A stretch of 64,000 nt of DNA from an uncultured Rhizobiaceae group bacterium (GTDB lineage: Bacteria; Pseudomonadota; Alphaproteobacteria; Rhizobiales; Rhizobiaceae). Shown in pieces: positions 1 through 64,000 of the stretch; positions within the stretch are counted from its first letter, which is position 1; each line of letters starts with the position of its first letter. Under the pieces are notes generated by a model, which had not been told where the DNA came from, did not search any database, and saw only the letters and a program-made list of their open reading frames with translations. The position numbers and the translations under genes are program-made. The stretch lies in assembly GCA_938010435.1 (NCBI GenBank), contig CALLUS010000005.1, forward strand, positions 310,001-374,000, in the 5' to 3' direction.

Positions 1-1215
1 ACCACGAATTTCAGCCTCATCACGCACACCACCGAGTGACATACGAACGAATTCGCGTCCGGTCGCTTTCGCAATAGATTTACCCAATGACGTTTTACCG
101 ACACCTGGAGGGCCAACAAGACAAAGGATAGGACCCTTAATCTTCGCTGTACGGGTTTGAACTGCCAAAAACTCGACAATGCGTTCTTTAACCTTTTCCA
201 AACCGAAGTGATCAGTATCGAGAACTTTCTCAGCTTCCAGCAGATCGGTCTTCACGCGAGATTTTTTACTCCACGGAATTCCAGTCAACCAGTCAAGATA
301 GTTCCGAACAACAGTCGCTTCTGCACTCATCGGGCTCATCTGCTTCAATTTCTTGAACTCAGCATCAGCCTTTTCGCGGGCCTCTTTTGAAAACTTGGTT
401 TTCGTAAGCGTTTCTTCCAGTTCGGCCATTTCGTCACGGCCTTCTTCGCCGTCACCAAGCTCCTTTTGGATCGCCTTCATTTGTTCGTTGAGATAATATT
501 CTCGTTGCGTTTTTTCCATCTGGCGCTTCACGCGGCCACGGATACGCTTCTCGACCTGAAGAACGGAAATCTCGCTCTCCATCATCGCCAATACTTTTTC
601 CAAACGATCTTTGATGGACACCAAAGACAAAATGTCTTGCTTCTCAGAAATCTTCACTGCCAGATGTGATGCAATCGTATCAGCAAGTTTTGCAAAGTCT
701 TCAATCTGCGTAACCGCAGTCACAACTTCAGGCGAAACTTTTTTATTCAGCTTCACATAATTCTCAAATTCAGACACCACAGAACGTGACAAAGCTTCAA
801 TTTGAACTTCGTCTTCCTCGGCATCAGGTGCTGGAACAGCATAGGCTTCGTGATAGTCCTCACGATCAGTGAAACGGGTCACAGATGCCCGCTCGTAACC
901 TTCTACAAGCACTTTCACAGTGCCATCAGGCAGTTTCAACAACTGCAGTACAGTCGCCAAAGTACCGATATCGTACATTTCAGCAGGTTTGGGGTCATCA
1001 TCGCCAGCATTCTTCTGGGTCACCAGCAAAATTTGCTTATCGTTCTGCATCACTTCTTCAAGGGCAGCGATTGATTTCTCGCGCCCCACAAAAAGTGGAA
1101 CAATCATGTGTGGGAACACCACAATATCGCGCAAAGGCAATACGGGGAATATACCACCGTTTGCATCAAAATCTATTGCAGTCTTGGAGCCGTCTTTTTT
1201 GCTGTCATCAGCCAT
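1..1215 (-). CDS. lon: ATP-dependent protease Lon, N-terminal part (cut by window edge)
   Basis: Cytoplasmic AAA+ serine protease that degrades misfolded and regulatory proteins. The first 405 codons are visible, starting MADDSKKDG; the reading frame is open at base 1, so the rest of the ATPase domain and the Ser-Lys protease domain lie outside. The N-terminal substrate-binding domain begins with the typical FPVLPLRDIVVFPHM segment. A long coiled-coil region (EKRIRGRVKRQMEKTQREYY) and the Walker A motif GPPGVGKTS near the visible end follow. The upstream gene on the same strand is clpX, separated by a terminator, and a heat-shock-type promoter lies between them, so lon is probably its own transcription unit. 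The ATG at 1215 is the only in-frame start that fits Lon. Confidence 0.97.
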   Translation of the reverse strand, partial: MADDSKKDGSKTAIDFDANGGIFPVLPLRDIVVFPHMIVPLFVGREKSIAALEEVMQNDKQILLVTQKNAGDDDPKPAEMYDIGTLATVLQLLKLPDGTVKVLVEGYERASVTRFTDREDYHEAYAVPAPDAEEDEVQIEALSRSVVSEFENYVKLNKKVSPEVVTAVTQIEDFAKLADTIASHLAVKISEKQDILSLVSIKDRLEKVLAMMESEISVLQVEKRIRGRVKRQMEKTQREYYLNEQMKAIQKELGDGEEGRDEMAELEETLTKTKFSKEAREKADAEFKKLKQMSPMSAEATVVRNYLDWLTGIPWSKKSRVKTDLLEAEKVLDTDHFGLEKVKERIVEFLAVQTRTAKIKGPILCLVGPPGVGKTSLGKSIAKATGREFVRMSLGGVRDEAEIRG

Positions 1216-1384
1216 CAAAGCATGTCCTTATCGTTTTATCACACCAGCTAAATCAGCTGCACGCGAATCTTAGGTGCCACATTAGCCACCATTTTGGACC
1301 AATGACACCGCTAGCAACGTCACACCGCTACAATTTGTGTTGACGGTTAAAATGTTGGGAGGTTTCACAGGCCCGTTCTCTTCC

Positions 1385-1415
1385 CTCAAATAAGTCGTAA
1401 AAAAGCAGTTTCAAG
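1385..1415 (-). promoter_or_regulatory. RpoH (sigma-32) type heat-shock promoter of lon
   Basis: Read on the minus strand, CTTG (1415-1412) is followed by a 17-nt spacer and CTTATTTGAG (1394-1385). This fits the alphaproteobacterial heat-shock promoter consensus CTTG-N17-CYTATNTNNG at every defined position. It lies about 170 nt upstream of the lon start, immediately after the clpX terminator, which is the expected place. Function is inferred from the match. Confidence 0.7.
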
Positions 1416-1429
1416 TTTCAATCACTCAT

Positions 1430-1460
1430 AAAAAAAGCCCGCTGCAACGAGCGGGCTTTT
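1430..1460 (-). terminator. Rho-independent terminator of clpX
   Basis: An 8-bp GC-rich stem (1436-1443 with 1450-1457, AGCCCGCT/AGCGGGCT) is followed on the minus strand by a run of T (1436-1431). It sits 22 nt after the clpX stop codon. Confidence 0.85.
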
Positions 1461-1481
1461 GGAAGCTTTTGTGAATGCCAA

Positions 1482-2774
1482 CTAAGCGCTTTTTTCTGCC
1501 GGTTCTTTATCATCTGCTTTGTCAGCGTAGATATAGAGCGGTTGGGTGTTGCCGTTGATAACCTCTTCCGAAATCACAACTTCTTCAACTCCATCCATAG
1601 TTGGCAATTCGAACATTGTATCCAGCAATATGCCTTCAATGATTGACCGCAAACCACGCGCTCCCGTTTTGCGCAGAATTGCTTTTTGAGCAATAGCTCG
1701 AAGAGCATCTTCTTGGAATGAGAGTTTGACCTCATCCATTTCAAACAAACGCTGATACTGTTTGATCAGGGCATTTTTCGGCTCAGATAGAATTTGCACA
1801 AGCGCATCTTCGTCCAGATCCTCCAAAGTTGCCAAAACCGGAATACGGCCAACAAATTCAGGGATCAAACCGAAGCGCAGCAAATCTTCAGGCTCAAGAG
1901 CTTTGAACAACTCACCAGTTTTACGGTCTTCCGGGCTTTCAACTGCAGCACCAAAGCCGATACCTGTGTTGCGACCACGGTCGGAAATGATTTTATCAAG
2001 TCCGGCAAACGCACCACCTGCAATAAACAGAATATTGGTTGTATCCACCTGCAAGAATTCTTGTTGCGGGTGTTTACGGCCACCTTGCGGAGGAACGGAT
2101 GCGACCGTGCCTTCCATAATTTTCAACAAAGCCTGCTGCACGCCTTCGCCCGAAACATCACGTGTGATGGATGGGTTGTCAGACTTACGTGTGATCTTAT
2201 CGACCTCATCGATGTAAACGATACCACGTTGGGCACGTTCTACGTTGTAATCTGCGCTTTGAAGCAGCTTCAAAATAATATTTTCAACGTCTTCACCCAC
2301 ATAACCCGCTTCGGTCAATGTGGTGGCGTCCGCCATTGTGAAAGGAACATCAAGAATGCGTGCCAACGTCTGTGCCAGCAAAGTTTTGCCGCAACCTGTT
2401 GGGCCGATAAGCATGATATTGGATTTCGCCAATTCCACATCATCGCCATCAGCAGCGTGGTTCAAACGCTTGTAGTGATTATGAACCGCCACAGACAACA
2501 CGCGTTTCGCATGAGGTTGTCCGATGACGTAATCGTTCAAAACGTCGAGAATTTCTTGTGGCGAAGGCGTACCCTCAGTGGATTTCACCAAGCTGGACTT
2601 ATTTTCCTCGCGGATAATGTCCATGCACAGCTCAACGCACTCATCACAGATGAACACGGTTGGGCCAGCAATAAGCTTGCGCACTTCATGTTGGCTTTTG
2701 CCACAAAACGAGCAGTACAGCGTGTTCTTTGAATCGCCGCCGCTGCCGCCACTGGTATTTGAAACCTTGCTCAT
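1482..2774 (-). CDS. clpX: ATP-dependent Clp protease ATP-binding subunit ClpX
   Basis: AAA+ unfoldase that recognises substrates and feeds them into the ClpP chamber; in alphaproteobacteria it is also central to cell-cycle proteolysis. The 430 residues match the family length. The N-terminal C4 zinc-binding domain is visible (CSFCGKSQ, then CDECVELC), followed by Walker [13 protein letters not shown], Walker [11 protein letters not shown] and the GARGLRSI sensor-2 region near the C-terminus. A ribosome-binding site (AAAGGTGGG) precedes the ATG. It lies 221 nt downstream of clpP on the same strand, the standard clpP-clpX-lon order. Confidence 0.98.
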
Positions 2775-2970
2775 TACCCACCTTTATCTGAACGGCCTAA
2801 CCGTTCATTTTACATCTGCCCTGTTCCACGAAAACCATGGAACTCTGTGTTCGTCATGCAATTGAGAGACACCGCGAACACGGATTATTGCACTGAATAC
2901 GCCACAACTTTGCGAAACTAACAACAATGACTTCAAATTTCCCTTAACATGATCCAAAGATTTGGAAAAC

Positions 2971-2986
2971 AGGGCAATTAAGCCCT
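2971..2986 (-). terminator. Small hairpin after clpP, possible weak terminator
   Basis: AGGGC/GCCCT form a 5-bp stem just after the clpP stop, followed on the minus strand by GTTTT. The stem and T-run are short, so it may only reduce readthrough into clpX or mark an mRNA end. Confidence 0.35.
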
Positions 2987-2995
2987 ATCATTTTG

Positions 2996-3631
2996 TTAGG
3001 ATTCTGAAGCTTCGCTTTCAATTTCGTCACGTGATGAGATTACTTTGTCGATAATGCCGAACTCAACTGATTCATCGGCTGTCATGAAGTGGTCACGATC
3101 AAGCGTGGATTCAATAGTCTCGTAGTCTTTGCCGGTGTGCTTCACGTAAATTTCATTCAAACGGCGCTTAAGCTTCACGATATCTTGCGCATGGCGTTCG
3201 ATATCAGATGCTTGTCCTTGGAAACCGCCTGAGGGTTGGTGCAACATCACGCGCGCATTAGGTAAAGCAAAACGCATATCTTTGGCGCCGGCAGTCAACA
3301 ACAATGAACCCATGGAAGCCGCTTGGCCCATGCAAAGCGTAGCTACGGCGGGTTTGATGAACTGCATCGTGTCATAAATTGCCATGCCAGAAGTAACCAC
3401 GCCGCCTGGCGAGTTGATATAGAGAGAAATTTCTTTCTTTGGGTTTTCAGCTTCAAGAAACAAAAGCTGCGCACAAACCAAAACAGCCATACTGTCTTCG
3501 ATTGGGCCCGTGATGAAAATAATGCGCTCTTTCAAGAGACGCGAGAAAATATCGTAAGCACGCTCACCACGGTTGGTCTGTTCTACAACCATTGGGACGA
3601 GGTTCATGGCGGTGTCGATTGGATCCTTCAT
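2996..3631 (-). CDS. clpP: ATP-dependent Clp protease proteolytic subunit ClpP
   Basis: Self-compartmentalised serine protease forming the tetradecameric chamber used with ClpX (and ClpA). 211 residues, normal length. The catalytic serine is in [11 protein letters not shown] (Ser106) and the catalytic histidine in [11 protein letters not shown] (His131); the catalytic aspartate is probably in [10 protein letters not shown]. The start [15 protein letters not shown] is typical of alphaproteobacterial ClpP. The gene is first in the clpP-clpX-lon cluster, and a heat-shock-like promoter is seen upstream. Confidence 0.98.
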
Positions 3632-3732
3632 CGGATGCCTTTCTTCTTCAAAAATAGAATCGCGTTATCACTACTTGATACGTCACTCACTAAAGCAATG
3701 TTAATGAGAGTGGAAATGTGAAATTGAGTTCA

Positions 3733-3762
3733 CAATATAGGAGTGCCAAACTGTCCTACAAC
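3733..3762 (-). promoter_or_regulatory. RpoH-like promoter candidate of clpP
   Basis: Minus strand GTTG (3762-3759), a 17-nt spacer, then CCTATATTG (3741-3733). The -10 matches the CYTATNT core of the alphaproteobacterial heat-shock consensus; the -35 has one mismatch from CTTG. It is about 100 nt upstream of clpP, and a transcript from here would fit heat-inducible clpP. One mismatch keeps this tentative. Confidence 0.45.
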
Positions 3763-3772
3763 CGTGGTCCTC

Positions 3773-3810
3773 AAAAGAAAAAGAGGAACGACCGTATGGT
3801 CATTCCTCTT
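3773..3810 (-). terminator. Rho-independent terminator of the FadL-type porin gene
   Basis: Long stem AAGAGGAA(t)GACC/GGTC(g)TTCCTCTT (3781-3810, one mismatch, 4-nt loop) followed on the minus strand by TTTCTTTT. It lies 29 nt after the stop of the porin gene. Confidence 0.8.
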
Positions 3811-3838
3811 CAAGCAATAGGAGCTGTTTAAGCCCAAA

Positions 3839-5095
3839 TTAAAATTTAAGTTTAGCAGACAGGTTAAATGCACCTACGAAATCATTGTCGAAAGAAAAAG
3901 ACACATCGTTTGCAGGGTCACCGCCTGATGGAGTTGAATCTCCACTGGTTAGAATACCTACGAGCCCGCCAAACCTTAATTCAAGGTTTTCATTCGCTTG
4001 GTAAGAGATACCACTAGACAGTGTGTATGTATCTGTTTGAGTACCCGTTGTCGTTGATGTTCCCCGGTCATAACCAATAGAAACCAAACCGCTCAATTCA
4101 TCAGAGAATTTTCGCCCTATGCCAAGCGATGCGGTAATGCCATCGCGGTAAAGAGGATCGAATGAAACATCCGTAGGCAATCCTGTAGTCGGGCTTGTCA
4201 CACCAACAATTGGAACGACTCCCAATCTACTCCATTGCTGCCATTTCAATGACCCAAACAACAATGTGTTTTCCGCAACACCGCTTTGGAATTTGAATTC
4301 TAAAGCCTGTGGAATTTCCGTTGCTGCCGAAACATCAGTAATCGCTCCAAGACCACCTAATGCGGTTGAATCCACGGTGCCAGAAAGGCCGTTTAGATTA
4401 TACCTGCTGCTGTAGACTAGTGAAGCGCGCAGCGCTATTTCGGGCAATTCGTATGCCGCACCAACGCGCCAGCCGAAAGCTTCGTCTTCCAAATTGAACA
4501 AACCCAAACCTTGCGGGTTAATTGCTGGAATAAATGGACTAATCACTACAGAATCACCAGCTGGGGCAAAATCACCAAAAGTTTGACGAGATTGAAACGC
4601 TTCAACTTCGATATAAGAACCACCTACAATCGCACGGAATTGCCCAATGCTTGTTTTGAATTTGTATGCGCAGGTCAAACTGTAATCGTCTGATTCCAAG
4701 GAAAACTCTACCGAAGTAGGCGAATATGCATTATTCAGTCCGTATTCAGAGTCAGCACCAAATGGCTTGGTGTAAGACGCCAGACAATCGACGGCATCAC
4801 CAAACCCAGCCTTTATGCCGAACCTTGGTACGACATAGTCTGAATCCACATCGATTGAGGCTGTTGATTGTGGTGGCAGACCAAATCCAGCGCCAAGATT
4901 AGCCGATCGCGTCACATTCTTGATAGTCCGTTGAGGCAAAACAACGGTAACTTCACTGTCCAAAGAATAGCGCTGAGTGTCGAACAATTGATCGATCTTC
5001 ACGCCACCGCGGTCAAATCCACCAGCATGAGCATTGATTGTAAGGACCGCGCTTGTCGCCAAAATCCCAAGCGATATCGAAAGTAAATGTCTCAT
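3839..5095 (-). CDS. FadL/OmpP1/TodX-family outer membrane transport protein
   Basis: Predicted 14-strand outer membrane beta-barrel that admits long-chain fatty acids or other hydrophobic compounds. I chose the start at MRHLLSISLG (5095) rather than the ATG 57 nt upstream, because it begins a clear signal peptide ending NAHA before GGFDRGGVKID; this gives 418 residues. The mature protein has alternating beta-strand patterns and ends with the aromatic residue expected of a barrel (AFNLSAKLKF). The FadL-like feature is the plug/N-terminal region with ANLGAGFGLPPQST. It lies downstream of valS without a recognisable operon partner. Substrate cannot be told from sequence. Confidence 0.85.
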   Translation of the reverse strand: MRHLLSISLGILATSAVLTINAHAGGFDRGGVKIDQLFDTQRYSLDSEVTVVLPQRTIKNVTRSANLGAGFGLPPQSTASIDVDSDYVVPRFGIKAGFGDAVDCLASYTKPFGADSEYGLNNAYSPTSVEFSLESDDYSLTCAYKFKTSIGQFRAIVGGSYIEVEAFQSRQTFGDFAPAGDSVVISPFIPAINPQGLGLFNLEDEAFGWRVGAAYELPEIALRASLVYSSRYNLNGLSGTVDSTALGGLGAITDVSAATEIPQALEFKFQSGVAENTLLFGSLKWQQWSRLGVVPIVGVTSPTTGLPTDVSFDPLYRDGITASLGIGRKFSDELSGLVSIGYDRGTSTTTGTQTDTYTLSSGISYQANENLELRFGGLVGILTSGDSTPSGGDPANDVSFSFDNDFVGAFNLSAKLKF

Positions 5096-5254
5096 CTTAT
5101 TTGCCCCGTGCGCGATTCCAGAAACGATCTGTGCAGCAAATCGATACGTCACAAGAATACGTTCAACAAGGCGAATTCTTACCTAAACGTCAAAAGAAAA
5201 CTCATGTCGCAATTTTGCCACAATGGGAAAAATGGAAATTAATATTACTTTCAA

Positions 5255-8251
5255 TCAATTGAAAGATTTCACCCGTTCCAAGGCCTCATTCACAATTGTG
5301 TGTTTCTCTTCCAACTCGGTCAAACGATCACGATTTTCCTGAACAACAGAATCTGGCGCGTTCGCAACGAATTTTTCGTTGTTCAACTTACCGCCAACGA
5401 CCTTCAAATCTTTCTCGATGCCTTCAATCTCTTTTTCCAAACGAGAGATTTCAGCACCAAAATCCACAAGGCCTTTCAGCGGCAAGCAAACAGTCGCCTC
5501 GCCCACAACCAGTTGAGCCGCACCTTCGGGCGCTTCATCCCCCAATGAGACATCGCTCATCCGCGCCAAGCGACGGATCGCGGCATCATTGCGTTCAAGA
5601 CGGGCTTTGGTTCCATCAGATGCACCAACGATCACCAATTGCATTTCCAAGCTCGGCTTGATTTTCATCTCGGTGCGCACGGAGCGCACTTCGGACACCA
5701 GTTCGATCAACCAGTTGATTTCATCAGCCGCAGCTTGATCTTGCACTTGCGGCTTTGGCCATTCGGCATGGCACAACAGTGTGTCACGGCTTTCAGCCGT
5801 TTCCGCCCAAAGTTCTTCCGTCATAAACGGCATGAACGGGTGCAACAGCTTGTAGATTTCATCCAGCACATAAGCGGCAACCGCCTGCGCTTCTGCTTTC
5901 GCATCTGCATCGTCGCCATTGAAAATCGGCTTCAACAGTTCCAGGTGCCAGTCGCAGAACGTGTTCCAAACGAATTTGTAAGCCGCACCCGCCGCATCGT
6001 TGAAACGATATTTCTCAATGCCTTCGCTCACGTCTTCGATTGTTTTCGACAGTTCAGTCAAAATCCAACGGTTCACTTGAAGCTGTGCATCTTCGGGTTT
6101 GAACCCTTCCGCGTGTTTCACCTCGTTCATTTCAGCAAAACGTGTGGCGTTCCACAGCTTGGTGCCAAAATTGCGGTAACCCACAATCCGGTCTTCATCG
6201 AGACGAACATCCCTGCCCTGTGCTGCCATAATGGAGAGCGTGAAGCGCAAAGCGTCCGTGCCGTATTTGTCCATCAATTCCAACGGATCGATCACATTGC
6301 CCTTGGACTTGGACATTTTCTGCCCGTCCTTGTCGCGCACCAGCGCGTGAACATAAACCGTGTGAAAAGGCTCAACGATTTTTCCTGCATCGTCTTTCAT
6401 AAAGTGGTTGCCCATCATCATCATCCGAGCGACCCAGAAGAAGATAATGTCAAAACCAGTCACCAGAACATCAGTTTGATAATAGGTTTCAAGCTCTTTG
6501 GTCTTGTCAGGCCAGCCAAGTGTGGAAAACGGCCAAAGTGCGGACGAGAACCATGTGTCTAGGACGTCCGCGTCTCTGTAGATCGGAACATGTGGTCTCC
6601 TTGTGTTTTCTTCAAGTCTTGCCCCCTGATCTCCATCAAAGTCGAAGTAGATTGCTTCTACTTCATTCTCAACGACTTCAATTTCATAACCTGGATAAGC
6701 TAAACTCGCCTGTTTTATCGCTTCTTTTTCAGACTTCGCAACAAACATTTGCCCTTGAAGTTCCGTTCCGAAAACTGATCCTCCATCACTGACAGGAGGT
6801 CCATACCAAACAGGAATCTGATGCCCCCACCAAAGCTGGCGAGAAATGCACCACGGCTGGATGTTTTCCATCCAATTGTAATAGGTGTTTTCCCACGTCT
6901 TCGGCACGAAATTCGTGCGGCCTTCTTTGACGGATGCCAGCGCAGGCTTTGCCAGTGTTTCCGCATCGCAGAACCATTGGTCGGTCAACATAGGTTCGAT
7001 CACAACCTTGGAACGGTCACCCGTTGGTTGCTGCATTTTGTTTTTCTCAACGAGAGGAATGGCATTGCCCTGCTCGTCCGTTGTCATCACCGCATTGCCT
7101 TCCGCCGTGATCGCCGCAATGACTTTCTCGCGAGCGTCGTAACGGTCAAGACCGCGATATTCGTCCGGCACCAAGTTGATCGCATCAACCCAGTTTTCAT
7201 CTGGCAACTCACCAGACTCCACAATCGCTTTGGCCTTCCCAGCTTCTTCAGCGTAAGGCGCACCATCAGCACGCAGTGCGGCTTTTGTGTCCATCAAACG
7301 ATACATGGGAATGTCATTGCGTTTGGCGACCATGTAATCGTTGAAATCGTGCGCACCCGTGATTTTTACCGCACCAGACCCAAAATACTTATCGGGATAG
7401 TCGTCCGTGATGATCGGGATGAAACGACGATGTTTTTTCGGGCCAACAGGGATTTCGCACAATTTGCCAATGATCGGCGCATAACGCTCGTCAGAGGGAT
7501 GAACCGCAACAGCTCCATCACCCAACATGGTTTCAGGGCGTGTGGTGGCGATGGAAATATAGTCTCGCGTTTCGCTCAGCGTGACGTTTCCGTCTTCATC
7601 CTTCTCCACATATTCATAGGTCGCACCATCGGCGAGCGGATATTTGAAGTGCCACATGTGGCCATCAACATCGATGTTCTCGACTTCAAGGTCAGAAATC
7701 GCGGTTTCAAAATGCGGGTCCCAGTTCACCAACCGCTTACCGCGATAGATCAGACCTTCATTGTAGAGCGACACGAACACTTCGCGCACAGCTTCAGATA
7801 GCCCCTCGTCCATGGTGAAACGTTCGCGCGACCAATCACAGCTCGCACCAAGGCGTTTCAGCTGGTTGAAAATCGTGCCGCCTGATTCCTCTTTCCATTC
7901 CCAAATTTTGTCGATGAAATCTGGGCGAGAGAAATCAGTGCGTTTTTTACCTTCTGCATTCAGCTTACGTTCCACAACCATCTGGGTTGCGATGCCTGCG
8001 TGGTCCATGCCCGGCTGCCACAAAACGTTGTTGCCCAGCATACGTTGATAGCGAATGAGAATATCCTGCAATGTGTTGTTGAGCGCATGGCCCATGTGCA
8101 GCGAGCCCGTCACATTGGGCGGTGGAATAACGATCGCATATGGGTCGGCACCTTCGCGTGCGCCAGCGCCAGCGGCAAAGGCTTTCGCCTCGTCCCATTT
8201 CTTGGCGATGCGGGGTTCAACACTGTTGGCGTCATAATTCTTTTCTAGCAT
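5255..8251 (-). CDS. valS: Valyl-tRNA synthetase
   Basis: Class I aminoacyl-tRNA synthetase charging tRNA-Val, with a CP1 editing domain that removes mischarged threonine. The start is set at MLEKNYDANSVEPR (8251), which has an AGGA ribosome-binding site 8-10 nt upstream; a longer frame adds 19 unlikely residues. The resulting 998 residues fit alphaproteobacterial ValRS. Visible are the HIGH-type motif HMGH (residues 52-55), the KMSKS motif in GQKMSKSKGNV, and a C-terminal coiled-coil arm (SRLEKEIEGIEKDLKVVGGK). It follows popZ, the usual arrangement in Rhizobiales. Confidence 0.97.
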   Translation of the reverse strand: MLEKNYDANSVEPRIAKKWDEAKAFAAGAGAREGADPYAIVIPPPNVTGSLHMGHALNNTLQDILIRYQRMLGNNVLWQPGMDHAGIATQMVVERKLNAEGKKRTDFSRPDFIDKIWEWKEESGGTIFNQLKRLGASCDWSRERFTMDEGLSEAVREVFVSLYNEGLIYRGKRLVNWDPHFETAISDLEVENIDVDGHMWHFKYPLADGATYEYVEKDEDGNVTLSETRDYISIATTRPETMLGDGAVAVHPSDERYAPIIGKLCEIPVGPKKHRRFIPIITDDYPDKYFGSGAVKITGAHDFNDYMVAKRNDIPMYRLMDTKAALRADGAPYAEEAGKAKAIVESGELPDENWVDAINLVPDEYRGLDRYDAREKVIAAITAEGNAVMTTDEQGNAIPLVEKNKMQQPTGDRSKVVIEPMLTDQWFCDAETLAKPALASVKEGRTNFVPKTWENTYYNWMENIQPWCISRQLWWGHQIPVWYGPPVSDGGSVFGTELQGQMFVAKSEKEAIKQASLAYPGYEIEVVENEVEAIYFDFDGDQGARLEENTRRPHVPIYRDADVLDTWFSSALWPFSTLGWPDKTKELETYYQTDVLVTGFDIIFFWVARMMMMGNHFMKDDAGKIVEPFHTVYVHALVRDKDGQKMSKSKGNVIDPLELMDKYGTDALRFTLSIMAAQGRDVRLDEDRIVGYRNFGTKLWNATRFAEMNEVKHAEGFKPEDAQLQVNRWILTELSKTIEDVSEGIEKYRFNDAAGAAYKFVWNTFCDWHLELLKPIFNGDDADAKAEAQAVAAYVLDEIYKLLHPFMPFMTEELWAETAESRDTLLCHAEWPKPQVQDQAAADEINWLIELVSEVRSVRTEMKIKPSLEMQLVIVGASDGTKARLERNDAAIRRLARMSDVSLGDEAPEGAAQLVVGEATVCLPLKGLVDFGAEISRLEKEIEGIEKDLKVVGGKLNNEKFVANAPDSVVQENRDRLTELEEKHTIVNEALERVKSFN

Positions 8252-8372
8252 TTTTCGTCCTGAATGGCCCGCGTCAATGGCGGCTATGTGGCAGCTATTC
8301 TCTCTCATTGTCTAAAGACAAAGCAGCACTTCAAGTCAACAATGACAGGCGTTTTGAAGGGTATTGCGGTGT

Positions 8373-9053
8373 TTAAGAAGCTTTTTTGCCGCGTGAGACC
8401 GCTTGAATCTCTTCTTGTACCAAACGTTCCACCAAAGTGGGCAGATTGGTGGAGAGCCAAGTGCGCACGATCGGGCGCATCATTTCGCCCAATATATTTT
8501 CGATTTCTGAGGATTTATCATCCATCATTTTGACAGCGATTTGCTCAGCCACGGCAGCGGTTGATGGCAAAGCTACTGAAGCGGCTGCGGCCTCTGCAAT
8601 AAATTCAGGAGCCATTGGTGTCTCTTGCGCCTTGAGCACGGCTTCGGGCGTCGCAACTTGAGGTGTAATAGGCAAATCAGGCTTACCACGCATCCGATAT
8701 TTCTCAAGGCGCTCTTCTGTGGTCAAGCCTTCGCCGGCAGCAGCAATTTGCGCCCGCAACTGCGCGGCTTTCTGCTCAATCGTCAGAGGCGCTTCTTCAG
8801 CAATAATTGCTTCCATTTCAGCCGCCATAGCAGCTTCAATGCCAGCTTCTTCAATTTTAGTGTCTTCAACGTTGGCATTGGAATGGTCTGTCGGGTGGGT
8901 ATAGCGCTCGCGCTCAGTCAAACCATCATCAGGCTGGTCTTCATCATCTGCAATAATTTGACGGATCGACGCCAAAATATCATCCATGCTCGGTTCTTGA
9001 TCAGCATCAAGCTCAGGCAATTTTGCAGCGGTGTTACCAGTGTTGGCAGCCAT
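8373..9053 (-). CDS. popZ: PopZ-family polar organising protein (DUF2497)
   Basis: PopZ forms a polar matrix that anchors the chromosome origin via ParB and recruits polarity factors in alphaproteobacteria. The family signatures are at both ends: EPSMDDILASIRQIIADD near the N-terminus, and a C-terminal oligomerisation region with MRPIVRTWLSTNLPTLVERL and VQEEIQAVSRG. The middle is acidic, low-complexity and Ala/Glu-rich, as expected. The start MAANTGN at 9053 is preferred because AAGGGGA lies at proper spacing, giving 226 residues; the ATG six bases upstream sits too close to it. Adjacent to valS, the conserved position. Confidence 0.9.
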   Translation of the reverse strand: MAANTGNTAAKLPELDADQEPSMDDILASIRQIIADDEDQPDDGLTERERYTHPTDHSNANVEDTKIEEAGIEAAMAAEMEAIIAEEAPLTIEQKAAQLRAQIAAAGEGLTTEERLEKYRMRGKPDLPITPQVATPEAVLKAQETPMAPEFIAEAAAASVALPSTAAVAEQIAVKMMDDKSSEIENILGEMMRPIVRTWLSTNLPTLVERLVQEEIQAVSRGKKAS

Positions 9054-9193
9054 GATCATTTCCCCTTGGCCACTCACGGCCGCAATCCATTCGCCAGACA
9101 TCAGTCTGGTGATTCGTGATCACTATAACGGATAAGGAGAAAATTCGGCACACCTGTCACAACACTTGGTGTGTCTATCGACAGACTTTAAAC

Positions 9194-9856
9194 TTAAAAC
9201 GTGAAACCAATTTCACGCTCAAACCCCGGAAGAGGCATAACGGAACAATTGAAAACTTCGTTAGCGCCAGTCACGTCACCGTCGCGGGTGTAAAGTTTGG
9301 CAACACCTGCATTGCCTGTGCCCTCAACAACAACCAAACGACCGCCATCTTTCAATTGAGCCAGCAATGTTTCAGGAACAAGATCAACAGCGCCACCAAT
9401 AAAGATCGCGTCATACGGACCTTCTTTGGAAAGACCGTTTTCCAAAGCACCTGTCACCACAACCGTGTTGTCGCAACCAAGTTCAATCAATGTCTGGGTC
9501 GCCTGCCCTGCCAAGGCTTCATCGCATTCCAAAGCCACAACGGAGTTGCACAATTTGGATAAGACAGCCGTGGAATATCCAGTGCCGCAGCCGATATCGA
9601 GAACAATGTTGTCCTCTTCAATGCCAGCAAGCTGAACCAGCTTCGACATGGACATGGCTTCCATGAGATAACGTTTTGAACCGCCAGAGGATAAAGGCAA
9701 ATCTTCATCAATGTAAGCGAGTGAGCGCTGAGCGGCAGAAACAAAAGCTTCGCGCGGAATTTCCGAAAAAGCATCCAATACACGGTGATCCGTCACATCA
9801 TTGGGACGGATTTGGCAATCCACCATTGTCATACGTGCGTTTTCAAAATCAATCAT
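9194..9856 (-). CDS. Protein-L-isoaspartate O-methyltransferase-like protein
   Basis: SAM-dependent methyltransferase of the PIMT family. 220 residues, with the SAM-binding loop VLDIGCGTGYSTAVLSKL and the family N-terminus MIDFENARMTMVDCQIRPNDVTDH. This subgroup is usually found next to tolC and popZ in Rhizobiales and its real substrate is not established; a canonical pcm also exists in this window (46662-47321). Here the next gene downstream is popZ with no tolC between. Assignment to family is secure, repair of isoaspartate is inferred. Confidence 0.85.
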   Translation of the reverse strand: MIDFENARMTMVDCQIRPNDVTDHRVLDAFSEIPREAFVSAAQRSLAYIDEDLPLSSGGSKRYLMEAMSMSKLVQLAGIEEDNIVLDIGCGTGYSTAVLSKLCNSVVALECDEALAGQATQTLIELGCDNTVVVTGALENGLSKEGPYDAIFIGGAVDLVPETLLAQLKDGGRLVVVEGTGNAGVAKLYTRDGDVTGANEVFNCSVMPLPGFEREIGFTF

Positions 9857-9896
9857 GAGACCCTATCAGCCCTGTCGACCAGTGTATGACATGAAT

Positions 9897-9970
9897 TGGA
9901 GGCCTCGCCCGGAATCGAACCGGGGTGCAAGGATTTGCAGTCCTCTGCGTAACCACTCCGCCACGAGGCC
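9897..9970 (-). tRNA. tRNA-Cys (GCA)
   Basis: Complete cloverleaf on the minus strand: acceptor stem GGCCTCG/CGAGGCC, anticodon loop CTGCAAA with anticodon GCA, T-loop GGTTCGATTCC, and encoded CCA end (bases 9897-9899 as tgg of tgga). The 74-nt length including CCA is normal. Confidence 0.96.
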
Positions 9971-10089
9971 ATCCTGTCCATGTCAGGACACTGCAGGCTT
10001 TAACTACAGGGGTTTTGTGAAGCAACCCCAAAATGGAGAATTTCACGCTTTGGGTGAACCGAAGGTAACGAAATTACCGATTCTTGCAG

Positions 10090-10398
10090 TCAGACCGGGT
10101 TTTGGAACGCGGAATGGAGCCATAAAGCTGTTGCCAATACACAGAGTGCGATTTGAACAACCGTAATGAGGCCCAAAATGGTCGAGAACGGTTCTTTCAC
10201 TGTTTTATGGCGCAGCAAGTGTCTTGCAATCAGTCCGCCAACAGAACCTCCCACTGCGCACAGCCACAACAAACTGCGTTCAGATAGTCTTTGTTGCTTG
10301 TTGCGAGCGCGTCTTTTGTCGATTGCGAAAGCTGCAAAACAAATGGTGTTCACACCAGCAAAATAGACGAATATTTCAAGAATTCCGATGGTTGGCAT
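10090..10398 (-). CDS. DUF1294 small integral membrane protein
   Basis: Small inner-membrane protein of unknown function. The DUF1294 pattern is clear: FAAFAIDKRRARNKQQRLSE, then a Gly-rich segment GGSVGGLIARHLLRHKT. The start MPTIGILEIF at 10398 gives 102 residues and about three hydrophobic segments; an upstream in-frame start at 10467 would add 23 hydrophilic residues lying inside the neighbouring gene. With the shorter start it overlaps the 3' end of that gene by about 23 nt, suggesting translational coupling. Confidence 0.75.
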   Translation of the reverse strand: MPTIGILEIFVYFAGVNTICFAAFAIDKRRARNKQQRLSERSLLWLCAVGGSVGGLIARHLLRHKTVKEPFSTILGLITVVQIALCVLATALWLHSAFQNPV

Positions 10399-10603
10399 GT
10401 TTCGCCCAAAGCCTTGAAAGTTTAACCGACCAACGCCGTCTGAAACGTCGAACCGCGTGGAAATCATGAGATAATATCACCAGTCCCAGTGGAATCATCC
10501 AAAAGCCCAAAACGGGCAAGAAACCGAGCACGCCGCCAATAATCAACAACACACCTACAATGACGCGTCCGAGCTTGGTTTTTGGCTTTGGAATTCGCTT
10601 CAA
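10376..10603 (-). CDS. Small transmembrane protein, PGPGW-like
   Basis: A 75-residue protein with a basic N-terminus (MKRIPKPKTKLGR) and two hydrophobic segments around VGVLLIIGGVLGFLPVLGFW and MIPLGLVILSHDF. The tail is basic (RRFRRRWSVKL). The pattern resembles the PGPGW family of putative membrane proteins (function unknown). The start codon is TTG. The gene overlaps the DUF1294 gene downstream, so the two are probably co-translated. Confidence 0.6.
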   Translation of the reverse strand: MKRIPKPKTKLGRVIVGVLLIIGGVLGFLPVLGFWMIPLGLVILSHDFHAVRRFRRRWSVKLSRLWAKHANHRNS

Positions 10604-10703
10604 AAAAATATCTCACTCAAACACGCAGTTTGCGCTTGCGGAACGTCATACACCTTTGCTATGAGCCGCTCATCGCAGAATACACTGAGACTGCGATAGG
10701 CAT

Positions 10704-10778
10704 TCCTCTGTAGCTCAGTGGTAGAGCAGTTGACTGTTAATCAATTGGTCGCTGGTTCGAATCCGGCCAGAGGAGCCA
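10704..10778 (+). tRNA. tRNA-Asn (GTT)
   Basis: Full cloverleaf: acceptor TCCTCTG/CAGAGGA, D-loop AGCTCAGTGGTAGAGC, anticodon loop CTGTTAA (anticodon GTT), T-loop GGTTCGAATCC, encoded CCA at 10776-10778. 75 nt. A strong terminator follows. Confidence 0.96.
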
Positions 10779-10804
10779 AATTTCTTTTCGAAATTTGTTG
10801 CATT

Positions 10805-10845
10805 AAAAAAGCACCGCAATCAAATTGCGGTGCTTTTTGCTTTTT
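10805..10845. terminator. Bidirectional terminator between tRNA-Asn and the OmpA-like gene
   Basis: Perfect stem AAAAGCACCGCAAT/ATTGCGGTGCTTTT with a 3-nt loop, A-run on one side and T-run on the other. It ends tRNA-Asn on the plus strand and the convergent OmpA-like gene on the minus strand. Confidence 0.9.
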
Positions 10846-10847
10846 AT

Positions 10848-11513
10848 TTAACTGTTGGTCAAAGGCGCGATCTGAATCTCAACACGACGGTTCTGTGCTT
10901 TGCCGTTTTGTGTCGCATTTGAAGCTACAGGACGTTCTTCACCGTAACCAACCACATAATAACGGCGTACATCCGTTCCTCTGTTCACCAAATACTGTGC
11001 AACGGATGTTCCACGCTGTTCAGACAATTGTTGGTTGAAAGAAGCGCCGCCATCACTGTCTGTGTGACCAAAAACGTTTACAATCGTCTTGTTGTACTCT
11101 TTCAAAACCAAAGCAACAGAGTCTAAAACGCGGTTGAATTCTGGTTTCACCGTAGATTGGCCAGACGCAAATGTGATATTGCTGGGCATATTTAAGATAA
11201 TAGTATCGCCATTGCGGGTCACGCTGACGCCGGTATTCCGCAATTCATCACGCAGTTTAGCTTCTTGGCGGTCTTGATAAAGACCAATGCCACCGCCGCC
11301 CAATGCACCGATACCAGCGCCAATCAAAACCGATTTGCGTGTGTCGGCATTTGTTGTCTTACCAACAATTAAACCGCCCAAAGCACCAACAGCGGCGCCA
11401 GCGCCAACACCAATTGTAGTATTCGCTATTTTGCTTTGGCCCGTATACGGGTCCGTTGTACAAGCACTTAACATAATTGCAGCAAACGCTGTGGCTAAAA
11501 TTCTCTTTGTCAT
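10848..11513 (-). CDS. OmpA-family lipoprotein with glycine-zipper region
   Basis: Predicted outer-membrane lipoprotein that binds peptidoglycan through a C-terminal OmpA domain. The signal peptide ends with lipobox LSAC (Cys at about residue 18). The next segment is glycine-rich (GVGAGAAVGALGGLIVG, GAGIGALGGGGIG), a glycine zipper as in YiaD-type proteins. The OmpA domain (about residues 110-215) includes ITFASGQSTV and VFGHTDSDGG, and ends AQNRRVEIQI. 221 residues. Monocistronic: the terminator lies just downstream. Confidence 0.9.
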   Translation of the reverse strand: MTKRILATAFAAIMLSACTTDPYTGQSKIANTTIGVGAGAAVGALGGLIVGKTTNADTRKSVLIGAGIGALGGGGIGLYQDRQEAKLRDELRNTGVSVTRNGDTIILNMPSNITFASGQSTVKPEFNRVLDSVALVLKEYNKTIVNVFGHTDSDGGASFNQQLSEQRGTSVAQYLVNRGTDVRRYYVVGYGEERPVASNATQNGKAQNRRVEIQIAPLTNS

Positions 11514-11641
11514 GGCAATAAACCTCTGATCACTAAAGTTGCGGCATTATGCAGCTGTTAAGGAAAACATTCGGTTAAACTGTGGCAAGTTTCGAGAATC
11601 AGCCCTAAAGCACCTGCAAACACAGATACGAGACGAGAAAC

Positions 11642-13099
11642 ATGGCGGATACCAAATCAAACGCTCCCGTGATCATCTGGTTTCGACAGGACCTTCGAAT
11701 TCACGACAATCCTGCCCTGAAATTCGCTGTTGATTCCGGCAAGCATATCGTCGCGATCTACATCCACGATGAAATCTCGCCCAATATTCGCCCCATGGGC
11801 GCAGCTCAAAAATGGTGGCTTCATAACTCTCTTAACAGCCATGCTAATGAGTTATTGAAACTCGGCTGCAAACTCATTCTACGCAGTGGCGCATCTGCTG
11901 ATGTGATTCAAAACATCAAAAACGAAACAGGCGCTGAGGCGATTTGTTGGAACAGGCGCTACGGTGATGGGGAGCAATCCGTAGACGCCGACATAAAGAA
12001 AATGTTCAAATCCGAAGGCATGGAAGCCAAAAGCTTCGCCGGCCATTTGATGCACGAACCAAGCCTTGTCCGCACTGGTTCAGATAAACCCTATCGTGTT
12101 TACACACCATTTTGGAAAAAATTCTGCCAAATGGGGCCTCCACGAAAGCCTTACGGTGCTCCGAACACAATCAAAGATTACGGAAACGATCTATCATCCG
12201 AAAATCTGGAAGATTGGAAGTTTCTTCCGACAAAACCAGATTGGGCGGGAGCGATTTCTGAACTGTGGACGCCCGGGGAGCCGACGGCGATCAAACGCGC
12301 AGAAGCCTATATGACAGCCGACTTGCAGGTCTATGACACAGCGCGTGACCTGCCGGGGTCTGACAGAACATCCAAATTATCACCTCACCTGAGGTTTGGC
12401 GAAATCAGCCCTTATGCCCTTTGGCACCAATGCCACGATCAGCGTCATACCGCAGATGCCAAGGCGCGCGAAGTTTGGGCAAAGGAATTGGTCTGGCGTG
12501 AGTTTTCCTATCACCTGCTTCAAGAATGGCCGCACTTGCGCAGCGACAATTTCAATCCCAAGTTTGATGCATTCCCATGGGGCAAAAATAATGCTGCGTT
12601 GGAAGCGTGGAAAACAGGGCAAACCGGCTATCCAATTGTCGATGCGGGTATGCGCCAACTCTGGCAAACGGGTTGGATGCACAATCGGGTTCGAATGATT
12701 GTTGGGTCTTTTCTCGTCAAACATCTGCTGATCGATTGGCGAGAAGGAGAAAAATGGTTCTGGGACACGCTGGTCGATGGGGACCCTGCCGCCAATCCAG
12801 CGCAATGGCAATGGGTTGCGGGAACTGGCGCTGACGCATCCCCCTATTTCCGCATCTTCAACCCCATTTTACAGGCAGAAAAATTCGACAAAGATGGCAG
12901 CTACATTAAAAAATATGTACCTGAACTCGCTGATCTTCCACCTCAATATCTAGCCGCCCCTTGGGACGCGCCCACAATAGAATTAAAAAAGGCCGGGGTT
13001 ACACTGGGGAAAACCTATCCCAATCCGATCGTTGATCACAAAGAAGCACGAGACCGGGCTCTTGCAGCATTGCAAGCCTCGCGAGAACTCACAGATTGA
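11642..13099 (+). CDS. phr: Deoxyribodipyrimidine photolyase (class I cryptochrome/photolyase family)
   Basis: Flavoenzyme that splits UV-induced cyclobutane pyrimidine dimers with blue light. 485 residues. The N-terminal Rossmann antenna domain starts IIWFRQDLRIHDNPAL. The C-terminal FAD-binding domain has KLSPHLRFGEIS, WAKELVWREFSYHLL, the TGYPIVDAGMRQLWQTGWMHNR signature and GDPAANPAQWQWVAGTG. All core photolyase residues of these motifs appear intact, so a repair enzyme is more likely than a cryptochrome. Plus strand, followed by cfa after 134 nt. Confidence 0.95.
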   Translation: MADTKSNAPVIIWFRQDLRIHDNPALKFAVDSGKHIVAIYIHDEISPNIRPMGAAQKWWLHNSLNSHANELLKLGCKLILRSGASADVIQNIKNETGAEAICWNRRYGDGEQSVDADIKKMFKSEGMEAKSFAGHLMHEPSLVRTGSDKPYRVYTPFWKKFCQMGPPRKPYGAPNTIKDYGNDLSSENLEDWKFLPTKPDWAGAISELWTPGEPTAIKRAEAYMTADLQVYDTARDLPGSDRTSKLSPHLRFGEISPYALWHQCHDQRHTADAKAREVWAKELVWREFSYHLLQEWPHLRSDNFNPKFDAFPWGKNNAALEAWKTGQTGYPIVDAGMRQLWQTGWMHNRVRMIVGSFLVKHLLIDWREGEKWFWDTLVDGDPAANPAQWQWVAGTGADASPYFRIFNPILQAEKFDKDGSYIKKYVPELADLPPQYLAAPWDAPTIELKKAGVTLGKTYPNPIVDHKEARDRALAALQASRELTD

Positions 13100-13120
13100 A
13101 CCCTACTGTTAAAGCTGCGC

Positions 13121-13149
13121 TTGACCCAACAGCACAGCCATTGCGATAC
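13121..13149 (+). promoter_or_regulatory. Possible sigma-70 promoter of cfa
   Basis: TTGACC (13121-13126), 17-nt spacer, CGATAC (13144-13149), located 85 nt before the cfa start in the gap after phr. Spacing is right; the -10 is only a partial match. Confidence 0.3.
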
Positions 13150-13233
13150 TGAAAAAAAGACTGTCATACGACGATTTGTGAAATCGCAATGCGACTTTCG
13201 CCCGTAGCTTAAGGCAGCATAGAGGAATTAAAA

Positions 13234-14493
13234 ATGACGAGCAGTCGGGCTGAGAAGATGAACAGCAATTTCATAGAATTGACACAGAATAACTTGTCGG
13301 ACGCCATAAGGGGGCTGCCGCGCAAGGTTGGTTTTGTCATGCGTGCGATCACCATGATGAAATTCGGCTCCCTCGACATCACAATCCCCGGCGGCAAAAC
13401 GATCAGCTACAAAGCTCCAGAGGCCGGCCCTCACGGTGAAGCAACATTGCATTCTTGGGGTATTATCCGTCGCGTTTTATCAGGCGGCCCACTTGGTGTG
13501 GCTGAAAGCTATATCGACGGCGAATGGGATAGCCCGGATGTAACAAGTTTCCTTCGTCTATTTCTTGCAAACGCCTATGGAAATGGTGCCGATCAGTTCT
13601 TCAAACGCAACGCTATTCTGAATTTGTTCACGAAGGTTTCCCATTGGTTCAACCGCAACACGAAAGCACAAGCTAAGAAAAACATCTCTGCCCATTACGA
13701 TCTTGGCAACGCGTTTTACACCCAGTGGCTCGACCCCAGCATGACCTATTCCAGCGCAATTTTCCGCGATGGTGCTAACTCTTTGGAAGAGGCACAAGAA
13801 GCCAAATATCGTTCGCTGGCGAAGATGACCGACATCCGACCAGAGCACCATGTTCTCGAAATAGGGTGCGGTTGGGGCGGCTTTGCAGAATATGTGGCCG
13901 GAACAATTGGTGCAAAGGTCACGTGCTTGACCATTTCCCAAGAGCAATATGACTTTGCCCGCGAACGTATGGAAAGCGCAGGTCTTTCAGAGAAAGTGGA
14001 AATCAAGTTTCAGGACTACCGTGATGAAATAGGAACCTATGACCGCATCGGGTCTATCGAAATGTTCGAAGCGGTGGGTGAAAGCTATTGGCCGTCCTAT
14101 TTCAGCCAACTAAACAACTGTCTCAAGCCAGATGGCCGTGCAGGTCTTCAATATATTTCCATCTGCGCACAAGACTTTGAATCATATCGAACAACTCCAG
14201 ATTTTATTCAGAAATACATTTTTCCGGGCGGTATGTTGCCGACAGAACCTCTCATGACAAAAATGGGGGCGGAAAACGGCCTCAAGCAGATTTCTGACCG
14301 CGCCTTTGGCCACGATTACGCAGTCACCCTTGAAGAATGGCGCAAGATCTTCAATGAAAAATGGGCAACTATTGCACCGCTCGGTTTTGATGAACGTTTC
14401 AAACGTATGTGGAACTACTATTTCCACTATTGCGAAGCCGGCTTCTGGCAAGGGTCGATTGATGTGCACCAAATCGTATATCAAAAGGTTTGA
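13234..14493 (+). CDS. cfa: Cyclopropane-fatty-acyl-phospholipid synthase
   Basis: Transfers a methylene group from SAM to double bonds of membrane phospholipid acyl chains, a stationary-phase and acid-stress adaptation. 419 residues, close to family length. The N-terminal lipid-binding region (LSGGPLGVAESYIDGEWD) precedes the catalytic domain: KKNISAHYDLGNAFYTQWLD, the SAM loop VLEIGCGWGGFAEY, GSIEMFEAVGESYW and YIFPGGMLP. GAGG ribosome-binding site before the ATG. Followed 31 nt later by an MFS transporter, probably in the same transcript. Confidence 0.95.
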   Translation: MTSSRAEKMNSNFIELTQNNLSDAIRGLPRKVGFVMRAITMMKFGSLDITIPGGKTISYKAPEAGPHGEATLHSWGIIRRVLSGGPLGVAESYIDGEWDSPDVTSFLRLFLANAYGNGADQFFKRNAILNLFTKVSHWFNRNTKAQAKKNISAHYDLGNAFYTQWLDPSMTYSSAIFRDGANSLEEAQEAKYRSLAKMTDIRPEHHVLEIGCGWGGFAEYVAGTIGAKVTCLTISQEQYDFARERMESAGLSEKVEIKFQDYRDEIGTYDRIGSIEMFEAVGESYWPSYFSQLNNCLKPDGRAGLQYISICAQDFESYRTTPDFIQKYIFPGGMLPTEPLMTKMGAENGLKQISDRAFGHDYAVTLEEWRKIFNEKWATIAPLGFDERFKRMWNYYFHYCEAGFWQGSIDVHQIVYQKV

Positions 14494-14524
14494 AACCATT
14501 TGATCAACCCAGCGTTAATTCAGC

Positions 14525-15856
14525 ATGACCACACAAAAAGCTGAAACGCCCCTTCCCTTAAAACAGCTTGTTTTTTATGCGCTGCCCGCAATTCCGTTGG
14601 CAGCACTCACCCTGCCGCTTTATTCTTTCATTCCTATTTTCTATGCGGAAAGCCTTGGCCTCTCTCTAGCTGCCATGGGGCTCGTGTTGTTTTTTGTGCG
14701 TCTGTTCGATGCGGTGAATGATCCCGTCTTAGGTTGGTTGTGCGACAAGTTTCGCCCCACATTTGGCCGCAGGCGCACATGGTTTATTTCCTCAATCCCC
14801 CTCTTGATGCTTGGCGTTTGGAAATTGTTCTGGCCTCCCGCTGACGCAAGCGTGACCTATGTTGGCATTTGGACACTTGTTCTGTCGGTCGGTTATACTT
14901 GCGCAATTCTTCCGTTTTCCGCTTGGGGCGCGGAACTTCAAACAGGATACCAGAACCGTTCACGTCTCGCCGGTGCCCGTGAAGGTCTGACACTTGTTGG
15001 TACGCTTATCGCGATCACGGTCCCCTTCACGTTGGGTTGGGAAGATCCAACCACTTTCCACGGATTTGCAATGCTTGCGATTATCATTGTGGTGACTCTG
15101 CCCATATTGGCAATCACAGCAATTCGGTTTGTGCCAGAACCTGTTGAACACACGAAACAAACCGTAGGCATAAAAAATGGATTGAAGCATCTAAAAGCCA
15201 ACAAACCTTTCAAACGTTTGTTAACCGCATTCTTTTTAAACGGCTTCGCAAACTCCATCGCAGCAACCTTGTTTCTGCTCTACACTTCCCAACGTCTTGG
15301 TTTGGAAGAGTTGCGCGGCCCGTTTATTTTCATCTATTTTCTATGCGGAATATTGGGCGTGCCACTTTGGGCAGCAATTGCCAGAAAAACCTCGAAACAC
15401 CGCACTTGGTGCTATGCCATGGTGTTTGCCATTATAGTCTTCTCCCCTGCACCATTTTTGCCTGAAGGGTCTGTCATGGCCTTTGGTGCTATTTGTGTCT
15501 TATCCGGCCTTGCCCTTGGTGCAGATATCACACAACCTGCCGCTGTTCAGGCTGACGTGATTGATGTGGACACAGTTCAATCTGGTGAGCAGCGATCAGG
15601 TACTTATTTCGCTCTGTGGAGCCTTGCCACAAAACTGTCCCTCGCTCTCACGGCAGTCACTGTATTGCCTTTGCTGGAATGGTATGGATTTAGCGCTGCA
15701 CCCAATGAATCCTCTTCTGTCGTGGGGATAACATTGCTAGGGTTTCTCTATGGTTGGGGTCCTATCGTGTTGAAAATTCCAGCTCTTGCATTCATGTGGA
15801 ATTTCCCCATTGGCCGTGTGGAAGTCATGGAAATGCGCAGGAAAATTGAAGCCTAA
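14525..15856 (+). CDS. MFS transporter of the GPH (sugar:cation symporter) type
   Basis: A 443-residue inner-membrane protein with about 12 hydrophobic segments. The loop between helices 2 and 3 reads RLFDAVNDPVLGWLCDKFR with the following FGRRRTW, typical of the MelB-like GPH family and MFS_2. A second conserved Asp-rich segment is GADITQPAAVQADVIDVD. Its location directly after cfa suggests a link with envelope lipid handling, as lysophospholipid transporters in MFS_2 do exist, but the substrate cannot be assigned. Confidence 0.8.
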   Translation: MTTQKAETPLPLKQLVFYALPAIPLAALTLPLYSFIPIFYAESLGLSLAAMGLVLFFVRLFDAVNDPVLGWLCDKFRPTFGRRRTWFISSIPLLMLGVWKLFWPPADASVTYVGIWTLVLSVGYTCAILPFSAWGAELQTGYQNRSRLAGAREGLTLVGTLIAITVPFTLGWEDPTTFHGFAMLAIIIVVTLPILAITAIRFVPEPVEHTKQTVGIKNGLKHLKANKPFKRLLTAFFLNGFANSIAATLFLLYTSQRLGLEELRGPFIFIYFLCGILGVPLWAAIARKTSKHRTWCYAMVFAIIVFSPAPFLPEGSVMAFGAICVLSGLALGADITQPAAVQADVIDVDTVQSGEQRSGTYFALWSLATKLSLALTAVTVLPLLEWYGFSAAPNESSSVVGITLLGFLYGWGPIVLKIPALAFMWNFPIGRVEVMEMRRKIEA

Positions 15857-15968
15857 AGCGAAACAGAAAAACTGTTCTCAAAACAACCTGTTTCACGCAA
15901 TGCATCCGCTTGCAGCAACTCATCATCGCCTATAGTTTCGAGTAAAATAGAATTACGAGACAATCTCC

Positions 15969-17012
15969 ATGACCATCCATAAATCTGTCATTGATGCCAT
16001 CGGCAACACCCCCCTCATTCGCTTGAACAAAGTGTCTGATGAGACTGGATGTGAAATTCTGGGCAAAGCTGAATTCTTGAATCCGGGTCAATCGGTGAAA
16101 GACCGTGCGGCTTTATCCATCATTCGTGCGGCTGAAAAAGCCGGACAGATTAAACCCGGTGGCATCATCGTTGAAGGGACCGCTGGCAATACAGGTATAG
16201 GCCTTGCAATGGTCGGTAACGCTCTTGGCTATCGGTCGATCATCATCATTCCGGATTCTCAGAGCCAAGAGAAAAAAGACGCAATTAAAGCCTTCGGTGC
16301 GGAACTGATTGAAGTTCCACCAAAACCTTACAGCAACCCGAATAATTTCGTGCGCCTGTCAGGTCGCTTGGCCGAACAATTGGCTAAGTCTCATCCGCAA
16401 GGCGCAATTTGGGCAAACCAATTCGACAATGTAGCGAACCGTCAGGCCCATATTGATACTACAGGCCCGGAAATTTGGGACCAAACCGATGGTAAAGTTG
16501 ATGCCTTCATCTGCGCCTGCGGCTCTGGTGGCACATTGGCTGGAACCGCAATCGCGTTGCGCGAACGCAATCCAAATATTAAAATCGGGTTGGCTGATCC
16601 GGGTGGTGCTGCACTTTACGGCTATTATGCAAATGGAGAGTTGAAAGCCGAAGGCACATCCATCTCAGAAGGCATTGGCCAAGGGCGCATCACGGCTAAT
16701 TTGGAAGGGTTGGAAGTCGACTTCCCTTATCGCATCAGCGACAACGAAGCCCTACCCATTGTTTTTGATTTAATGGAAAGCGAAGGTCTTGTCTTGGGCG
16801 GATCGTCCGGCGTGAACATCGCTGGCGCAGTGCGTCTCGCAAAAGAACTTGGCCCCGGCCATACAATTGTAACTATCCTTTGTGATTACGGCACCCGCTA
16901 TCAGGCAAAGTTGTTTAATCCTGAGTTTCTGCGTTCAAAAGACCTGCCTGTTCCCGATTGGATGGAGCGCGCTTCAGACTTTGAAGTGCCATTTGAAGAG
17001 GTTCCTGAGTGA
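15969..17012 (+). CDS. cysK: Cysteine synthase (O-acetylserine sulfhydrylase), PLP-dependent
   Basis: Makes L-cysteine from O-acetylserine and sulfide. 347 residues, with the PLP-binding lysine in FLNPGQSVKDRAA, the substrate-binding loop EGTAGNTGIG (Ser of the usual TSGNTG is Ala here) and the phosphate-binding loop CGSGGTLAGT. The C-terminal tail (SKDLPVPDWMERASDFEVPF) is longer than in enterobacterial CysK but common in alphaproteobacteria. It overlaps alaX by 4 nt, so the two are coupled. Confidence 0.93.
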   Translation: MTIHKSVIDAIGNTPLIRLNKVSDETGCEILGKAEFLNPGQSVKDRAALSIIRAAEKAGQIKPGGIIVEGTAGNTGIGLAMVGNALGYRSIIIIPDSQSQEKKDAIKAFGAELIEVPPKPYSNPNNFVRLSGRLAEQLAKSHPQGAIWANQFDNVANRQAHIDTTGPEIWDQTDGKVDAFICACGSGGTLAGTAIALRERNPNIKIGLADPGGAALYGYYANGELKAEGTSISEGIGQGRITANLEGLEVDFPYRISDNEALPIVFDLMESEGLVLGGSSGVNIAGAVRLAKELGPGHTIVTILCDYGTRYQAKLFNPEFLRSKDLPVPDWMERASDFEVPFEEVPE

Positions 17013-17743
17013 CACGCAAACACTTTGCCGATGATGCTTATGCAGCCACATGCGACGCAACAGTTGTCGGCATAAACGAGCTTGGCGGGATCATTCTCGA
17101 TCAAACTGTTTTCTACGCCATGAGTGGCGGACAACCGGGCGACACTGGTTTTCTGGAATGCGCTGACGGTTCAAAAATTGAGGTTGCTGCAACTGTCTAT
17201 GAAAAAGACAGCAAAGAAACAATCGTTCACGTTTCCGCTGAAGGCTCCGCAGTTCCCGAAATGGGTGAAAAACTCGTCGCCCATATTGATTGGGATCGTC
17301 GCTACAACCTGATGCGAATGCACACAGCCTGCCATTTACTCTCTGTGGTTTGTCCTCTCCCCATCACTGGCGCATCAGTAAGTGAAACCGACAGCCGCAT
17401 CGATTTCGATATGACAGAGGCTGCAGACAAGACAGAGATCACCGATAAGCTCATGGATTTGGTTTCTGCCAACCATCCCATTTTCACTCGGTGGATCAAT
17501 GAAGAAGAACTGGATGCCAACCCTAATCTTGTCAAATCGAAGAACGTGAAACCGCCTCGTGGCGTCGGAAAAATTCGCCTCGTCTGCATTGGTGAAGATG
17601 CCTATATCGACAGCCAACCTTGCGGCGGCACTCATGTGAGTGAAACTGCAGAGGTCGGTGAAATTCATATCGGTAAAATCGAAAAGAAAGGTCGCGAAAA
17701 CCGTCGCATGCGCATCCGTTTCGGGCCTTTGCTATCATCTTAG
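17009..17743 (+). CDS. Alanyl-tRNA editing protein AlaX-type
   Basis: Stand-alone homologue of the AlaRS editing domain that deacylates mischarged Ser-tRNA(Ala) or Gly-tRNA(Ala). 244 residues. The zinc ligands are visible: HTACH (HxxxH) in the first half and CGGTH (CxxxH) near residue 208. The start is GTG overlapping the cysK TGA (GTGA), a coupled arrangement. The neighbours cysK and mercaptopyruvate sulfurtransferase suggest a small amino-acid/sulfur housekeeping operon. Confidence 0.88.
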   Translation: MTRKHFADDAYAATCDATVVGINELGGIILDQTVFYAMSGGQPGDTGFLECADGSKIEVAATVYEKDSKETIVHVSAEGSAVPEMGEKLVAHIDWDRRYNLMRMHTACHLLSVVCPLPITGASVSETDSRIDFDMTEAADKTEITDKLMDLVSANHPIFTRWINEEELDANPNLVKSKNVKPPRGVGKIRLVCIGEDAYIDSQPCGGTHVSETAEVGEIHIGKIEKKGRENRRMRIRFGPLLSS

Positions 17744-17753
17744 GAACACACAC

Positions 17754-18599
17754 ATGAACCCGTTTCTCGTTTCCACTGACTGGCTGTTTTCCCATCTTGA
17801 TGATGACAACCTCTCCATCGTCGATGCCTCTTGGTATTTGCCAACGATGCTGGTGAATGGCGTTCCGCGTAACGGCAAGGAAGAATTTGATGCGCAGCAT
17901 ATTCCTGGCGCGGTGTTCTTTGATATTGACGAAGTGGTGACACCGGACAGCGGTTTGCCTCACACCCTTGCTTCTCCAGAAATCTTCTCACAAAAAGTTG
18001 GTGCACTAGGCATTTCCGATCAAGATACGATCGTTATTTATGATGGGATGGGGCTGTTTTCAGCCGCGCGCGTTTGGTGGAATTTCAGGGTTATGGGCGC
18101 AACCAAAGTGGTTATTTTAGATGGTGGCCTGCCAAAATGGATGGCTGACAGGTTGCCCGTCGAAGCGGGCACCGCTCCGGGATATCCAAAGTTGTTCAAT
18201 GCAAGTTTTGATGAAAGCTCCGTTGTCTCATTTGCAGAAATGCAAAAATTGGTTGGAAGAACGCAGGTTGCCGACGCACGCCCTGCAGGACGTTTCAGTG
18301 GTGAGCAACCTGAACCGCGCGAAGGCATGCGTTCCGGCCACATGCCCGGTGCGACGTCTATTCCCTTTGATGCGATTGTAAAGAATGGCCATTTGCTGCT
18401 CGCCGATGATCTGAAAAACGTGTTCCAGTCGTCAAACATTGACCCAACACAGCCTGTCACAACCACTTGCGGGTCAGGCGTAACAGCAGCTGTACTCGCC
18501 CTTGCACTGGAAACAGTTGGTTCCCGCGACCACCGTATTTATGACGGCTCTTGGGCCGAATGGGGCAGCAAGCATGACACTGAAATCGAAACCGGATAA
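17754..18599 (+). CDS. sseA: 3-mercaptopyruvate sulfurtransferase (rhodanese family)
   Basis: Two-domain rhodanese that moves sulfur from 3-mercaptopyruvate to an acceptor. 281 residues from MNPFLVSTDWLFSHL, with AGGA upstream of the ATG at 17754; an earlier in-frame start would lie inside alaX. The active-site loop TCGSGVTAAV is the CG(S/T)GVT form that distinguishes mercaptopyruvate sulfurtransferases from thiosulfate sulfurtransferases. It ends one base before the convergent L,D-transpeptidase gene. Confidence 0.92.
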   Translation: MNPFLVSTDWLFSHLDDDNLSIVDASWYLPTMLVNGVPRNGKEEFDAQHIPGAVFFDIDEVVTPDSGLPHTLASPEIFSQKVGALGISDQDTIVIYDGMGLFSAARVWWNFRVMGATKVVILDGGLPKWMADRLPVEAGTAPGYPKLFNASFDESSVVSFAEMQKLVGRTQVADARPAGRFSGEQPEPREGMRSGHMPGATSIPFDAIVKNGHLLLADDLKNVFQSSNIDPTQPVTTTCGSGVTAAVLALALETVGSRDHRIYDGSWAEWGSKHDTEIETG

Positions 18600-19394
18600 T
18601 TATCTGGAAGCGACTAATGATTGATCGAATTGATCTCGAACCATCACACGACCTTTTGTGCCAACGCGTTCGTACAAGTCAATCACGTCTTGATTGATCA
18701 TACGGAAACAGCCTGAAGATGCAGCTTTACCAATTGAATGGGGTTTGTCCGTGCCGTGAATGCGGTAGAGCGTATCACGACCATCTTTAAACAGATACAA
18801 AGCACGTGCCCCCAATGGATTGGCCGGGCTACCCTTCAATCCGTCCGCATATTTCTTCAACTCGGGTTTACGGGCAATCATTTCGGCAGGTGGCGTCCAA
18901 GTGGGCCATTTGGTTTTCCATTGGAGAACTGAATTGCCTGTCCAACCATATCCCTCTTTGCCAACCGCAATGCCGTAACGCATGGCCATGCCGTTCGGTT
19001 GAACGAGATAAAGATGACGACGTCTGGCATCCACAACAATGGTGCCAACGCGCTCTGGACCATAATACTTCACCTGCTGGCGTAAGAAACGTGGATTCAT
19101 CTTGGTGTGATTGAAGGCCTTGATGGAAATCCCATCATCATTTTGTGCAGCATAAATACTGGTATAATCAAACTGTTGAGGTGTTGGTCGTGCTGACACC
19201 GCTTGATCACGAATACGTTCGCGGCGCTGGTCTGATGTCAGTTGGTTCAGTCGCGGCGGTTCAATCAATGCAGCATAAGCAGCACTTCCACTACTTGTCA
19301 TGGATGAACACCCTTGAACAACAACCAAACCGAGTAAGGCGACAAGGCCAATCGCACGCCCATATTTCCAATTTTTGAACTTAGTCATTTGCAT
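18600..19394 (-). CDS. L,D-transpeptidase (YkuD) lipoprotein
   Basis: Periplasmic enzyme that forms 3-3 crosslinks in peptidoglycan or attaches proteins to it. 264 residues. N-terminal signal with a hydrophobic core and VVQGC lipobox. The YkuD domain (about residues 115-255) contains IVVDARRRHLYLVQPNG and the catalytic motif HGTD...SSGCFRM with the nucleophilic cysteine. Transcribed convergently with sseA; the stop codons are adjacent, with no room for a terminator between them. The start may be the ATG at 19394 or 19388. Confidence 0.92.
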   Translation of the reverse strand: MQMTKFKNWKYGRAIGLVALLGLVVVQGCSSMTSSGSAAYAALIEPPRLNQLTSDQRRERIRDQAVSARPTPQQFDYTSIYAAQNDDGISIKAFNHTKMNPRFLRQQVKYYGPERVGTIVVDARRRHLYLVQPNGMAMRYGIAVGKEGYGWTGNSVLQWKTKWPTWTPPAEMIARKPELKKYADGLKGSPANPLGARALYLFKDGRDTLYRIHGTDKPHSIGKAASSGCFRMINQDVIDLYERVGTKGRVMVRDQFDQSLVASR

Positions 19395-19540
19395 TGTTTA
19401 AATTCCCAAATTGTCACTGCAAAAGCATCGTAATTGCTTGTGTTAGTGTGACCTTGGCACGCCTGTGAAATATCTCCAGTGATATTGTGCACACAACAAT
19501 CACACGCACAAAACAATTCCGGTTGATCTCACAAAATGCA

Positions 19541-19574
19541 AAAAGGCCACGTTGGTTACCCAACGCGGCCTTTT
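19541..19574 (-). terminator. Rho-independent terminator after rpoC
   Basis: Stem AAAAGGCCRCGTTGG/CCAACGYGGCCTTTT with a 4-nt loop (one G.U), T-run on the minus strand, 28 nt downstream of the rpoC stop. It ends the rplJL-rpoBC transcript. Confidence 0.88.
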
Positions 19575-19601
19575 AAATTGTATTTGCGTGAAAGAGTTGG
19601 C

Positions 19602-22600
19602 TTATTCAGCCGCTTCCTCACCGCTCATATCAGCCAGCATTGCTGCTTCGGCTTCTTGAACTTTGCGTTGCTCATCAATGATGAGATCATCACGTGAGTT
19701 TGCAACACGACGAACCTGGTTCATCACCCCGCCTGTACCGGCCGGGATCAAACGACCCACGATCACATTCTCTTTCAGGCCTTCCAACGTATCTGACTTA
19801 CCGGCAACAGCCGCTTCTGTCAGAACGCGGGTTGTCTCCTGGAACGAAGCCGCTGAGATAAACGAACGGGTCTGCAACGAAGCCTTCGTGATGCCGAGAA
19901 GAATTGGATCACCAGAAGCTGGCGCACGGCCTTCTTCGACGAGTTTCTCGTTCATCAAGTCCAATTCGATACGGTCCATTTGTTCACCGCGAACAAGACC
20001 GGATTCACCTGCATCAGTGATTTCCACTTTCTGCAGCATCTGACGAACAATCACTTCGATATGCTTGTCGTTGATGCCCACGCCTTGCAAACGATACACT
20101 TCTTGCACTTCATCAACGAGGTAAGACGCAAGCGCCTCAACACCTTTAACAGCAAGAATATCGTGTGGAGCCGGGTTACCGTCGAGCAGGTAATCACCTT
20201 TTTCAATCGGGTCGCCATCCTGATGGTGGAAAGGCTTCCCTTTTGGAATGAGGTGCTCAACAGGCTCTACAGTCTCGTCGTTTGGCTCAATGTGAATGCG
20301 ACGCTTGTTCTTGTAGTCACGGCCGAAACGAATTGTTCCGTCGATCTCAGCAATAACAGCAGCATCCTTTGGGCGACGCGCTTCAAACAATTCCGCCACA
20401 CGTGGAAGACCACCGGTGATGTCTTTTGTTTTTGCACTTTCCAAAGGCACACGTGCAAGCACGTCACCAGCATGGATTTCTGAATCAGGCTCAACCGAAA
20501 GGATCGCATCAACAGACAGAAGGAAGCGAGCATCGCCGCCCTGCTCTGACTTAACCAAATTGCCTTTCTTATCTTTCACAACAAGAGCAGGTTTCAGATC
20601 AACACCACGCGGGTTGGTGCGCCAGTCGATAACCATACGTTTGGTGATACCTGTATTCTCATCCGCAGATTCTGAAACAGATACGCCATCCAACAGATCT
20701 TCAAACTCAACCTTGCCGCTTGCAGGCGTCAAAATCGGGCGTGTGTAAGGGTCCCATTCAGCAATACGCTGGCCTTGTTTTACATTGTCTCCATCGTCAA
20801 CGTGAATCCGTGAACCATAAGTGACGCGGTGTACAGCAAGCTCTTTGCCTTGATCATCATGGATCAAAACAGCCATGTTACGACCCATAACCATCATGTT
20901 GCCGCTGGAATCGCGAACCATGTTGCGGTTGCGGATTTTCACAACGCCTTCATACGAAGCTTCGATAAAGGAGCTATCGACAACGTTCGCTGTACCACCA
21001 ATGTGGAACGTACGCATGGTCAACTGTGTGCCCGGTTCACCGATGGACTGAGCAGCGATTACGCCAACAGCCTCACCCATATTCACAGGTGTACCACGCG
21101 CAAGGTCGCGACCGTAACAAGTGCCACAGATACCTGTACGTGTTTCACATGTGAGTGCAGAACGGATTTTCACCTGCTGGATGCCTGCATCTTCAATCGC
21201 TAAACCAAGCGGCTCTTCAATTGATTGACCGGCTTTGACAATGACTTCACCGGTTTCAGGGTGAACCACATCTTCCGCAGCAGCACGACCAACAATACGC
21301 TGGCTTAAAGATGCAACCATTTGGCCGGAATCCACGATAGCCTGCATTGTTAGACCGTTTTCGGTGCCACAATCTTCTTCATTGATAATGCAATCTTGTG
21401 CAACGTCAACGAGACGGCGCGTCAGATAACCGGAGTTCGCTGTTTTCAAAGCCGTATCTGCAAGACCCTTACGGGCACCGTGGGTGGAGTTAAAATACTC
21501 CATCACAGTCAGACCTTCTTTAAAGTTAGAAATGATCGGTGTTTCGATAATCTCACCGGAAGGCTTAGCCATAAGACCGCGCATACCAGCAAGCTGTTTC
21601 ATCTGCGCTGGCGAACCACGCGCACCGGAACGGGACATCATGTAAACAGAGTTCATCTGCAATTGACGACCATCTTTATCGAACTTGGTCTCTTGCAGAC
21701 CGTCCATCATTTCGTCAGCAACTTTGTCGCCACACTTCGCCCAGGCATCAACAACTTTGTTGTATTTCTCGCCTTGGGTGATGAGACCATCATTGTATTG
21801 TTGCTCGAATTCTTTCGCGAGAGCGGAAGTTTCGGCAACCATGCCTTCCTTCGTGGCCGGAATAACCATGTCGTCTTTACCGAACGAAATACCGGCTTTA
21901 CACGCATTGGTGAAACCCAGTTTCATGATTTGGTCAGCAAAGATCACAGTGTCCTTCTGACCGCACTTGCGGTAAACCTTGTCGATCATCGCTGAGATGT
22001 TCTTCTTGGTCATTTCTTGGTTGCAGATGTCGTAAGTCACACCAGGACGGCGCGGCAACAATTCACCCATCAACATACGCCCCGGAGTCGTATCAACGAT
22101 TTCAGATGTCGGGTTACCTTCATCATCAACCGATTTGAAACGGCCTTTGATTTTTGCATGCAGCGTCACAACTTTGTTGTCCAAAGCGTGCTGTAGCTCC
22201 CCCATATCACCAAAGATCATGCCCTGACCCGGCTCGTTTTCAGCTTCAATTGATAGATAGTAAAGACCCAAAACGATATCCTGCGACGGAACAATAATCG
22301 GCTGACCATTCGCCGGGTGCAGGATGTTGTTTGTGGACATCATCAAAACGCGGGCTTCAAGCTGCGCTTCCAATGAAAGCGGAACGTGAACCGCCATTTG
22401 GTCGCCATCAAAGTCAGCGTTGAACGCTGCGCAAACGAGCGGATGCAAATGGATCGCTTTACCTTCGATCAAAACAGGTTCGAAAGCCTGAATGCCAAGA
22501 CGGTGAAGTGTTGGCGCACGGTTCAAAAGAACCGGATGTTCGCGGATAACCTCATCGAGGATATCCCAAACTTCCGGCTTCTCTTTTTCAACCAGCTTCT

Positions 22601-23798
22601 TCGCCTGTTTCACAGTTGAAGAATAACCTTTGGCATCAAGACGTGCATAGATGAACGGCTTGAAGAGTTCCAAAGCCATTTTCTTAGGTAAACCACACTG
22701 ATGCAGTTTCAATTCGGGTCCAACCACGATCACGGAACGGCCTGAATAGTCGACACGCTTTCCGAGCAAATTCTGACGGAAGCGACCTTGCTTACCTTTC
22801 AACATATCAGACAATGATTTCAACGGACGCTTGTTCGCACCAGTAATGGTACGGCCACGGCGGCCGTTATCAAACAATGCATCAACAGATTCCTGCAACA
22901 TACGCTTTTCATTACGAATAATGATGTCAGGCGCACGAAGCTCCATCAAACGCTTCAAGCGGTTGTTACGGTTGATCACACGACGGTAAAGGTCGTTCAA
23001 ATCAGACGTTGCGAAACGGCCACCATCCAACGGTACCAACGGACGAAGGTCCGGCGGGATCACAGGGATCGTTTTCATGATCATCCATTCAGGACGGTTG
23101 CCTGAATCAAGGAACGCCTCAGCTGTTTTAAGACGCTTGGAAAGCTTCTTATATTTCAGCTCGGAAGTGGTTGTCGCGATCTCTTCACGAATTTCGTTGA
23201 CTAGTTTCTCAAGATCAAGACCGGACAACATTTCGTGGATCGCTTCAGCACCAATCATAGCGTTGAATGCGTCTTCACCATACTCTTCCTCAGCAACCAT
23301 GTGCTCTTCTTCAGAAAGAAGCTGGAATTCTTTAAGTGGCGTCAGACCCGGCTCAATCACAACGAAGTTTTCGAAGTAAAGAACACGTTCAAGATCTTTC
23401 AAAGTCAGGTCCAAAAGAAGACCAATGCGCGATGGCAAAGACTTCAAGAACCAGATGTGAGCAACCGGTGAAGCAAGATCGATGTGCCCCATACGTTCAC
23501 GACGAACGCGGGACAGAGTGACTTCAACGCCACACTTTTCACAGATAATGCCTTTATATTTCATACGCTTGTATTTGCCACACAGGCATTCGTAATCTTT
23601 GATCGGGCCAAAGATACGGGCGCAGAAAAGACCGTCGCGCTCAGGCTTGAACGTACGATAGTTGATGGTTTCCGGCTTTTTGATTTCGCCGAATGACCAA
23701 GAAAGAATTTTCTCAGGTGAAGCAATCGAAATCCGAATGGAATCGAAAGATTGTGCCACCACCTGCGGGTTGAAGAGATTCATGACCTCATGGTTCAT
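19602..23798 (-). CDS. rpoC: RNA polymerase beta' subunit
   Basis: Largest catalytic subunit of RNA polymerase, 1398 residues from [12 protein letters not shown]. This start has AAAGGAGC upstream; the frame continues 33 residues upstream into the rpoB-rpoC gap, which is not likely coding. Visible: zinc site [20 protein letters not shown], the catalytic [14 protein letters not shown] with three aspartates, the trigger-loop region and the second zinc site [10 protein letters not shown]. No lineage insertions noticed. Follows rpoB by 113 nt containing two hairpins. Confidence 0.98.
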
Positions 23799-23830
23799 GT
23801 GTCTTGCTCCTTTGGGCTCTCGCCCCTTGC

Positions 23831-23902
23831 GGCTCAATAAATTTTTGAGCCTTAAAATTTCGCTTTTACGCAAACTGGCGGGGCGCACCTTTGGCACGCC
23901 CC
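23831..23902 (-). repeat. Two hairpins in the rpoB-rpoC gap
   Basis: A perfect 7-bp stem GGCTCAA/TTGAGCC (23831-23851) and a longer stem GGGGCGCACC/GGCACGCCCC with two central mismatches (23880-23902) lie between rpoB and rpoC. Neither is followed by a T-run, so they are more likely mRNA processing or stability elements than terminators. Confidence 0.55.
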
Positions 23903-23911
23903 AATTCGGAT

Positions 23912-26900
23912 TTACTCGGCAGCGTCCGGAAGATCGAACTCTTCGCTTTCTGTTTCTTCTTCTTCGATCTCCAGTTTGGAGTTTTCGAGGTCGACAGAAA
24001 GACCAAGTGAGCGCATTTCCTTGACGAGTACATTGAATGATTCCGGAATGCCGGATTCAAACGTATCGTCACCGCGAACAATGGATTCATACACTTTGGT
24101 ACGTCCGGCCACGTCATCCGACTTAACGGTGAGCATTTCCTGCAACGTGTAAGCAGCGCCGTAAGCTTCAAGCGCCCACACTTCCATCTCACCAAAGCGC
24201 TGACCACCGAACTGTGCTTTACCACCCAGCGGCTGCTGCGTGACAAGTGAGTAAGGACCAATCGAACGGGCGTGGATTTTATCATCCACCAAGTGGTGCA
24301 GTTTGAGCATGTAGATATAGCCCATTGTCACCTGACGATCGAAGGCTTCACCAGTACGTCCATCATACAATGTTGACTGACCGGACCCTTCCAGACCCGC
24401 CAATTCAAGCATATCAACAACGTCAGGCTCATGCGCTCCATCAAACACTGGCGTTGCAATACGAACACCCGTTTTGATTTGATCCGCAAGACGCTCAACA
24501 GAAGCATCATCGTAATCACGAACGGGTTCGTTACGATCATTTGCCGGATAGATGGCTTCAAGTTCCTGACGAAGCGCTTTAGCTTCACCTGTTTTCTTGT
24601 AGTCTTCCAACAAGTGACCAATCTTACGCCCCATGCCTGCACACGCCCAACCGAGGTGTGTTTCAAGAATTTGACCCACGTTCATACGTGATGGAACACC
24701 AAGGGGGTTCAACACGATATCAGCATGTGTTCCGTCTTCAAGGAACGGCATATCTTCGATTGGCATGATGCGAGACACCACACCTTTGTTGCCGTGGCGG
24801 CCAGCCATTTTATCACCCGGCTGAAGCTTACGCTTAATCGCCACGAAGACTTTGACCATTTTCATGACGCCTGGCGGCAATTCGTCACCACGCTGAAGCT
24901 TCTCAACTTTGTCCATGAAACGACCTTCAAGAAGGCCTTTGGATTCGTCGTAAGTTCCGCGAAGCGCTTCAATCTGACCTTGCAGCTTTTCATTGTCGAC
25001 AGCAAACATCCACCACTGACTACGAGGAAATTCTTCCATCATTTCAGGGCTGAGTTTCGTGCCTTTTTTGTAGCCTTTAGGACCAGCAACAGCTTCTTTG
25101 CCTTTCAGCATATCAGCGAGGCGACCATAAACGTTGCGATCAAGGATCGCTTGTTCATCGTCACGGTCTTTTGCCAGTGTTTCGATTTCTTCACGTTCGA
25201 TTGCCATCGCACGTTCGTCTTTTTCAATACCGTGACGGTTGAAAACACGAACTTCAACAACAGTACCAAAAGCACCAGGGCTCATGCGCAGTGACGTATC
25301 ACGAACGTCAGAAGCTTTCTCACCAAAGATCGCACGCAGAAGCTTTTCCTCTGGTGTCATCGGGCTTTCGCCCTTTGGTGTGATCTTACCAACAAGAATA
25401 TCGCCCGGACCAACTTCAGCACCAATATAAGTGATACCTGCTTCGTCGAGGTTTTTCAGAGCCTCTTCAGAAACATTTGGAATATCACGAGTGATTTCTT
25501 CCGGTCCAAGCTTCGTATCACGTGCCATCACTTCGAATTCTTCGAGGTGGATAGAAGTGAAAACATCGTCACGCACAATACGTTCTGACAGAAGGATGGA
25601 GTCTTCGAAGTTGTAACCGTTCCAAGGCATAAACGCGACGAGCACGTTGCGGCCAAGCGCCAAATCACCAAGATCGGTTGATGGACCATCAGCAATAATG
25701 TCGCCTTTGTTCAAAATATCGCCCACACGAACCAGCGGACGCTGGTTGATACATGTGGATTGGTTTGAACGCTGGAATTTTTGCAGACGATAGATGTCAA
25801 CACCAGGCTTGCCCGGGTCAAGATCAGCCGTCGCGCGCACAACAATACGTGTAGCATCAACCTGATCCACAACCCCTGCCCGCTTGGCACCAATAGCAGC
25901 ACCAGAGTCACGCGCAACGATTGGTTCCATGCCAGTACCAACAAATGGTGCTTCAGCGCGGACCAAAGGCACCGCCTGACGCATCATGTTGGCACCCATA
26001 AGCGCACGGTTCGCATCATCGTTTTCAAGGAATGGAATAAGCGCCGCCGCAACAGACACAAGCTGTTTTGGTGACACATCCATGAGATCAACATTGCCAA
26101 CCGGCATACGCTGAACATCACCTGCCTGACGGCAGATCACGGTATCATTGACGAAAACACCTTTGGCATCCAATTCAGCATTTGCTTGAGCAACTGTGTA
26201 CTTGGCTTCTTCCATTGCTGAAAGGTAAACCACATCACTTGTCACCTTGCCGTCAACAACCTTGCGGTACGGGCTTTCAATGAAGCCATACTTATTGATG
26301 CGGGCAAACGTTGCCAGTGAGTTGATCAAACCAATGTTCGGGCCTTCCGGCGTTTCAATTGGGCAAATACGGCCATAATGAGTTGGGTGCACGTCGCGCA
26401 CTTCAAAACCGGCACGTTCTCGTGTCAGACCACCCGGGCCAAGCGCTGAAAGACGACGCTTGTGCGTAATCTCGGACAGCGGGTTCGTTTGGTCCATAAA
26501 TTGAGACAATTGTGAAGAACCGAAGAATTCACGAACCGCAGCAGCAGCCGGTTTCGCATTGATCAGATCTTGCGGCATCACTGTGTCGATTTCGATGGAA
26601 GACATACGCTCTTTAATAGCGCGTTCCATGCGAAGCAGACCAACACGATATTGATTTTCCATCAATTCACCAACGGAACGCACACGGCGGTTTCCGAGGT
26701 TGTCAATATCATCAATATCGCCGCGACCATCACGCAGACCAACAAGGGTCTTCATGACGGACAAAATGTCTTCTTTGCGCAGAACACGAACAGTGTCTTC
26801 CGCATCAAGGTCAAGACGCATATTCATTTTCACACGGCCAACCGCAGAAAGATCATAACGCTCACGATCGAAGAACAATGACTGGAACATAGCTTCCGCT

Positions 26901-28072
26901 GTTTCCAGTGTCGGTGGTTCACCCGGGCGCATCACACGATAGATATCGAACAGAGCTTCCTGACGCGAGGAATTTTTGTCAGCAGCCAATGTGGAACGCA
27001 TATACGACCCGATGGTGACGTGGTCGATATCGAGAAGATCGAGCTCTTTGTAACCAAGCTCGTCGAGCATGATCAAATTCTCTTCGTCTAACTCATCACC
27101 GGCTTCCATGTAGATTTCGCCGGTTTCCATATTGACGATATCTTCGGAGAGATAGCGACCATGAACCTGCTCAGCAGTAATGCGGATTTCTTTGACCTTC
27201 TCACCAACGTCTTTGATGACGCGAGCGGTAACTTTCTTACCGGCCTCTATAACGACCTTACCGGTCTTGGCATCAATAATATCTTCAGTTGGTTTGGAAC
27301 CTTTCAAACGCTCACCGTCGAACGGCATACGCCACCCCTTGTCACCATCGTTGGTGAACTTAACAGTGTTGTAGAAATGCTCGAGAATTTCTTCTCCGTC
27401 GAGACCCAGCGCCATCAACAAAGATGTGGCAGGGATTTTACGACGGCGGTCAATACGTGCGTACACGATATCCTTGGCATCGAATTCGATATCGAGCCAT
27501 GAACCACGGTAAGGAATAACACGCGATGCGAACAACAACTTACCGGAAGAGTGTGTTTTGCCCTTATCATGATCGAAGAACACGCCCGGTGAACGGTGCA
27601 TTTGGGAAACAATAACACGCTCAGTGCCATTGATAATAAACGTACCGTTGCCGGTCATGAGCGGCATGTCGCCCATATAAACTTCTTGTTCTTTGATATT
27701 GGTGACAGACTTCGCGCCTGTTTCTTCATCAATATCAAACACAATCAAACGCAGCGTCACTTTAAGTGGCGCAGAATAAGTCATATCGCGCTGACGGCAC
27801 TCTTCTGTGTCATATTTTGGCGGCTCGAAATCGTAACGTACGAAATCCAGCTGAGCAGCACCGGAAAAATCTTTGATTGGGAACACAGAGTGGAAGACCG
27901 CCTGCAGGCCCTCATCACCACGCCCGCCTTCGGGTTCATCAACCATCAGGAATGCGTCGTAAGAAGACATTTGAACCTCAATCAGGTTCGGCATATCCGT
28001 TACTTCTGTGATATTTCCGTAAACTTTACGAACGCGTTTACGGCCGTTGAAAACATGAGCTTGTGAAGCCAT
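23912..28072 (-). CDS. rpoB: RNA polymerase beta subunit
   Basis: Catalytic beta subunit, 1386 residues; start [19 protein letters not shown] with GAGGAA upstream. The rifampicin-binding cluster reads [20 protein letters not shown] followed by [12 protein letters not shown]; the residues usually mutated to resistance (Asp516, His526, Ser531 in E. coli numbering) are wild type. The Thr in DQTNP is normal in alphaproteobacteria. Other landmarks: [13 protein letters not shown] and [15 protein letters not shown]. The acidic tail ([19 protein letters not shown]) is usual for the group. Confidence 0.98.
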
Positions 28073-28239
28073 GGAGTTTCCTCATTTTTATTTGCAGTTC
28101 GTAAGAACCGCACATGCAAAAACAGCGCTACGCACCAGCCCTCTCCTCGCAGAAAGAACGACACGGACGCTGCATATAAACTGTTGATGTCAGACAAGTC
28201 GCCAAAAAGACCTATTCAACCGGACTTTCAGGACACTCG

Positions 28240-28258
28240 CCAATCCAACAGGATTTGG
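28240..28258 (-). repeat. Secondary hairpin downstream of the rplL-rpoB stem
   Basis: CCAATCC/GGATTTGG (28240-28246 and 28251-28258) can pair with one bulge, on the rpoB-proximal side of the large stem. No T-run follows. It may be part of a processing site. Confidence 0.4.
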
Positions 28259-28262
28259 AGTC

Positions 28263-28300
28263 TGTAATCCCCCAAATACGAATCTTATTGGGGGATTACA
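28263..28300 (-). promoter_or_regulatory. Long stem-loop between rplL and rpoB, candidate attenuator or processing site
   Basis: Perfect 13-bp inverted repeat TGTAATCCCCCAA/TTGGGGGATTACA with a 12-nt loop. It is not followed by T-rich sequence in either direction. In enterobacteria the rplL-rpoB gap carries an attenuator and an RNase III site that set the ribosomal-protein to polymerase ratio; this stem sits in the equivalent place. Function is inferred. Confidence 0.6.
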
Positions 28301-28356
28301 AGTGTTTCTTTCGCAACAATGTGTTGCAAATGTGAAACTTAAGTCAGCTTTGAAGC

Positions 28357-28725
28357 TTACTTGAGCTCTACAGAAGCACCAGCTTCTTCGAGCTGCTTTT
28401 TGATTTCTTCGGCTTCGCCTTTAGAAATACCTTCTTTAACGGGCTTAGGAGCGCCTTCAACAAGGTCTTTAGCTTCTTTCAGACCGAGACCTGTGATGCC
28501 GCGAACTTCTTTAATTACGTTGATTTTCTTGTCGCCAGCAGCAGTCAAGACAACGTCAAATTCAGTTTTCTCTTCAGCAGCTTCAGCAGGTGCGCCAGCA
28601 GCGGCGGCAGCAACAGGAGCAGCAGCAGAAACGCCCCAATGCTCTTCGAGCATTGTAGAGAGCTCAGCAGCTTCCATAACAGTCAGTGCAGAAAGGTCGT
28701 CCACGATCTTTTTGAGATCAGCCAT
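28357..28725 (-). CDS. rplL: Ribosomal protein L7/L12
   Basis: Stalk protein of the 50S subunit recruiting translational GTPases. 122 residues: N-terminal dimerisation domain ([20 protein letters not shown]), Ala-rich hinge ([14 protein letters not shown]), C-terminal domain with [19 protein letters not shown]. Lies 69 nt downstream of rplJ in the usual order. Confidence 0.98.
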
Positions 28726-28794
28726 GATATTAATCCTTAGATAGGTTCAAACGTGTTGTTTGAGAATTTTAAAATTGGTTTGGTATGAAGTCCG

Positions 28795-29310
28795 CTACGC
28801 AGCTTCTTTTGATGAGTACGCTCCGATAACCCGAGCCACCTGACCCGCAGGGGCTTTGGTGATCATTGCAATTCGCTGTGCAGGTGTTGTGATCATACCG
28901 ATCAATTTACCGCGCAGTTCATCCAATGATGGCAATGAAGCAAGTGCCTTCACGCCATTGGCATCGAGTGCAGTTGCGCCCATAGCACCACCGAGAATAA
29001 CGAGTTTTTCGTTTTTCTTGGCGAAGTCATGAGCAGCTTTCGGTGCTGCAACCGGATCTTCTGCATAAGCAAGAAGAGTTGGTCCTGTCAGATATTCTGA
29101 CATGGATGCAGCATCTGTACCCTCAAGAGCAAGCTTGACGAGACGGTTCTTCGCAACTTTCACTGTGCCGCCAGCTTTGCGCATAGATGAACGAAGTTCC
29201 GTCATCTCTGCCACTGTCAAACCAGTATATTGTGCCACGATGACAGAACCGGCGCCCGAAAGCGTGTCTTTCATCTCAGCAACAAATTCGCGTTTTTCCG
29301 CTCTTTCCAA
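28795..29310 (-). CDS. rplJ: Ribosomal protein L10
   Basis: Stalk base protein that holds the L7/L12 dimers and, with them, represses its own mRNA. The best start is TTG at 29310, giving (M)[16 protein letters not shown], the usual alphaproteobacterial N-terminus, with a good GGAG site 8 nt upstream. The ATG at 29337 would add 9 residues (MREVNWRDK), of which the EVNW codons are the ribosome-binding site itself. 171 residues. Core motif [17 protein letters not shown] is visible. Confidence 0.95.
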
Positions 29311-29457
29311 TTTGTCTCTCCAGTTTACCTCCCGCATACGCGCGCATGCACGTGCGAATTGGGGGGCGGTTCAATTTTGCTGCCGTCTTCCAGAAGGAAT
29401 ATGGCAACAGCTTAATCCTGCCCCCTCGCAAACTTTACAGTTTTTGAGGCAAATCCG

Positions 29458-29567
29458 TTCGAACAAGCCGTTTCCGGCTGAAACTGTTCTCACCGTCTGT
29501 GCGGGCAAATATTAAGAGGCCAAAGCCCCACCAGCAGTCTTGGACAGGCGTGTACCAAAATACACGC
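29458..29567 (-). promoter_or_regulatory. L10 leader, autoregulatory 5' UTR of rplJL-rpoBC
   Basis: The 5' UTR starts with a 7-bp hairpin GCGTGTA/TACACGC (29548-29567). It is followed by CCAAGACTGCTGGTGGGG (29543-29526), which resembles the conserved L10-binding segment of L10 leaders, and then by a further stem AGCCG/CGGCT (29466-29479). Binding of the L10-(L12)4 complex to such a leader represses translation. The match is by eye; a covariance-model search (Rfam L10_leader) would settle it. Confidence 0.5.
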
Positions 29568-29571
29568 GCGG

Positions 29572-29600
29572 GATATGACAGAGGTGACGCAGGATTGCAA
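29572..29600 (-). promoter_or_regulatory. Candidate sigma-70 promoter of rplJL-rpoBC
   Basis: Minus strand TTGCAA (29600-29595), 17-nt spacer, CATATC (29577-29572). The predicted start falls at the first base or so of the leader hairpin, which supports it. The 180 nt beyond (29601-29780), up to the Shedu stop, show no other gene or structure I can name. Confidence 0.5.
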
Positions 29601-29780
29601 GGGGAAATGGAGTTGGGAGTTCAGGGCAAACAATTGGTCTGCTGGTGATGGGATGTATTGGGACGCGCGGTTAATGTCTGGGTCTGGGGGATTGCGGACA
29701 TTGATCGAACCTGACCTTTAAGCTCTTGGCCCAAAAAGCAGACTTAGCTTAGAGGCGACAATCGCAGCAAAAATGCGACC

Positions 29781-30941
29781 TTATTGGTGTTCAACAATGA
29801 ATTTTGCTCTGTGATACAATTCGTCGAATGTTATGATTTCTGGCGAACTGGTGTTTCCACGATACATTTCAAACGAACGTATTTTTTGATCGTTGATGCC
29901 GTTTTCAGATACGAACTCGTCAAACTGGCCAATAAGTACGATTGATTTTGGTTTGAAATTGTAAAGCACTTCGCCGGTTGGATCGCCACCTTTGTCAAAC
30001 GGACGCAATTGATCTTGGAATGTCTTTGCAGCCTCAGCAACCGATGCCTGCGCTTGTACAATAGCGCCCGTCAGTTCTGAAGATGGAGCCCAAGCACCCG
30101 ATCGATAAGGTCTTCGGTTGTCCAATAATTCGGTTCGGTGATGTTTTATTTCGACGTAACACAACGAGCTCACTAGGGCCTGTGTCTTCATGAGTGCATC
30201 GGCACGCTTTCCAACGCTCCCAACCGATGCACCGCTAATGGTGTTTTCCAATTTGCTATCGTCCAAGCTTGTCAAAAATATAAATGACAATCCATAGCCA
30301 AATATCCAAGAATTTTTCTCAAAAAATTTCTGCCAAACGCCTTCGTTCGACAGGCCTTTTTCAGATTTTACGCGGTCAAAAAATTGATCATCGGTAAGAA
30401 ACCGATTAAACAGTTCTAGCTGTGAGCGTCGATAACCAATCGCGATTAGGTCTTTCTTGAGATCACCACTTTCCGCAAGCTGATCGAATATTTCTGCATG
30501 CTCAGCCAGTAGCCGAAGTGCTTGTGATGGATCGAGCAGAAGACCTTTAAGCTCTTCATCGGAGACATTGAGCTTTCCACTATCTGGAAAATTTATGCGT
30601 TTCACGTTCAGTAGAAAAGAAATCAGTTGATCAATCTCACTATGAATAAATGAGAAATACCACGCATTGGATGGTCCAGATTTGTTATTAAATTTTTGAA
30701 TTGTAAGCGTAAATATCCCACGGTCATCTTCAAAAAACTTAGCAACAATTTCATAACGGCCTTTAGGGGTGCTGCGCAGAACCAACTCGTCCTTTTCAAT
30801 CGCATATGCGTGTCCGCCAGCTACATCCATGACCTTTGACGCTATGCGTATGGATCGACCAGAATGGGGTTGGTGAATTCTTGGGCTCGCGTATGTCTTG
30901 TTTGGGAGCTTGTTGTTGTGGATGTCTCGCTCGTCGTTCAC
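29781..30941 (-). CDS. sduA: Shedu-family anti-phage defence nuclease (SduA, DUF4263)
   Basis: Single-gene phage defence protein; characterised Shedu proteins are oligomeric PD-(D/E)XK nucleases that cut DNA. 386 residues. The C-terminal half carries the family features: GVWQKFFEKNSWIFG (about 201-215), the catalytic signature GKRADALM (Asp248) and YVEIKHH (Glu264, Lys266), then PYRSGAWAPSSELTGAIVQA and KPKSIVLIGQF. The N-terminal half (about 1-190) is the variable sensor region, without a domain I recognise. The start is GTG at 30941 with a weak ribosome-binding site. A palindrome lies 20 nt upstream. The SEC-C gene is directly upstream on the same strand. Confidence 0.85.
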   Translation of the reverse strand: MNDERDIHNNKLPNKTYASPRIHQPHSGRSIRIASKVMDVAGGHAYAIEKDELVLRSTPKGRYEIVAKFFEDDRGIFTLTIQKFNNKSGPSNAWYFSFIHSEIDQLISFLLNVKRINFPDSGKLNVSDEELKGLLLDPSQALRLLAEHAEIFDQLAESGDLKKDLIAIGYRRSQLELFNRFLTDDQFFDRVKSEKGLSNEGVWQKFFEKNSWIFGYGLSFIFLTSLDDSKLENTISGASVGSVGKRADALMKTQALVSSLCYVEIKHHRTELLDNRRPYRSGAWAPSSELTGAIVQAQASVAEAAKTFQDQLRPFDKGGDPTGEVLYNFKPKSIVLIGQFDEFVSENGINDQKIRSFEMYRGNTSSPEIITFDELYHRAKFIVEHQ

Positions 30942-30960
30942 TGCGTCATTTGCTTTCGTC

Positions 30961-30975
30961 GATCAAATTTTGATC
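30961..30975. promoter_or_regulatory. Palindrome upstream of the Shedu gene, candidate operator
   Basis: GATCAAA-T-TTTGATC, two perfect 7-bp arms around one base, 20 nt upstream of the Shedu GTG. The position suits a repressor site over the promoter or 5' UTR; no regulator is identified nearby. Confidence 0.4.
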
Positions 30976-31210
30976 AATGATAGCAATCAATTTGACCGAT
31001 AGCTACGTTGCCGATTTGGTCTGCCCATTTCCCAATTTTCTGTTGATCAAGATTTTTTCTTCTAACCATTGATTAAACGAATTGGGTCGGAGGCCGAATG
31101 GGGAATGAAAAACGGCCGAAAAACCAAACTGATTGCCAACTGCAATAGGATGAAAATTCAGTACCCAATTACTATTTTACCCGTCGCTAACGTCTGGATT
31201 GAGCCAAACA

Positions 31211-32635
31211 CTAATCGTTCTTGGAATCCTTCGACTTGGCGTCTGATCTCGCCGCAGCGTCCTCGATCATATTGTTTAAGTTGATCCCGATGCCAGCAAT
31301 ATTTGGTTGTAGTAGAACGTATCTTGAAATTGATGCCAACCACGATCGACGCTTTACTGGACTAGGCAGATCCAGGTCATTGGTTATTGCATCGATGGTT
31401 TTTTGAATTGATACGATGTGACGTAGTCGTTGCGATTCAAAATAGGGGTGAAGGTCGACAAGTCTGTCCAGATATCGTTGTGACTTTTTAAGAAAGTTCA
31501 TATCTCCAGCCGACTGAGCAACAAAAGAAGAGATGAATGCATAATCGGATTTTTCCGCATTTCCCAAATTTTCGAAATTGACCGAACGGATTAAACGAAA
31601 AGCTTCGTCTTGGTTTCCTTGTCGCAAGGCGCATTCTGCTTGGAACGTCAAAAGCACCTCATCATTCTCATGTAGATAGGCCGCCGAGTAAGATAATTTA
31701 GCTTCTTCGAATTTTCCAGAGTATCGCTGTGCATCCGCAATGCCGCGGTAAACCATGCTAATCCCAGCGTCAGTTAACTCGGCCTGCTCAGACAACATTT
31801 TTTCACTGCGGGTGACAACTTCATCCAATAGAACTGAATCACGGGTGATAATTCCAAGTCCCTCAAGGGCTTTGCACAACCAAGTTTCAGCTTCGAATGA
31901 TAGACTCTGATCATCGTCAAGTTGTCGGCCGAAGTCGATGGTTTTTTTAAACGCGTCGCACGCGCCTTTCTCGTCATGTGCTAGAACCAGCTCGAATGAT
32001 TTTGCGCCAAGATACTGGAGCTTATCAACATTACTTGTGGTTAAACTACAAATTTGATCTATAAACGCTAGCTTCTCAGTCAGCCCCATTTTCGAGCCGT
32101 TAAGGTCGAGATATATTTGCAATATTTCGACGTCGTCATCGCTAGCAGATACTTCACCAATGGCAGCAATCGCCTTTGCAGCAGCACCACGATCCTCGCT
32201 CATTAGCGCACAAATACCATTGTGATACGCAATCTTCCTAGTCCAACGAGGGTCATCAATATTTAGCGTTAGCCGATCGAGAGCTTCAATAGCTTTATGA
32301 AGAAGGCCATATCGAGCATAAGCCATCATCAATAGGCCCACGTGGTCTGACAAAGCAGAAATGTCGATCTGCATCAATCGACTTTGACGAACCTCTGGAT
32401 CGATACTCACTGCGCGTGCAGTATGACTGATATGCCAAATCGTGTATTGAGTAACATCTGCTCGAAGACATTTTATCGCCCTGAGCCATTGATCGTCTGC
32501 AGCCCACTTTCTCCACTCTTTGCCAATCTTAGCACTGCCCGGAAGCCTACCTTTGCAACAGTCTCTAAAAATTAAACCTGATCCGCAAAGACATAAAGAT
32601 TTCGACTTAGGTTTATATTGTTGATATTTTGCCAA
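31211..32635 (-). CDS. SEC-C motif protein with helical (TPR-like) repeats, function unknown
   Basis: A 474-residue cytoplasmic protein. Residues 15-27 form a SEC-C zinc motif, CLCGSGLIFRDCC (Cys15, Cys17, Cys26, Cys27), known from SecA tails and many proteins of unknown role. The rest is almost entirely helical with TPR-like pairs, for example AYHNGICALMSEDRGAAAKAI, VYRGIADAQRYSGKFEEAKL and ECALRQGNQDEAFRLI. No catalytic domain is seen. The start is TTG at 32635 with GGAG six bases upstream; an in-frame stop just upstream excludes a longer form. It lies 269 nt upstream of the Shedu gene, same strand, in a region inserted between ribosomal operons. Role in defence is inference from context. 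Confidence 0.75.
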   Translation of the reverse strand: MAKYQQYKPKSKSLCLCGSGLIFRDCCKGRLPGSAKIGKEWRKWAADDQWLRAIKCLRADVTQYTIWHISHTARAVSIDPEVRQSRLMQIDISALSDHVGLLMMAYARYGLLHKAIEALDRLTLNIDDPRWTRKIAYHNGICALMSEDRGAAAKAIAAIGEVSASDDDVEILQIYLDLNGSKMGLTEKLAFIDQICSLTTSNVDKLQYLGAKSFELVLAHDEKGACDAFKKTIDFGRQLDDDQSLSFEAETWLCKALEGLGIITRDSVLLDEVVTRSEKMLSEQAELTDAGISMVYRGIADAQRYSGKFEEAKLSYSAAYLHENDEVLLTFQAECALRQGNQDEAFRLIRSVNFENLGNAEKSDYAFISSFVAQSAGDMNFLKKSQRYLDRLVDLHPYFESQRLRHIVSIQKTIDAITNDLDLPSPVKRRSWLASISRYVLLQPNIAGIGINLNNMIEDAAARSDAKSKDSKND

Positions 32636-32719
32636 AAGAGCTCCGCAAATTTCTGCATGATCCTAATTCTAATTTCAGATTGTAACCATAAAATTGCGCT
32701 TAACGGTCATCCAGAATTT

Positions 32720-32908
32720 TTATGCCCCACTTATCTTGAACGGCAGCTTTGTTGAAATCGAGCGCTGGTTCCTAACTTCGTTCGAACGACCACAATGGGC
32801 CGTCAGCACCAAAAATAAGAAATGCCCTCCACCTGCCCAAGGCTTAATCCAGCCATTGCCAGCTTTTATGGTGATTGCTCCCAACTTAAATGGAGCTTCT
32901 TCCATCAC
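32720..32908 (-). CDS. Possible small ORF coupled to the Tat-signal gene
   Basis: A 62-codon frame opening GTGATG on the last codons of the upstream Tat-signal gene (TGATG stop/start overlap). The product (EEAPFKLGAITIKAGNGW, then a hydrophobic HFLFLVLTAHC stretch and a basic tail) is not recognised. The coupling is the only support; it may not be expressed. The rest of the 32636-32904 gap shows nothing else. Confidence 0.25.
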   Translation of the reverse strand: MMEEAPFKLGAITIKAGNGWIKPWAGGGHFLFLVLTAHCGRSNEVRNQRSISTKLPFKISGA

Positions 32909-33477
32909 GAACGGTCAGATGAAACTCCGTTTTGAGTGCCCGTTTCATCTAACTGTAGCTCTTTATCGTCGAGCTGATCTGTTTCCAGCTGGTCTGCTTC
33001 ACCGACCTCAATCTCATCCAATTCAAGCGTATCGCCTTCCTCCTCCGCCAAAGCCTCGTGCTCGGCTTCCAGCCATTCAACTTCATCAGTAGGCTCCACC
33101 AACTCCGGCTCTGGCTGTTGTGCCTCGGATTTCATCTCGAGACGTTTTTTCACCCTGCCCAACAAACTGTCATCATCTGTCTTCACAAGTTTGGAAACAG
33201 ACCTTTGCAGCAATGGGTTGGGCTTTATGACACCTTCTGACACCAGTTGCGTGACATAGCTTTTTGCTTCTGCAGCGGGAATATTGAGGAGAGTTTGTAA
33301 AGCGTGCGGCGGACACTCGCCGTGCAACCCGCTCATATAAATCGCCCAAAATCGCGCTTGTGTTGGCACTGTAACTGCCGCAGACGGAACGGCCGCGGAA
33401 GTGCCAAATGACAGGCCTGGCAGAGCGGGCAGCGTAAACACTGCGGCCACGGATTGTAGAAATCGACGTCTATTCAT
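32905..33477 (-). CDS. Hypothetical protein with twin-arginine signal and acidic C-terminal tail
   Basis: A 190-residue product from MNRRRFLQSVAAVF, a clear Tat-type signal (RRRFLQ) followed by a hydrophobic stretch. The middle (about 45-105) looks like a small winged-helix-like module (HALQTLLNIPAAEAKSYVTQ, LVSEGVIKPNPLLQ). The last 75 residues are very rich in Glu/Asp (EALAEEEGDTLELDEIEVGE). The longer frame to 33534 would add 19 residues before the signal and is rejected. Function unknown; not related to its neighbours by anything I can see. Confidence 0.7.
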   Translation of the reverse strand: MNRRRFLQSVAAVFTLPALPGLSFGTSAAVPSAAVTVPTQARFWAIYMSGLHGECPPHALQTLLNIPAAEAKSYVTQLVSEGVIKPNPLLQRSVSKLVKTDDDSLLGRVKKRLEMKSEAQQPEPELVEPTDEVEWLEAEHEALAEEEGDTLELDEIEVGEADQLETDQLDDKELQLDETGTQNGVSSDRS

Positions 33478-33706
33478 GAAGCCAATATAGGGCCAATTTC
33501 TCAGATTACGAAGGGGAAGCTGGTTTTTCTTCACTTTTTGGCCAATTCAAAGGCATTCGTTCACAGACGTCTATTCACAATCTCTCACTTAAGGACTCTC
33601 ACTCAGAGGCTCCCACCCTGCAATATGCAGCGCATCAAACTTCACTTGACCCAAGACAAACCCCAAAGCACCCTAGCTGTGCGTGAAAACATCAACGAAT
33701 TCGACT

Positions 33707-34351
33707 ATGGATTTCATCTTAAACAACGCAGCAGTTCTGGTTCACATGGCCAGCTTGTTATATGTGATCGCTTTTTTGGTGCGCGATCAGTTGATGCTGC
33801 GCATCCTCGTTCTCATCGCAACCCTTCTATATATTGGCTACTACTACTTCGTTCCAGAAATTCCCCTTTGGGATGCCATATTCTGGAGCCTGGTTTTGGG
33901 TGCAGCTAACTTGTATGTAACTGTCCGAATTTTGCTACAACGCACCACTTTCAACATGACCGGCGCCGAAAAGCGCCTTTGCGACCGCTTTGACACGATG
34001 ACACCCGGCGAATTCCGCCGCATGTTGAAAATCGCTCACTGGGACCATCGCGAAGCAATCCTAACTCAAGAAAACGAACCCGTTGATCGTCTCTACTATG
34101 TTCTAAACGGCACCGTTGATGTGGAAAAACAAGGGCGCAGTTTCGCCCTTGAAGCAGGCGTATTCATTGGCGAAGTGGCTTATTTTTTGAAGCGCGACGC
34201 CAGCGCCACGGTCAAAGTGTCTGGCATCCCAAATTATGTTTATTGGGAGCGCGATGAACTGCAAAAACTGGAACAGAAAAATCCAAGCATCCGCGTCGCC
34301 CTGCACTCTCTCCTAAACACAGACATGGCCACCAAAGTGGCGGTGAGTTAA
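33707..34351 (+). CDS. Popeye-domain/cyclic-nucleotide-binding-like membrane protein
   Basis: A 214-residue protein with three N-terminal hydrophobic segments (about 9-25, 31-49, 55-76) and a C-terminal beta-roll of the cNMP-binding fold (about 90-200), the layout of Popeye proteins. The phosphate-cassette region reads FIGEVAYFLKRDASATVKV. The Gly-Glu is kept, but the Arg that normally precedes the Ser/Thr-Ala is replaced by Ala, so nucleotide binding is uncertain. A GTG 24 nt upstream is an alternative start. It may read a second messenger; a membrane adenylate cyclase is encoded 21 kb away. Confidence 0.65.
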   Translation: MDFILNNAAVLVHMASLLYVIAFLVRDQLMLRILVLIATLLYIGYYYFVPEIPLWDAIFWSLVLGAANLYVTVRILLQRTTFNMTGAEKRLCDRFDTMTPGEFRRMLKIAHWDHREAILTQENEPVDRLYYVLNGTVDVEKQGRSFALEAGVFIGEVAYFLKRDASATVKVSGIPNYVYWERDELQKLEQKNPSIRVALHSLLNTDMATKVAVS

Positions 34352-34412
34352 GCCCCTCTCCCGCCACATGAGATACGACCTGCCAATCGTGATCAGTTGA
34401 GCCCACAGTATC

Positions 34413-35801
34413 CTAGTAGAAATGCTCAAAGATAAAGAGCGCTGTCCCCACATGACAAGTAAGGACGACCGCATACGTGGCTGCGATGATGAACCCGCTT
34501 TTCAAATTCAAAGCTTGTGGATCATTCCCAGCGGTATCAGCTTGGAACATTGCAGCAGCCAACCAAGCAAACGTGATGTAGGCAAAAGTTTCATAGCCCG
34601 CTTGCATCAAGATGACACCACCACCCACACTCATGACCATCATAGCCATGTTGGCTTGGCTTCGTGATAGAGAACGCGCCACACTCTGCATGATGTGACC
34701 ACCATCAAATGGCATCATAGGAACCATGTTCAACGCATTTCCCATACCGCAAAGCATGGCGGCATAAGCGAACCACCACCAACTCCAATGATCGCCTGCA
34801 TAGACTGCCGCTCCAGCTAAGGCGATTGAAGCAGGCGCGCAAATGCCCGGCCCCATGAGTGCGCAAAAAGCGCGATTGAATTCCGTCTTGTGGGCCTCAT
34901 TTGCAATGGCCAACCCGCCAAAGAACGGAACCAACATCAGTCGGTTCCCCTTCTGGCCAGTCAATTGATAGCCCAATAGATGACCGTATTCATGCAACAA
35001 TATGAGAGGAACCAATAATAACCCACCTTCCAAACCAAACATAAAAACAAAACTGGCAACAGCCAAAATTGATAGAACGAGATCATTTTTGTGGCGCTCC
35101 AAAAAGTCTCTGTTCTGACGTGTCTCGACAGTTGATCCTGCAGATCCAGGCGCCCAAGTCGCACCAGACGTGTCATCAGCCTTCACTTGCGAGTGAGCGT
35201 TTTGATGAACGGTTACAGTAGAGCCTAATGATGGATTTAGCGCAGGTTTTGAAGTTGCCTCGCTCTGTCGCGTGCAATCGTGCTCTTCATCCGTCAATTG
35301 CTTGAGTTTGCGAACTTGAGCTGCCAGCGCTCTTTTTAAGAGAAAACGGAGTTTAAAAAACGCAAAAACAGAAAGCTGGGAACATCGCTCCTCAATCGTC
35401 AAGATTGTTTGGTCACCGTGCGGAGCAAATGCCGAGACGCTGTAATGGATGTTTGAGCCCGGATATGGCTCACCATTAATTTCAATCAAACGGTAAATCG
35501 GGCACAGGTCTGTTCCACCAATTCGTTCACATTTGCGCGTTTGCATAATTTCGCTTGGTCCATCAACGAACGGAACATGGCCATTCAACACTAAGTTGCC
35601 ATCTGGTTGAATTTCATGATTTTCATTCATAAACGAGGGCAAAGCACCCCGCACTTGCTCATAGACTTGTTCAACCTTGTCTACAGGCACATCAACGACA
35701 GTGCTGAAAGTGAAAGGTTTTGCGCCAGTCCTATATGGTCGTGCAACCAGTGCTAGAAGTGCGTATCCGACAATTAGGCTCAATATAATAAACAACAACA
35801 T
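34413..35801 (-). CDS. Site-2-protease-like (M50) membrane metalloprotease with N-terminal extra domain
   Basis: A 462-residue protein. One N-terminal hydrophobic segment is followed by a soluble domain (about 28-165) that may be SRPBCC/START-like (TFSTVVDVPVDKVEQVYEQV) and a linker (170-235). The membrane protease part has the zinc motif LLHEYGHLLGY (HExxH at 270-274) and the second ligand region NMVPMMPFDGGH (about 358-369). M50 enzymes cut transmembrane segments to release signalling domains. No anti-sigma or other obvious substrate gene is adjacent. It ends 62 nt from the convergent Popeye-like gene. Confidence 0.8.
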   Translation of the reverse strand: MLLFIILSLIVGYALLALVARPYRTGAKPFTFSTVVDVPVDKVEQVYEQVRGALPSFMNENHEIQPDGNLVLNGHVPFVDGPSEIMQTRKCERIGGTDLCPIYRLIEINGEPYPGSNIHYSVSAFAPHGDQTILTIEERCSQLSVFAFFKLRFLLKRALAAQVRKLKQLTDEEHDCTRQSEATSKPALNPSLGSTVTVHQNAHSQVKADDTSGATWAPGSAGSTVETRQNRDFLERHKNDLVLSILAVASFVFMFGLEGGLLLVPLILLHEYGHLLGYQLTGQKGNRLMLVPFFGGLAIANEAHKTEFNRAFCALMGPGICAPASIALAGAAVYAGDHWSWWWFAYAAMLCGMGNALNMVPMMPFDGGHIMQSVARSLSRSQANMAMMVMSVGGGVILMQAGYETFAYITFAWLAAAMFQADTAGNDPQALNLKSGFIIAATYAVVLTCHVGTALFIFEHFY

Positions 35802-35869
35802 TTATGTATTCCCCTCTGCATTACACAACAGTTTAGAATTCACAAATTTATATTTATTTGCCTTCGAAT

Positions 35870-35940
35870 TTTGATCAGATTTACATTTAAATAAATGTAA
35901 ATTATTTAATCGCAAATTTACAGAATACAGACTGATCAAA
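35870..35940. repeat. Nested inverted repeats in an AT-rich gap
   Basis: Inner arms ATTTACATTT/AAATGTAAAT (35879-35902, perfect 10 bp, 4-nt centre) lie inside outer arms TTTGATCAG (35870-35878)/CTGATCAAA (35932-35940). The segment sits between the metallo-beta-lactamase gene stop and the M50 protease start, both minus strand. It could be an operator or a hairpin ending the upstream transcript; there is no clear T-run. Confidence 0.6.
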
Positions 35941-35978
35941 CTGGAAAAACGTAATCCCAGAATCTCCACCGATGCCTA

Positions 35979-37049
35979 TCATTTAACCGGAAGTTGTAGT
36001 GTAACCAGATCAGTTCCAACAATGGCGTTCCCCGAAAACCCGCCAGCGGTTACGGACTGTTTGTAAGAATCTTCGCTCAGCGCTCCTCCTGGAATGGGAT
36101 ATGGTCCCTGCTTTGCGGCTCCCATTGGCGGAATAAGATGGGTCAACATCAGGTGTTTGGCGCCCACTCGTTTGGCCATCGCTCCAAGGTCCGTTGCCGT
36201 GCTTTGGCGAAAATAAATTGGTGGTGGAAATCCACTGTCTTTGTCCGGCCCCATAACGGGATGAATGGTCGAGTGGACAATAACATCAACACCATTGGCA
36301 AGTTTTTCAACTTGTTCGGAAGTCGATGACGAACGTGGCGGTTTTGCTTTGTCGTTTCCTGCATCCCCGCCAATCACAACACTGCCTGCGGGCGTATCCA
36401 CCCGATAAGATGCATGGCCAGGAATATGTCTGGAAGTGATGGCACTCACTTTAATATCGCCAGAAGACCAAACAACACTTGGATCAGCCGCAGGCGCGAA
36501 AGCTATGACATTAATGAGGTCGGCGGGGCCACCAGGTGCACGCTTGCTGTTCTCAGCCAATCGCTGGGCCATTTCACCAGACTGAATAAGTGCGTCTCCG
36601 ATATGTTTGGCAAAGTTGCGACCGCTTAAGACATGGCCTTTTGGTGACTTAGCATCTTCAGATACGACAAAATCAATTTTGGGTCCTTTGGAGAAAAAGT
36701 GCCATCTCAATTGCATAAGTTCAGTGAGCCCTTCGGTATGATCGGAATGCATGTGCGTTAAAAACACAGCATTCAATTTGGCAACAGGAACACCAACTTG
36801 AGATATTCTTTGCGTTGTACCACGACCGGCATCAAACTGCAGTTTTACAGCACCGCATTTATTACTGTCATCGCCATACTGAACCAAAGTGCCTGCCCCG
36901 GCTTGACCTTTAAACACTGGTGGACCGCCTTGTGTTCCAGTCAGGGTAATCTTCATACACGGAGCAGCAAAAGCAGCCTGCGCAAACATAAAAGCGGCGC
37001 ATGAAACAGTGCCTCCCACAGCCATTTTCATCATTGCAACCTTCTTCAT
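35979..37049 (-). CDS. Secreted metallo-beta-lactamase-fold hydrolase
   Basis: A 356-residue exported enzyme. The start MKKVAMMKMAVGG at 37049 has GGAGGA upstream and opens a signal peptide ending AQAAFA before APCMKITL. The open frame continues 82 codons upstream without sign of coding. The zinc motif is THMHSDHTEG, with later ligand regions ITSRHIPGHA, VVIGGDAGND and LMLTHLIPP, like the tRNase Z/arylsulfatase branch of the MBL fold. The substrate is not predictable from the motifs. Confidence 0.85.
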   Translation of the reverse strand: MKKVAMMKMAVGGTVSCAAFMFAQAAFAAPCMKITLTGTQGGPPVFKGQAGAGTLVQYGDDSNKCGAVKLQFDAGRGTTQRISQVGVPVAKLNAVFLTHMHSDHTEGLTELMQLRWHFFSKGPKIDFVVSEDAKSPKGHVLSGRNFAKHIGDALIQSGEMAQRLAENSKRAPGGPADLINVIAFAPAADPSVVWSSGDIKVSAITSRHIPGHASYRVDTPAGSVVIGGDAGNDKAKPPRSSSTSEQVEKLANGVDVIVHSTIHPVMGPDKDSGFPPPIYFRQSTATDLGAMAKRVGAKHLMLTHLIPPMGAAKQGPYPIPGGALSEDSYKQSVTAGGFSGNAIVGTDLVTLQLPVK

Positions 37050-37468
37050 TTGATCCTCCACGACATAGATCGGTTTCTTATGCAGGATTATGTGGATTTT
37101 TCTGAATGATTGCAAAATATATCGATAATTTATTCCACAGGGCGAATTTGAGCGGATCATGGCGGTACTCATCCAACGTTCAATTGGTGTCTTGGAAAAT
37201 TTACGAGCTCGGAAAGCCAAGCCATTCTCGATGGCGTTTAAGAGGCACTGCAACCAGTCGATACTATTTAGCAGTTTCATCGATAACTCGATCAACCGAA
37301 AAGTCAGCTAAGGAGACAAAGCTATCCACGGCCTCGCATTATCGTAGGGCTGCTTCTGGTCTGGGACCAATACGCAGTTTCATTTGATTCAGGCTTCTCT
37401 TAGAGTTGATCAACGTAACGGCTTCGTGATGACGAAGGCCTAATGTCCTGGAAGGCGGAGAATATCCC
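37050..37468. other. Divergent intergenic region with palindromes
   Basis: About 420 nt between the MBL-fold gene and the broken Rrf2 gene. It holds GTTGATCAAC (37405-37414), a perfect 10-bp palindrome, and CTTCGT/ACGAAG around GATG (37422-37437). Both lie close to the Rrf2 start and could be operator sites for that regulator. Short frames on both strands here resemble no family I know. Confidence 0.35.
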
Positions 37469-37935
37469 TTGAGTGCAGATCAGTCTTTAGCCGTTGCGAC
37501 GAATGCGATGTGCGTTATTGCATTTTCCTCTCCGAAAACTGTTAGCGCAGCTTTTGTCGCAGAACAGATATCACTGAATCCCGTCGTGGTTCGTCGAACA
37601 ATGGGAAAGCTCGTAACCGCAGGCCTCGTTTTTCCACACAAGGCTCCAACGGGGGATATTCTCTAAGGCATCCCGCCGAGAACATTTCCTTGCAAGATGT
37701 ATATGACGCTCTTTCCGAAAAGGGCGTTTTTGAACACAATTATACAGCTCCAATGGCCAACTGCGAAGAAGGTCGCGCAATAGGTTTGGTTCTCTCGGAC
37801 ACATTTGGAAAGGCCGAAAGCGCCTTTGCAAATGTTCTTCGCGATGTGACTTTAGCAGATGTTCTAAGGCTCTCTCAAACCACTTTACTTGCCCTTCTTC
37901 AATACATAACAAGCACTGTGTTGGTTATATATTAG
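37469..37935 (+). pseudogene. Frameshifted Rrf2-family transcriptional regulator (YwnA-like)
   Basis: Two overlapping frames together encode one Rrf2 protein. Frame 1 (from TTG at 37469) gives LAVATNAMCVIAFSSPKT and the helix NPVVVRRTMGKL, and stops at 37664-37666. Frame 2 gives GGYSLRHPAENISLQDVYDA and the C-terminal TLADVL region, to 37935. Restoring one G near 37643 (GG to GGG) yields KGSNGGYSLR, the usual Rrf2 wing. Only one cysteine is present, so not an Fe-S type. The regulator probably controlled the adjacent azoreductase. Decay or a sequencing error in a homopolymer are both possible. Confidence 0.8.
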
Positions 37936-37944
37936 GATATCATT

Positions 37945-38570
37945 GTGCAAAATATTCTTTATGTTTCGTCTTCACTTAGGCCCCAAGAATCCCACTCTCA
38001 AGCACTCGGCCGATACTTCTGCGATAAGCTCTCTGCTCGATTTACCAACGCAAAGATTGAAAGGCGCGATGTAGGTATAGCGCCTCCTCCGCACCCTAAT
38101 GCAACCTATGCGGTCGCCAACCACACGCCTCCCGAGCAACGCACACAAGATTTAAAAGATGCCTAGAAATATCAGAGCAGCTTATCGATCAGATTCTCAC
38201 TGCAGATGCTTTGGTATTTTCCGTCCCTATGTATAACTTCTCAATCCCCTCGACCTTTAATGCATATATCGACAACATTGTCCGTGTCGATCGCACATTT
38301 GAAGTCACGTCCGATGGCGGTTTTGCGGGCTTACTGCCCCATAAAAAAGTGTTGTTTGTAACCTCACGCGGAGCAATATACGGCGAGGGAAGCCCGATCA
38401 AGGAATTCGATATGCAAGAATCTTATCTGCGGACTGTCTTTGGTTTCATGGGAATTACCGAGCCCGAATTCGTCCATGCAGATGGGATGGATTTTGCCGA
38501 CGCTACCTACCGCGAAAAAAGTCTTGCGCACGCGCGCGAACAACTCTCAGTCTTAGCCAAATCATGGTGA
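37945..38570 (+). pseudogene. Frameshifted FMN-dependent NADH-azoreductase (AzoR/AcpD family)
   Basis: Flavodoxin-fold quinone/azo reductase split by one base. Part 1 (GTG at 37945, AGGA upstream) gives ILYVSSSLRPQESHSQALGR and stops at 38164-38166. Part 2 continues EISEQLIDQILTADALVFSV, then PMYNFSIPSTFNAYIDNIVR. Adding one C near 38162 (CC to CCC) joins them as DLKDALEISEQL. FMN-binding and dimer motifs (SSSLRPQESHS, PMYNFSIP) are otherwise intact. It follows the broken Rrf2 gene by 9 nt and overlaps the next broken gene. Confidence 0.82.
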
Positions 38571-39324
38571 CTGCCAACCGAACCGGAGCATCACGCGTCG
38601 CGGACATTCCTGCTGATATTCTGCAAGCGTTGAACGCAGGTAAGATCGAGGCAGTAACTTTGGTTGAAAACTTAGCAACAGACTTCAATGTACTGCTCTC
38701 GCACACGTTGCCAAATGTCGCAGCGGTGGCTTCAATCAACCCAAAGACAGGCGTTACCAAGCGCATGATGGCAGTTGCAATTGCAATTGTCAGGTATAGC
38801 GGCAACAACAAAGTGCCTTTTTAAGCGCCCATAGATCCGACTTGGTTCGAGGTTGGGGGGCCTATGTCGTTGGCGCTCTGCCTGACATCACTCTTGCAGA
38901 CAGGTTAAGCTAAATGAGGGTATTTGCAGATGACCCACATTTCGGTGTCCGAGAATGGTCGTGGCTCGCGCTACGACCACATATCGTAAAAAACCCACTC
39001 GAAACTATTGCCCTATTGCAACCTTGGGTGACTGACCCGTCTGCAAACGTCAGGCGTTTTGCAATCGAGGCAACCCGACCACGTGGCGTTTGGAGCGCTC
39101 ACATAAAAACGCTCAAGGAAGAACCCGAAGTGGCGAGGAACTTGTTAGACGAAGTGGCATCAGATTCTTCGCGCTATGTTCAAGATTCTGTAGCTAATTG
39201 GCTAAACGACGCATGGAAAACTAACCCGCAATGGGTTGATGACTACTGCACGAGCATATTGTGTCTGCACAATACAAAAGAAGCTACCTATATTGCAAAG
39301 CGGGCGCTAAGAAACAAAAAATAG
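38564..39324 (+). pseudogene. Broken AlkD-like DNA alkylation repair protein
   Basis: HEAT-repeat DNA glycosylase family. The N-terminal part (from ATG 38564) ends at 38822-38824 in a T-run. Restoring one T (five to six) continues the frame as LSAHRSDLVRGWGAYVVGAL and on to LADRLS. Then an in-frame TAA (38911-38913) precedes MRVFADDPHFGVREWSWLAL and the well-preserved C-terminus (NVRRFAIEATRPRGVWSAHI, YVQDSVANWLNDAWK). So the gene has one frameshift and one nonsense codon. The C-terminal 136 codons could still be expressed from 38914. Confidence 0.8.
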
Positions 39325-39375
39325 GGGGAGCCCTGCCTAACAGTATCGGCTCAATGAAACCGTTACGCAGGAACC

Positions 39376-39705
39376 CTAACCCCAAATACAGCGCGAGGCC
39401 ACATAAGTGCTTCCGGCACCTCGGCGACGGAGTTTACGCTCTTGTCTTTTTGCCCAACGTCTTGGGCCCGGACCAACAGCGACCACCCAATACCCCTTGC
39501 CAGCATTCGGGCTGTCGGATTGATCAAGATCCATAGCGACAGCGCCGATACGGCGGGCTTTGCGTTGGGCTGATCTGTAATTCTGGAAAGCGCCTGCAAA
39601 GGCATAATAGCCACAATTACCATCTGAAGCATGGGCCAGATTAGCTTGGCCCATTGTAAAACCGGCACAAGCCAGTACGCCTACGATAAGTGTTTTATTG
39701 AACAT
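39376..39705 (-). CDS. Small secreted hypothetical protein
   Basis: A 109-residue product with a signal peptide (MFNKTLIVGVLACAGF to NLAHA) and a good GGAG ribosome-binding site. The mature part has NCGYYAFAGAFQNYRSAQRK and GYWVVAVGPGPRRWAKRQ, a basic stretch, and two cysteines (NCGYY and SRCIWG) that could pair. It somewhat recalls SPOR or DUF4189-type small secreted proteins, but I cannot place it. Confidence 0.6.
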   Translation of the reverse strand: MFNKTLIVGVLACAGFTMGQANLAHASDGNCGYYAFAGAFQNYRSAQRKARRIGAVAMDLDQSDSPNAGKGYWVVAVGPGPRRWAKRQERKLRRRGAGSTYVASRCIWG

Positions 39706-39883
39706 AATCTCTCCATTTGGTTCGTTCGGTGATCAGGGCACCTTTCCCTTGAACCCAAGATGAACAATTTCACCCTGTTTGACCGTGATTTTTCGCACAT
39801 CTGTGCACAGTCAGCCTCAATCAAGATTGCGCATGTGCTCGTAGCGGTTATGTTGATCCGAATAATCCAGGGGGAATTCAAAA

Positions 39884-40279
39884 ATGTTCAACTATCGATA
39901 CGTATCCGTAGCCGCGACAGTCGTCGCAACTGTCGTCTTTATCGTCTATGCATTCATACCATTCATCGCCAACATCCTGTTTGGCATTGAAGGCAATGAA
40001 GAATCCAACTTCGTGCTGCGACGGTCTGGAATTCTATTGTTTGGCGTGGGGGTCATTACTTGGATGAGTCGCAACGAGCTGCCATCCGTCGCCCGCAATG
40101 CTATAGCTCGTGGCATTGCTGTGGCACTTCTCGGCGTGGCTGTGAGCGCAATGTATGAATCTTATCGCGGATTCCCCGGGCCAACCATCTGGCTGTTCAC
40201 CACAATCGAAGCCTTTTTCGGTGGTGTGTTTTTGTACTATTCACTTGAAAAAACAAAGAGCAATACAGTCTCAAAATAA
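39884..40279 (+). CDS. Small integral membrane protein, unknown function
   Basis: 131 residues with four predicted hydrophobic segments (VAATVVATVVFIVYAFIPF, ILLFGVGVITWM, IAVALLGVAVSAMY, IWLFTTIEAFFGGVFLYY) and a charged C-terminus. AGGGGGA precedes the ATG at good distance. Convergent with rplA across a shared terminator. The four-helix plan is like several DUF4345-type proteins, but no signature is decisive. Confidence 0.6.
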   Translation: MFNYRYVSVAATVVATVVFIVYAFIPFIANILFGIEGNEESNFVLRRSGILLFGVGVITWMSRNELPSVARNAIARGIAVALLGVAVSAMYESYRGFPGPTIWLFTTIEAFFGGVFLYYSLEKTKSNTVSK

Positions 40280-40289
40280 AATCAGCCAA

Positions 40290-40323
40290 CAAAAAATCCC
40301 GGTGTTTCCACCGGGGTTTTTTG
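40290..40323. terminator. Bidirectional terminator, end of rplKA and of the membrane-protein gene
   Basis: Stem AAAAAATCCCGGTG/CACCGGGGTTTTTT (one T.G pair) with a 4-nt loop and T-runs in both directions. It marks the end of the rplK-rplA transcript and the boundary of the inserted region. Confidence 0.9.
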
Positions 40324-40354
40324 TTACCAATCGTGTGATCAGCAAATTTTTCGC

Positions 40355-41056
40355 TTATGCCTCAGGCATAACGGAAGCAACGTCCACTTTGATGCCCGGT
40401 CCCATGGTAGATGAAATCGCAACGCGTTTGACATAAGCACCTTTAGCACCAGCTGGTTTTGCTTTCGAAACAGCTTCAACAAGTGCTTTGATGTTTTCTT
40501 CAATTGCTTTCGCATCGAAGCTGGCTTTGCCAACACCTGCGTGAATGACACCAGCTTTTTCAACACGGAATTCAACGGAACCGCCTTTAGCATCTTTAAC
40601 AGCCTGAGTGACATCGGGTGTCACTGTTCCAACGCGCGGGTTTGGCATCAGGCCGCGTGGACCCAAAACTTTACCCAAACGACCCACAAGAGCCATCATA
40701 TCTGGTGTTGCAATGATACGATCAAACGGGATGTCGCCACCCTGAATTTGTTCCATCAAATCTTCAGCACCAACAACATCAGCCCCAGCAGCTTTCGCTT
40801 CATCAGCTTTTGCATCACGTGCGAACACAGCAACATTCATGTCTTTACCAGTGCCGTTTGGCATGGTGACAACACCACGAACCATTTGGTCAGCGTGGCG
40901 TGGATCAACACCCAAATTCATTGCAACTTCAACAGTTTCGTCAAATTTTGCTTTTGGAGCATCTTTGATAAATGAAACAGCTTCAGAGATTGAATAAAGT
41001 TTTTTACGGTCAATGCCTTCACGGGCAGAGGTCAGTCTTTTTCCTGCTTTAGCCAT
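40355..41056 (-). CDS. rplA: Ribosomal protein L1
   Basis: 50S L1-stalk protein, and in many bacteria the repressor of its own operon. 233 residues, with the conserved [41 protein letters not shown] and [14 protein letters not shown] segments. Four bases after rplK. Normally followed by rplJ; here the next core gene is 11 kb away. Confidence 0.98.
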
Positions 41057-41060
41057 CAGA

Positions 41061-41489
41061 TCAACCTTTCACTTCCAAGCCCATGGAACGGGCAGAACCT
41101 TCGATCATAAGCATAGCTTGATCAATATCGTTTGCGTTCAGGTCTTTCATTTTCGCTTCAGCGATTTCTTTTACTTGAGCGCGTGTCACAGAACCGGCGA
41201 CTGAACGCCCGGGCTCTTTAGAGGCTGATTTCAAGCCAGCGGCCTTTTTCAAAAGAAACGAAGCCGGAGGCGTCTTCATTTTGAATGTGAAAGATTTGTC
41301 TTGGAAAATAGTAATGGTGCAAGGAACCGGAGCGCCCTTTTCCATTTCCTGTGTAGCAGCGTTAAACGCCTTACAAAATTCCATAATGTTCAAGCCACGC
41401 TGACCGAGTGCCGGTCCGATTGGCGGTGAAGGTGATGCACTTCCTGCAGGAACCTGAAGTTTCAGGTATCCATCAATTTTCTTGGCCAT
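41061..41489 (-). CDS. rplK: Ribosomal protein L11
   Basis: Part of the GTPase-associated centre of the 50S subunit. 142 residues: [20 protein letters not shown], then [16 protein letters not shown] and the RNA-binding C-terminal domain with [17 protein letters not shown]. Downstream of nusG with a 207-nt gap that holds a stem-loop. Confidence 0.98.
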
Positions 41490-41561
41490 TTTAAATGCCT
41501 TTGTTTGCGCTCCTGAAGGAGCATTTCATTTGCCAAACATTTCTGCTTGGCGCTCAAAGAC

Positions 41562-41611
41562 CTATGTGGTGCGGATATGGAAGCCGGCCTGGCCCCTCAC
41601 CTCCCACATAG
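41562..41611 (-). promoter_or_regulatory. Candidate ribosomal-protein leader upstream of rplK
   Basis: An 8-bp stem CTATGTGG/CCACATAG (41562-41569, 41604-41611) encloses a GC-rich segment with a GCCGGC element, in the nusG-rplK gap about 75-120 nt before rplK. In E. coli, L1 represses this operon by binding such a leader. Only the position and the stem support it. Confidence 0.35.
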
Positions 41612-41696
41612 ATTTGATACCCGTTAGAGCATCTGCTTCCAGCAATTCCGAAGATTTACTTTCCACTCTGTTGAAACCTCGCGGCTTCAACATGGA

Positions 41697-42227
41697 TCAG
41701 ACCTTTTCGACCTGTCCGTATTCAAGGTCAACAGGCGTTGCACGCCCGAAGATAGAAACTTCAACTTTCAAACGCGCACGTTCCTCGTCAACTTCTTCAA
41801 CCGTTCCACTGAACGATGCAAAAGGACCATCAGAGACGCGTACATTTTCGCCGATTTCAAATGTGATAGATGGCTTCGGACGATCAACGCCTTCTTGCAC
41901 CTGATTCAAAATGCGGTCAGCTTCTTTATTGGAAATCGGAAGCGGTTTACTTTCGGTTCCAAGAAAGCCGGTAACTTTCGGTGTGTTCTTGATCAGGTGA
42001 TAAGCCTCATCCGTCATTTCCATACGCGCAAGCACATAACCTGGAAAGAACTTACGCTCAGCATCGACCTTGCGACCCTTGCGAACTTCAACAACCTTCT
42101 CAACCGGAACGAGAATTTGTTCAATCAGGTGCTCAAGACCTTTTTGACGTGCCTGTTCCTCAATTGAGGCAACCACCTTTTGCTCGAAATTCGAGTAGGC
42201 GTGAATGATGTACCACCGCATGGCCAT
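41697..42227 (-). CDS. nusG: Transcription termination/antitermination factor NusG
   Basis: RNA polymerase-associated elongation factor linking transcription to Rho and the ribosome. 176 residues: NGN domain (RWYIIHAYSNFEQKVVASI, FFPGYVLARMEM) and C-terminal KOW domain (VRVSDGPFASFSGTVEEVDE). The start could be 42227 or the ATG at 42221. 27 nt after secE. Confidence 0.98.
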   Translation of the reverse strand: MAMRWYIIHAYSNFEQKVVASIEEQARQKGLEHLIEQILVPVEKVVEVRKGRKVDAERKFFPGYVLARMEMTDEAYHLIKNTPKVTGFLGTESKPLPISNKEADRILNQVQEGVDRPKPSITFEIGENVRVSDGPFASFSGTVEEVDEERARLKVEVSIFGRATPVDLEYGQVEKV

Positions 42228-42254
42228 AAGATGCCGAAACTCCGCTTTTGACGC

Positions 42255-42446
42255 TTAACCGAAAATCAATCCGGTGCCATAGCTAAGCACCTGATCGATT
42301 ATGAAAAAGAATATTGCTGTAATGAACACAAGAACGAGGGTCATAATCGTCGTGGTCACAGTCTCACGACGTGTGGGCCAAACGACCTTAGCAACCTCTG
42401 CACGAACCTGTTGAAGAAACGCAAATGGATTGGTCTTCGAAGCCAT
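42255..42446 (-). CDS. secE: Preprotein translocase subunit SecE
   Basis: Single-span subunit that clamps SecY. 63 residues from MASKTNPFAFLQQVRAEVAK (GAGGA upstream); VVWPTRRET is the conserved pre-membrane amphipathic helix, and the single membrane segment is MTLVLVFITAIFFFIIDQVL. A start at 42464 is less likely. Confidence 0.95.
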   Translation of the reverse strand: MASKTNPFAFLQQVRAEVAKVVWPTRRETVTTTIMTLVLVFITAIFFFIIDQVLSYGTGLIFG

Positions 42447-42510
42447 GTTTTTCATCCTCAACAAGCGACTCGGCGAGACATGCCTAATAACCTGTTTTTA
42501 AACAGCAATC

Positions 42511-42545
42511 GGGTGCGCTTGATCAGTTCAAGATCAAACACACCC
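42511..42545 (-). repeat. Stem-loop upstream of secE
   Basis: A 14-bp stem with two G.U pairs (42511-42524 with 42532-42545) and a 7-nt loop, 65 nt upstream of the secE start. No T-run follows in either direction. It could be part of the secE-nusG 5' UTR. The tRNA-Trp gene that often precedes secE in alphaproteobacteria is not here. Confidence 0.5.
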
Positions 42546-42617
42546 AATCAATTGAGCTTTATCTAGAACGTCATACCTCTAAGTGCAAGATGTACGACAA
42601 AAGTTTATCCCAAACGA

Positions 42618-43085
42618 TTACCTTCGAACCGTAACAATCCGGCTCTTGGCGCGCCATCCGCAGTGAACGCGATCGCGGGTATTGCCACCGCAAACCTTCA
42701 CTTTGTTGCCTTTGACCGCCGTCGCAATAGCAACGTGGCGACCCGATTTGGAATAACTGCTGCGAAATACCACGACATCACCACGACGAATACGGCGTTT
42801 ACTTACGCGTTTGCCCCAACGTTCCCAAGCGCGGGCGCTGGCATAAGATGCGACTGGCTTTTTGCCAGCTTTACGCACCGCGTATTTCACAGCATGGCCG
42901 CACCATGGCACACGACGCGTGTTAACACCCATTATTCGGTTAGCACGACGCGTGCCCTCTTTCATGCCTTCAAGACGTTCAAGAGCACGCGCTGCCGGAC
43001 TGGCCTGAACGTGTGATGAAATTGTTGCGGAAAAAATGACAGTCGAAATTAAAGCAGCAAAAAGTACTGCGGAACGAAATAACAT
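42618..43085 (-). CDS. Exported TIGR02594-type (CHAP/NlpC-like) peptidoglycan hydrolase
   Basis: 155 residues with a signal peptide ending HVQA before SPAARALE. The domain has the nucleophile region VPWCGHAVKYAVRKAG (Cys), YASARAWERWGKRV and RRGDVVVFR, then the catalytic His in GRHVAIATAV and CGGNTRDRV, as in TIGR02594 proteins. Likely a cell-wall amidase/endopeptidase. Monocistronic, minus strand, just beyond secE. Confidence 0.75.
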   Translation of the reverse strand: MLFRSAVLFAALISTVIFSATISSHVQASPAARALERLEGMKEGTRRANRIMGVNTRRVPWCGHAVKYAVRKAGKKPVASYASARAWERWGKRVSKRRIRRGDVVVFRSSYSKSGRHVAIATAVKGNKVKVCGGNTRDRVHCGWRAKSRIVTVRR

Positions 43086-43377
43086 TGATGAGGCCTTTAC
43101 TCAATAACTTGCCGTTAAGCTCCCAGGCCACATCCCTCAGAAAGCAAAACGTACTAACTCACCCTCTTCTTTTGAGAGCAGCGGTCTTTATAGATATATA
43201 AAATGCCACGTCAACACACAGTATATAACACTGTGAAATTTGTCGCGATTTAGGAGGAATTCGACCACTTTCCAATAATTCAGTTCTGTATCAGCGTATT
43301 TCTGCATGTGCCAATATATTGACCCGCCTGAATTGTTGAGATAACGCAACGTTAATACAAACTGGACCGGTGTTCTT

Positions 43378-43932
43378 ATGTTACTTCGCAAAGCAGTAAT
43401 TCTTCTAAGCGTCATATTCTTGGTCGGCTGCCAAGCCAAAAAACTACCATTAGCCAGCACAAGCGTTATAACTCCTACCTTTGCAGGGGCCTCTGGTGTA
43501 GATGTTTTTGCTGCGAAACGCCAAAATGGTGAAATTGTTCCTGCCTATCGTGGTGATCAATTTGTCGAAGTTCGATCTTACGCCAAACAAACGGTAAAAA
43601 ACTCTACTCGCAAAAAGAATGTCGAATTTAGCGGTGCTCAGTGTGCATTGTCAGGCACCGGCTTTAAAGGAAATCTGACGACGCCAGCAAAAATACGTGT
43701 GCCAATTTACGGACATGAATCCAGCGAGTTGGCGTTACGTTGCGTCTCTGAAGGGTATAGCCCAACCATACGCACAGTTCGCGCATTCAACAAAACCAAA
43801 TCAGATCGTGTAAAAGGTTCAGGTAGCGGTGGTGTGCTTGGTGTTGTACTCGTTGCCGCGATCAATGCCGCTTCCGATGAAAAGAAACATGTTTTTCTTT
43901 ATCCTGAAGTCGCAGTTCAATTCGCAAAATAG
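43378..43932 (+). CDS. Hypothetical lipoprotein
   Basis: 184 residues. Signal peptide with lipobox LVGC (Cys at residue 18). The mature part is basic and beta-rich; two internal cysteines (AQCALSG and LRCVSEGY) may pair. A Gly-rich hydrophobic segment near the end (GGVLGVVLVAAINAAS) could associate with the membrane. No family recognised. Convergent with the esterase gene. Confidence 0.6.
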   Translation: MLLRKAVILLSVIFLVGCQAKKLPLASTSVITPTFAGASGVDVFAAKRQNGEIVPAYRGDQFVEVRSYAKQTVKNSTRKKNVEFSGAQCALSGTGFKGNLTTPAKIRVPIYGHESSELALRCVSEGYSPTIRTVRAFNKTKSDRVKGSGSGGVLGVVLVAAINAASDEKKHVFLYPEVAVQFAK

Positions 43933-43981
43933 GGTTTAAAATCTACTCAATTTGTAATTCCAAGCAAATAGTCGCCAGCAG

Positions 43982-44857
43982 TCAGTTGGCGTCTGTTTTT
44001 CTATCTAGACCTTCAAACCATTTGATTGCCATGCCACCCCATTCTTTAGGAACTCTATGTCCATCCGGGTGCAAAACAAATCTCAAGGCTGTATCCGGGG
44101 CGCATTTGGTCCACCATCGCTGCCAGTAAGCGCCATCCGTTTTGAACTTGTTAGCACGCAATTGATCGCAAGAATTCAATTTGCGCATGACTTGCAAACC
44201 AACAAACACATCGCCTTGTATTATATGCCCCATTCCAAGTGGCCGACCTTCCAATGGCACAGTGCCATCACGCCAACCATGGGTGTGCATCATCTTCACA
44301 GGGCCTTTGCAGTCGGTGGCTACGGGGTGTGGTCGCCAGAACGCGCCACCAACAGGCACATAAGCCTTTGCAACCTTCGGATCTTGGCATGCAAGATACC
44401 ATGTGAGCGAACCACCAATGGAGAAACCGCCCATCATGATGTTGTCCCGATCAATGGAAAAACGTTTGGCAGCATCTGTTAGAACTTCTTTGGCAAATGC
44501 CAACTCGTCGCGCTGTTTTGCCCGAAATGGTAAGAATGACCATACCGGCCCATATCGTGAATTTGGACGTTGAAGCGCGCTCGGCGCAATCACGGCATAG
44601 CCACGTTTGGTGAACGCCTCAACCATATTACGGTTGCGCATAGCTCTGGCACCAGACCCACCTGCCCCATGGAAATACAGCAGTGCTGGAATTGGCTTGT
44701 CCAGTTGAGAACCTTTGGGCAGAGCAATGCTGTAACTGCCCATAGCAGTTTCACACTCGTCAGCCTCGTTACCGCATAGATTTTGTCCGTATGACGGCGA
44801 CGGCAGTGCAAACATCACTGAAGAAGCTAGAGTTATTTTCAGTGCAATTGAACGCAT
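43982..44857 (-). CDS. Polyhydroxybutyrate depolymerase-like esterase (LpqC type)
   Basis: Exported alpha/beta hydrolase, 291 residues from MRSIALKITLASSV with a signal peptide. Features: the oxyanion region LLYFHGAGGSGARAMRN, the nucleophile elbow GGFSIGGSLTW (GxSxG), the acid-region HTHGWRDGTVPLEG and the terminal His in HPDGHRVPKEW. The family includes secreted PHB depolymerases and feruloyl esterases, so the substrate is open. Five bases upstream an alternative start exists at 44872. Confidence 0.82.
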   Translation of the reverse strand: MRSIALKITLASSVMFALPSPSYGQNLCGNEADECETAMGSYSIALPKGSQLDKPIPALLYFHGAGGSGARAMRNRNMVEAFTKRGYAVIAPSALQRPNSRYGPVWSFLPFRAKQRDELAFAKEVLTDAAKRFSIDRDNIMMGGFSIGGSLTWYLACQDPKVAKAYVPVGGAFWRPHPVATDCKGPVKMMHTHGWRDGTVPLEGRPLGMGHIIQGDVFVGLQVMRKLNSCDQLRANKFKTDGAYWQRWWTKCAPDTALRFVLHPDGHRVPKEWGGMAIKWFEGLDRKTDAN

Positions 44858-44961
44858 CGCATTCTTTTCCAAAGCAAAAGATCACCAACCGTGTCAAATG
44901 CACGGCCGGTTGGAAAGCTCAGAAGCGACGAGATGTCAAAACTGTGATCAGTTGAACGCGC

Positions 44962-46575
44962 TTAACGGGACAAGTGATTCAGCGGGTTCACAGGGTTAGA
45001 GTTTTTGCGCAATTCAAAGTGTAGTTTTGGAACGTTTGCATTCCCGCTACGTCCCGAACGTGCAATCACCTGCCCGCGTGAAACTTTATCACCACGTTTC
45101 ACAAGGTTTGCGCTGGAATGTGCGTAAGCTGAAACCCAACCATTGGCATGGCTTACCAAAATAAGCTTTCCGAAATCTTCCAACTCAGCACCGGAGTAAA
45201 TCACAGTGCCATTCTCCGTCGCTTTTACAGAGGTGCCCACTGGAACGGAAATATCGATACCGTCATTAGACCCTGTAGAGGTGCGCTCACCAAATTTTGC
45301 GATCACACGACCATCAGCAGGCCAACGGAATGCATCAGCACTGGTCGCTTTGGCTGTTTGAACTTTTTCTTGGGCCTTTTCAGCGATACTTTCTTGTTTC
45401 GTGACCGCAGGCACAACCCGCTTTTGCGATTGAGAACCTGCCGGAACACTGGACGTGGTCACAGGATCAGTTGTGTTACTTACAACTGTCACGCCATTTG
45501 GAATGACAATTTTTGCACCTAAACGAACCGTATCAGAAGACATGTTGTTTGCGGACCGCAATGCGGCATTGCTTACACCGTATTTACGGGCAATTCCGCT
45601 CAAAGTATCGCCAGAAACCACTGTGTGGCTGCCAGAAGTGCTAGAAGATTCCATAATCGGACGCGGGGTCTCCACACGAGCCTGTTGAACCACGCGATAT
45701 TTAGGAACGGCAATCTTTCCAGATGCCTGACCTTGGAAACCAGTTGTCGAACGTGAAGCCAGGGTCACCGGATTGCTATCAGGGGCTGAAATTGGAGCAC
45801 TTGTGCCATATTGATATGTAGGCACAAGAATTCTTGTACCCGCAGCTACTGCATTTGGGTCTTTAATGGCATTAGCACTCATCAAAGCCATCACTGGAAC
45901 ACCAAAACGACGGGACAAGTTGTAAAGTGTTTCACCACTTTTCAAATCAACCCAAGAACCGCCTGCTCTGGTCCAACCGGGTTTCACAGCTTCAACTTTT
46001 TGCGCAACAGCTGCTTTAGCTACAGTTTGAACAACAGACCCCGTGGTGATTTCATCTTTGCCAACCAATTTCAGTGGGTTGGAAGGTGCAATCCGTGGCT
46101 TCAAAACAAGCGGGTTTGCAGACGCAGCTTTTTGGGTGACTGTTTCAACCGCTTTCGCTTTGGCCGCTGTTTTCACGGATTCAACAGGACTGGAGATAAA
46201 GCGTTTGGCTGATGCCACTTTTTCAGCAACCGTACTCGTTTGAGCGACAGGAACGGCTTGCGCGACAGGCGCTAATGCTGAGCTTTGTACGGCGGAAACC
46301 AGAGGTTGAGGCTTTGAAACTTGCAAAGCCGGTTGCTCTTGGCGTCTCAAAATCGTGATATTATCTTTTTTCACATCGCCAGGGTAAGCCTGATTGACTT
46401 GGCCGTTTTGCTTGATAATTTGATGCTGATTGTCCGTCATGCTGGTGGCAGTCAACAGCTGCTGTTCAAACCGGGCAACATCATTGCTACAGGCCGTTGA
46501 AACCACAGCGAGAACCAATAAAGCAGAGGCTTGGTGCAACGCGCTAAAACGGCGGGCATGAATTTTGGAACGCAT
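44962..46575 (-). CDS. nlpD: NlpD/DipM-like lipoprotein, LysM + degenerate LytM (M23)
   Basis: Septal envelope protein activating cell-wall amidases. 537 residues. Lipobox STAC near residue 29; a Pro/Ala/Lys/Val-rich linker; LysM 1 (LKSGETLYNLSRRFGVPVMA); LysM 2 (VVSGDTLSGIARKYGVSNAA); C-terminal M23/LytM domain. In the latter the first zinc histidine is Asn (NDGIDISVP) while LHFELR remains, as in E. coli NlpD, so it is probably a non-catalytic activator. Last in the tat-serS-surE-pcm cluster. Confidence 0.9.
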   Translation of the reverse strand: MRSKIHARRFSALHQASALLVLAVVSTACSNDVARFEQQLLTATSMTDNQHQIIKQNGQVNQAYPGDVKKDNITILRRQEQPALQVSKPQPLVSAVQSSALAPVAQAVPVAQTSTVAEKVASAKRFISSPVESVKTAAKAKAVETVTQKAASANPLVLKPRIAPSNPLKLVGKDEITTGSVVQTVAKAAVAQKVEAVKPGWTRAGGSWVDLKSGETLYNLSRRFGVPVMALMSANAIKDPNAVAAGTRILVPTYQYGTSAPISAPDSNPVTLASRSTTGFQGQASGKIAVPKYRVVQQARVETPRPIMESSSTSGSHTVVSGDTLSGIARKYGVSNAALRSANNMSSDTVRLGAKIVIPNGVTVVSNTTDPVTTSSVPAGSQSQKRVVPAVTKQESIAEKAQEKVQTAKATSADAFRWPADGRVIAKFGERTSTGSNDGIDISVPVGTSVKATENGTVIYSGAELEDFGKLILVSHANGWVSAYAHSSANLVKRGDKVSRGQVIARSGRSGNANVPKLHFELRKNSNPVNPLNHLSR

Positions 46576-46661
46576 AACTTATCCACGGGCTACTCAATAC
46601 AGACCGTTTTATTAAGCCCCATCAACCTTAATTGCCGGTTAAGTTATTTGGTAAAAGTGGA

Positions 46662-47321
46662 TTAAATTGACCTTGCGTAACCTTCTTCAAATCCGCCAAA
46701 ACGAACTTTGAACATGTCTTCACGCTCAAACCGACTGCCTATCTTTATAAGTCGCACCAAGGTTTGCTCTTTGTTCGGCTCACCAATTGCGGTGACCACA
46801 ATACCGCCCGACGTCATGATATCCAACAAATGGCGCGGCATTTCGGGGTAAGCCACATCCGCAATAATCCGGTCATACAACCCCGTGCTTTTCGGCAGTG
46901 CGTTGCCATCAGCTTTGGAAAATACAACATTGTTCATCCCCAGACGCTTAAGCTTGTCAGACGCCATATCCACCAAGGTTTGATACCGGTCGACGGAGTG
47001 CACTTTTTTGCACAAGCTGGCCAATACGGCGGCTTGGAAACCACTGCCTGTTCCTATTTCCAAAACAGAACTGCTTGGTTCCAGCATGAGGAGATTGACC
47101 ATTTGCGCAGTCACGTCAGGTGACGTCATGGTTTGACCACAACTGATTGGAAAGCTTGCATCCTGCCACGCTTGTCCGAAATAGGTGACAGGAAGGAAAT
47201 TGGCATGAGAAGCCGTTTCCAAAGCTTTCATCACTTTGGTATCCATCACGCCTTTTGCGCGCAAACGCAGCATGAAACCTGCAAGTCCGTCAGCTGTATC
47301 CGTTTCCGCCATTGTCGCCAT
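46662..47321 (-). CDS. pcm: Protein-L-isoaspartate O-methyltransferase
   Basis: Repairs isoaspartyl residues in aged proteins using SAM. 219 residues; conserved ISCGQTMTSPDVTAQMVNLL and SAM loop VLEIGTGSGFQAAVLASL. Two bases after surE, the classical surE-pcm-nlpD order. This is the canonical copy, compared with the paralogue at 9194-9856. Confidence 0.95.
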   Translation of the reverse strand: MATMAETDTADGLAGFMLRLRAKGVMDTKVMKALETASHANFLPVTYFGQAWQDASFPISCGQTMTSPDVTAQMVNLLMLEPSSSVLEIGTGSGFQAAVLASLCKKVHSVDRYQTLVDMASDKLKRLGMNNVVFSKADGNALPKSTGLYDRIIADVAYPEMPRHLLDIMTSGGIVVTAIGEPNKEQTLVRLIKIGSRFEREDMFKVRFGGFEEGYARSI

Positions 47322-47323
47322 CT

Positions 47324-48082
47324 CTAGTCACCCAAACTGCGTCGCAAATCATCCATAAATTCATGATGCGTCATATCCATCCTTACAGGTGTTACCGCAA
47401 TATGGTTATTGGAAAGTGCATCAATGTCTGTGCCCGGTTGTGACTCTGGCGGTTTGCCAATGAATTCCAACCAATAGTAAGGCAACCCTCGCCCGTCAGA
47501 CCGTTCGCCAATGCCCAACCCATGAGCAAATTTTCCTTGAGTGGCAACCTTCGTTCCAACCACCTCGTCAGGGCCACAGTTGGGAAAGTTGATATTCAAA
47601 AACGTGTCTTTTGGCAGATCAATATCTATCACCTGTTTCAAAACATCGGCACCATGGGCGGCAACCGTGTCCCACGGCACATGACGGTGTGAATCAAAAC
47701 TAAAGGCTTGTGAAAGCGCGATCGATCGTACTCCTAAAAGCGTGCCTTCCATCGCAGCTGCGCAAGTGCCTGAGTAATTGATATAGTCTCCAATATTTTG
47801 TCCCGCATTCACACCCGATAGAACCAGATCAATAGGTTCTTCGATCAGTTGGCGCAGTGCCATAATGACACAATCGGTCGGCGTTCCCGTAACCGCAAAC
47901 GTCTTGTCGTCGATTTTTCGCGCTCGCAAAGGGTGGTTCAACGTCAAAGAATGCGCTTGGCCCGATTGATCCGTCTCTGGCGCAACAATCCAAACATCAT
48001 CTGAAAACTGCTTTGCAATTTCTGCCAACATTTTTAGGCCAGGCGCGTGAATACCATCATCATTGGTCAATAAAATTCGCAT
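47324..48082 (-). CDS. surE: 5'/3'-nucleotidase SurE
   Basis: Metal-dependent nucleoside monophosphate phosphatase. 252 residues from MRILLTNDDGIHAPGLKMLA; the acidic metal motif NDDG and the LSGVNAGQNIGDYINYSGTC region are visible. It begins one base after the serS stop; the longer start inside serS is less likely. Confidence 0.96.
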   Translation of the reverse strand: MRILLTNDDGIHAPGLKMLAEIAKQFSDDVWIVAPETDQSGQAHSLTLNHPLRARKIDDKTFAVTGTPTDCVIMALRQLIEEPIDLVLSGVNAGQNIGDYINYSGTCAAAMEGTLLGVRSIALSQAFSFDSHRHVPWDTVAAHGADVLKQVIDIDLPKDTFLNINFPNCGPDEVVGTKVATQGKFAHGLGIGERSDGRGLPYYWLEFIGKPPESQPGTDIDALSNNHIAVTPVRMDMTHHEFMDDLRRSLGD

Positions 48083-48083
48083 T

Positions 48084-49361
48084 TTACGCACCAATAACGG
48101 ACACACCGCCCATATAAGGTTTCAAAACGTCCGGCACATTGATGGTTCCATCTTCATTTTGATAGTTTTCCATCACAGCGATCAGCGCTCGACCAACAGC
48201 AATTCCAGAACCGTTCAACGTGTGAACAAACTGCAATTGCTTTTCACCATCAACACGATAGCGCGAATTCATACGTCGACCTTGGAAGTCACCGCAAACA
48301 GAACAGCTAGAGATTTCACGATAAGTGTCTTGCCCCGGCATCCAGACTTCAATGTCATAAGTGCGCCGCGCACCAAAGCCCATATCGCCTGTGCACAGTT
48401 CAACCGTGCGATAATGTAAACCAAGCTTATCCAAAACCGTCTCAGCACATTTTGTCATACGCTGATGTTCTTCGGCACTGCTGTCTTGGTCTGTGATAGA
48501 CACGAGCTCCACCTTGTAAAACTGGTGTTGGCGCAAATATCCACGGGTGTCGCGACCTGCGGACCCAGCTTCAGAACGGAAACAAGCCGTGTGCGCGGTC
48601 ATGCGAATGGGCAAATCGCCCTGCCCGTAAATTTCATCCGCTCCCATATAGGTCAACGGCACTTCAGCCGTCGGGATCAACCAACGCCCATCGGTCGTGC
48701 GAAACAGATCATCAGCAAATTTTGGCAGCTTATCGGTGCCATAGGCCGCCTCATCGCGCACCAAAAGCGGCGGCTGAATTTCGGTGTAATCGTGTTCTTG
48801 GGTGTGAAGGTCAAGCATAAATTGACCCAATGCCCGCTCCAAACGAGCAATACCGCCTTTCAGAACAGCAAACCGTGAACCGGAAATTTTAGCTGCCGCT
48901 TCAAAATCCATCTGCCCCAACGCTTCACCAAGTTCGAAATGCTCTTTCGGTTTAAAATTAAAAGCAGGCTTATCCCCAGCCTTACGAACTTCCACATTGT
49001 CCGCTTCATCTGCACCCTCGGGAACATCATCGTAAGGCAGGTTCGGCAACACAGCCAAAGCATCTGTCACAGCTTGGGAAAGCGTTTTGCCTTCTTCTTC
49101 ACCTGTTTGCAGAAAAGACTTCAATTTTGCGACTTCTTCAATCGCCGCTTGTGCAGCCGCTTCATCACCAGAAGCTTTTGCCTTGCCAATTTCTTTTGAT
49201 GCACGGTTGCGCTCTTCTTGTGCGTCTTGAAGCTTCGCCACATGGGCGCGCCGCTTGTCATCAAGCGCAACTAAATCAGCAGCAATAGGATCATTGCCCC
49301 GCCGCTTCATGGCTGCATCAAATTTGTCAGGATTGTCGCGTATCCACTTTATATCGAACAT
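48084..49361 (-). CDS. serS: Seryl-tRNA synthetase
   Basis: Class II synthetase, 425 residues. Begins [20 protein letters not shown], then the long antiparallel coiled-coil arm ([20 protein letters not shown]). Class II motifs 2 and 3 are seen at [20 protein letters not shown] and [17 protein letters not shown]. Also charges tRNA-Sec if present. In the tatC-serS-surE order. Confidence 0.97.
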
Positions 49362-49402
49362 GCTTTGAGCCGTATAATTGTGACCCTGAACTGCAAACCG
49401 GA

Positions 49403-50185
49403 TTAGGCCGCTTCGGCTTCCTGCTCTGCACGTTTGCGCTCAATGAGTCGTGTCGCATAGATGGAGAGTTCGTAGAGAAGCAATGTGGGAACCGCAAGAC
49501 CGATCTGGCTCACAGGGTCTGGCGGTGTGAGCACTGCAGCCGCTACGAAGGTCAAAACAACCGCATATTTGCGTTTATTCTTCAGACCTTGTTCAGTTAC
49601 CATGCCAGCCCGCGCAAGCAGTGAAATAACCACCGGCATTTGAAAAACAAGGCCGAATGCAAAGATCAAGGTCATGATCAGACCAAGGTATTCGCTGACT
49701 TTAGGCAGCAATTCGATGGTGGTTCGTACGCTATCACCCTGCACCTGCATTGACAGGAAGAACGTCATGGCCAGTGGCATCACCACCCAAAACACAAGCG
49801 ATGCGCCCATGAAAAACAAAATCGGTGTAGCAAAAAGGAACGGTAGGAACGCCGAGCGTTCGTTTTTGTAGAGGCCAGGCGCCATGAACTTATAGATTTG
49901 AGTAGCAATCACAGGAAACGCCACAAACAGCGCCGTGAACAGCGCAATCTTCAACTGAGCAAAAAAGTATTCCTGCGGCGCTGTAAAAATGAGTGTCAAA
50001 TTCTGGTTTTCACCCGCCGCTCTCTCGTAAGGAATGACAAGGATTTGAAAAATTTCATCGGCAAAGATGAATGCAATCACAAACACAACCGCAACCGCTA
50101 TCAGCGCTCGAATGAGGCGTTGACGCAATTCAACCAAGTGTTCGACCAGCGGAGCCGCACTATCTTCTATTTCGTCGGCACTCAT
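49403..50185 (-). CDS. tatC: Sec-independent translocase TatC
   Basis: Receptor of twin-arginine signal peptides, six membrane spans, 260 residues. Conserved [19 protein letters not shown]-terminus and [22 protein letters not shown]. Start ATG overlaps the tatB stop by four bases. Confidence 0.97.
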
Positions 50186-50829
50186 GCGCTAGCCTTTTTG
50201 ACTAAAGCCTTTGCCTTAGCTGTACGCGGTTTGGCTTTCGATTTCGTCGCAGTTTTAGCGGCAGCCGTTTTGGCAGCAGGTTTCTTCGCAGCTGATTTTT
50301 TAGCCGGCGTTTTCTTCACAACCTGTTTTTTGGCAACTTTTTTCTTCGGAGCCGGCTTTGCTTTCACAGGAGCTTCAAAAGGCTCAGGAACGGACGAAAA
50401 ACCCGGAACCGCATTTTTTCCAGAACTTGGAGGGGCTGCTTTTTTCGCAGTTTCAGCCACATCCTGATGATCAAGCTCCGCTTCTACGCCTTCACCGTAA
50501 TCACTACTGAAACTCTTGGGATCGAACTCGGTGGATTGTTTGATTTCATTCCCGGTTTTTTCCAAATCAGATTTTAACGGGTTCAAACTGTCTTTGATTT
50601 TCTTAGTCGGGTCGAGGTCTCGCATCTTATTGATGGAATCTTTTACCCCATCCAATTCAGCATCTTTCAAAGCTTCATCGAACTGACCTTGAAATTCACT
50701 TGCCATTGCCCGCACTTTTTTCACCGCACGTCCAAACGTGCGAAGCATGGCCGGCAATTCTTTGGGACCAACAAACAGTATGGCGACAATCGCCACAACC
50801 ATCATTTCGGTCCAGCCAATATCAAACAA
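50182..50829 (-). CDS. tatB: Sec-independent translocase TatB with long Lys/Ala-rich tail
   Basis: 215 residues. The N-terminal membrane helix and amphipathic helix (FDIGWTEMMVVAIVAILFVG, PKELPAMLRTFGRAVKKVRA) are normal TatB. The last 60 residues are histone H1-like (VAKKQVVKKTPAKKSAAKK and similar), a longer basic tail than in E. coli. The gene encodes the partner of TatC; the Tat substrate at 32905 may use it. Confidence 0.92.
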   Translation of the reverse strand: MFDIGWTEMMVVAIVAILFVGPKELPAMLRTFGRAVKKVRAMASEFQGQFDEALKDAELDGVKDSINKMRDLDPTKKIKDSLNPLKSDLEKTGNEIKQSTEFDPKSFSSDYGEGVEAELDHQDVAETAKKAAPPSSGKNAVPGFSSVPEPFEAPVKAKPAPKKKVAKKQVVKKTPAKKSAAKKPAAKTAAAKTATKSKAKPRTAKAKALVKKASA

Positions 50830-50901
50830 GGCTAGGCTCCAGAACAGTGCGAGGAAAAGGTGCTATTTCAGATATTTAATCACCCGAAGCAAAAGAGCAA
50901 T

Positions 50902-51120
50902 TCAGCTGGTCTTTGTCTTTTCAGCAACAGCATCAACAACTTTGTCTGAACCATCTTCAACTGTTTTAGCAACATCTTCTTCGGTCTCGTTGAGACCTTT
51001 TTTGAAAGATGTGATGCCTTTGGCAACATCACCCATCAAATCTGAAATTTTACCGCGCCCGAACAACAATACAACAACAACCGCTACAATCACGATCTGC
51101 CAAATGCCAATCTGTCCCAT
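50902..51120 (-). CDS. tatA: Sec-independent translocase TatA
   Basis: Pore-forming component, 72 residues. Membrane segment [20 protein letters not shown] with the [20 protein letters not shown] amphipathic helix. First in tatABC; 72 nt to tatB. Confidence 0.96.
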
Positions 51121-51271
51121 TTTCTACACTCCCATGCCGTTTCAAACGGAAACGGTCTCTAACTTTTCTATAACTTAGACCAAAGCAGTCCTGTGCCGCA
51201 ACACACCTTTGGTCTCGCATCTCACTAACACGCGACTATAGTGAATCTATATGGTGTTTCCATGTCATATT

Positions 51272-52408
51272 TCAAACGGCAGGAAAGACAAAGCTTCCCT
51301 CTATGCGCGGCCGCACCACAACATCCGTTTTGCCTGCCAAAGCTTCGTTAGCAAGGCTGCCCGCTTCAATACGCGCATAAATTGGTTGCTCACAGGTCGT
51401 CACACCAATTCGCAAATGCTCGTGATCACCTGAAAATTGTGTGGAAAGAACACGGCCACGCACACCTTCACTGGATTGATCCAAACCGAGAATATCAAAA
51501 GCCCCCACACGAATAGCCGCCGCCACAGCGGTTCCTTTCGCAATACCCGCACTTCCAATTTTACCCATAGGTGTGTCGGTAACGCCATCACCTGCAACGC
51601 AATCAAAGATATTCAGCTCAGAAAAGAACGCAGCTGCAAACAAGCTGTTGGGATTTCCATAGAGTTCCCGTCCCGTTCCAATCTGTTCAACCTTACCCAA
51701 ATGTAAGAGAACGATTTTGTCGCCCATACGCAACGCTTCTTCAGGATCATGGGTCACAATCACAGATGTCGCACGGGTTTCGCGCAAAACGGCAAGCGTT
51801 TGTTCCCGCATCGTATCTCGCAGTCGAGAATCCAAGCCCGAAAACGGTTCATCCATCAACAAAACACCCGGGCGCGGCGCCAAAGCCCGCGCAAGAGCCA
51901 CACGTTGCTGCTCACCACCGGACAATTGATGAGGGTAGTCGCCTGTTCTGTCAGAAAGACCAACGCGATCAAGCATATGCAGTGCTTGCTTCTTTCTTTC
52001 GCCACGTCCCAAATGAGCAAGACCAAATGATACATTGGCCAGTAAATTCAGATGCGGAAACAGAGCATAGTCTTGAAACACTAAGCCCACTCCGCGCTGT
52101 TCAGGCGGCAAAAACACATCGGGACCACCAACCGTTGTTTGGTCCAACTGCACAAGGCCGCAGGACTGGCGCTCCATACCGGCAGCAATGCGCAACAAAG
52201 TTGTCTTGCCGGAACCCGACGGACCCAAAAGGCACGTCACCTGACTGGCTTCGGCCTTTAAACTCACATCGCTGAGAATCGCCGCCTGTTCAATGTGAAA
52301 GTCGACATTTTCAAAACCCAATTCACGTGGAATAGAAACGCCAGCCGTGTTGGGCGTTCCCCAAGCCGGACGGCGTAACGTTTCAGCAAATTTAAGAGGG
52401 CTTTTCAT
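51272..52408 (-). CDS. ABC transporter ATP-binding protein (FbpC/PotA type)
   Basis: 378 residues from MKSPLKFAETLRR (the frame continues 15 residues upstream). Walker A LLGPSGSGKTTLL, Q-loop VFQDYALFPH, signature LSGGEQQRVALARALAP, Walker B VLLMDEPFSGLD and H-loop VTHDPEEALRM are intact; a C-terminal TOBE-like domain follows. It resembles the ATPase of iron(III) or polyamine importers, but no permease or binding protein gene is adjacent, so it must serve a transporter encoded elsewhere. Confidence 0.88.
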   Translation of the reverse strand: MKSPLKFAETLRRPAWGTPNTAGVSIPRELGFENVDFHIEQAAILSDVSLKAEASQVTCLLGPSGSGKTTLLRIAAGMERQSCGLVQLDQTTVGGPDVFLPPEQRGVGLVFQDYALFPHLNLLANVSFGLAHLGRGERKKQALHMLDRVGLSDRTGDYPHQLSGGEQQRVALARALAPRPGVLLMDEPFSGLDSRLRDTMREQTLAVLRETRATSVIVTHDPEEALRMGDKIVLLHLGKVEQIGTGRELYGNPNSLFAAAFFSELNIFDCVAGDGVTDTPMGKIGSAGIAKGTAVAAAIRVGAFDILGLDQSSEGVRGRVLSTQFSGDHEHLRIGVTTCEQPIYARIEAGSLANEALAGKTDVVVRPRIEGSFVFPAV

Positions 52409-52476
52409 GGGCTGGGTTTTAGCGGTTCGCGGGTGAAAATCCACCCCAACCACAAAACATTACTTATAAGCTCAGA

Positions 52477-53205
52477 TTAATCGTCATCACCGGCACCGCC
52501 GGGAGTCAACAAGCCCAATTCTTCCACATCATCCAATGTGAACGGCTCTTCGTCGTCTTCCAACTCATCCCCATCGTTTGGAACAGGCACTGCAAATGTG
52601 GCAGGCACTTGAGATTGAAGGAGGCCTGAACCCTTGAGTTCATCAAGCCCCGGAAGGTCGCGCACTTGTTCCAGGCCAAAGTGATCCAGAAATTCACCCG
52701 TTGTCCCATAAGTCACGGGACGGCCCGGCGTTTTACGACGACCGCGCATACGCACCCACCCGGTTTCCAAAAGCACATCAAGGGTGCCTTTTGATGTAAC
52801 CACACCGCGCACTTCTTCGATTTCCGCACGTGTCACTGGTTGATGGTAAGCAACAATCGCCAACACTTCCAAGGCAGCTTTCGACAAACGACGTGTCTCA
52901 ACGGCCTCTTTTTGCAATAAGAACGAAAGATCATCCGCCGTGCGAAAGGCCCAAGCATCGCCTACGCGCACCAGCGTAACACCACGATTGGCATAAGCTG
53001 TCTGCACTTCTTTTAGAATCTCTTTTAAATCAGCACCTTCCGGCAACCGGCTTGCCAAGGCTTTTTCAGCCACAGGTTCGCTGGATGCAAAAATCATCGC
53101 CTCGACCATGCGAATATTTTTCACCATGTCTTGTTCCGGCGCGTCGCCACCGGCGTCCACCAGATGCGGGAATGGCATCACGTTGGCTTCAATTGCGTTC
53201 GACAT
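52477..53205 (-). CDS. scpB: Segregation and condensation protein B
   Basis: Winged-helix kleisin partner of the SMC condensin complex. 242 residues from MSNAIEANVMPF, with KAALEVLAIVAYHQPVTRAE, GVVTSKGTLDVLLETGWVR and YGTTGEFLDHFGLEQVRDLP. The C-terminus is acidic. An upstream start at 53223 is possible. Confidence 0.95.
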   Translation of the reverse strand: MSNAIEANVMPFPHLVDAGGDAPEQDMVKNIRMVEAMIFASSEPVAEKALASRLPEGADLKEILKEVQTAYANRGVTLVRVGDAWAFRTADDLSFLLQKEAVETRRLSKAALEVLAIVAYHQPVTRAEIEEVRGVVTSKGTLDVLLETGWVRMRGRRKTPGRPVTYGTTGEFLDHFGLEQVRDLPGLDELKGSGLLQSQVPATFAVPVPNDGDELEDDEEPFTLDDVEELGLLTPGGAGDDD

Positions 53206-53229
53206 TTTCTCACTCACTCTCATTCAGCA

Positions 53230-54060
53230 TCAGGTTTGAGCCACAGTGGTTCTGCTGGTGCCGGGTTGGCGAAGGTATAGAGGCGCAAAACTTTCTGACT
53301 GGCGTATTTCCAGCTTCCCTTCGCGCACCATTTCGAGGCTGGCGGCAAATGAACTGGCAATCACCCCTGCCCGTTCATCGTCTGACACCACATATTCTGA
53401 TAAAAACACATCAAGCGGCGTCCAGTCCGCCAACTTGCCCATCAGTCGCGTCAAAATCTCACGAGCTTCAGACAGCGACCAAACCTGACGGTGAGCGATT
53501 TGTACAGAACTCACAGATTGGCGCTGACGTTGCGCAGCATAGGCCGTTAGAAGATCAAACAGCGACGCCGTATAATTTTGTACTTTATCGATCACTACAG
53601 GTTCAGGATCGCCACGTACGAATATATCGCGCCCCAAACGGTTGCGATTGATCAGCTTGTTGGCTGCTTCACGCATGGCTTCCAAACGCTGGAGACGGAA
53701 AGCCAATTGATTGGCCAGTTCTTCACCCGAAGGTTCGGGGTCGCCTTCAGGCGCGGGTAGTAATAGCCGCGACTTCAGATAAGCCAACCATGCTGCCATC
53801 ACCAAATAATCAGCCGCCAATTCAAGGCGCAATTTACGCGCCTCTTCGACGAACTTCAGATATTGCCGCGCCAGTTCAAGAATGGAAATCTTAGCCAAAT
53901 CCACTTTCTGTGTTCGCGCCATAGCCAACAACAGATCAAGCGGGCCTTCAAATCCATCCACATCAACCGTGAAATCGGGATCGCTGAGCGTGCGGTCCAC
54001 AGGCTCGGCGCTCGACCAAAGATCAGCAGTTTTGTCAGTAGATGAAGATTTTGTGTTCAC
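53230..54060 (-). CDS. scpA: Segregation and condensation protein A (kleisin)
   Basis: Bridges SMC heads in chromosome condensation. 276 residues; FEGPLDLLLAMARTQKVDLAKI is the kleisin N-terminal signature. GTG start overlapping the nagZ stop (GTGA). Followed by scpB. Confidence 0.95.
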   Translation of the reverse strand: MNTKSSSTDKTADLWSSAEPVDRTLSDPDFTVDVDGFEGPLDLLLAMARTQKVDLAKISILELARQYLKFVEEARKLRLELAADYLVMAAWLAYLKSRLLLPAPEGDPEPSGEELANQLAFRLQRLEAMREAANKLINRNRLGRDIFVRGDPEPVVIDKVQNYTASLFDLLTAYAAQRQRQSVSSVQIAHRQVWSLSEAREILTRLMGKLADWTPLDVFLSEYVVSDDERAGVIASSFAASLEMVREGKLEIRQSESFAPLYLRQPGTSRTTVAQT

Positions 54061-55118
54061 GCAGTCTTTCCGTAATCCGTTGGGTCGGGTTTCAAATCGC
54101 TGACCAATATGTGTTGCATCAAATTATCGAACTCATTTCGGCAGGCCTGTTCGTCCAGCCCGTCAGTTTCACCAATACCTTGCAATGCGATCTCAGCCCG
54201 TTCGGCCATTTTGCCTTCAAGGAATGGCGTTGCCGCAGCAACCTCTTCCATCTCAGCCATTTGTCCGGTGCAATGAAGCACGATATCGCAACCAGCTTCA
54301 AAGATTGCTTTCGTTCTTTCGCTTAAATCCCCAGAAAGTGCACCCATTGTGATGTCATCGCTCATCACAAGCCCATCATAAGCCATGTACCCTCGCACAA
54401 CTTTGTCCATAACGATTTTAGATGTGGTGGCTGGAGCATCAGGATCGATGGCCGAATAGATAACATGAGCCGTCATTGCCATGGGAATGTGGTTTAAATC
54501 GACAAACGGTAGGAAGTCCGTTTTGGCCAGAGTTTCAAAATCCGTATCCACCACAGGCAAGTCCAAATGGCTGTCCGCTGTGGCGCGCCCATGGCCGGGA
54601 ATATGTTTGATCACCGGCATAACGCCGCCTGCGATCAATCCCTCACATGCAGGCTGTCCAAGTGCGGATACCTGAACCGCCGTTTTGCCATAAGCCCGAT
54701 CACCAATCACATCGTGACCATCAGGCGATGGCACATCAATCACAGGCAAACAATCCACCGTGACGCCAAGCTTCAACAGATCAAAAGCGTGCAGTCGCGA
54801 CAGCAACCAAGCGGCACGCGTACCTTTCTCAACATCCATTTCGTAAAGCGAGGCCAACGCGGCAGCAGCTGGATATTTGTGCCAATGGGGCGGACGCAAA
54901 CGCTGAACACGGCCACCTTCCTGATCAATCAAGATTGGCGCGTCAGAACGACCAACACTTGTTCGCAAATCGGCGCAAAGAGCCGTGACTTGTTCAGGCG
55001 TATCCACATTTCTTGCAAAAAGAATAAACCCCCAAGGTTTTTCGCGCTCGAAAAAAGCACGCTCATCCGAGGTAATCTCAAGGCCACGAAGGCCACATAT
55101 AAGAGCTTTAACTGTCAT
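54057..55118 (-). CDS. nagZ: Beta-N-acetylhexosaminidase NagZ
   Basis: Family 3 glycoside hydrolase that removes GlcNAc from anhydro-muropeptides in cell-wall recycling. 353 residues from MTVKALICGLRG. Motifs: PILIDQEGGRVQRLRPP and the catalytic loop KHIPGHGRATADSHLDLP. An upstream TTG start is less likely. First of the nagZ-scpA-scpB run. Confidence 0.96.
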   Translation of the reverse strand: MTVKALICGLRGLEITSDERAFFEREKPWGFILFARNVDTPEQVTALCADLRTSVGRSDAPILIDQEGGRVQRLRPPHWHKYPAAAALASLYEMDVEKGTRAAWLLSRLHAFDLLKLGVTVDCLPVIDVPSPDGHDVIGDRAYGKTAVQVSALGQPACEGLIAGGVMPVIKHIPGHGRATADSHLDLPVVDTDFETLAKTDFLPFVDLNHIPMAMTAHVIYSAIDPDAPATTSKIVMDKVVRGYMAYDGLVMSDDITMGALSGDLSERTKAIFEAGCDIVLHCTGQMAEMEEVAAATPFLEGKMAERAEIALQGIGETDGLDEQACRNEFDNLMQHILVSDLKPDPTDYGKTA

Positions 55119-55227
55119 GATTCGCAAGTTTAGCGACTTTGCGAACGAAACGACACTTTAGGTATGTTTCATCAAACGAAATGTGGAGGTGCGTTGATAG
55201 CGATTATCAATGTTGTGTCTCATCAAT

Positions 55228-56535
55228 CTAATTTATTTGCGATTGTGCCAACACCTCAATGGTTTCAACATTGCCTCGCAGAACGATTGACTGAACAGGC
55301 AAAAACTCTTCCTCATTCAAACCCGCCAACCCAGCGGCATGACGAGAAACAGCCAGTGTCCACCCTTTTTCCTTAGCAACCTCTTCAAGACGAGCGGCAA
55401 GGTTTACTGTGTTGCCGATTACGGTGAATTCCAACCTTTGATCATCCCCAATTGCCCCAACTATTGCAGGTCCAGCGTGAAAACCGATTACGATACTGAT
55501 GGCCTCTTTCTCTTGTTCTGCTCGCTTCTGATTCCAGTTCGAAAGACTGGTCATGAGTTGTTGAGCTGTATTGGCGGCATCAATGCAAGCTTGTTTGATG
55601 TCACTATGCAAACCGAAAACCGTCAAAGCTCCATCACCAATAAATTTGTCAACAACACCATCGTTTAGGATCACTGATTGGGTGACTATAGCTCGAAAAT
55701 CGCGAAGAAAATCCGCGGTTTCCCGCGGACCCAGTGCGTTGGAGATTGCAGTGAAACCGCGGATGTCTACAAAGAGTATCGCCAATTCTCTTTCTTCGCC
55801 CATTCGTAAAGTATCGAGGTCGTTATCGGTCATTCTGTTTGATATCTCAGATGGGAGAAACCGCTTACGATTCTCAGCCAACTCCGTCTCTTTGGCGACC
55901 GCTTCAATCAGGTTTCGTGATCGGGAAACTGCAATACCTATGAGAAATGCCATTGCTGCCAACATAACCAGACGCACGATGTTGGGTGGAAGAGAATACA
56001 ATAGTTGAAGCTCGTGTGATGCTTCCGGCGAAAGTGGACCACCAATTTGTGGGTCGTGTAAAAGGATCAGTCCGCACAAACCAACAAGCAATAAAGTTGA
56101 AAAGACATGCAACCATATTTGATAGCGCAAAACTTGAACGCAAATTACCAGTGCGGCGACCAACAAAACTGGGCTGGCAAAAGCCAGCAGTGAAGGTGTC
56201 AACGGATTGGCGACATCAATATAAAGCTGAATTGAGACAAGCATGACCTCCGCTAAGTTGAATCCCCAACTCATCCAAGGCCTCAGTCGAGCCGCAGTGG
56301 CGCAGTAATAATTAATTGCCCCAAGTGCGAAATAACCTAAGGCACCAGCGAGTAAACTGAACAGCTCGAACTGACGCGCTTCAAGTCCAACCGACTTTGA
56401 TTGTGAAATAACGAATGCCACTCCCAAAAACAACATCGCGGCCAACGTCATGCGCAGTAGAGCAATGAGGCGTTCTGCCTTCAAATCAGATTCCGCAATA
56501 ACTCTGTCAGCAAGCGTTTTTAGATTTCTAGCCAT
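55228..56535 (-). CDS. Membrane-bound class III adenylate/guanylate cyclase
   Basis: 435 residues from MARNLKTLADRVIAES. About six hydrophobic segments (residues about 25-215) form an integral membrane sensor, then the catalytic domain: metal-binding ILFVDIRGFTAIS, FIGDGALTVFG, and FTVIGNTVNLAARLEE with the transition-state Asn and Arg. The metal Asp residues are kept, so it is likely active. It sits between nagZ and the SPOR gene, a place normally without it. A TTG start at 56625 would add an unconvincing N-terminus. Confidence 0.88.
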   Translation of the reverse strand: MARNLKTLADRVIAESDLKAERLIALLRMTLAAMLFLGVAFVISQSKSVGLEARQFELFSLLAGALGYFALGAINYYCATAARLRPWMSWGFNLAEVMLVSIQLYIDVANPLTPSLLAFASPVLLVAALVICVQVLRYQIWLHVFSTLLLVGLCGLILLHDPQIGGPLSPEASHELQLLYSLPPNIVRLVMLAAMAFLIGIAVSRSRNLIEAVAKETELAENRKRFLPSEISNRMTDNDLDTLRMGEERELAILFVDIRGFTAISNALGPRETADFLRDFRAIVTQSVILNDGVVDKFIGDGALTVFGLHSDIKQACIDAANTAQQLMTSLSNWNQKRAEQEKEAISIVIGFHAGPAIVGAIGDDQRLEFTVIGNTVNLAARLEEVAKEKGWTLAVSRHAAGLAGLNEEEFLPVQSIVLRGNVETIEVLAQSQIN

Positions 56536-56690
56536 TTGGAATAGTAACAAGTTAATCAATAGCCAACAACTGCTTGAAAAATGCAATTCGAGCTCAATTG
56601 ACAAGACATACCAAACGGCTTTCAACCAGCGATATGGATCAATTCTGGAAGCAAGATATGATCCACACTTATCTTTTTATCCACTCCCAC

Positions 56691-56726
56691 AAAAAAGGCC
56701 CGCTTGAGCGGGCCTTTTCAATTTTT
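56691..56726. terminator. Terminator after the SPOR gene
   Basis: Stem AAAAGGCCCGCT/AGCGGGCCTTTT (about 12 bp, tiny loop), flanked by A- and T-runs, 13 nt after the SPOR-gene stop (minus). It could work in both directions. Confidence 0.88.
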
Positions 56727-56738
56727 ATATCAAAGCGT

Positions 56739-58661
56739 TTAGCGTGTCACGAAGCAGGCGCCGCCTTTGGCTTTCAAGCGGGAGCAAATTGTGTTCGCGG
56801 CAGATTTGCTCTCGGCCGGAATGCGCACACGATAGTAAGTGCCTTTGCCTTTGATAACGCCTTTGCGAATATCAACACCTTTACCACCAATCACACTTGC
56901 ATAGCGGCGAGACAGGTTTGCGTAGGATTTCTGTGCAGCCGCTGCTGAGCGTTGCGACGAAATTTGTACGGCGTAAGGCGAACTCACGCTTGCAACAGTA
57001 GTTGGCTCTGGCTTTTTAGCGACAACCTTCTTAGCCGGAACTTTTTTGACAGCAACTTTCTGAACCGGAACTTTTTGAGTCGCGACATTCTTCACTGCCA
57101 CTTTCTTTGGCGCAGGCTTTGCGACTTTCGCAACAGGCTTAGCCTTCACCGGGGTAGCGGTTGGCGCAGCAACTGATGTCGTTTCACTAGCAACCAATTC
57201 AGGTTTCAAAGCCAAAGTTGGTTCTGTGATTTCAGCCGCAGCAACGGTCAAAGGTTTTTTCGCCGCGTTTCCGGCAGTTGTTAAAATTGTACCATCTGGT
57301 TTCACAACAACAGTACGAACACGTCTTGGCTGAATACGCACACCAGTCTGGGGCTCTGCGCCGTTTGTGCTGGCTCTGATCACCGTCTTATCCGGCGTTG
57401 CTTTCGCAGCGACTTTAATCGGCTTCTCAGAAGTATCTTTCAGTTTGGTTTGCTTGGGTGCCGTGTTCTCACCACCAACAGACTTGTAAACAGCCTGATC
57501 TTGGTTCGGAACTACTTTGCCACCAGTGTCTTTCGGTTTCACTTTAGCGGGTGCGCTTGCCGCCAAAATTGTGGGGGTTGGGCCATCTGAACTGTCGAAC
57601 ATATTCCAACCGGCAGCAGCAACACCGCCCATCAAGGCAACAGCAACCACAGCCAACGCAATGCGTTTTCCTGCACCACCAGACGTTTGTCGATCATACA
57701 TATACGGTGGTGGTATCAAAACTTCTTCTTCTGCAGGTGCAGCATAAGCCTGTTCAACGGATGCAGCTTGTGCATATTCCATTGGCTGGCTGGCAACGGT
57801 TGCGGCAGCACCTGCGGCAACCGCGGCAGTTTCTGCAACATAATTTGTCGAAACAGGCGCATGGCTCACAGCAGCAGAATGCTCTGCAACGGGGTCTGTA
57901 AACGCAGCCGTGGGTTGTTCCGCCCATTCCGTTTCGGGTGCAATTTCCGGCATAGCCAACGCAGGCGGCGCTTCAACAGTTGGCTCAACAATTTCAGGTG
58001 TTGTCCACGGATCAAGCGTTTGCTCTGTTGCCACAGGCATTGGAACATCAACTTTTTCAGGCACATCCAATGTCCCTGCAGCCAGTTGTGAAAGCTCCGC
58101 AGCAATGGCTTCATCAGCAGCCGTATCCATGTTCGGAGAAATGCTTGCAGCAAACTCTGCTTCCATAGCCGCATCCAAAGCGGCTTCGGCAGCCACTTCT
58201 TCAGCCAATGCGCGGTCCAACTCATCAACAATCATATCACTGAAATCTGCTTCAGGCTCTTGTTCAAATGTCATTGAAGGCGCATCAGCAACTTCAATAG
58301 ACGACTCGACCTCAACCGGGATTTCGACTGGGGCGGCCTCAACAACAGCAACATCCTCAACGATGGGCGCAGCAGTTTCGGACGTACCAAAAGCACGGCT
58401 CAACTCTTGTTCAAGATCATAGTTCAAACGGGGAGCAGACTCGTTGGTCGCTTGGGTCCAATCGCTAGTCACTTCTTGCGGACGCGAAGCGGCAGGCGCC
58501 TCACCTGCAGGTCGCAACGTTTGTCCGTCACCGACCAATTTGGCCAGTTCTGCCAGCTCTTCTTCTGCGGCATTGGAGATTGAACAGAAAGGATATGCGT
58601 CATCCCCTTTAATCAATCCGTGAACAGGACCCATGAGGAAGTCGTCTTTGTACTCAAACAC
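56739..58661 (-). CDS. SPOR-domain protein with long Lys/Ala/Pro-rich region
   Basis: 640 residues, GTG start with AGGTG upstream. N-terminal cytoplasmic acidic region (ELAELAKLVGDG is the typical start), Glu/Ala-rich repeats to about residue 320, one membrane segment (IALAVVAVALMGGVAAAGW), then a periplasmic region with KVPVQKVAVKKVPAKKVVAK, and a C-terminal SPOR domain (YAVQISSQRSAAAAQKSYAN, YRVRIPAESKSAANTICSRL). SPOR domains bind denuded septal peptidoglycan. Between argS and nagZ, as is usual. Confidence 0.88.
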   Translation of the reverse strand: MFEYKDDFLMGPVHGLIKGDDAYPFCSISNAAEEELAELAKLVGDGQTLRPAGEAPAASRPQEVTSDWTQATNESAPRLNYDLEQELSRAFGTSETAAPIVEDVAVVEAAPVEIPVEVESSIEVADAPSMTFEQEPEADFSDMIVDELDRALAEEVAAEAALDAAMEAEFAASISPNMDTAADEAIAAELSQLAAGTLDVPEKVDVPMPVATEQTLDPWTTPEIVEPTVEAPPALAMPEIAPETEWAEQPTAAFTDPVAEHSAAVSHAPVSTNYVAETAAVAAGAAATVASQPMEYAQAASVEQAYAAPAEEEVLIPPPYMYDRQTSGGAGKRIALAVVAVALMGGVAAAGWNMFDSSDGPTPTILAASAPAKVKPKDTGGKVVPNQDQAVYKSVGGENTAPKQTKLKDTSEKPIKVAAKATPDKTVIRASTNGAEPQTGVRIQPRRVRTVVVKPDGTILTTAGNAAKKPLTVAAAEITEPTLALKPELVASETTSVAAPTATPVKAKPVAKVAKPAPKKVAVKNVATQKVPVQKVAVKKVPAKKVVAKKPEPTTVASVSSPYAVQISSQRSAAAAQKSYANLSRRYASVIGGKGVDIRKGVIKGKGTYYRVRIPAESKSAANTICSRLKAKGGACFVTR

Positions 58662-58804
58662 TGGTTACACCTATTTACTTGGTGTCGCTGCCAAGGCCCG
58701 CGACACGACCGACCACTCAAATTACGCAAGTGGCACTATTGTGCCAGAAAAGCCCTGCAAAACGAATGCGGCGAAATTAGCGTGTGGATAACCTTTTTGA
58801 GGTC

Positions 58805-60568
58805 CTAACGCATTTCTTGCGGTGCATCGGCTCCAATTATGCCCAATCCGGAAGCAATAATATTGGAGACTGCGTAAACCAGGGCTAGTCTGGCCGAGGT
58901 CAATTCTGCATTTTCTTGGTTTATAAACCGTAAATCCGGAATATCACGCCCACGATTCCATTGAGAATGCAGCAAACTCGCTAATTCAAAAAGATAAAAT
59001 GCAAGCCTGTGCGGTTCATGAGACTTGGCCGCGGCATCCAAAATACGCGGATATTCCGCCAATTTACGGATGAGAGTGGCCTCACCTTCATCTGTCAGCA
59101 AACCAAGATTGGCCGCTTCCCATGCTGCAGCCCCCTGCTCAAGATCAGGCATATCGCGACCTGCTTGACGGAACACGCTGTGGCAACGGGCATGGGCATA
59201 TTGAACATAGAAAACCGGATTGTCTTTTGATTGCTCGGTGACTTTCGCAAAATCGAAATCAAGCGGCGCATCGTTTTTGCGATAAAGCATCATAAAACGC
59301 ACAGCATCGCGACCCACTTCATCGACCACCTCGCGAAGGGTAATGAAGTTGCCGGAGCGTTTGGACATCGTGAAGGGTTGGCCGTCACGGAACAGCTTCA
59401 CCAATTGGCACAAACGGATTGTCACCTGTGCTGAACCGCCGGAAATTGCACGGCCTAGAGCTTCCATACGTTTGACATAACCACCATGGTCTGCACCCAA
59501 GATGAACACCATCTCTTCAAAGCCACGGTCAAACTTGTCTTTAAAATAAGCAACGTCAGCCGCAAAATACGTGTAGTCGCCGTTGGACTTCATCAAAGCA
59601 CGGTCCATATCGTCACCCACATCGGTGGAACGGAACAGCATCTGCTCACGGTCTTCCCAATCTTCAGGCGCAACGCCTTTAGGCGGTGGCAACGTGCCTT
59701 TGTAAACCAAACCCGCATCTTCGAGTGTGGATACTGTTTCAGAAATCTTGCTGAAATTGCCATGTTTCTCATGGAGCGTGCGCTCGGAAAAGAACACATC
59801 ATGCTTCACACCAAGAGCAGCGAGATCAGCACGGATCAAGCCCATCATCGCATCAATGGAAGCATCTTTAACCAATGGCAACCATTCATCATCACTCATA
59901 TCCAGCAAGACTTTGCCGTGTTTTTCGACCAGTTCTTTGCCGAGTGGAACCAGATAATCACCAGGATAAAGACCGTCTGGAATTGCTCCAATGTCTTCGC
60001 CTAAAGCTTCACGGTAACGCAAAAACACCGAACGCGCCAAAACTTCAATCTGCCCACCCGCATCATTGGTGTAATATTCACGGGTCACGTCATAACCTGC
60101 AAAACTCAACAGGTTGGCCAATGCATCCCCAACAACAGCACCCCGACAATGCCCCACATGCATTGGGCCTGTTGGGTTAGCCGACACATATTCCACATTG
60201 ACCTTTTTGCCTTTGCCTGTGGTGTCTCGACCGAAGTCAGAGCCAGACTTCACGATGTCAGCAATATGGCCCGCCCAAAAAGTATCCGTGAGGCGCAAAT
60301 TGATAAAACCGGGCCCTGCAATATCTGCAGAACTCACATCTTCGTCTTTCAGCAATTCGCCAATCAGCATTTCAGCCAGCGCACGCGGGTTCTGCTTTAC
60401 AGGTTTTGCCAACACCATAGCAGCATTGGTTGCCAAATGACCGTGAGCAGCATCACGTGGTGGCTCCACAGTCACGCGCGATAAATCAAGAGGGCTTTCT
60501 GATTTAATATCAGCAGCTTCAATAATTTTTTTAATGCGATGCTCGAAGTTGGCGAACACATTGGTCAT
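58805..60568 (-). CDS. argS: Arginyl-tRNA synthetase
   Basis: Class I synthetase, 587 residues. Features: [20 protein letters not shown] (HIGH-type HVGH), the N-terminal Add-1 domain and [12 protein letters not shown] (KMSK-like). DALR anticodon-binding C-terminus ending [15 protein letters not shown]. No ribosome-binding site of note. Confidence 0.97.
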
Positions 60569-60649
60569 AAAAATATCTCGTAAATCTTGGAAGCGGATTT
60601 ACCGAAGTAGGCAAACCACTCCGAAACCCTTATCATTTCAAGTGTTCGG

Positions 60650-61894
60650 TTATCGCAGTTCGGGTGTATGGTCAAACCAACGCTTATGTTCGTGCACGGC
60701 GTAACGGTCAGTCATACCAGCCAGATAGTCCGCGATACGATAGGCACACGCGCGTTCATCCAGTCCATCCAAAGTCCATTCACGCCCGTCAGGCAGTTTC
60801 GCATGGCCGGATTGGAAGGCATCGAACAAATCACCCAGAATTTTCTGCGACGCCTCTACGGGCCGCATCACATCTTCGTGGCGGTACATGCGCTCAAACA
60901 TAAAGGCTTTGAGTGTCTTTTCCTGCTGTTCAATATCAGGTGAAAATTGCACCACCGCATAATCGAGTTCCCGCACCGCTTGCGCATCTTTTGGCTGCGC
61001 AACAGATAAACATGACACCGCTTCACGGATCACGTCTTCCACCATCAAAGTAATTTGCCTACGGACGATTTCATGAATGGTACGACTGCTATCCAAATTC
61101 GGGTACCGTTCTTGGATGGTTTTTAAAATTTCAAAACACATGGGCACTTCGGCCAGATCAGCGATATCAAACAACCCTGCCCGCAATCCGTCTTCAAGGT
61201 CATGATTGTCATAGGCAATATCGTCCGCAATCGCAGCACATTGGGCTTCAACCGATGGCCAGCTCCACAATTGAAGATCGTGTTTTTTGTTGTAGTCCAA
61301 AATCGCAGAGGGCACAGGTCCATCAAGACCGTCACCATCTTTATCCGTCAGCGGACCATTGTGTTTGACCAACCCTTCCAGCGTTTCCCAACTCAGGTTC
61401 AACCCATCAAATTCAGCATAGCGGCGCTCAAGATCCGTCACCACACGCAAAGACTGAGCGTTGTGATCGAACCCATCAAAGGTTGCAAGTTTCTCATTCA
61501 ACACACGTTCGCCTGCATGACCAAACGGCGTGTGGCCAAAATCGTGGACAAGCGCCAGAGCTTCGGCCAAATCTTCATCCACTTTCAAAGCCCGTGCCAA
61601 TGCCCGTGCAATCTGCCCCACCTCAATTGTATGGGTCAGCCGTGTTCGGTAGTGGTCTCCTTCATGATGCACGAACACTTGCGTCTTGTGTTTGAGCCTC
61701 TTGAACGCGTCACTGTGAATAATTCGGTCACGGTCCCGTTGAAAATCGGTGCGTGTCGGACTGGATGGTTCTTCAATCAAACGCCCGCGCGTGGCGAACG
61801 CATCAGCCGCATAAGGCGCCAATACCAAGCCTCCCGCCACAGTGCATACAGAGGTCAAATCAAATTCAGAATGAGTCGCAGTGTCTTTTTTCAT
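60650..61894 (-). CDS. dgt: Deoxyguanosinetriphosphate triphosphohydrolase-like protein
   Basis: HD-domain dNTPase (type 2), 414 residues. HD metal ligands at [20 protein letters not shown] and [20 protein letters not shown], followed by the [18 protein letters not shown] motif. Between argS and erpA, the usual place; removes dNTPs, which also limits phage replication in some bacteria. Confidence 0.95.
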
Positions 61895-61987
61895 GAATTG
61901 CCTATAGACGAGAAGACGTTCATCGCCAATTGACGATGAAGACCATCGTTCCTACATATCGAGTATCGACGCTTTAAGGAAAAGACC

Positions 61988-62344
61988 ATGAGCCAAGCAG
62001 TAGAGATTGAAGTTCCAGAAGGCGAAGTCGTCGTGTCGGACGCTGCTGCCAAGCGTGTCGCCAAAATCCTGTCGACAGAACCAGATATGAACGCGCTCCG
62101 CGTTTCCGTTGAAGGTGGTGGTTGTTCAGGCTTTTCATACAAGTTTGATCTCACCGCAGACAGCCAAGATGATGATCTAGTGTTGGAATCCGAAGGCGCT
62201 CGTGTACTCGTTGATCCCATTTCACTCATGTATATGGGCGGCTCGGTGATCGATTTTGTGGATGATTTGATCGGACAAAGCTTCCAAATCAGAAACCCCA
62301 ACGCCACAGCAAGCTGCGGCTGCGGCACAAGTTTCTCAATGTAA
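61988..62344 (+). CDS. erpA: Iron-sulfur cluster insertion protein ErpA-type (HesB/IscA)
   Basis: A-type carrier, 118 residues, AAGGA before the ATG. Three Fe-S cysteines in GGGCSGFSY and ASCGCGTSF. Divergent from dgt. Confidence 0.93.
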   Translation: MSQAVEIEVPEGEVVVSDAAAKRVAKILSTEPDMNALRVSVEGGGCSGFSYKFDLTADSQDDDLVLESEGARVLVDPISLMYMGGSVIDFVDDLIGQSFQIRNPNATASCGCGTSFSM

Positions 62345-62371
62345 CCCAAAACGCAAACATCAAGTTGAAAC

Positions 62372-62402
62372 AAAAAAGGGGCACTTCGAAAAGCGCCCCT
62401 CT
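62372..62402. terminator. Terminator between erpA and the permease gene
   Basis: Stem AGGGGC/GCCCCT with an inner CTT/AAG pair, flanked by an A-run that becomes a T-run on the minus strand (strong for the permease gene), weaker on the plus strand for erpA. Confidence 0.75.
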
Positions 62403-62425
62403 TGTTGAGATAATTTCTTACGAAA

Positions 62426-64000
62426 TTACATTTTCTTCATTGCACGTTCCCATGCAGCACGGTCAGACTTTGCCTGAGGTGCTTTACCGCCGAGAATGTC
62501 AGTGGCCTGCTTCTTCCACTTTTCACTTTCAGGGCGACCGCCTGTGCCGGCTTTTTGAGCTGCTTTTTCAAGGTTAGCATCTGACATTTTGATCAAACCT
62601 GACAGGTTTTTCACGCCTGCCCCTTGCAAAGACTTAGCTGTCTTTGGACCAATGCCATCTACAAATTCCAGATCATCAATCGCTGATCCGGCAAGCTTAC
62701 CTTTAGCAGCAGAAGCTTTCTTCGCTGCAGGAGCCTTTTTGGCTGCAGCTTTCTTAGCCACAGCCTTTTTTGCGGGTGCCTTGGCAGCTGTCTTTTTGGG
62801 CGCTGCTTTCTTCACTGTTGTCGAAGCGGATTTCGTCGCAGTCTTAGCTTTTGCCTTGACCGTTTTCGCAGCACTTCCAGCAGATGATGCCGCACTGCTT
62901 CCAGCACCAGCAACAGCCGCTACTCCACCAGCAACGGCTACACCACCGCCAGAGATCAATGCTGCCGCTGAAGTGGACTGTCCAGCATGTGAAGCTGCAC
63001 TATCAACTGCATGAGCAATGCCACGTGTACCAGCGCCAGCTTGTGAACCTGCACCACCGTGTGAGTGGTCAGATGTTGAATCAAGACCAGCCATCGCAGT
63101 CGTATGATCATCATCAGATTCATCTTCTGGCAAAAGCAGGTTCAACACGATTGCAATGAACGCAGCTGGAAGCAGACCAGAAGTCAACAGAATTTTCCAA
63201 GTGCCATTCATGTGCACGAGTGCATTCGGAACCAGTTGCAGACCCAAACCAATGGAAATTGCTGTCGCAAAAATAAGCATGTTACGACGGTTCCAGTTCA
63301 CATCAGACAACATGTTAATGCCAGCTGCCGCAACCATACCGAACATCACAATCACGCCACCGCCCAAAACTTCAATTGGAACAGTTGAAATAATCGCGCC
63401 AACTTTTGGGATGAGACCACAGATAATCAGGAAAATTGCACCGATGGTGACAACACCACGGCTCATAATTCCAGTCATTGAGATCAAACCAACGTTTTGC
63501 GAAAACGAAGTGTTTGGCAAAGAACCGAAAATGCCAGCAATCGCTGTTCCCAAACCATCAGCATAAGTAGCGCCTGTGATTTCAGTATCAGTTGCTTCAC
63601 GGCCAGCACCACCTTTTGTAATACCAGATGTATCACCTACAGTTTCAATCGCTGATATAAACGCCATCAAACACATACCGATGATGATTGCCCAATCCCA
63701 TGCAAAACCAAATTTGAAAGGTGAAGGCGCAGCAAACCAAGCTGCATTGCCAACATTGCCGAATGCACGCGCAAAGTGAGCATCACCAAAGATATAGGCG
63801 TAGATGTAACCAGCAACGAGACCGATCAATATTGCTGCAACGGAGAGAAACCCCTTCGAGAAGAATTTAATCGCAAGCGTCACAATAATCACAACCAACG
63901 CAATGCTCCAGTTCCAAAGGGAACCGAATTCCATACCGGAAATGTCACCCTTAGCAGCCACGGCCTTATCAAGTGCGCCCATCGCAGGAACACCACCAGC
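62426..64000 (-). CDS. NCS2 nucleobase permease fused to H1-like tail and helix-hairpin-helix domain (5' end outside)
   Basis: Uracil/xanthine-type symporter; the frame is open at base 64000 so the first helices are missing. The permease part has FISAIETVGDTSG and SQNVGLISMTGIM, the NCS2 core, and ends at about 63130 (NLLLPEDESDDD). Then follow about 50 residues rich in Gly/Ser/His, a hydrophobic Ala/Gly stretch (62900-62965), a Lys/Ala block (62693-62872; KKTAAKAPAKKAVAKKAAAK) and a helix-hairpin-helix domain (about 62495-62677) with FVDGIGPKTAKSLQGAGVKN. HhH modules of this kind occur in COG3743 and Nuo fusions. The tail adds about 230 residues to a normal permease. No frameshift is seen. 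Confidence 0.85.
   Translation of the reverse strand, partial: AGGVPAMGALDKAVAAKGDISGMEFGSLWNWSIALVVIIVTLAIKFFSKGFLSVAAILIGLVAGYIYAYIFGDAHFARAFGNVGNAAWFAAPSPFKFGFAWDWAIIIGMCLMAFISAIETVGDTSGITKGGAGREATDTEITGATYADGLGTAIAGIFGSLPNTSFSQNVGLISMTGIMSRGVVTIGAIFLIICGLIPKVGAIISTVPIEVLGGGVIVMFGMVAAAGINMLSDVNWNRRNMLIFATAISIGLGLQLVPNALVHMNGTWKILLTSGLLPAAFIAIVLNLLLPEDESDDDHTTAMAGLDSTSDHSHGGAGSQAGAGTRGIAHAVDSAASHAGQSTSAAALISGGGVAVAGGVAAVAGAGSSAASSAGSAAKTVKAKAKTATKSASTTVKKAAPKKTAAKAPAKKAVAKKAAAKKAPAAKKASAAKGKLAGSAIDDLEFVDGIGPKTAKSLQGAGVKNLSGLIKMSDANLEKAAQKAGTGGRPESEKWKKQATDILGGKAPQAKSDRAAWERAMKKM

Follow-up and report, generated by a model that had tools for sequence, protein, structure and literature searches.

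Why would a nucleobase permease carry a basic arm and a helix-hairpin-helix (HhH) domain behind its membrane part? The question is raised by a gene at the edge of the window, by which we mean the whole 64,000-nucleotide stretch analysed here (G000:C5:310001-374000 of a 3.57 Mb genome). An earlier note had described it as an NCS2 transporter with a histone H1-like Lys/Ala segment and a terminal HhH domain.

A permease with a basic linker and an HhH tail

Within the window the gene forms a single open frame with 0 internal stops, its 5' end being cut off by the window edge (Table 1). The whole gene (G000:C5:372426-374513, minus strand) encodes a 695-aa protein consisting of an NCS2 permease (residues 1-464), a Lys/Ala-rich linker (465-612; 148 aa, 47 of them Ala and 20 Lys) and an HhH tail (613-695). 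AlphaFold2 folds both core and tail, and gives residues 466-606 between them a pLDDT below 50 (blocks mostly 23-33).

Table 1. Features at the tailed permease locus, in window positions.
Feature	Position	Strand	Remark
NCS2 permease-linker-HhH gene, 3' part (residues 172-695 and stop)	62426..64000	-	open frame; gene runs on to G000:C5:374513
Permease core within the window (residues 172-464 of 695), Xan_ur_permease, UraA/UapA fold	63122..64000	-	
Linker, residues 465-612, Gly/Ala/Ser-rich then Lys/Ala-rich, predicted disordered	62678..63121	-	
Basic half of linker, last 70 residues, 20 K+R, 0 D+E	62678..62887	-	
HhH tail domain, residues 613-695 (DDLEFVDGIGPKTAKSL...)	62429..62677	-	Pfam, profile, model
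Presumed erpA-like gene (named from sequence), convergent	61988..62344	+	adjoins the tailed permease in 8/9 tailed genomes
Presumed dgt-like gene (named from sequence), same neighbourhood	60650..61894	-	

The core was recognised by Pfam Xan_ur_permease (PF00860; 265 bits against a cut-off of 27, residues 22-429) and by TIGR00801 (308.3 against 291.8), and narrowly missed the cut-off of the pbuX-type xanthine permease family TIGR03173 (399.3 against 414.15 bits). A Foldseek search with the core model returned UraA (5xls, E = 2.7e-15) and UapA (5i6c, E = 4.1e-14), and residues 339-348 read QNVGLISMTG, which we take to be the QNxG motif. Both the N- and the C-terminus of UraA are cytoplasmic, so by analogy the permease tail should face inwards, on the cytoplasmic side.

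The tail reached only 20.0 bits with Pfam HHH_5 (residues 613-650), below the gathering cut-off of 27. A profile drawn from 23 tail domains on other hosts, with the permease rows left out and Z set to 4000, matched the tail at E = 1.7e-12 and all nine tailed permeases at E <= 2.3e-6, and the best of 450 sequences with the last 240 residues shuffled gave E = 7.0. Together with the Pfam and NCBIfam matches of the core, this bears out an NCS2 transporter with a terminal HhH domain. The tail model shares its fold with Pol theta, RadA and Pol iota, a fold common to domains of DNA enzymes (RadA, polymerases) and to NusA AR2, the latter in complex with protein. Searched against the PDB, the domain-family profile matched a chain named 41 kd complex I subunit (E = 3.7e-24), protein-O of the Dinoroseobacter shibae RC-LH1 complex (E = 2.2e-23) and RadA (E = 1.4e-4), and also polymerases.

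The H1-like label held for the basic Lys/Ala composition of the linker: no linker-histone family of Pfam matched the 695-aa protein at E <= 0.1. The PAKKA motif was rejected as a conserved linker feature, being present in 2/8 linkers. Elsewhere in the same genome, an apparent ATP synthase beta subunit (so named by us from sequence; L006:1417-3069, G000:C9) has a Lys/Ala-rich extension at its N-terminus with no HhH match; apparently similar Lys/Ala matches occur in 504-550 aa frames of other genomes. Near the tailed permease locus, window 56739-58661 (minus strand) encodes a large protein that has a stretch rich in Lys, Ala and Pro and a presumably SPOR-like C-terminus.

The fusion recurs in frame beside xthA

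The tailed permease was found in 8 of the 15 genomes of the genus (the window's own, G013, G010, G007, G004, G011, G002 and G009). Three others have only an untailed permease (G001, G005, G012), and four have no full-length orthologue, among them G008, in which a fragment of 26 residues lies at the edge of a contig. A close orthologue was present in 70 of 394 genomes sampled from the family, and G235 alone among those outside the genus has a tailed one; tail status was judged here by frame length, with two long frames opened, and the 70 include at least four that run off the end of a contig and so could not be assessed. An orthologue is present in 33 of the 385 genomes of the class sample, with no frame longer than 531 aa except the window's own. 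No HhH frame of at least 60 aa at E <= 1e-3 was found in the DNA fetched around the 80 closest named loci, a set that may omit the closest records and in which a permease frame longer than 300 aa was recognised in 78. The fusion is rare, in line with the earlier note. A 728-aa frame in G035 was rejected as a tailed permease, as its extension is 5' and the locus untailed.

The permease-HhH fusion is real and conserved. The earlier note had allowed for a missing stop near 63130, and this assembly or annotation artefact, in whose favour we found no point, is ruled out by the same in-frame fusion in nine genomes (7 further genomes of the genus and G235 besides the window's own), each time beside xthA. 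Nor did the tail prove to be a separate gene in homologues, as no separate downstream HhH gene was found in the 80 named loci, and the G035 permease ends 90 bp from erpA.

All nine tailed genes adjoin xthA and eight adjoin erpA, with dgt in eight and argS in seven of the fetched surroundings. The neighbourhood is not fully constant: G010 keeps xthA and has unrelated genes downstream (L205), with erpA-dgt-argS absent from the fetched DNA and dgt on another contig. Within the genus, G001, G005, G012 and, for its second copy, G007 have the untailed gene away from the xthA-erpA locus; in other genera, untailed copies do occur between xthA and erpA. In G012 and G001 the untailed copy is part of a cluster containing PuuE allantoinase/OHCU decarboxylase and ureidoglycine aminohydrolase; that of G007 adjoins (S)-ureidoglycine aminohydrolase, and that of G005 adjoins a ureidoglycine aminohydrolase fragment. 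Because untailed copies adjoin ureide genes, a purine substrate is likely, and from family and neighbour genes together the core is likely a purine (xanthine/urate-type) symporter; the xanthine/urate specificity itself we infer only. The window's genome, in which this gene is the only close permease, has its ureide gene on another contig.

A tail under purifying selection that is separable from the core

Among ten pairs of tailed genes, dN/dS could be computed for the tail in seven, the core in ten and the linker in five. Tail values were 0.010-0.049 in six of the seven pairs and 0.108 in the seventh, core values were 0.021-0.151, and the tail value lay below that of the core in six of seven; this shows that the tail is under purifying selection. 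In three saturated pairs, the tail had changed more than the core in two, both involving G010. The linker, with dN/dS of 0.16-0.28 and a length of 99-229 residues among tailed permeases, changes freely and stays basic: its last 70 residues hold 10-21 K+R and 0-1 D+E in all eight tailed permeases of the genus.

Core and tail are also separable. The tailed copy of G007 at the xthA-erpA locus and its untailed copy share 1413 bp at 100% DNA identity (L202, L203), in a block that stops five codons beyond the LPED with which the core ends and looks like a recent gene conversion limited to the permease core. Compared with the window's protein, that of G013 is 79% identical in the core and 96% in the tail, and that of G010 is 91% identical in the core and 41% in the tail. 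A core tree of 43 of 46 rows (L027, L219 and L075 dropped) needs three changes of tail state, at least two of them by firm branches, between nine tailed and eight syntenic untailed rows, with 26 further untailed rows outside the count. A single gain of the tail is not borne out by this tree, which is unfit to count gains because cores have been exchanged.

Many other proteins carry the same HhH domain

The tail profile found three to nine domains per genome in 14 of the 15 genomes of the genus. The matches fetched gave 83 distinct frames, of which 80 belong to the genus, 1 to G235 and 2 to the order. We assigned them to L21 (15), NuoE (14), S2 (13), Dpp/Opp-type ABC (10), permease (9), GlnQ-type ABC (8, with the domain near the N-terminus) and FDH gamma (3); Pfam or NCBIfam confirmed at least one frame per named host, and the others were sorted by short sequence signatures. 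The remaining 11 frames, which we call COG3743-like, have a hydrophobic N-terminus and are apparently membrane-anchored; 10 of them have two HhH domains. These frames support the parallels with NuoE and COG3743-type proteins drawn in the earlier note.

Four genomes of two other genera added cytochrome c1 and PntA as hosts, and a family survey of one genome per genus, the window's own included, found the domain in 37 of 41. The 40 of 127 family matches that we fetched were picked for unusual frame length and are not a fair sample; they include LivG (10 frames), cytochrome c1, PntA, an AcrB-type RND pump, an alpha/beta hydrolase and small proteins beside NuoE. The domain is thereby found on three kinds of ABC ATPase (Dpp/Opp-type, GlnQ-type and LivG). 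More widely, it occurs in 10 of 115 genomes of a class sample (own included) and in 30 of 150 of a phylum sample (family included). In G072, an AcrB-family RND pump has its HhH tail after an acidic linker (L279:79-4380), and an alpha/beta hydrolase has one too (L280:2216-4333). G235 encodes a 1096-aa frame with acidic spacers and three HhH domains in the fetched part (L259:1-2163, G235:C116), which is a possible scaffold for the tag.

In a tree of the domain (64 columns, many forks unresolved), NuoE tails mix with Dpp tails and S2 tails with L21 tails, suggesting that hosts of one group may swap tails with one another. The similar GKPPRAK end hinted that the permease tail derives from an L21 tail, but the columns are few, and permease tails group at 88/0 only, with weak placement.

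Linker charge differs among hosts. In the genus, mean net charge per 80 aa is +14.5 to +18.4 on NuoE, Dpp, GlnQ, FDH gamma and permease, +8.1 on L21 and -12.6 on S2 (13 frames). In other genera, the means per 60 aa are +13.5 for Dpp/Opp (6 frames), +10.0 for GlnQ (4), +9.8 for cytochrome c1 (4), +1.0 with both signs for NuoE (16) and -11.7 for S2 (6), and the linker of the RND pump has a net charge of -14. We thus rejected basic linkers on every host, as acidic or mixed-sign linkers occur outside the genus. The domains themselves average -5.1 on S2 and -3.9 on L21 in the genus, and +0.8 on the permease (range -5 to +5, 9 frames).

The permease is therefore one more, newly found host of a known but obscure HhH module, and the breadth of hosts is a more surprising result than the fusion itself. 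A literature search, thin on subscription journals, returned no title or abstract start describing the fusion or the host range, and no paper for 9wqv.

What the tail may do

The explanation that we prefer, tentatively, is that a disordered basic arm with an HhH docking domain holds a partner shared with other tagged complexes. The core would move substrate, and the arm, 99-229 residues long, would give the HhH domain the range to bind a partner common to the other module-bearing complexes (complex I, complex III, transhydrogenase, formate dehydrogenase and ABC importers). This partner would in our view be a protein or a common scaffold; the basic arm may add loose contacts, by charge, with nucleic acid or with acidic surfaces, and the outcome would be co-localisation of the permease, with the transported substrate unchanged. 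We infer both the docking and its partner, and favour a protein-docking tag because some hosts have acidic linkers. Where the earlier note suggested that uptake is tied to nucleic acid or to another membrane complex, it is the membrane-complex part that fits, as many inner-membrane complexes carry the same domain.

It is also conceivable, if on balance doubtful, that the Lys/Ala arm and HhH domain together serve as a membrane tether for DNA or RNA, in analogy to the tail of the lipid-droplet protein MLDS, a Lys/Ala tail that binds DNA; PAKKA motifs bind DNA and tether lipid droplets (PMC5504291). The RadA and polymerase matches of profile and model, the uniformly basic last 70 linker residues in the genus and the basic linkers of Dpp/Opp, GlnQ and cytochrome c1 in other genera are consistent with such a tether. 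However, PAKKA is rare in the permease linkers, S2 and RND tails follow acidic linkers, NuoE linkers of other genera are of both signs, and the mean charge of the permease tail domain is barely positive. Binding of nucleic acid by the HhH tail is possible, fold similarity alone showing no function.

An improbable alternative is a contact between ribosome and membrane, in which basic tails of membrane complexes would bind the acidic tails of S2 and L21 and bring translation near. The opposite linker charges of membrane hosts and S2 in the genus, and the acidic domains of S2 and L21, would suit it; NuoE linkers elsewhere average close to neutral, with both signs, and we keep the pairing merely as a rival because L21 linkers are basic. 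We consider it very improbable that a selfish or neutral module hitch-hikes onto gene ends without function, for although it sits on many unrelated hosts and varies between close relatives, the tail is under purifying selection at high synonymous divergence and was kept at its locus while the core was exchanged.

Extending the docking reading, we offer as a speculation, and a rather unlikely one, that in many bacteria of this family, taken here as Rhizobiaceae-like, the HhH domain would act as a common address label at the cytoplasmic ends of respiratory complexes, nutrient importers and ribosomal proteins, which one common partner at the inner membrane gathers, with the permease as a recent recruit. 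Previously the domain was known from individual proteins (NuoE tails, protein-O), and PMC12079452 calls it obscure; hosts across complex I, complex III, transhydrogenase, FDH, importers, an RND pump and two ribosomal proteins make a common partner a testable question. The permease is a good test case, since a DNA-identical core exists with and without the tail in one relative, G007. If the tag does bring machines of the inner membrane together, membranes in a large group of bacteria would have a new level of organisation, and the host range of the module deserves a proper census.

Comparison with known systems

The NCS2/NAT permeases UraA, UapA and PbuX resemble the protein in core sequence and fold, but the 80 nearest named loci have no HhH frame and most orthologue frames of family and class are too short for a tail. 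The likeness of the linker to histone H1-, AlgP- and PAKKA-type Lys/Ala tails is one of composition; it has no linker-histone domain, and PAKKA is confined to the two linkers mentioned above.

The L21 (PRK12278) and S2 (PRK12311) tails are of the same domain type, and GKPPRAK, the last residues of the L21 tails in G056 and G060, resembles the GKAPQAK, GKPPQAK and GKPARAK of permease tails; in contrast to the permease tail, the L21 and S2 domains are acidic on average, as is the S2 linker. Protein-O of D. shibae RC-LH1 (8yy9), which according to PMC12079452 resembles NuoE C-termini and is of obscure function, shares with the tailed permease a membrane segment, a long flexible loop and the same type of C-terminal domain. 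Unlike the permease, it is no transporter and has one helical hairpin in the membrane, and its C-terminal domain was invisible in the map. NuoE with a C-terminal HhH extension (PRK12373), present in the window's own genome, combines a Lys/Ala linker with the same domain type; its host is a complex I subunit, and its tails stand on other branches of the domain tree than those of the permease.
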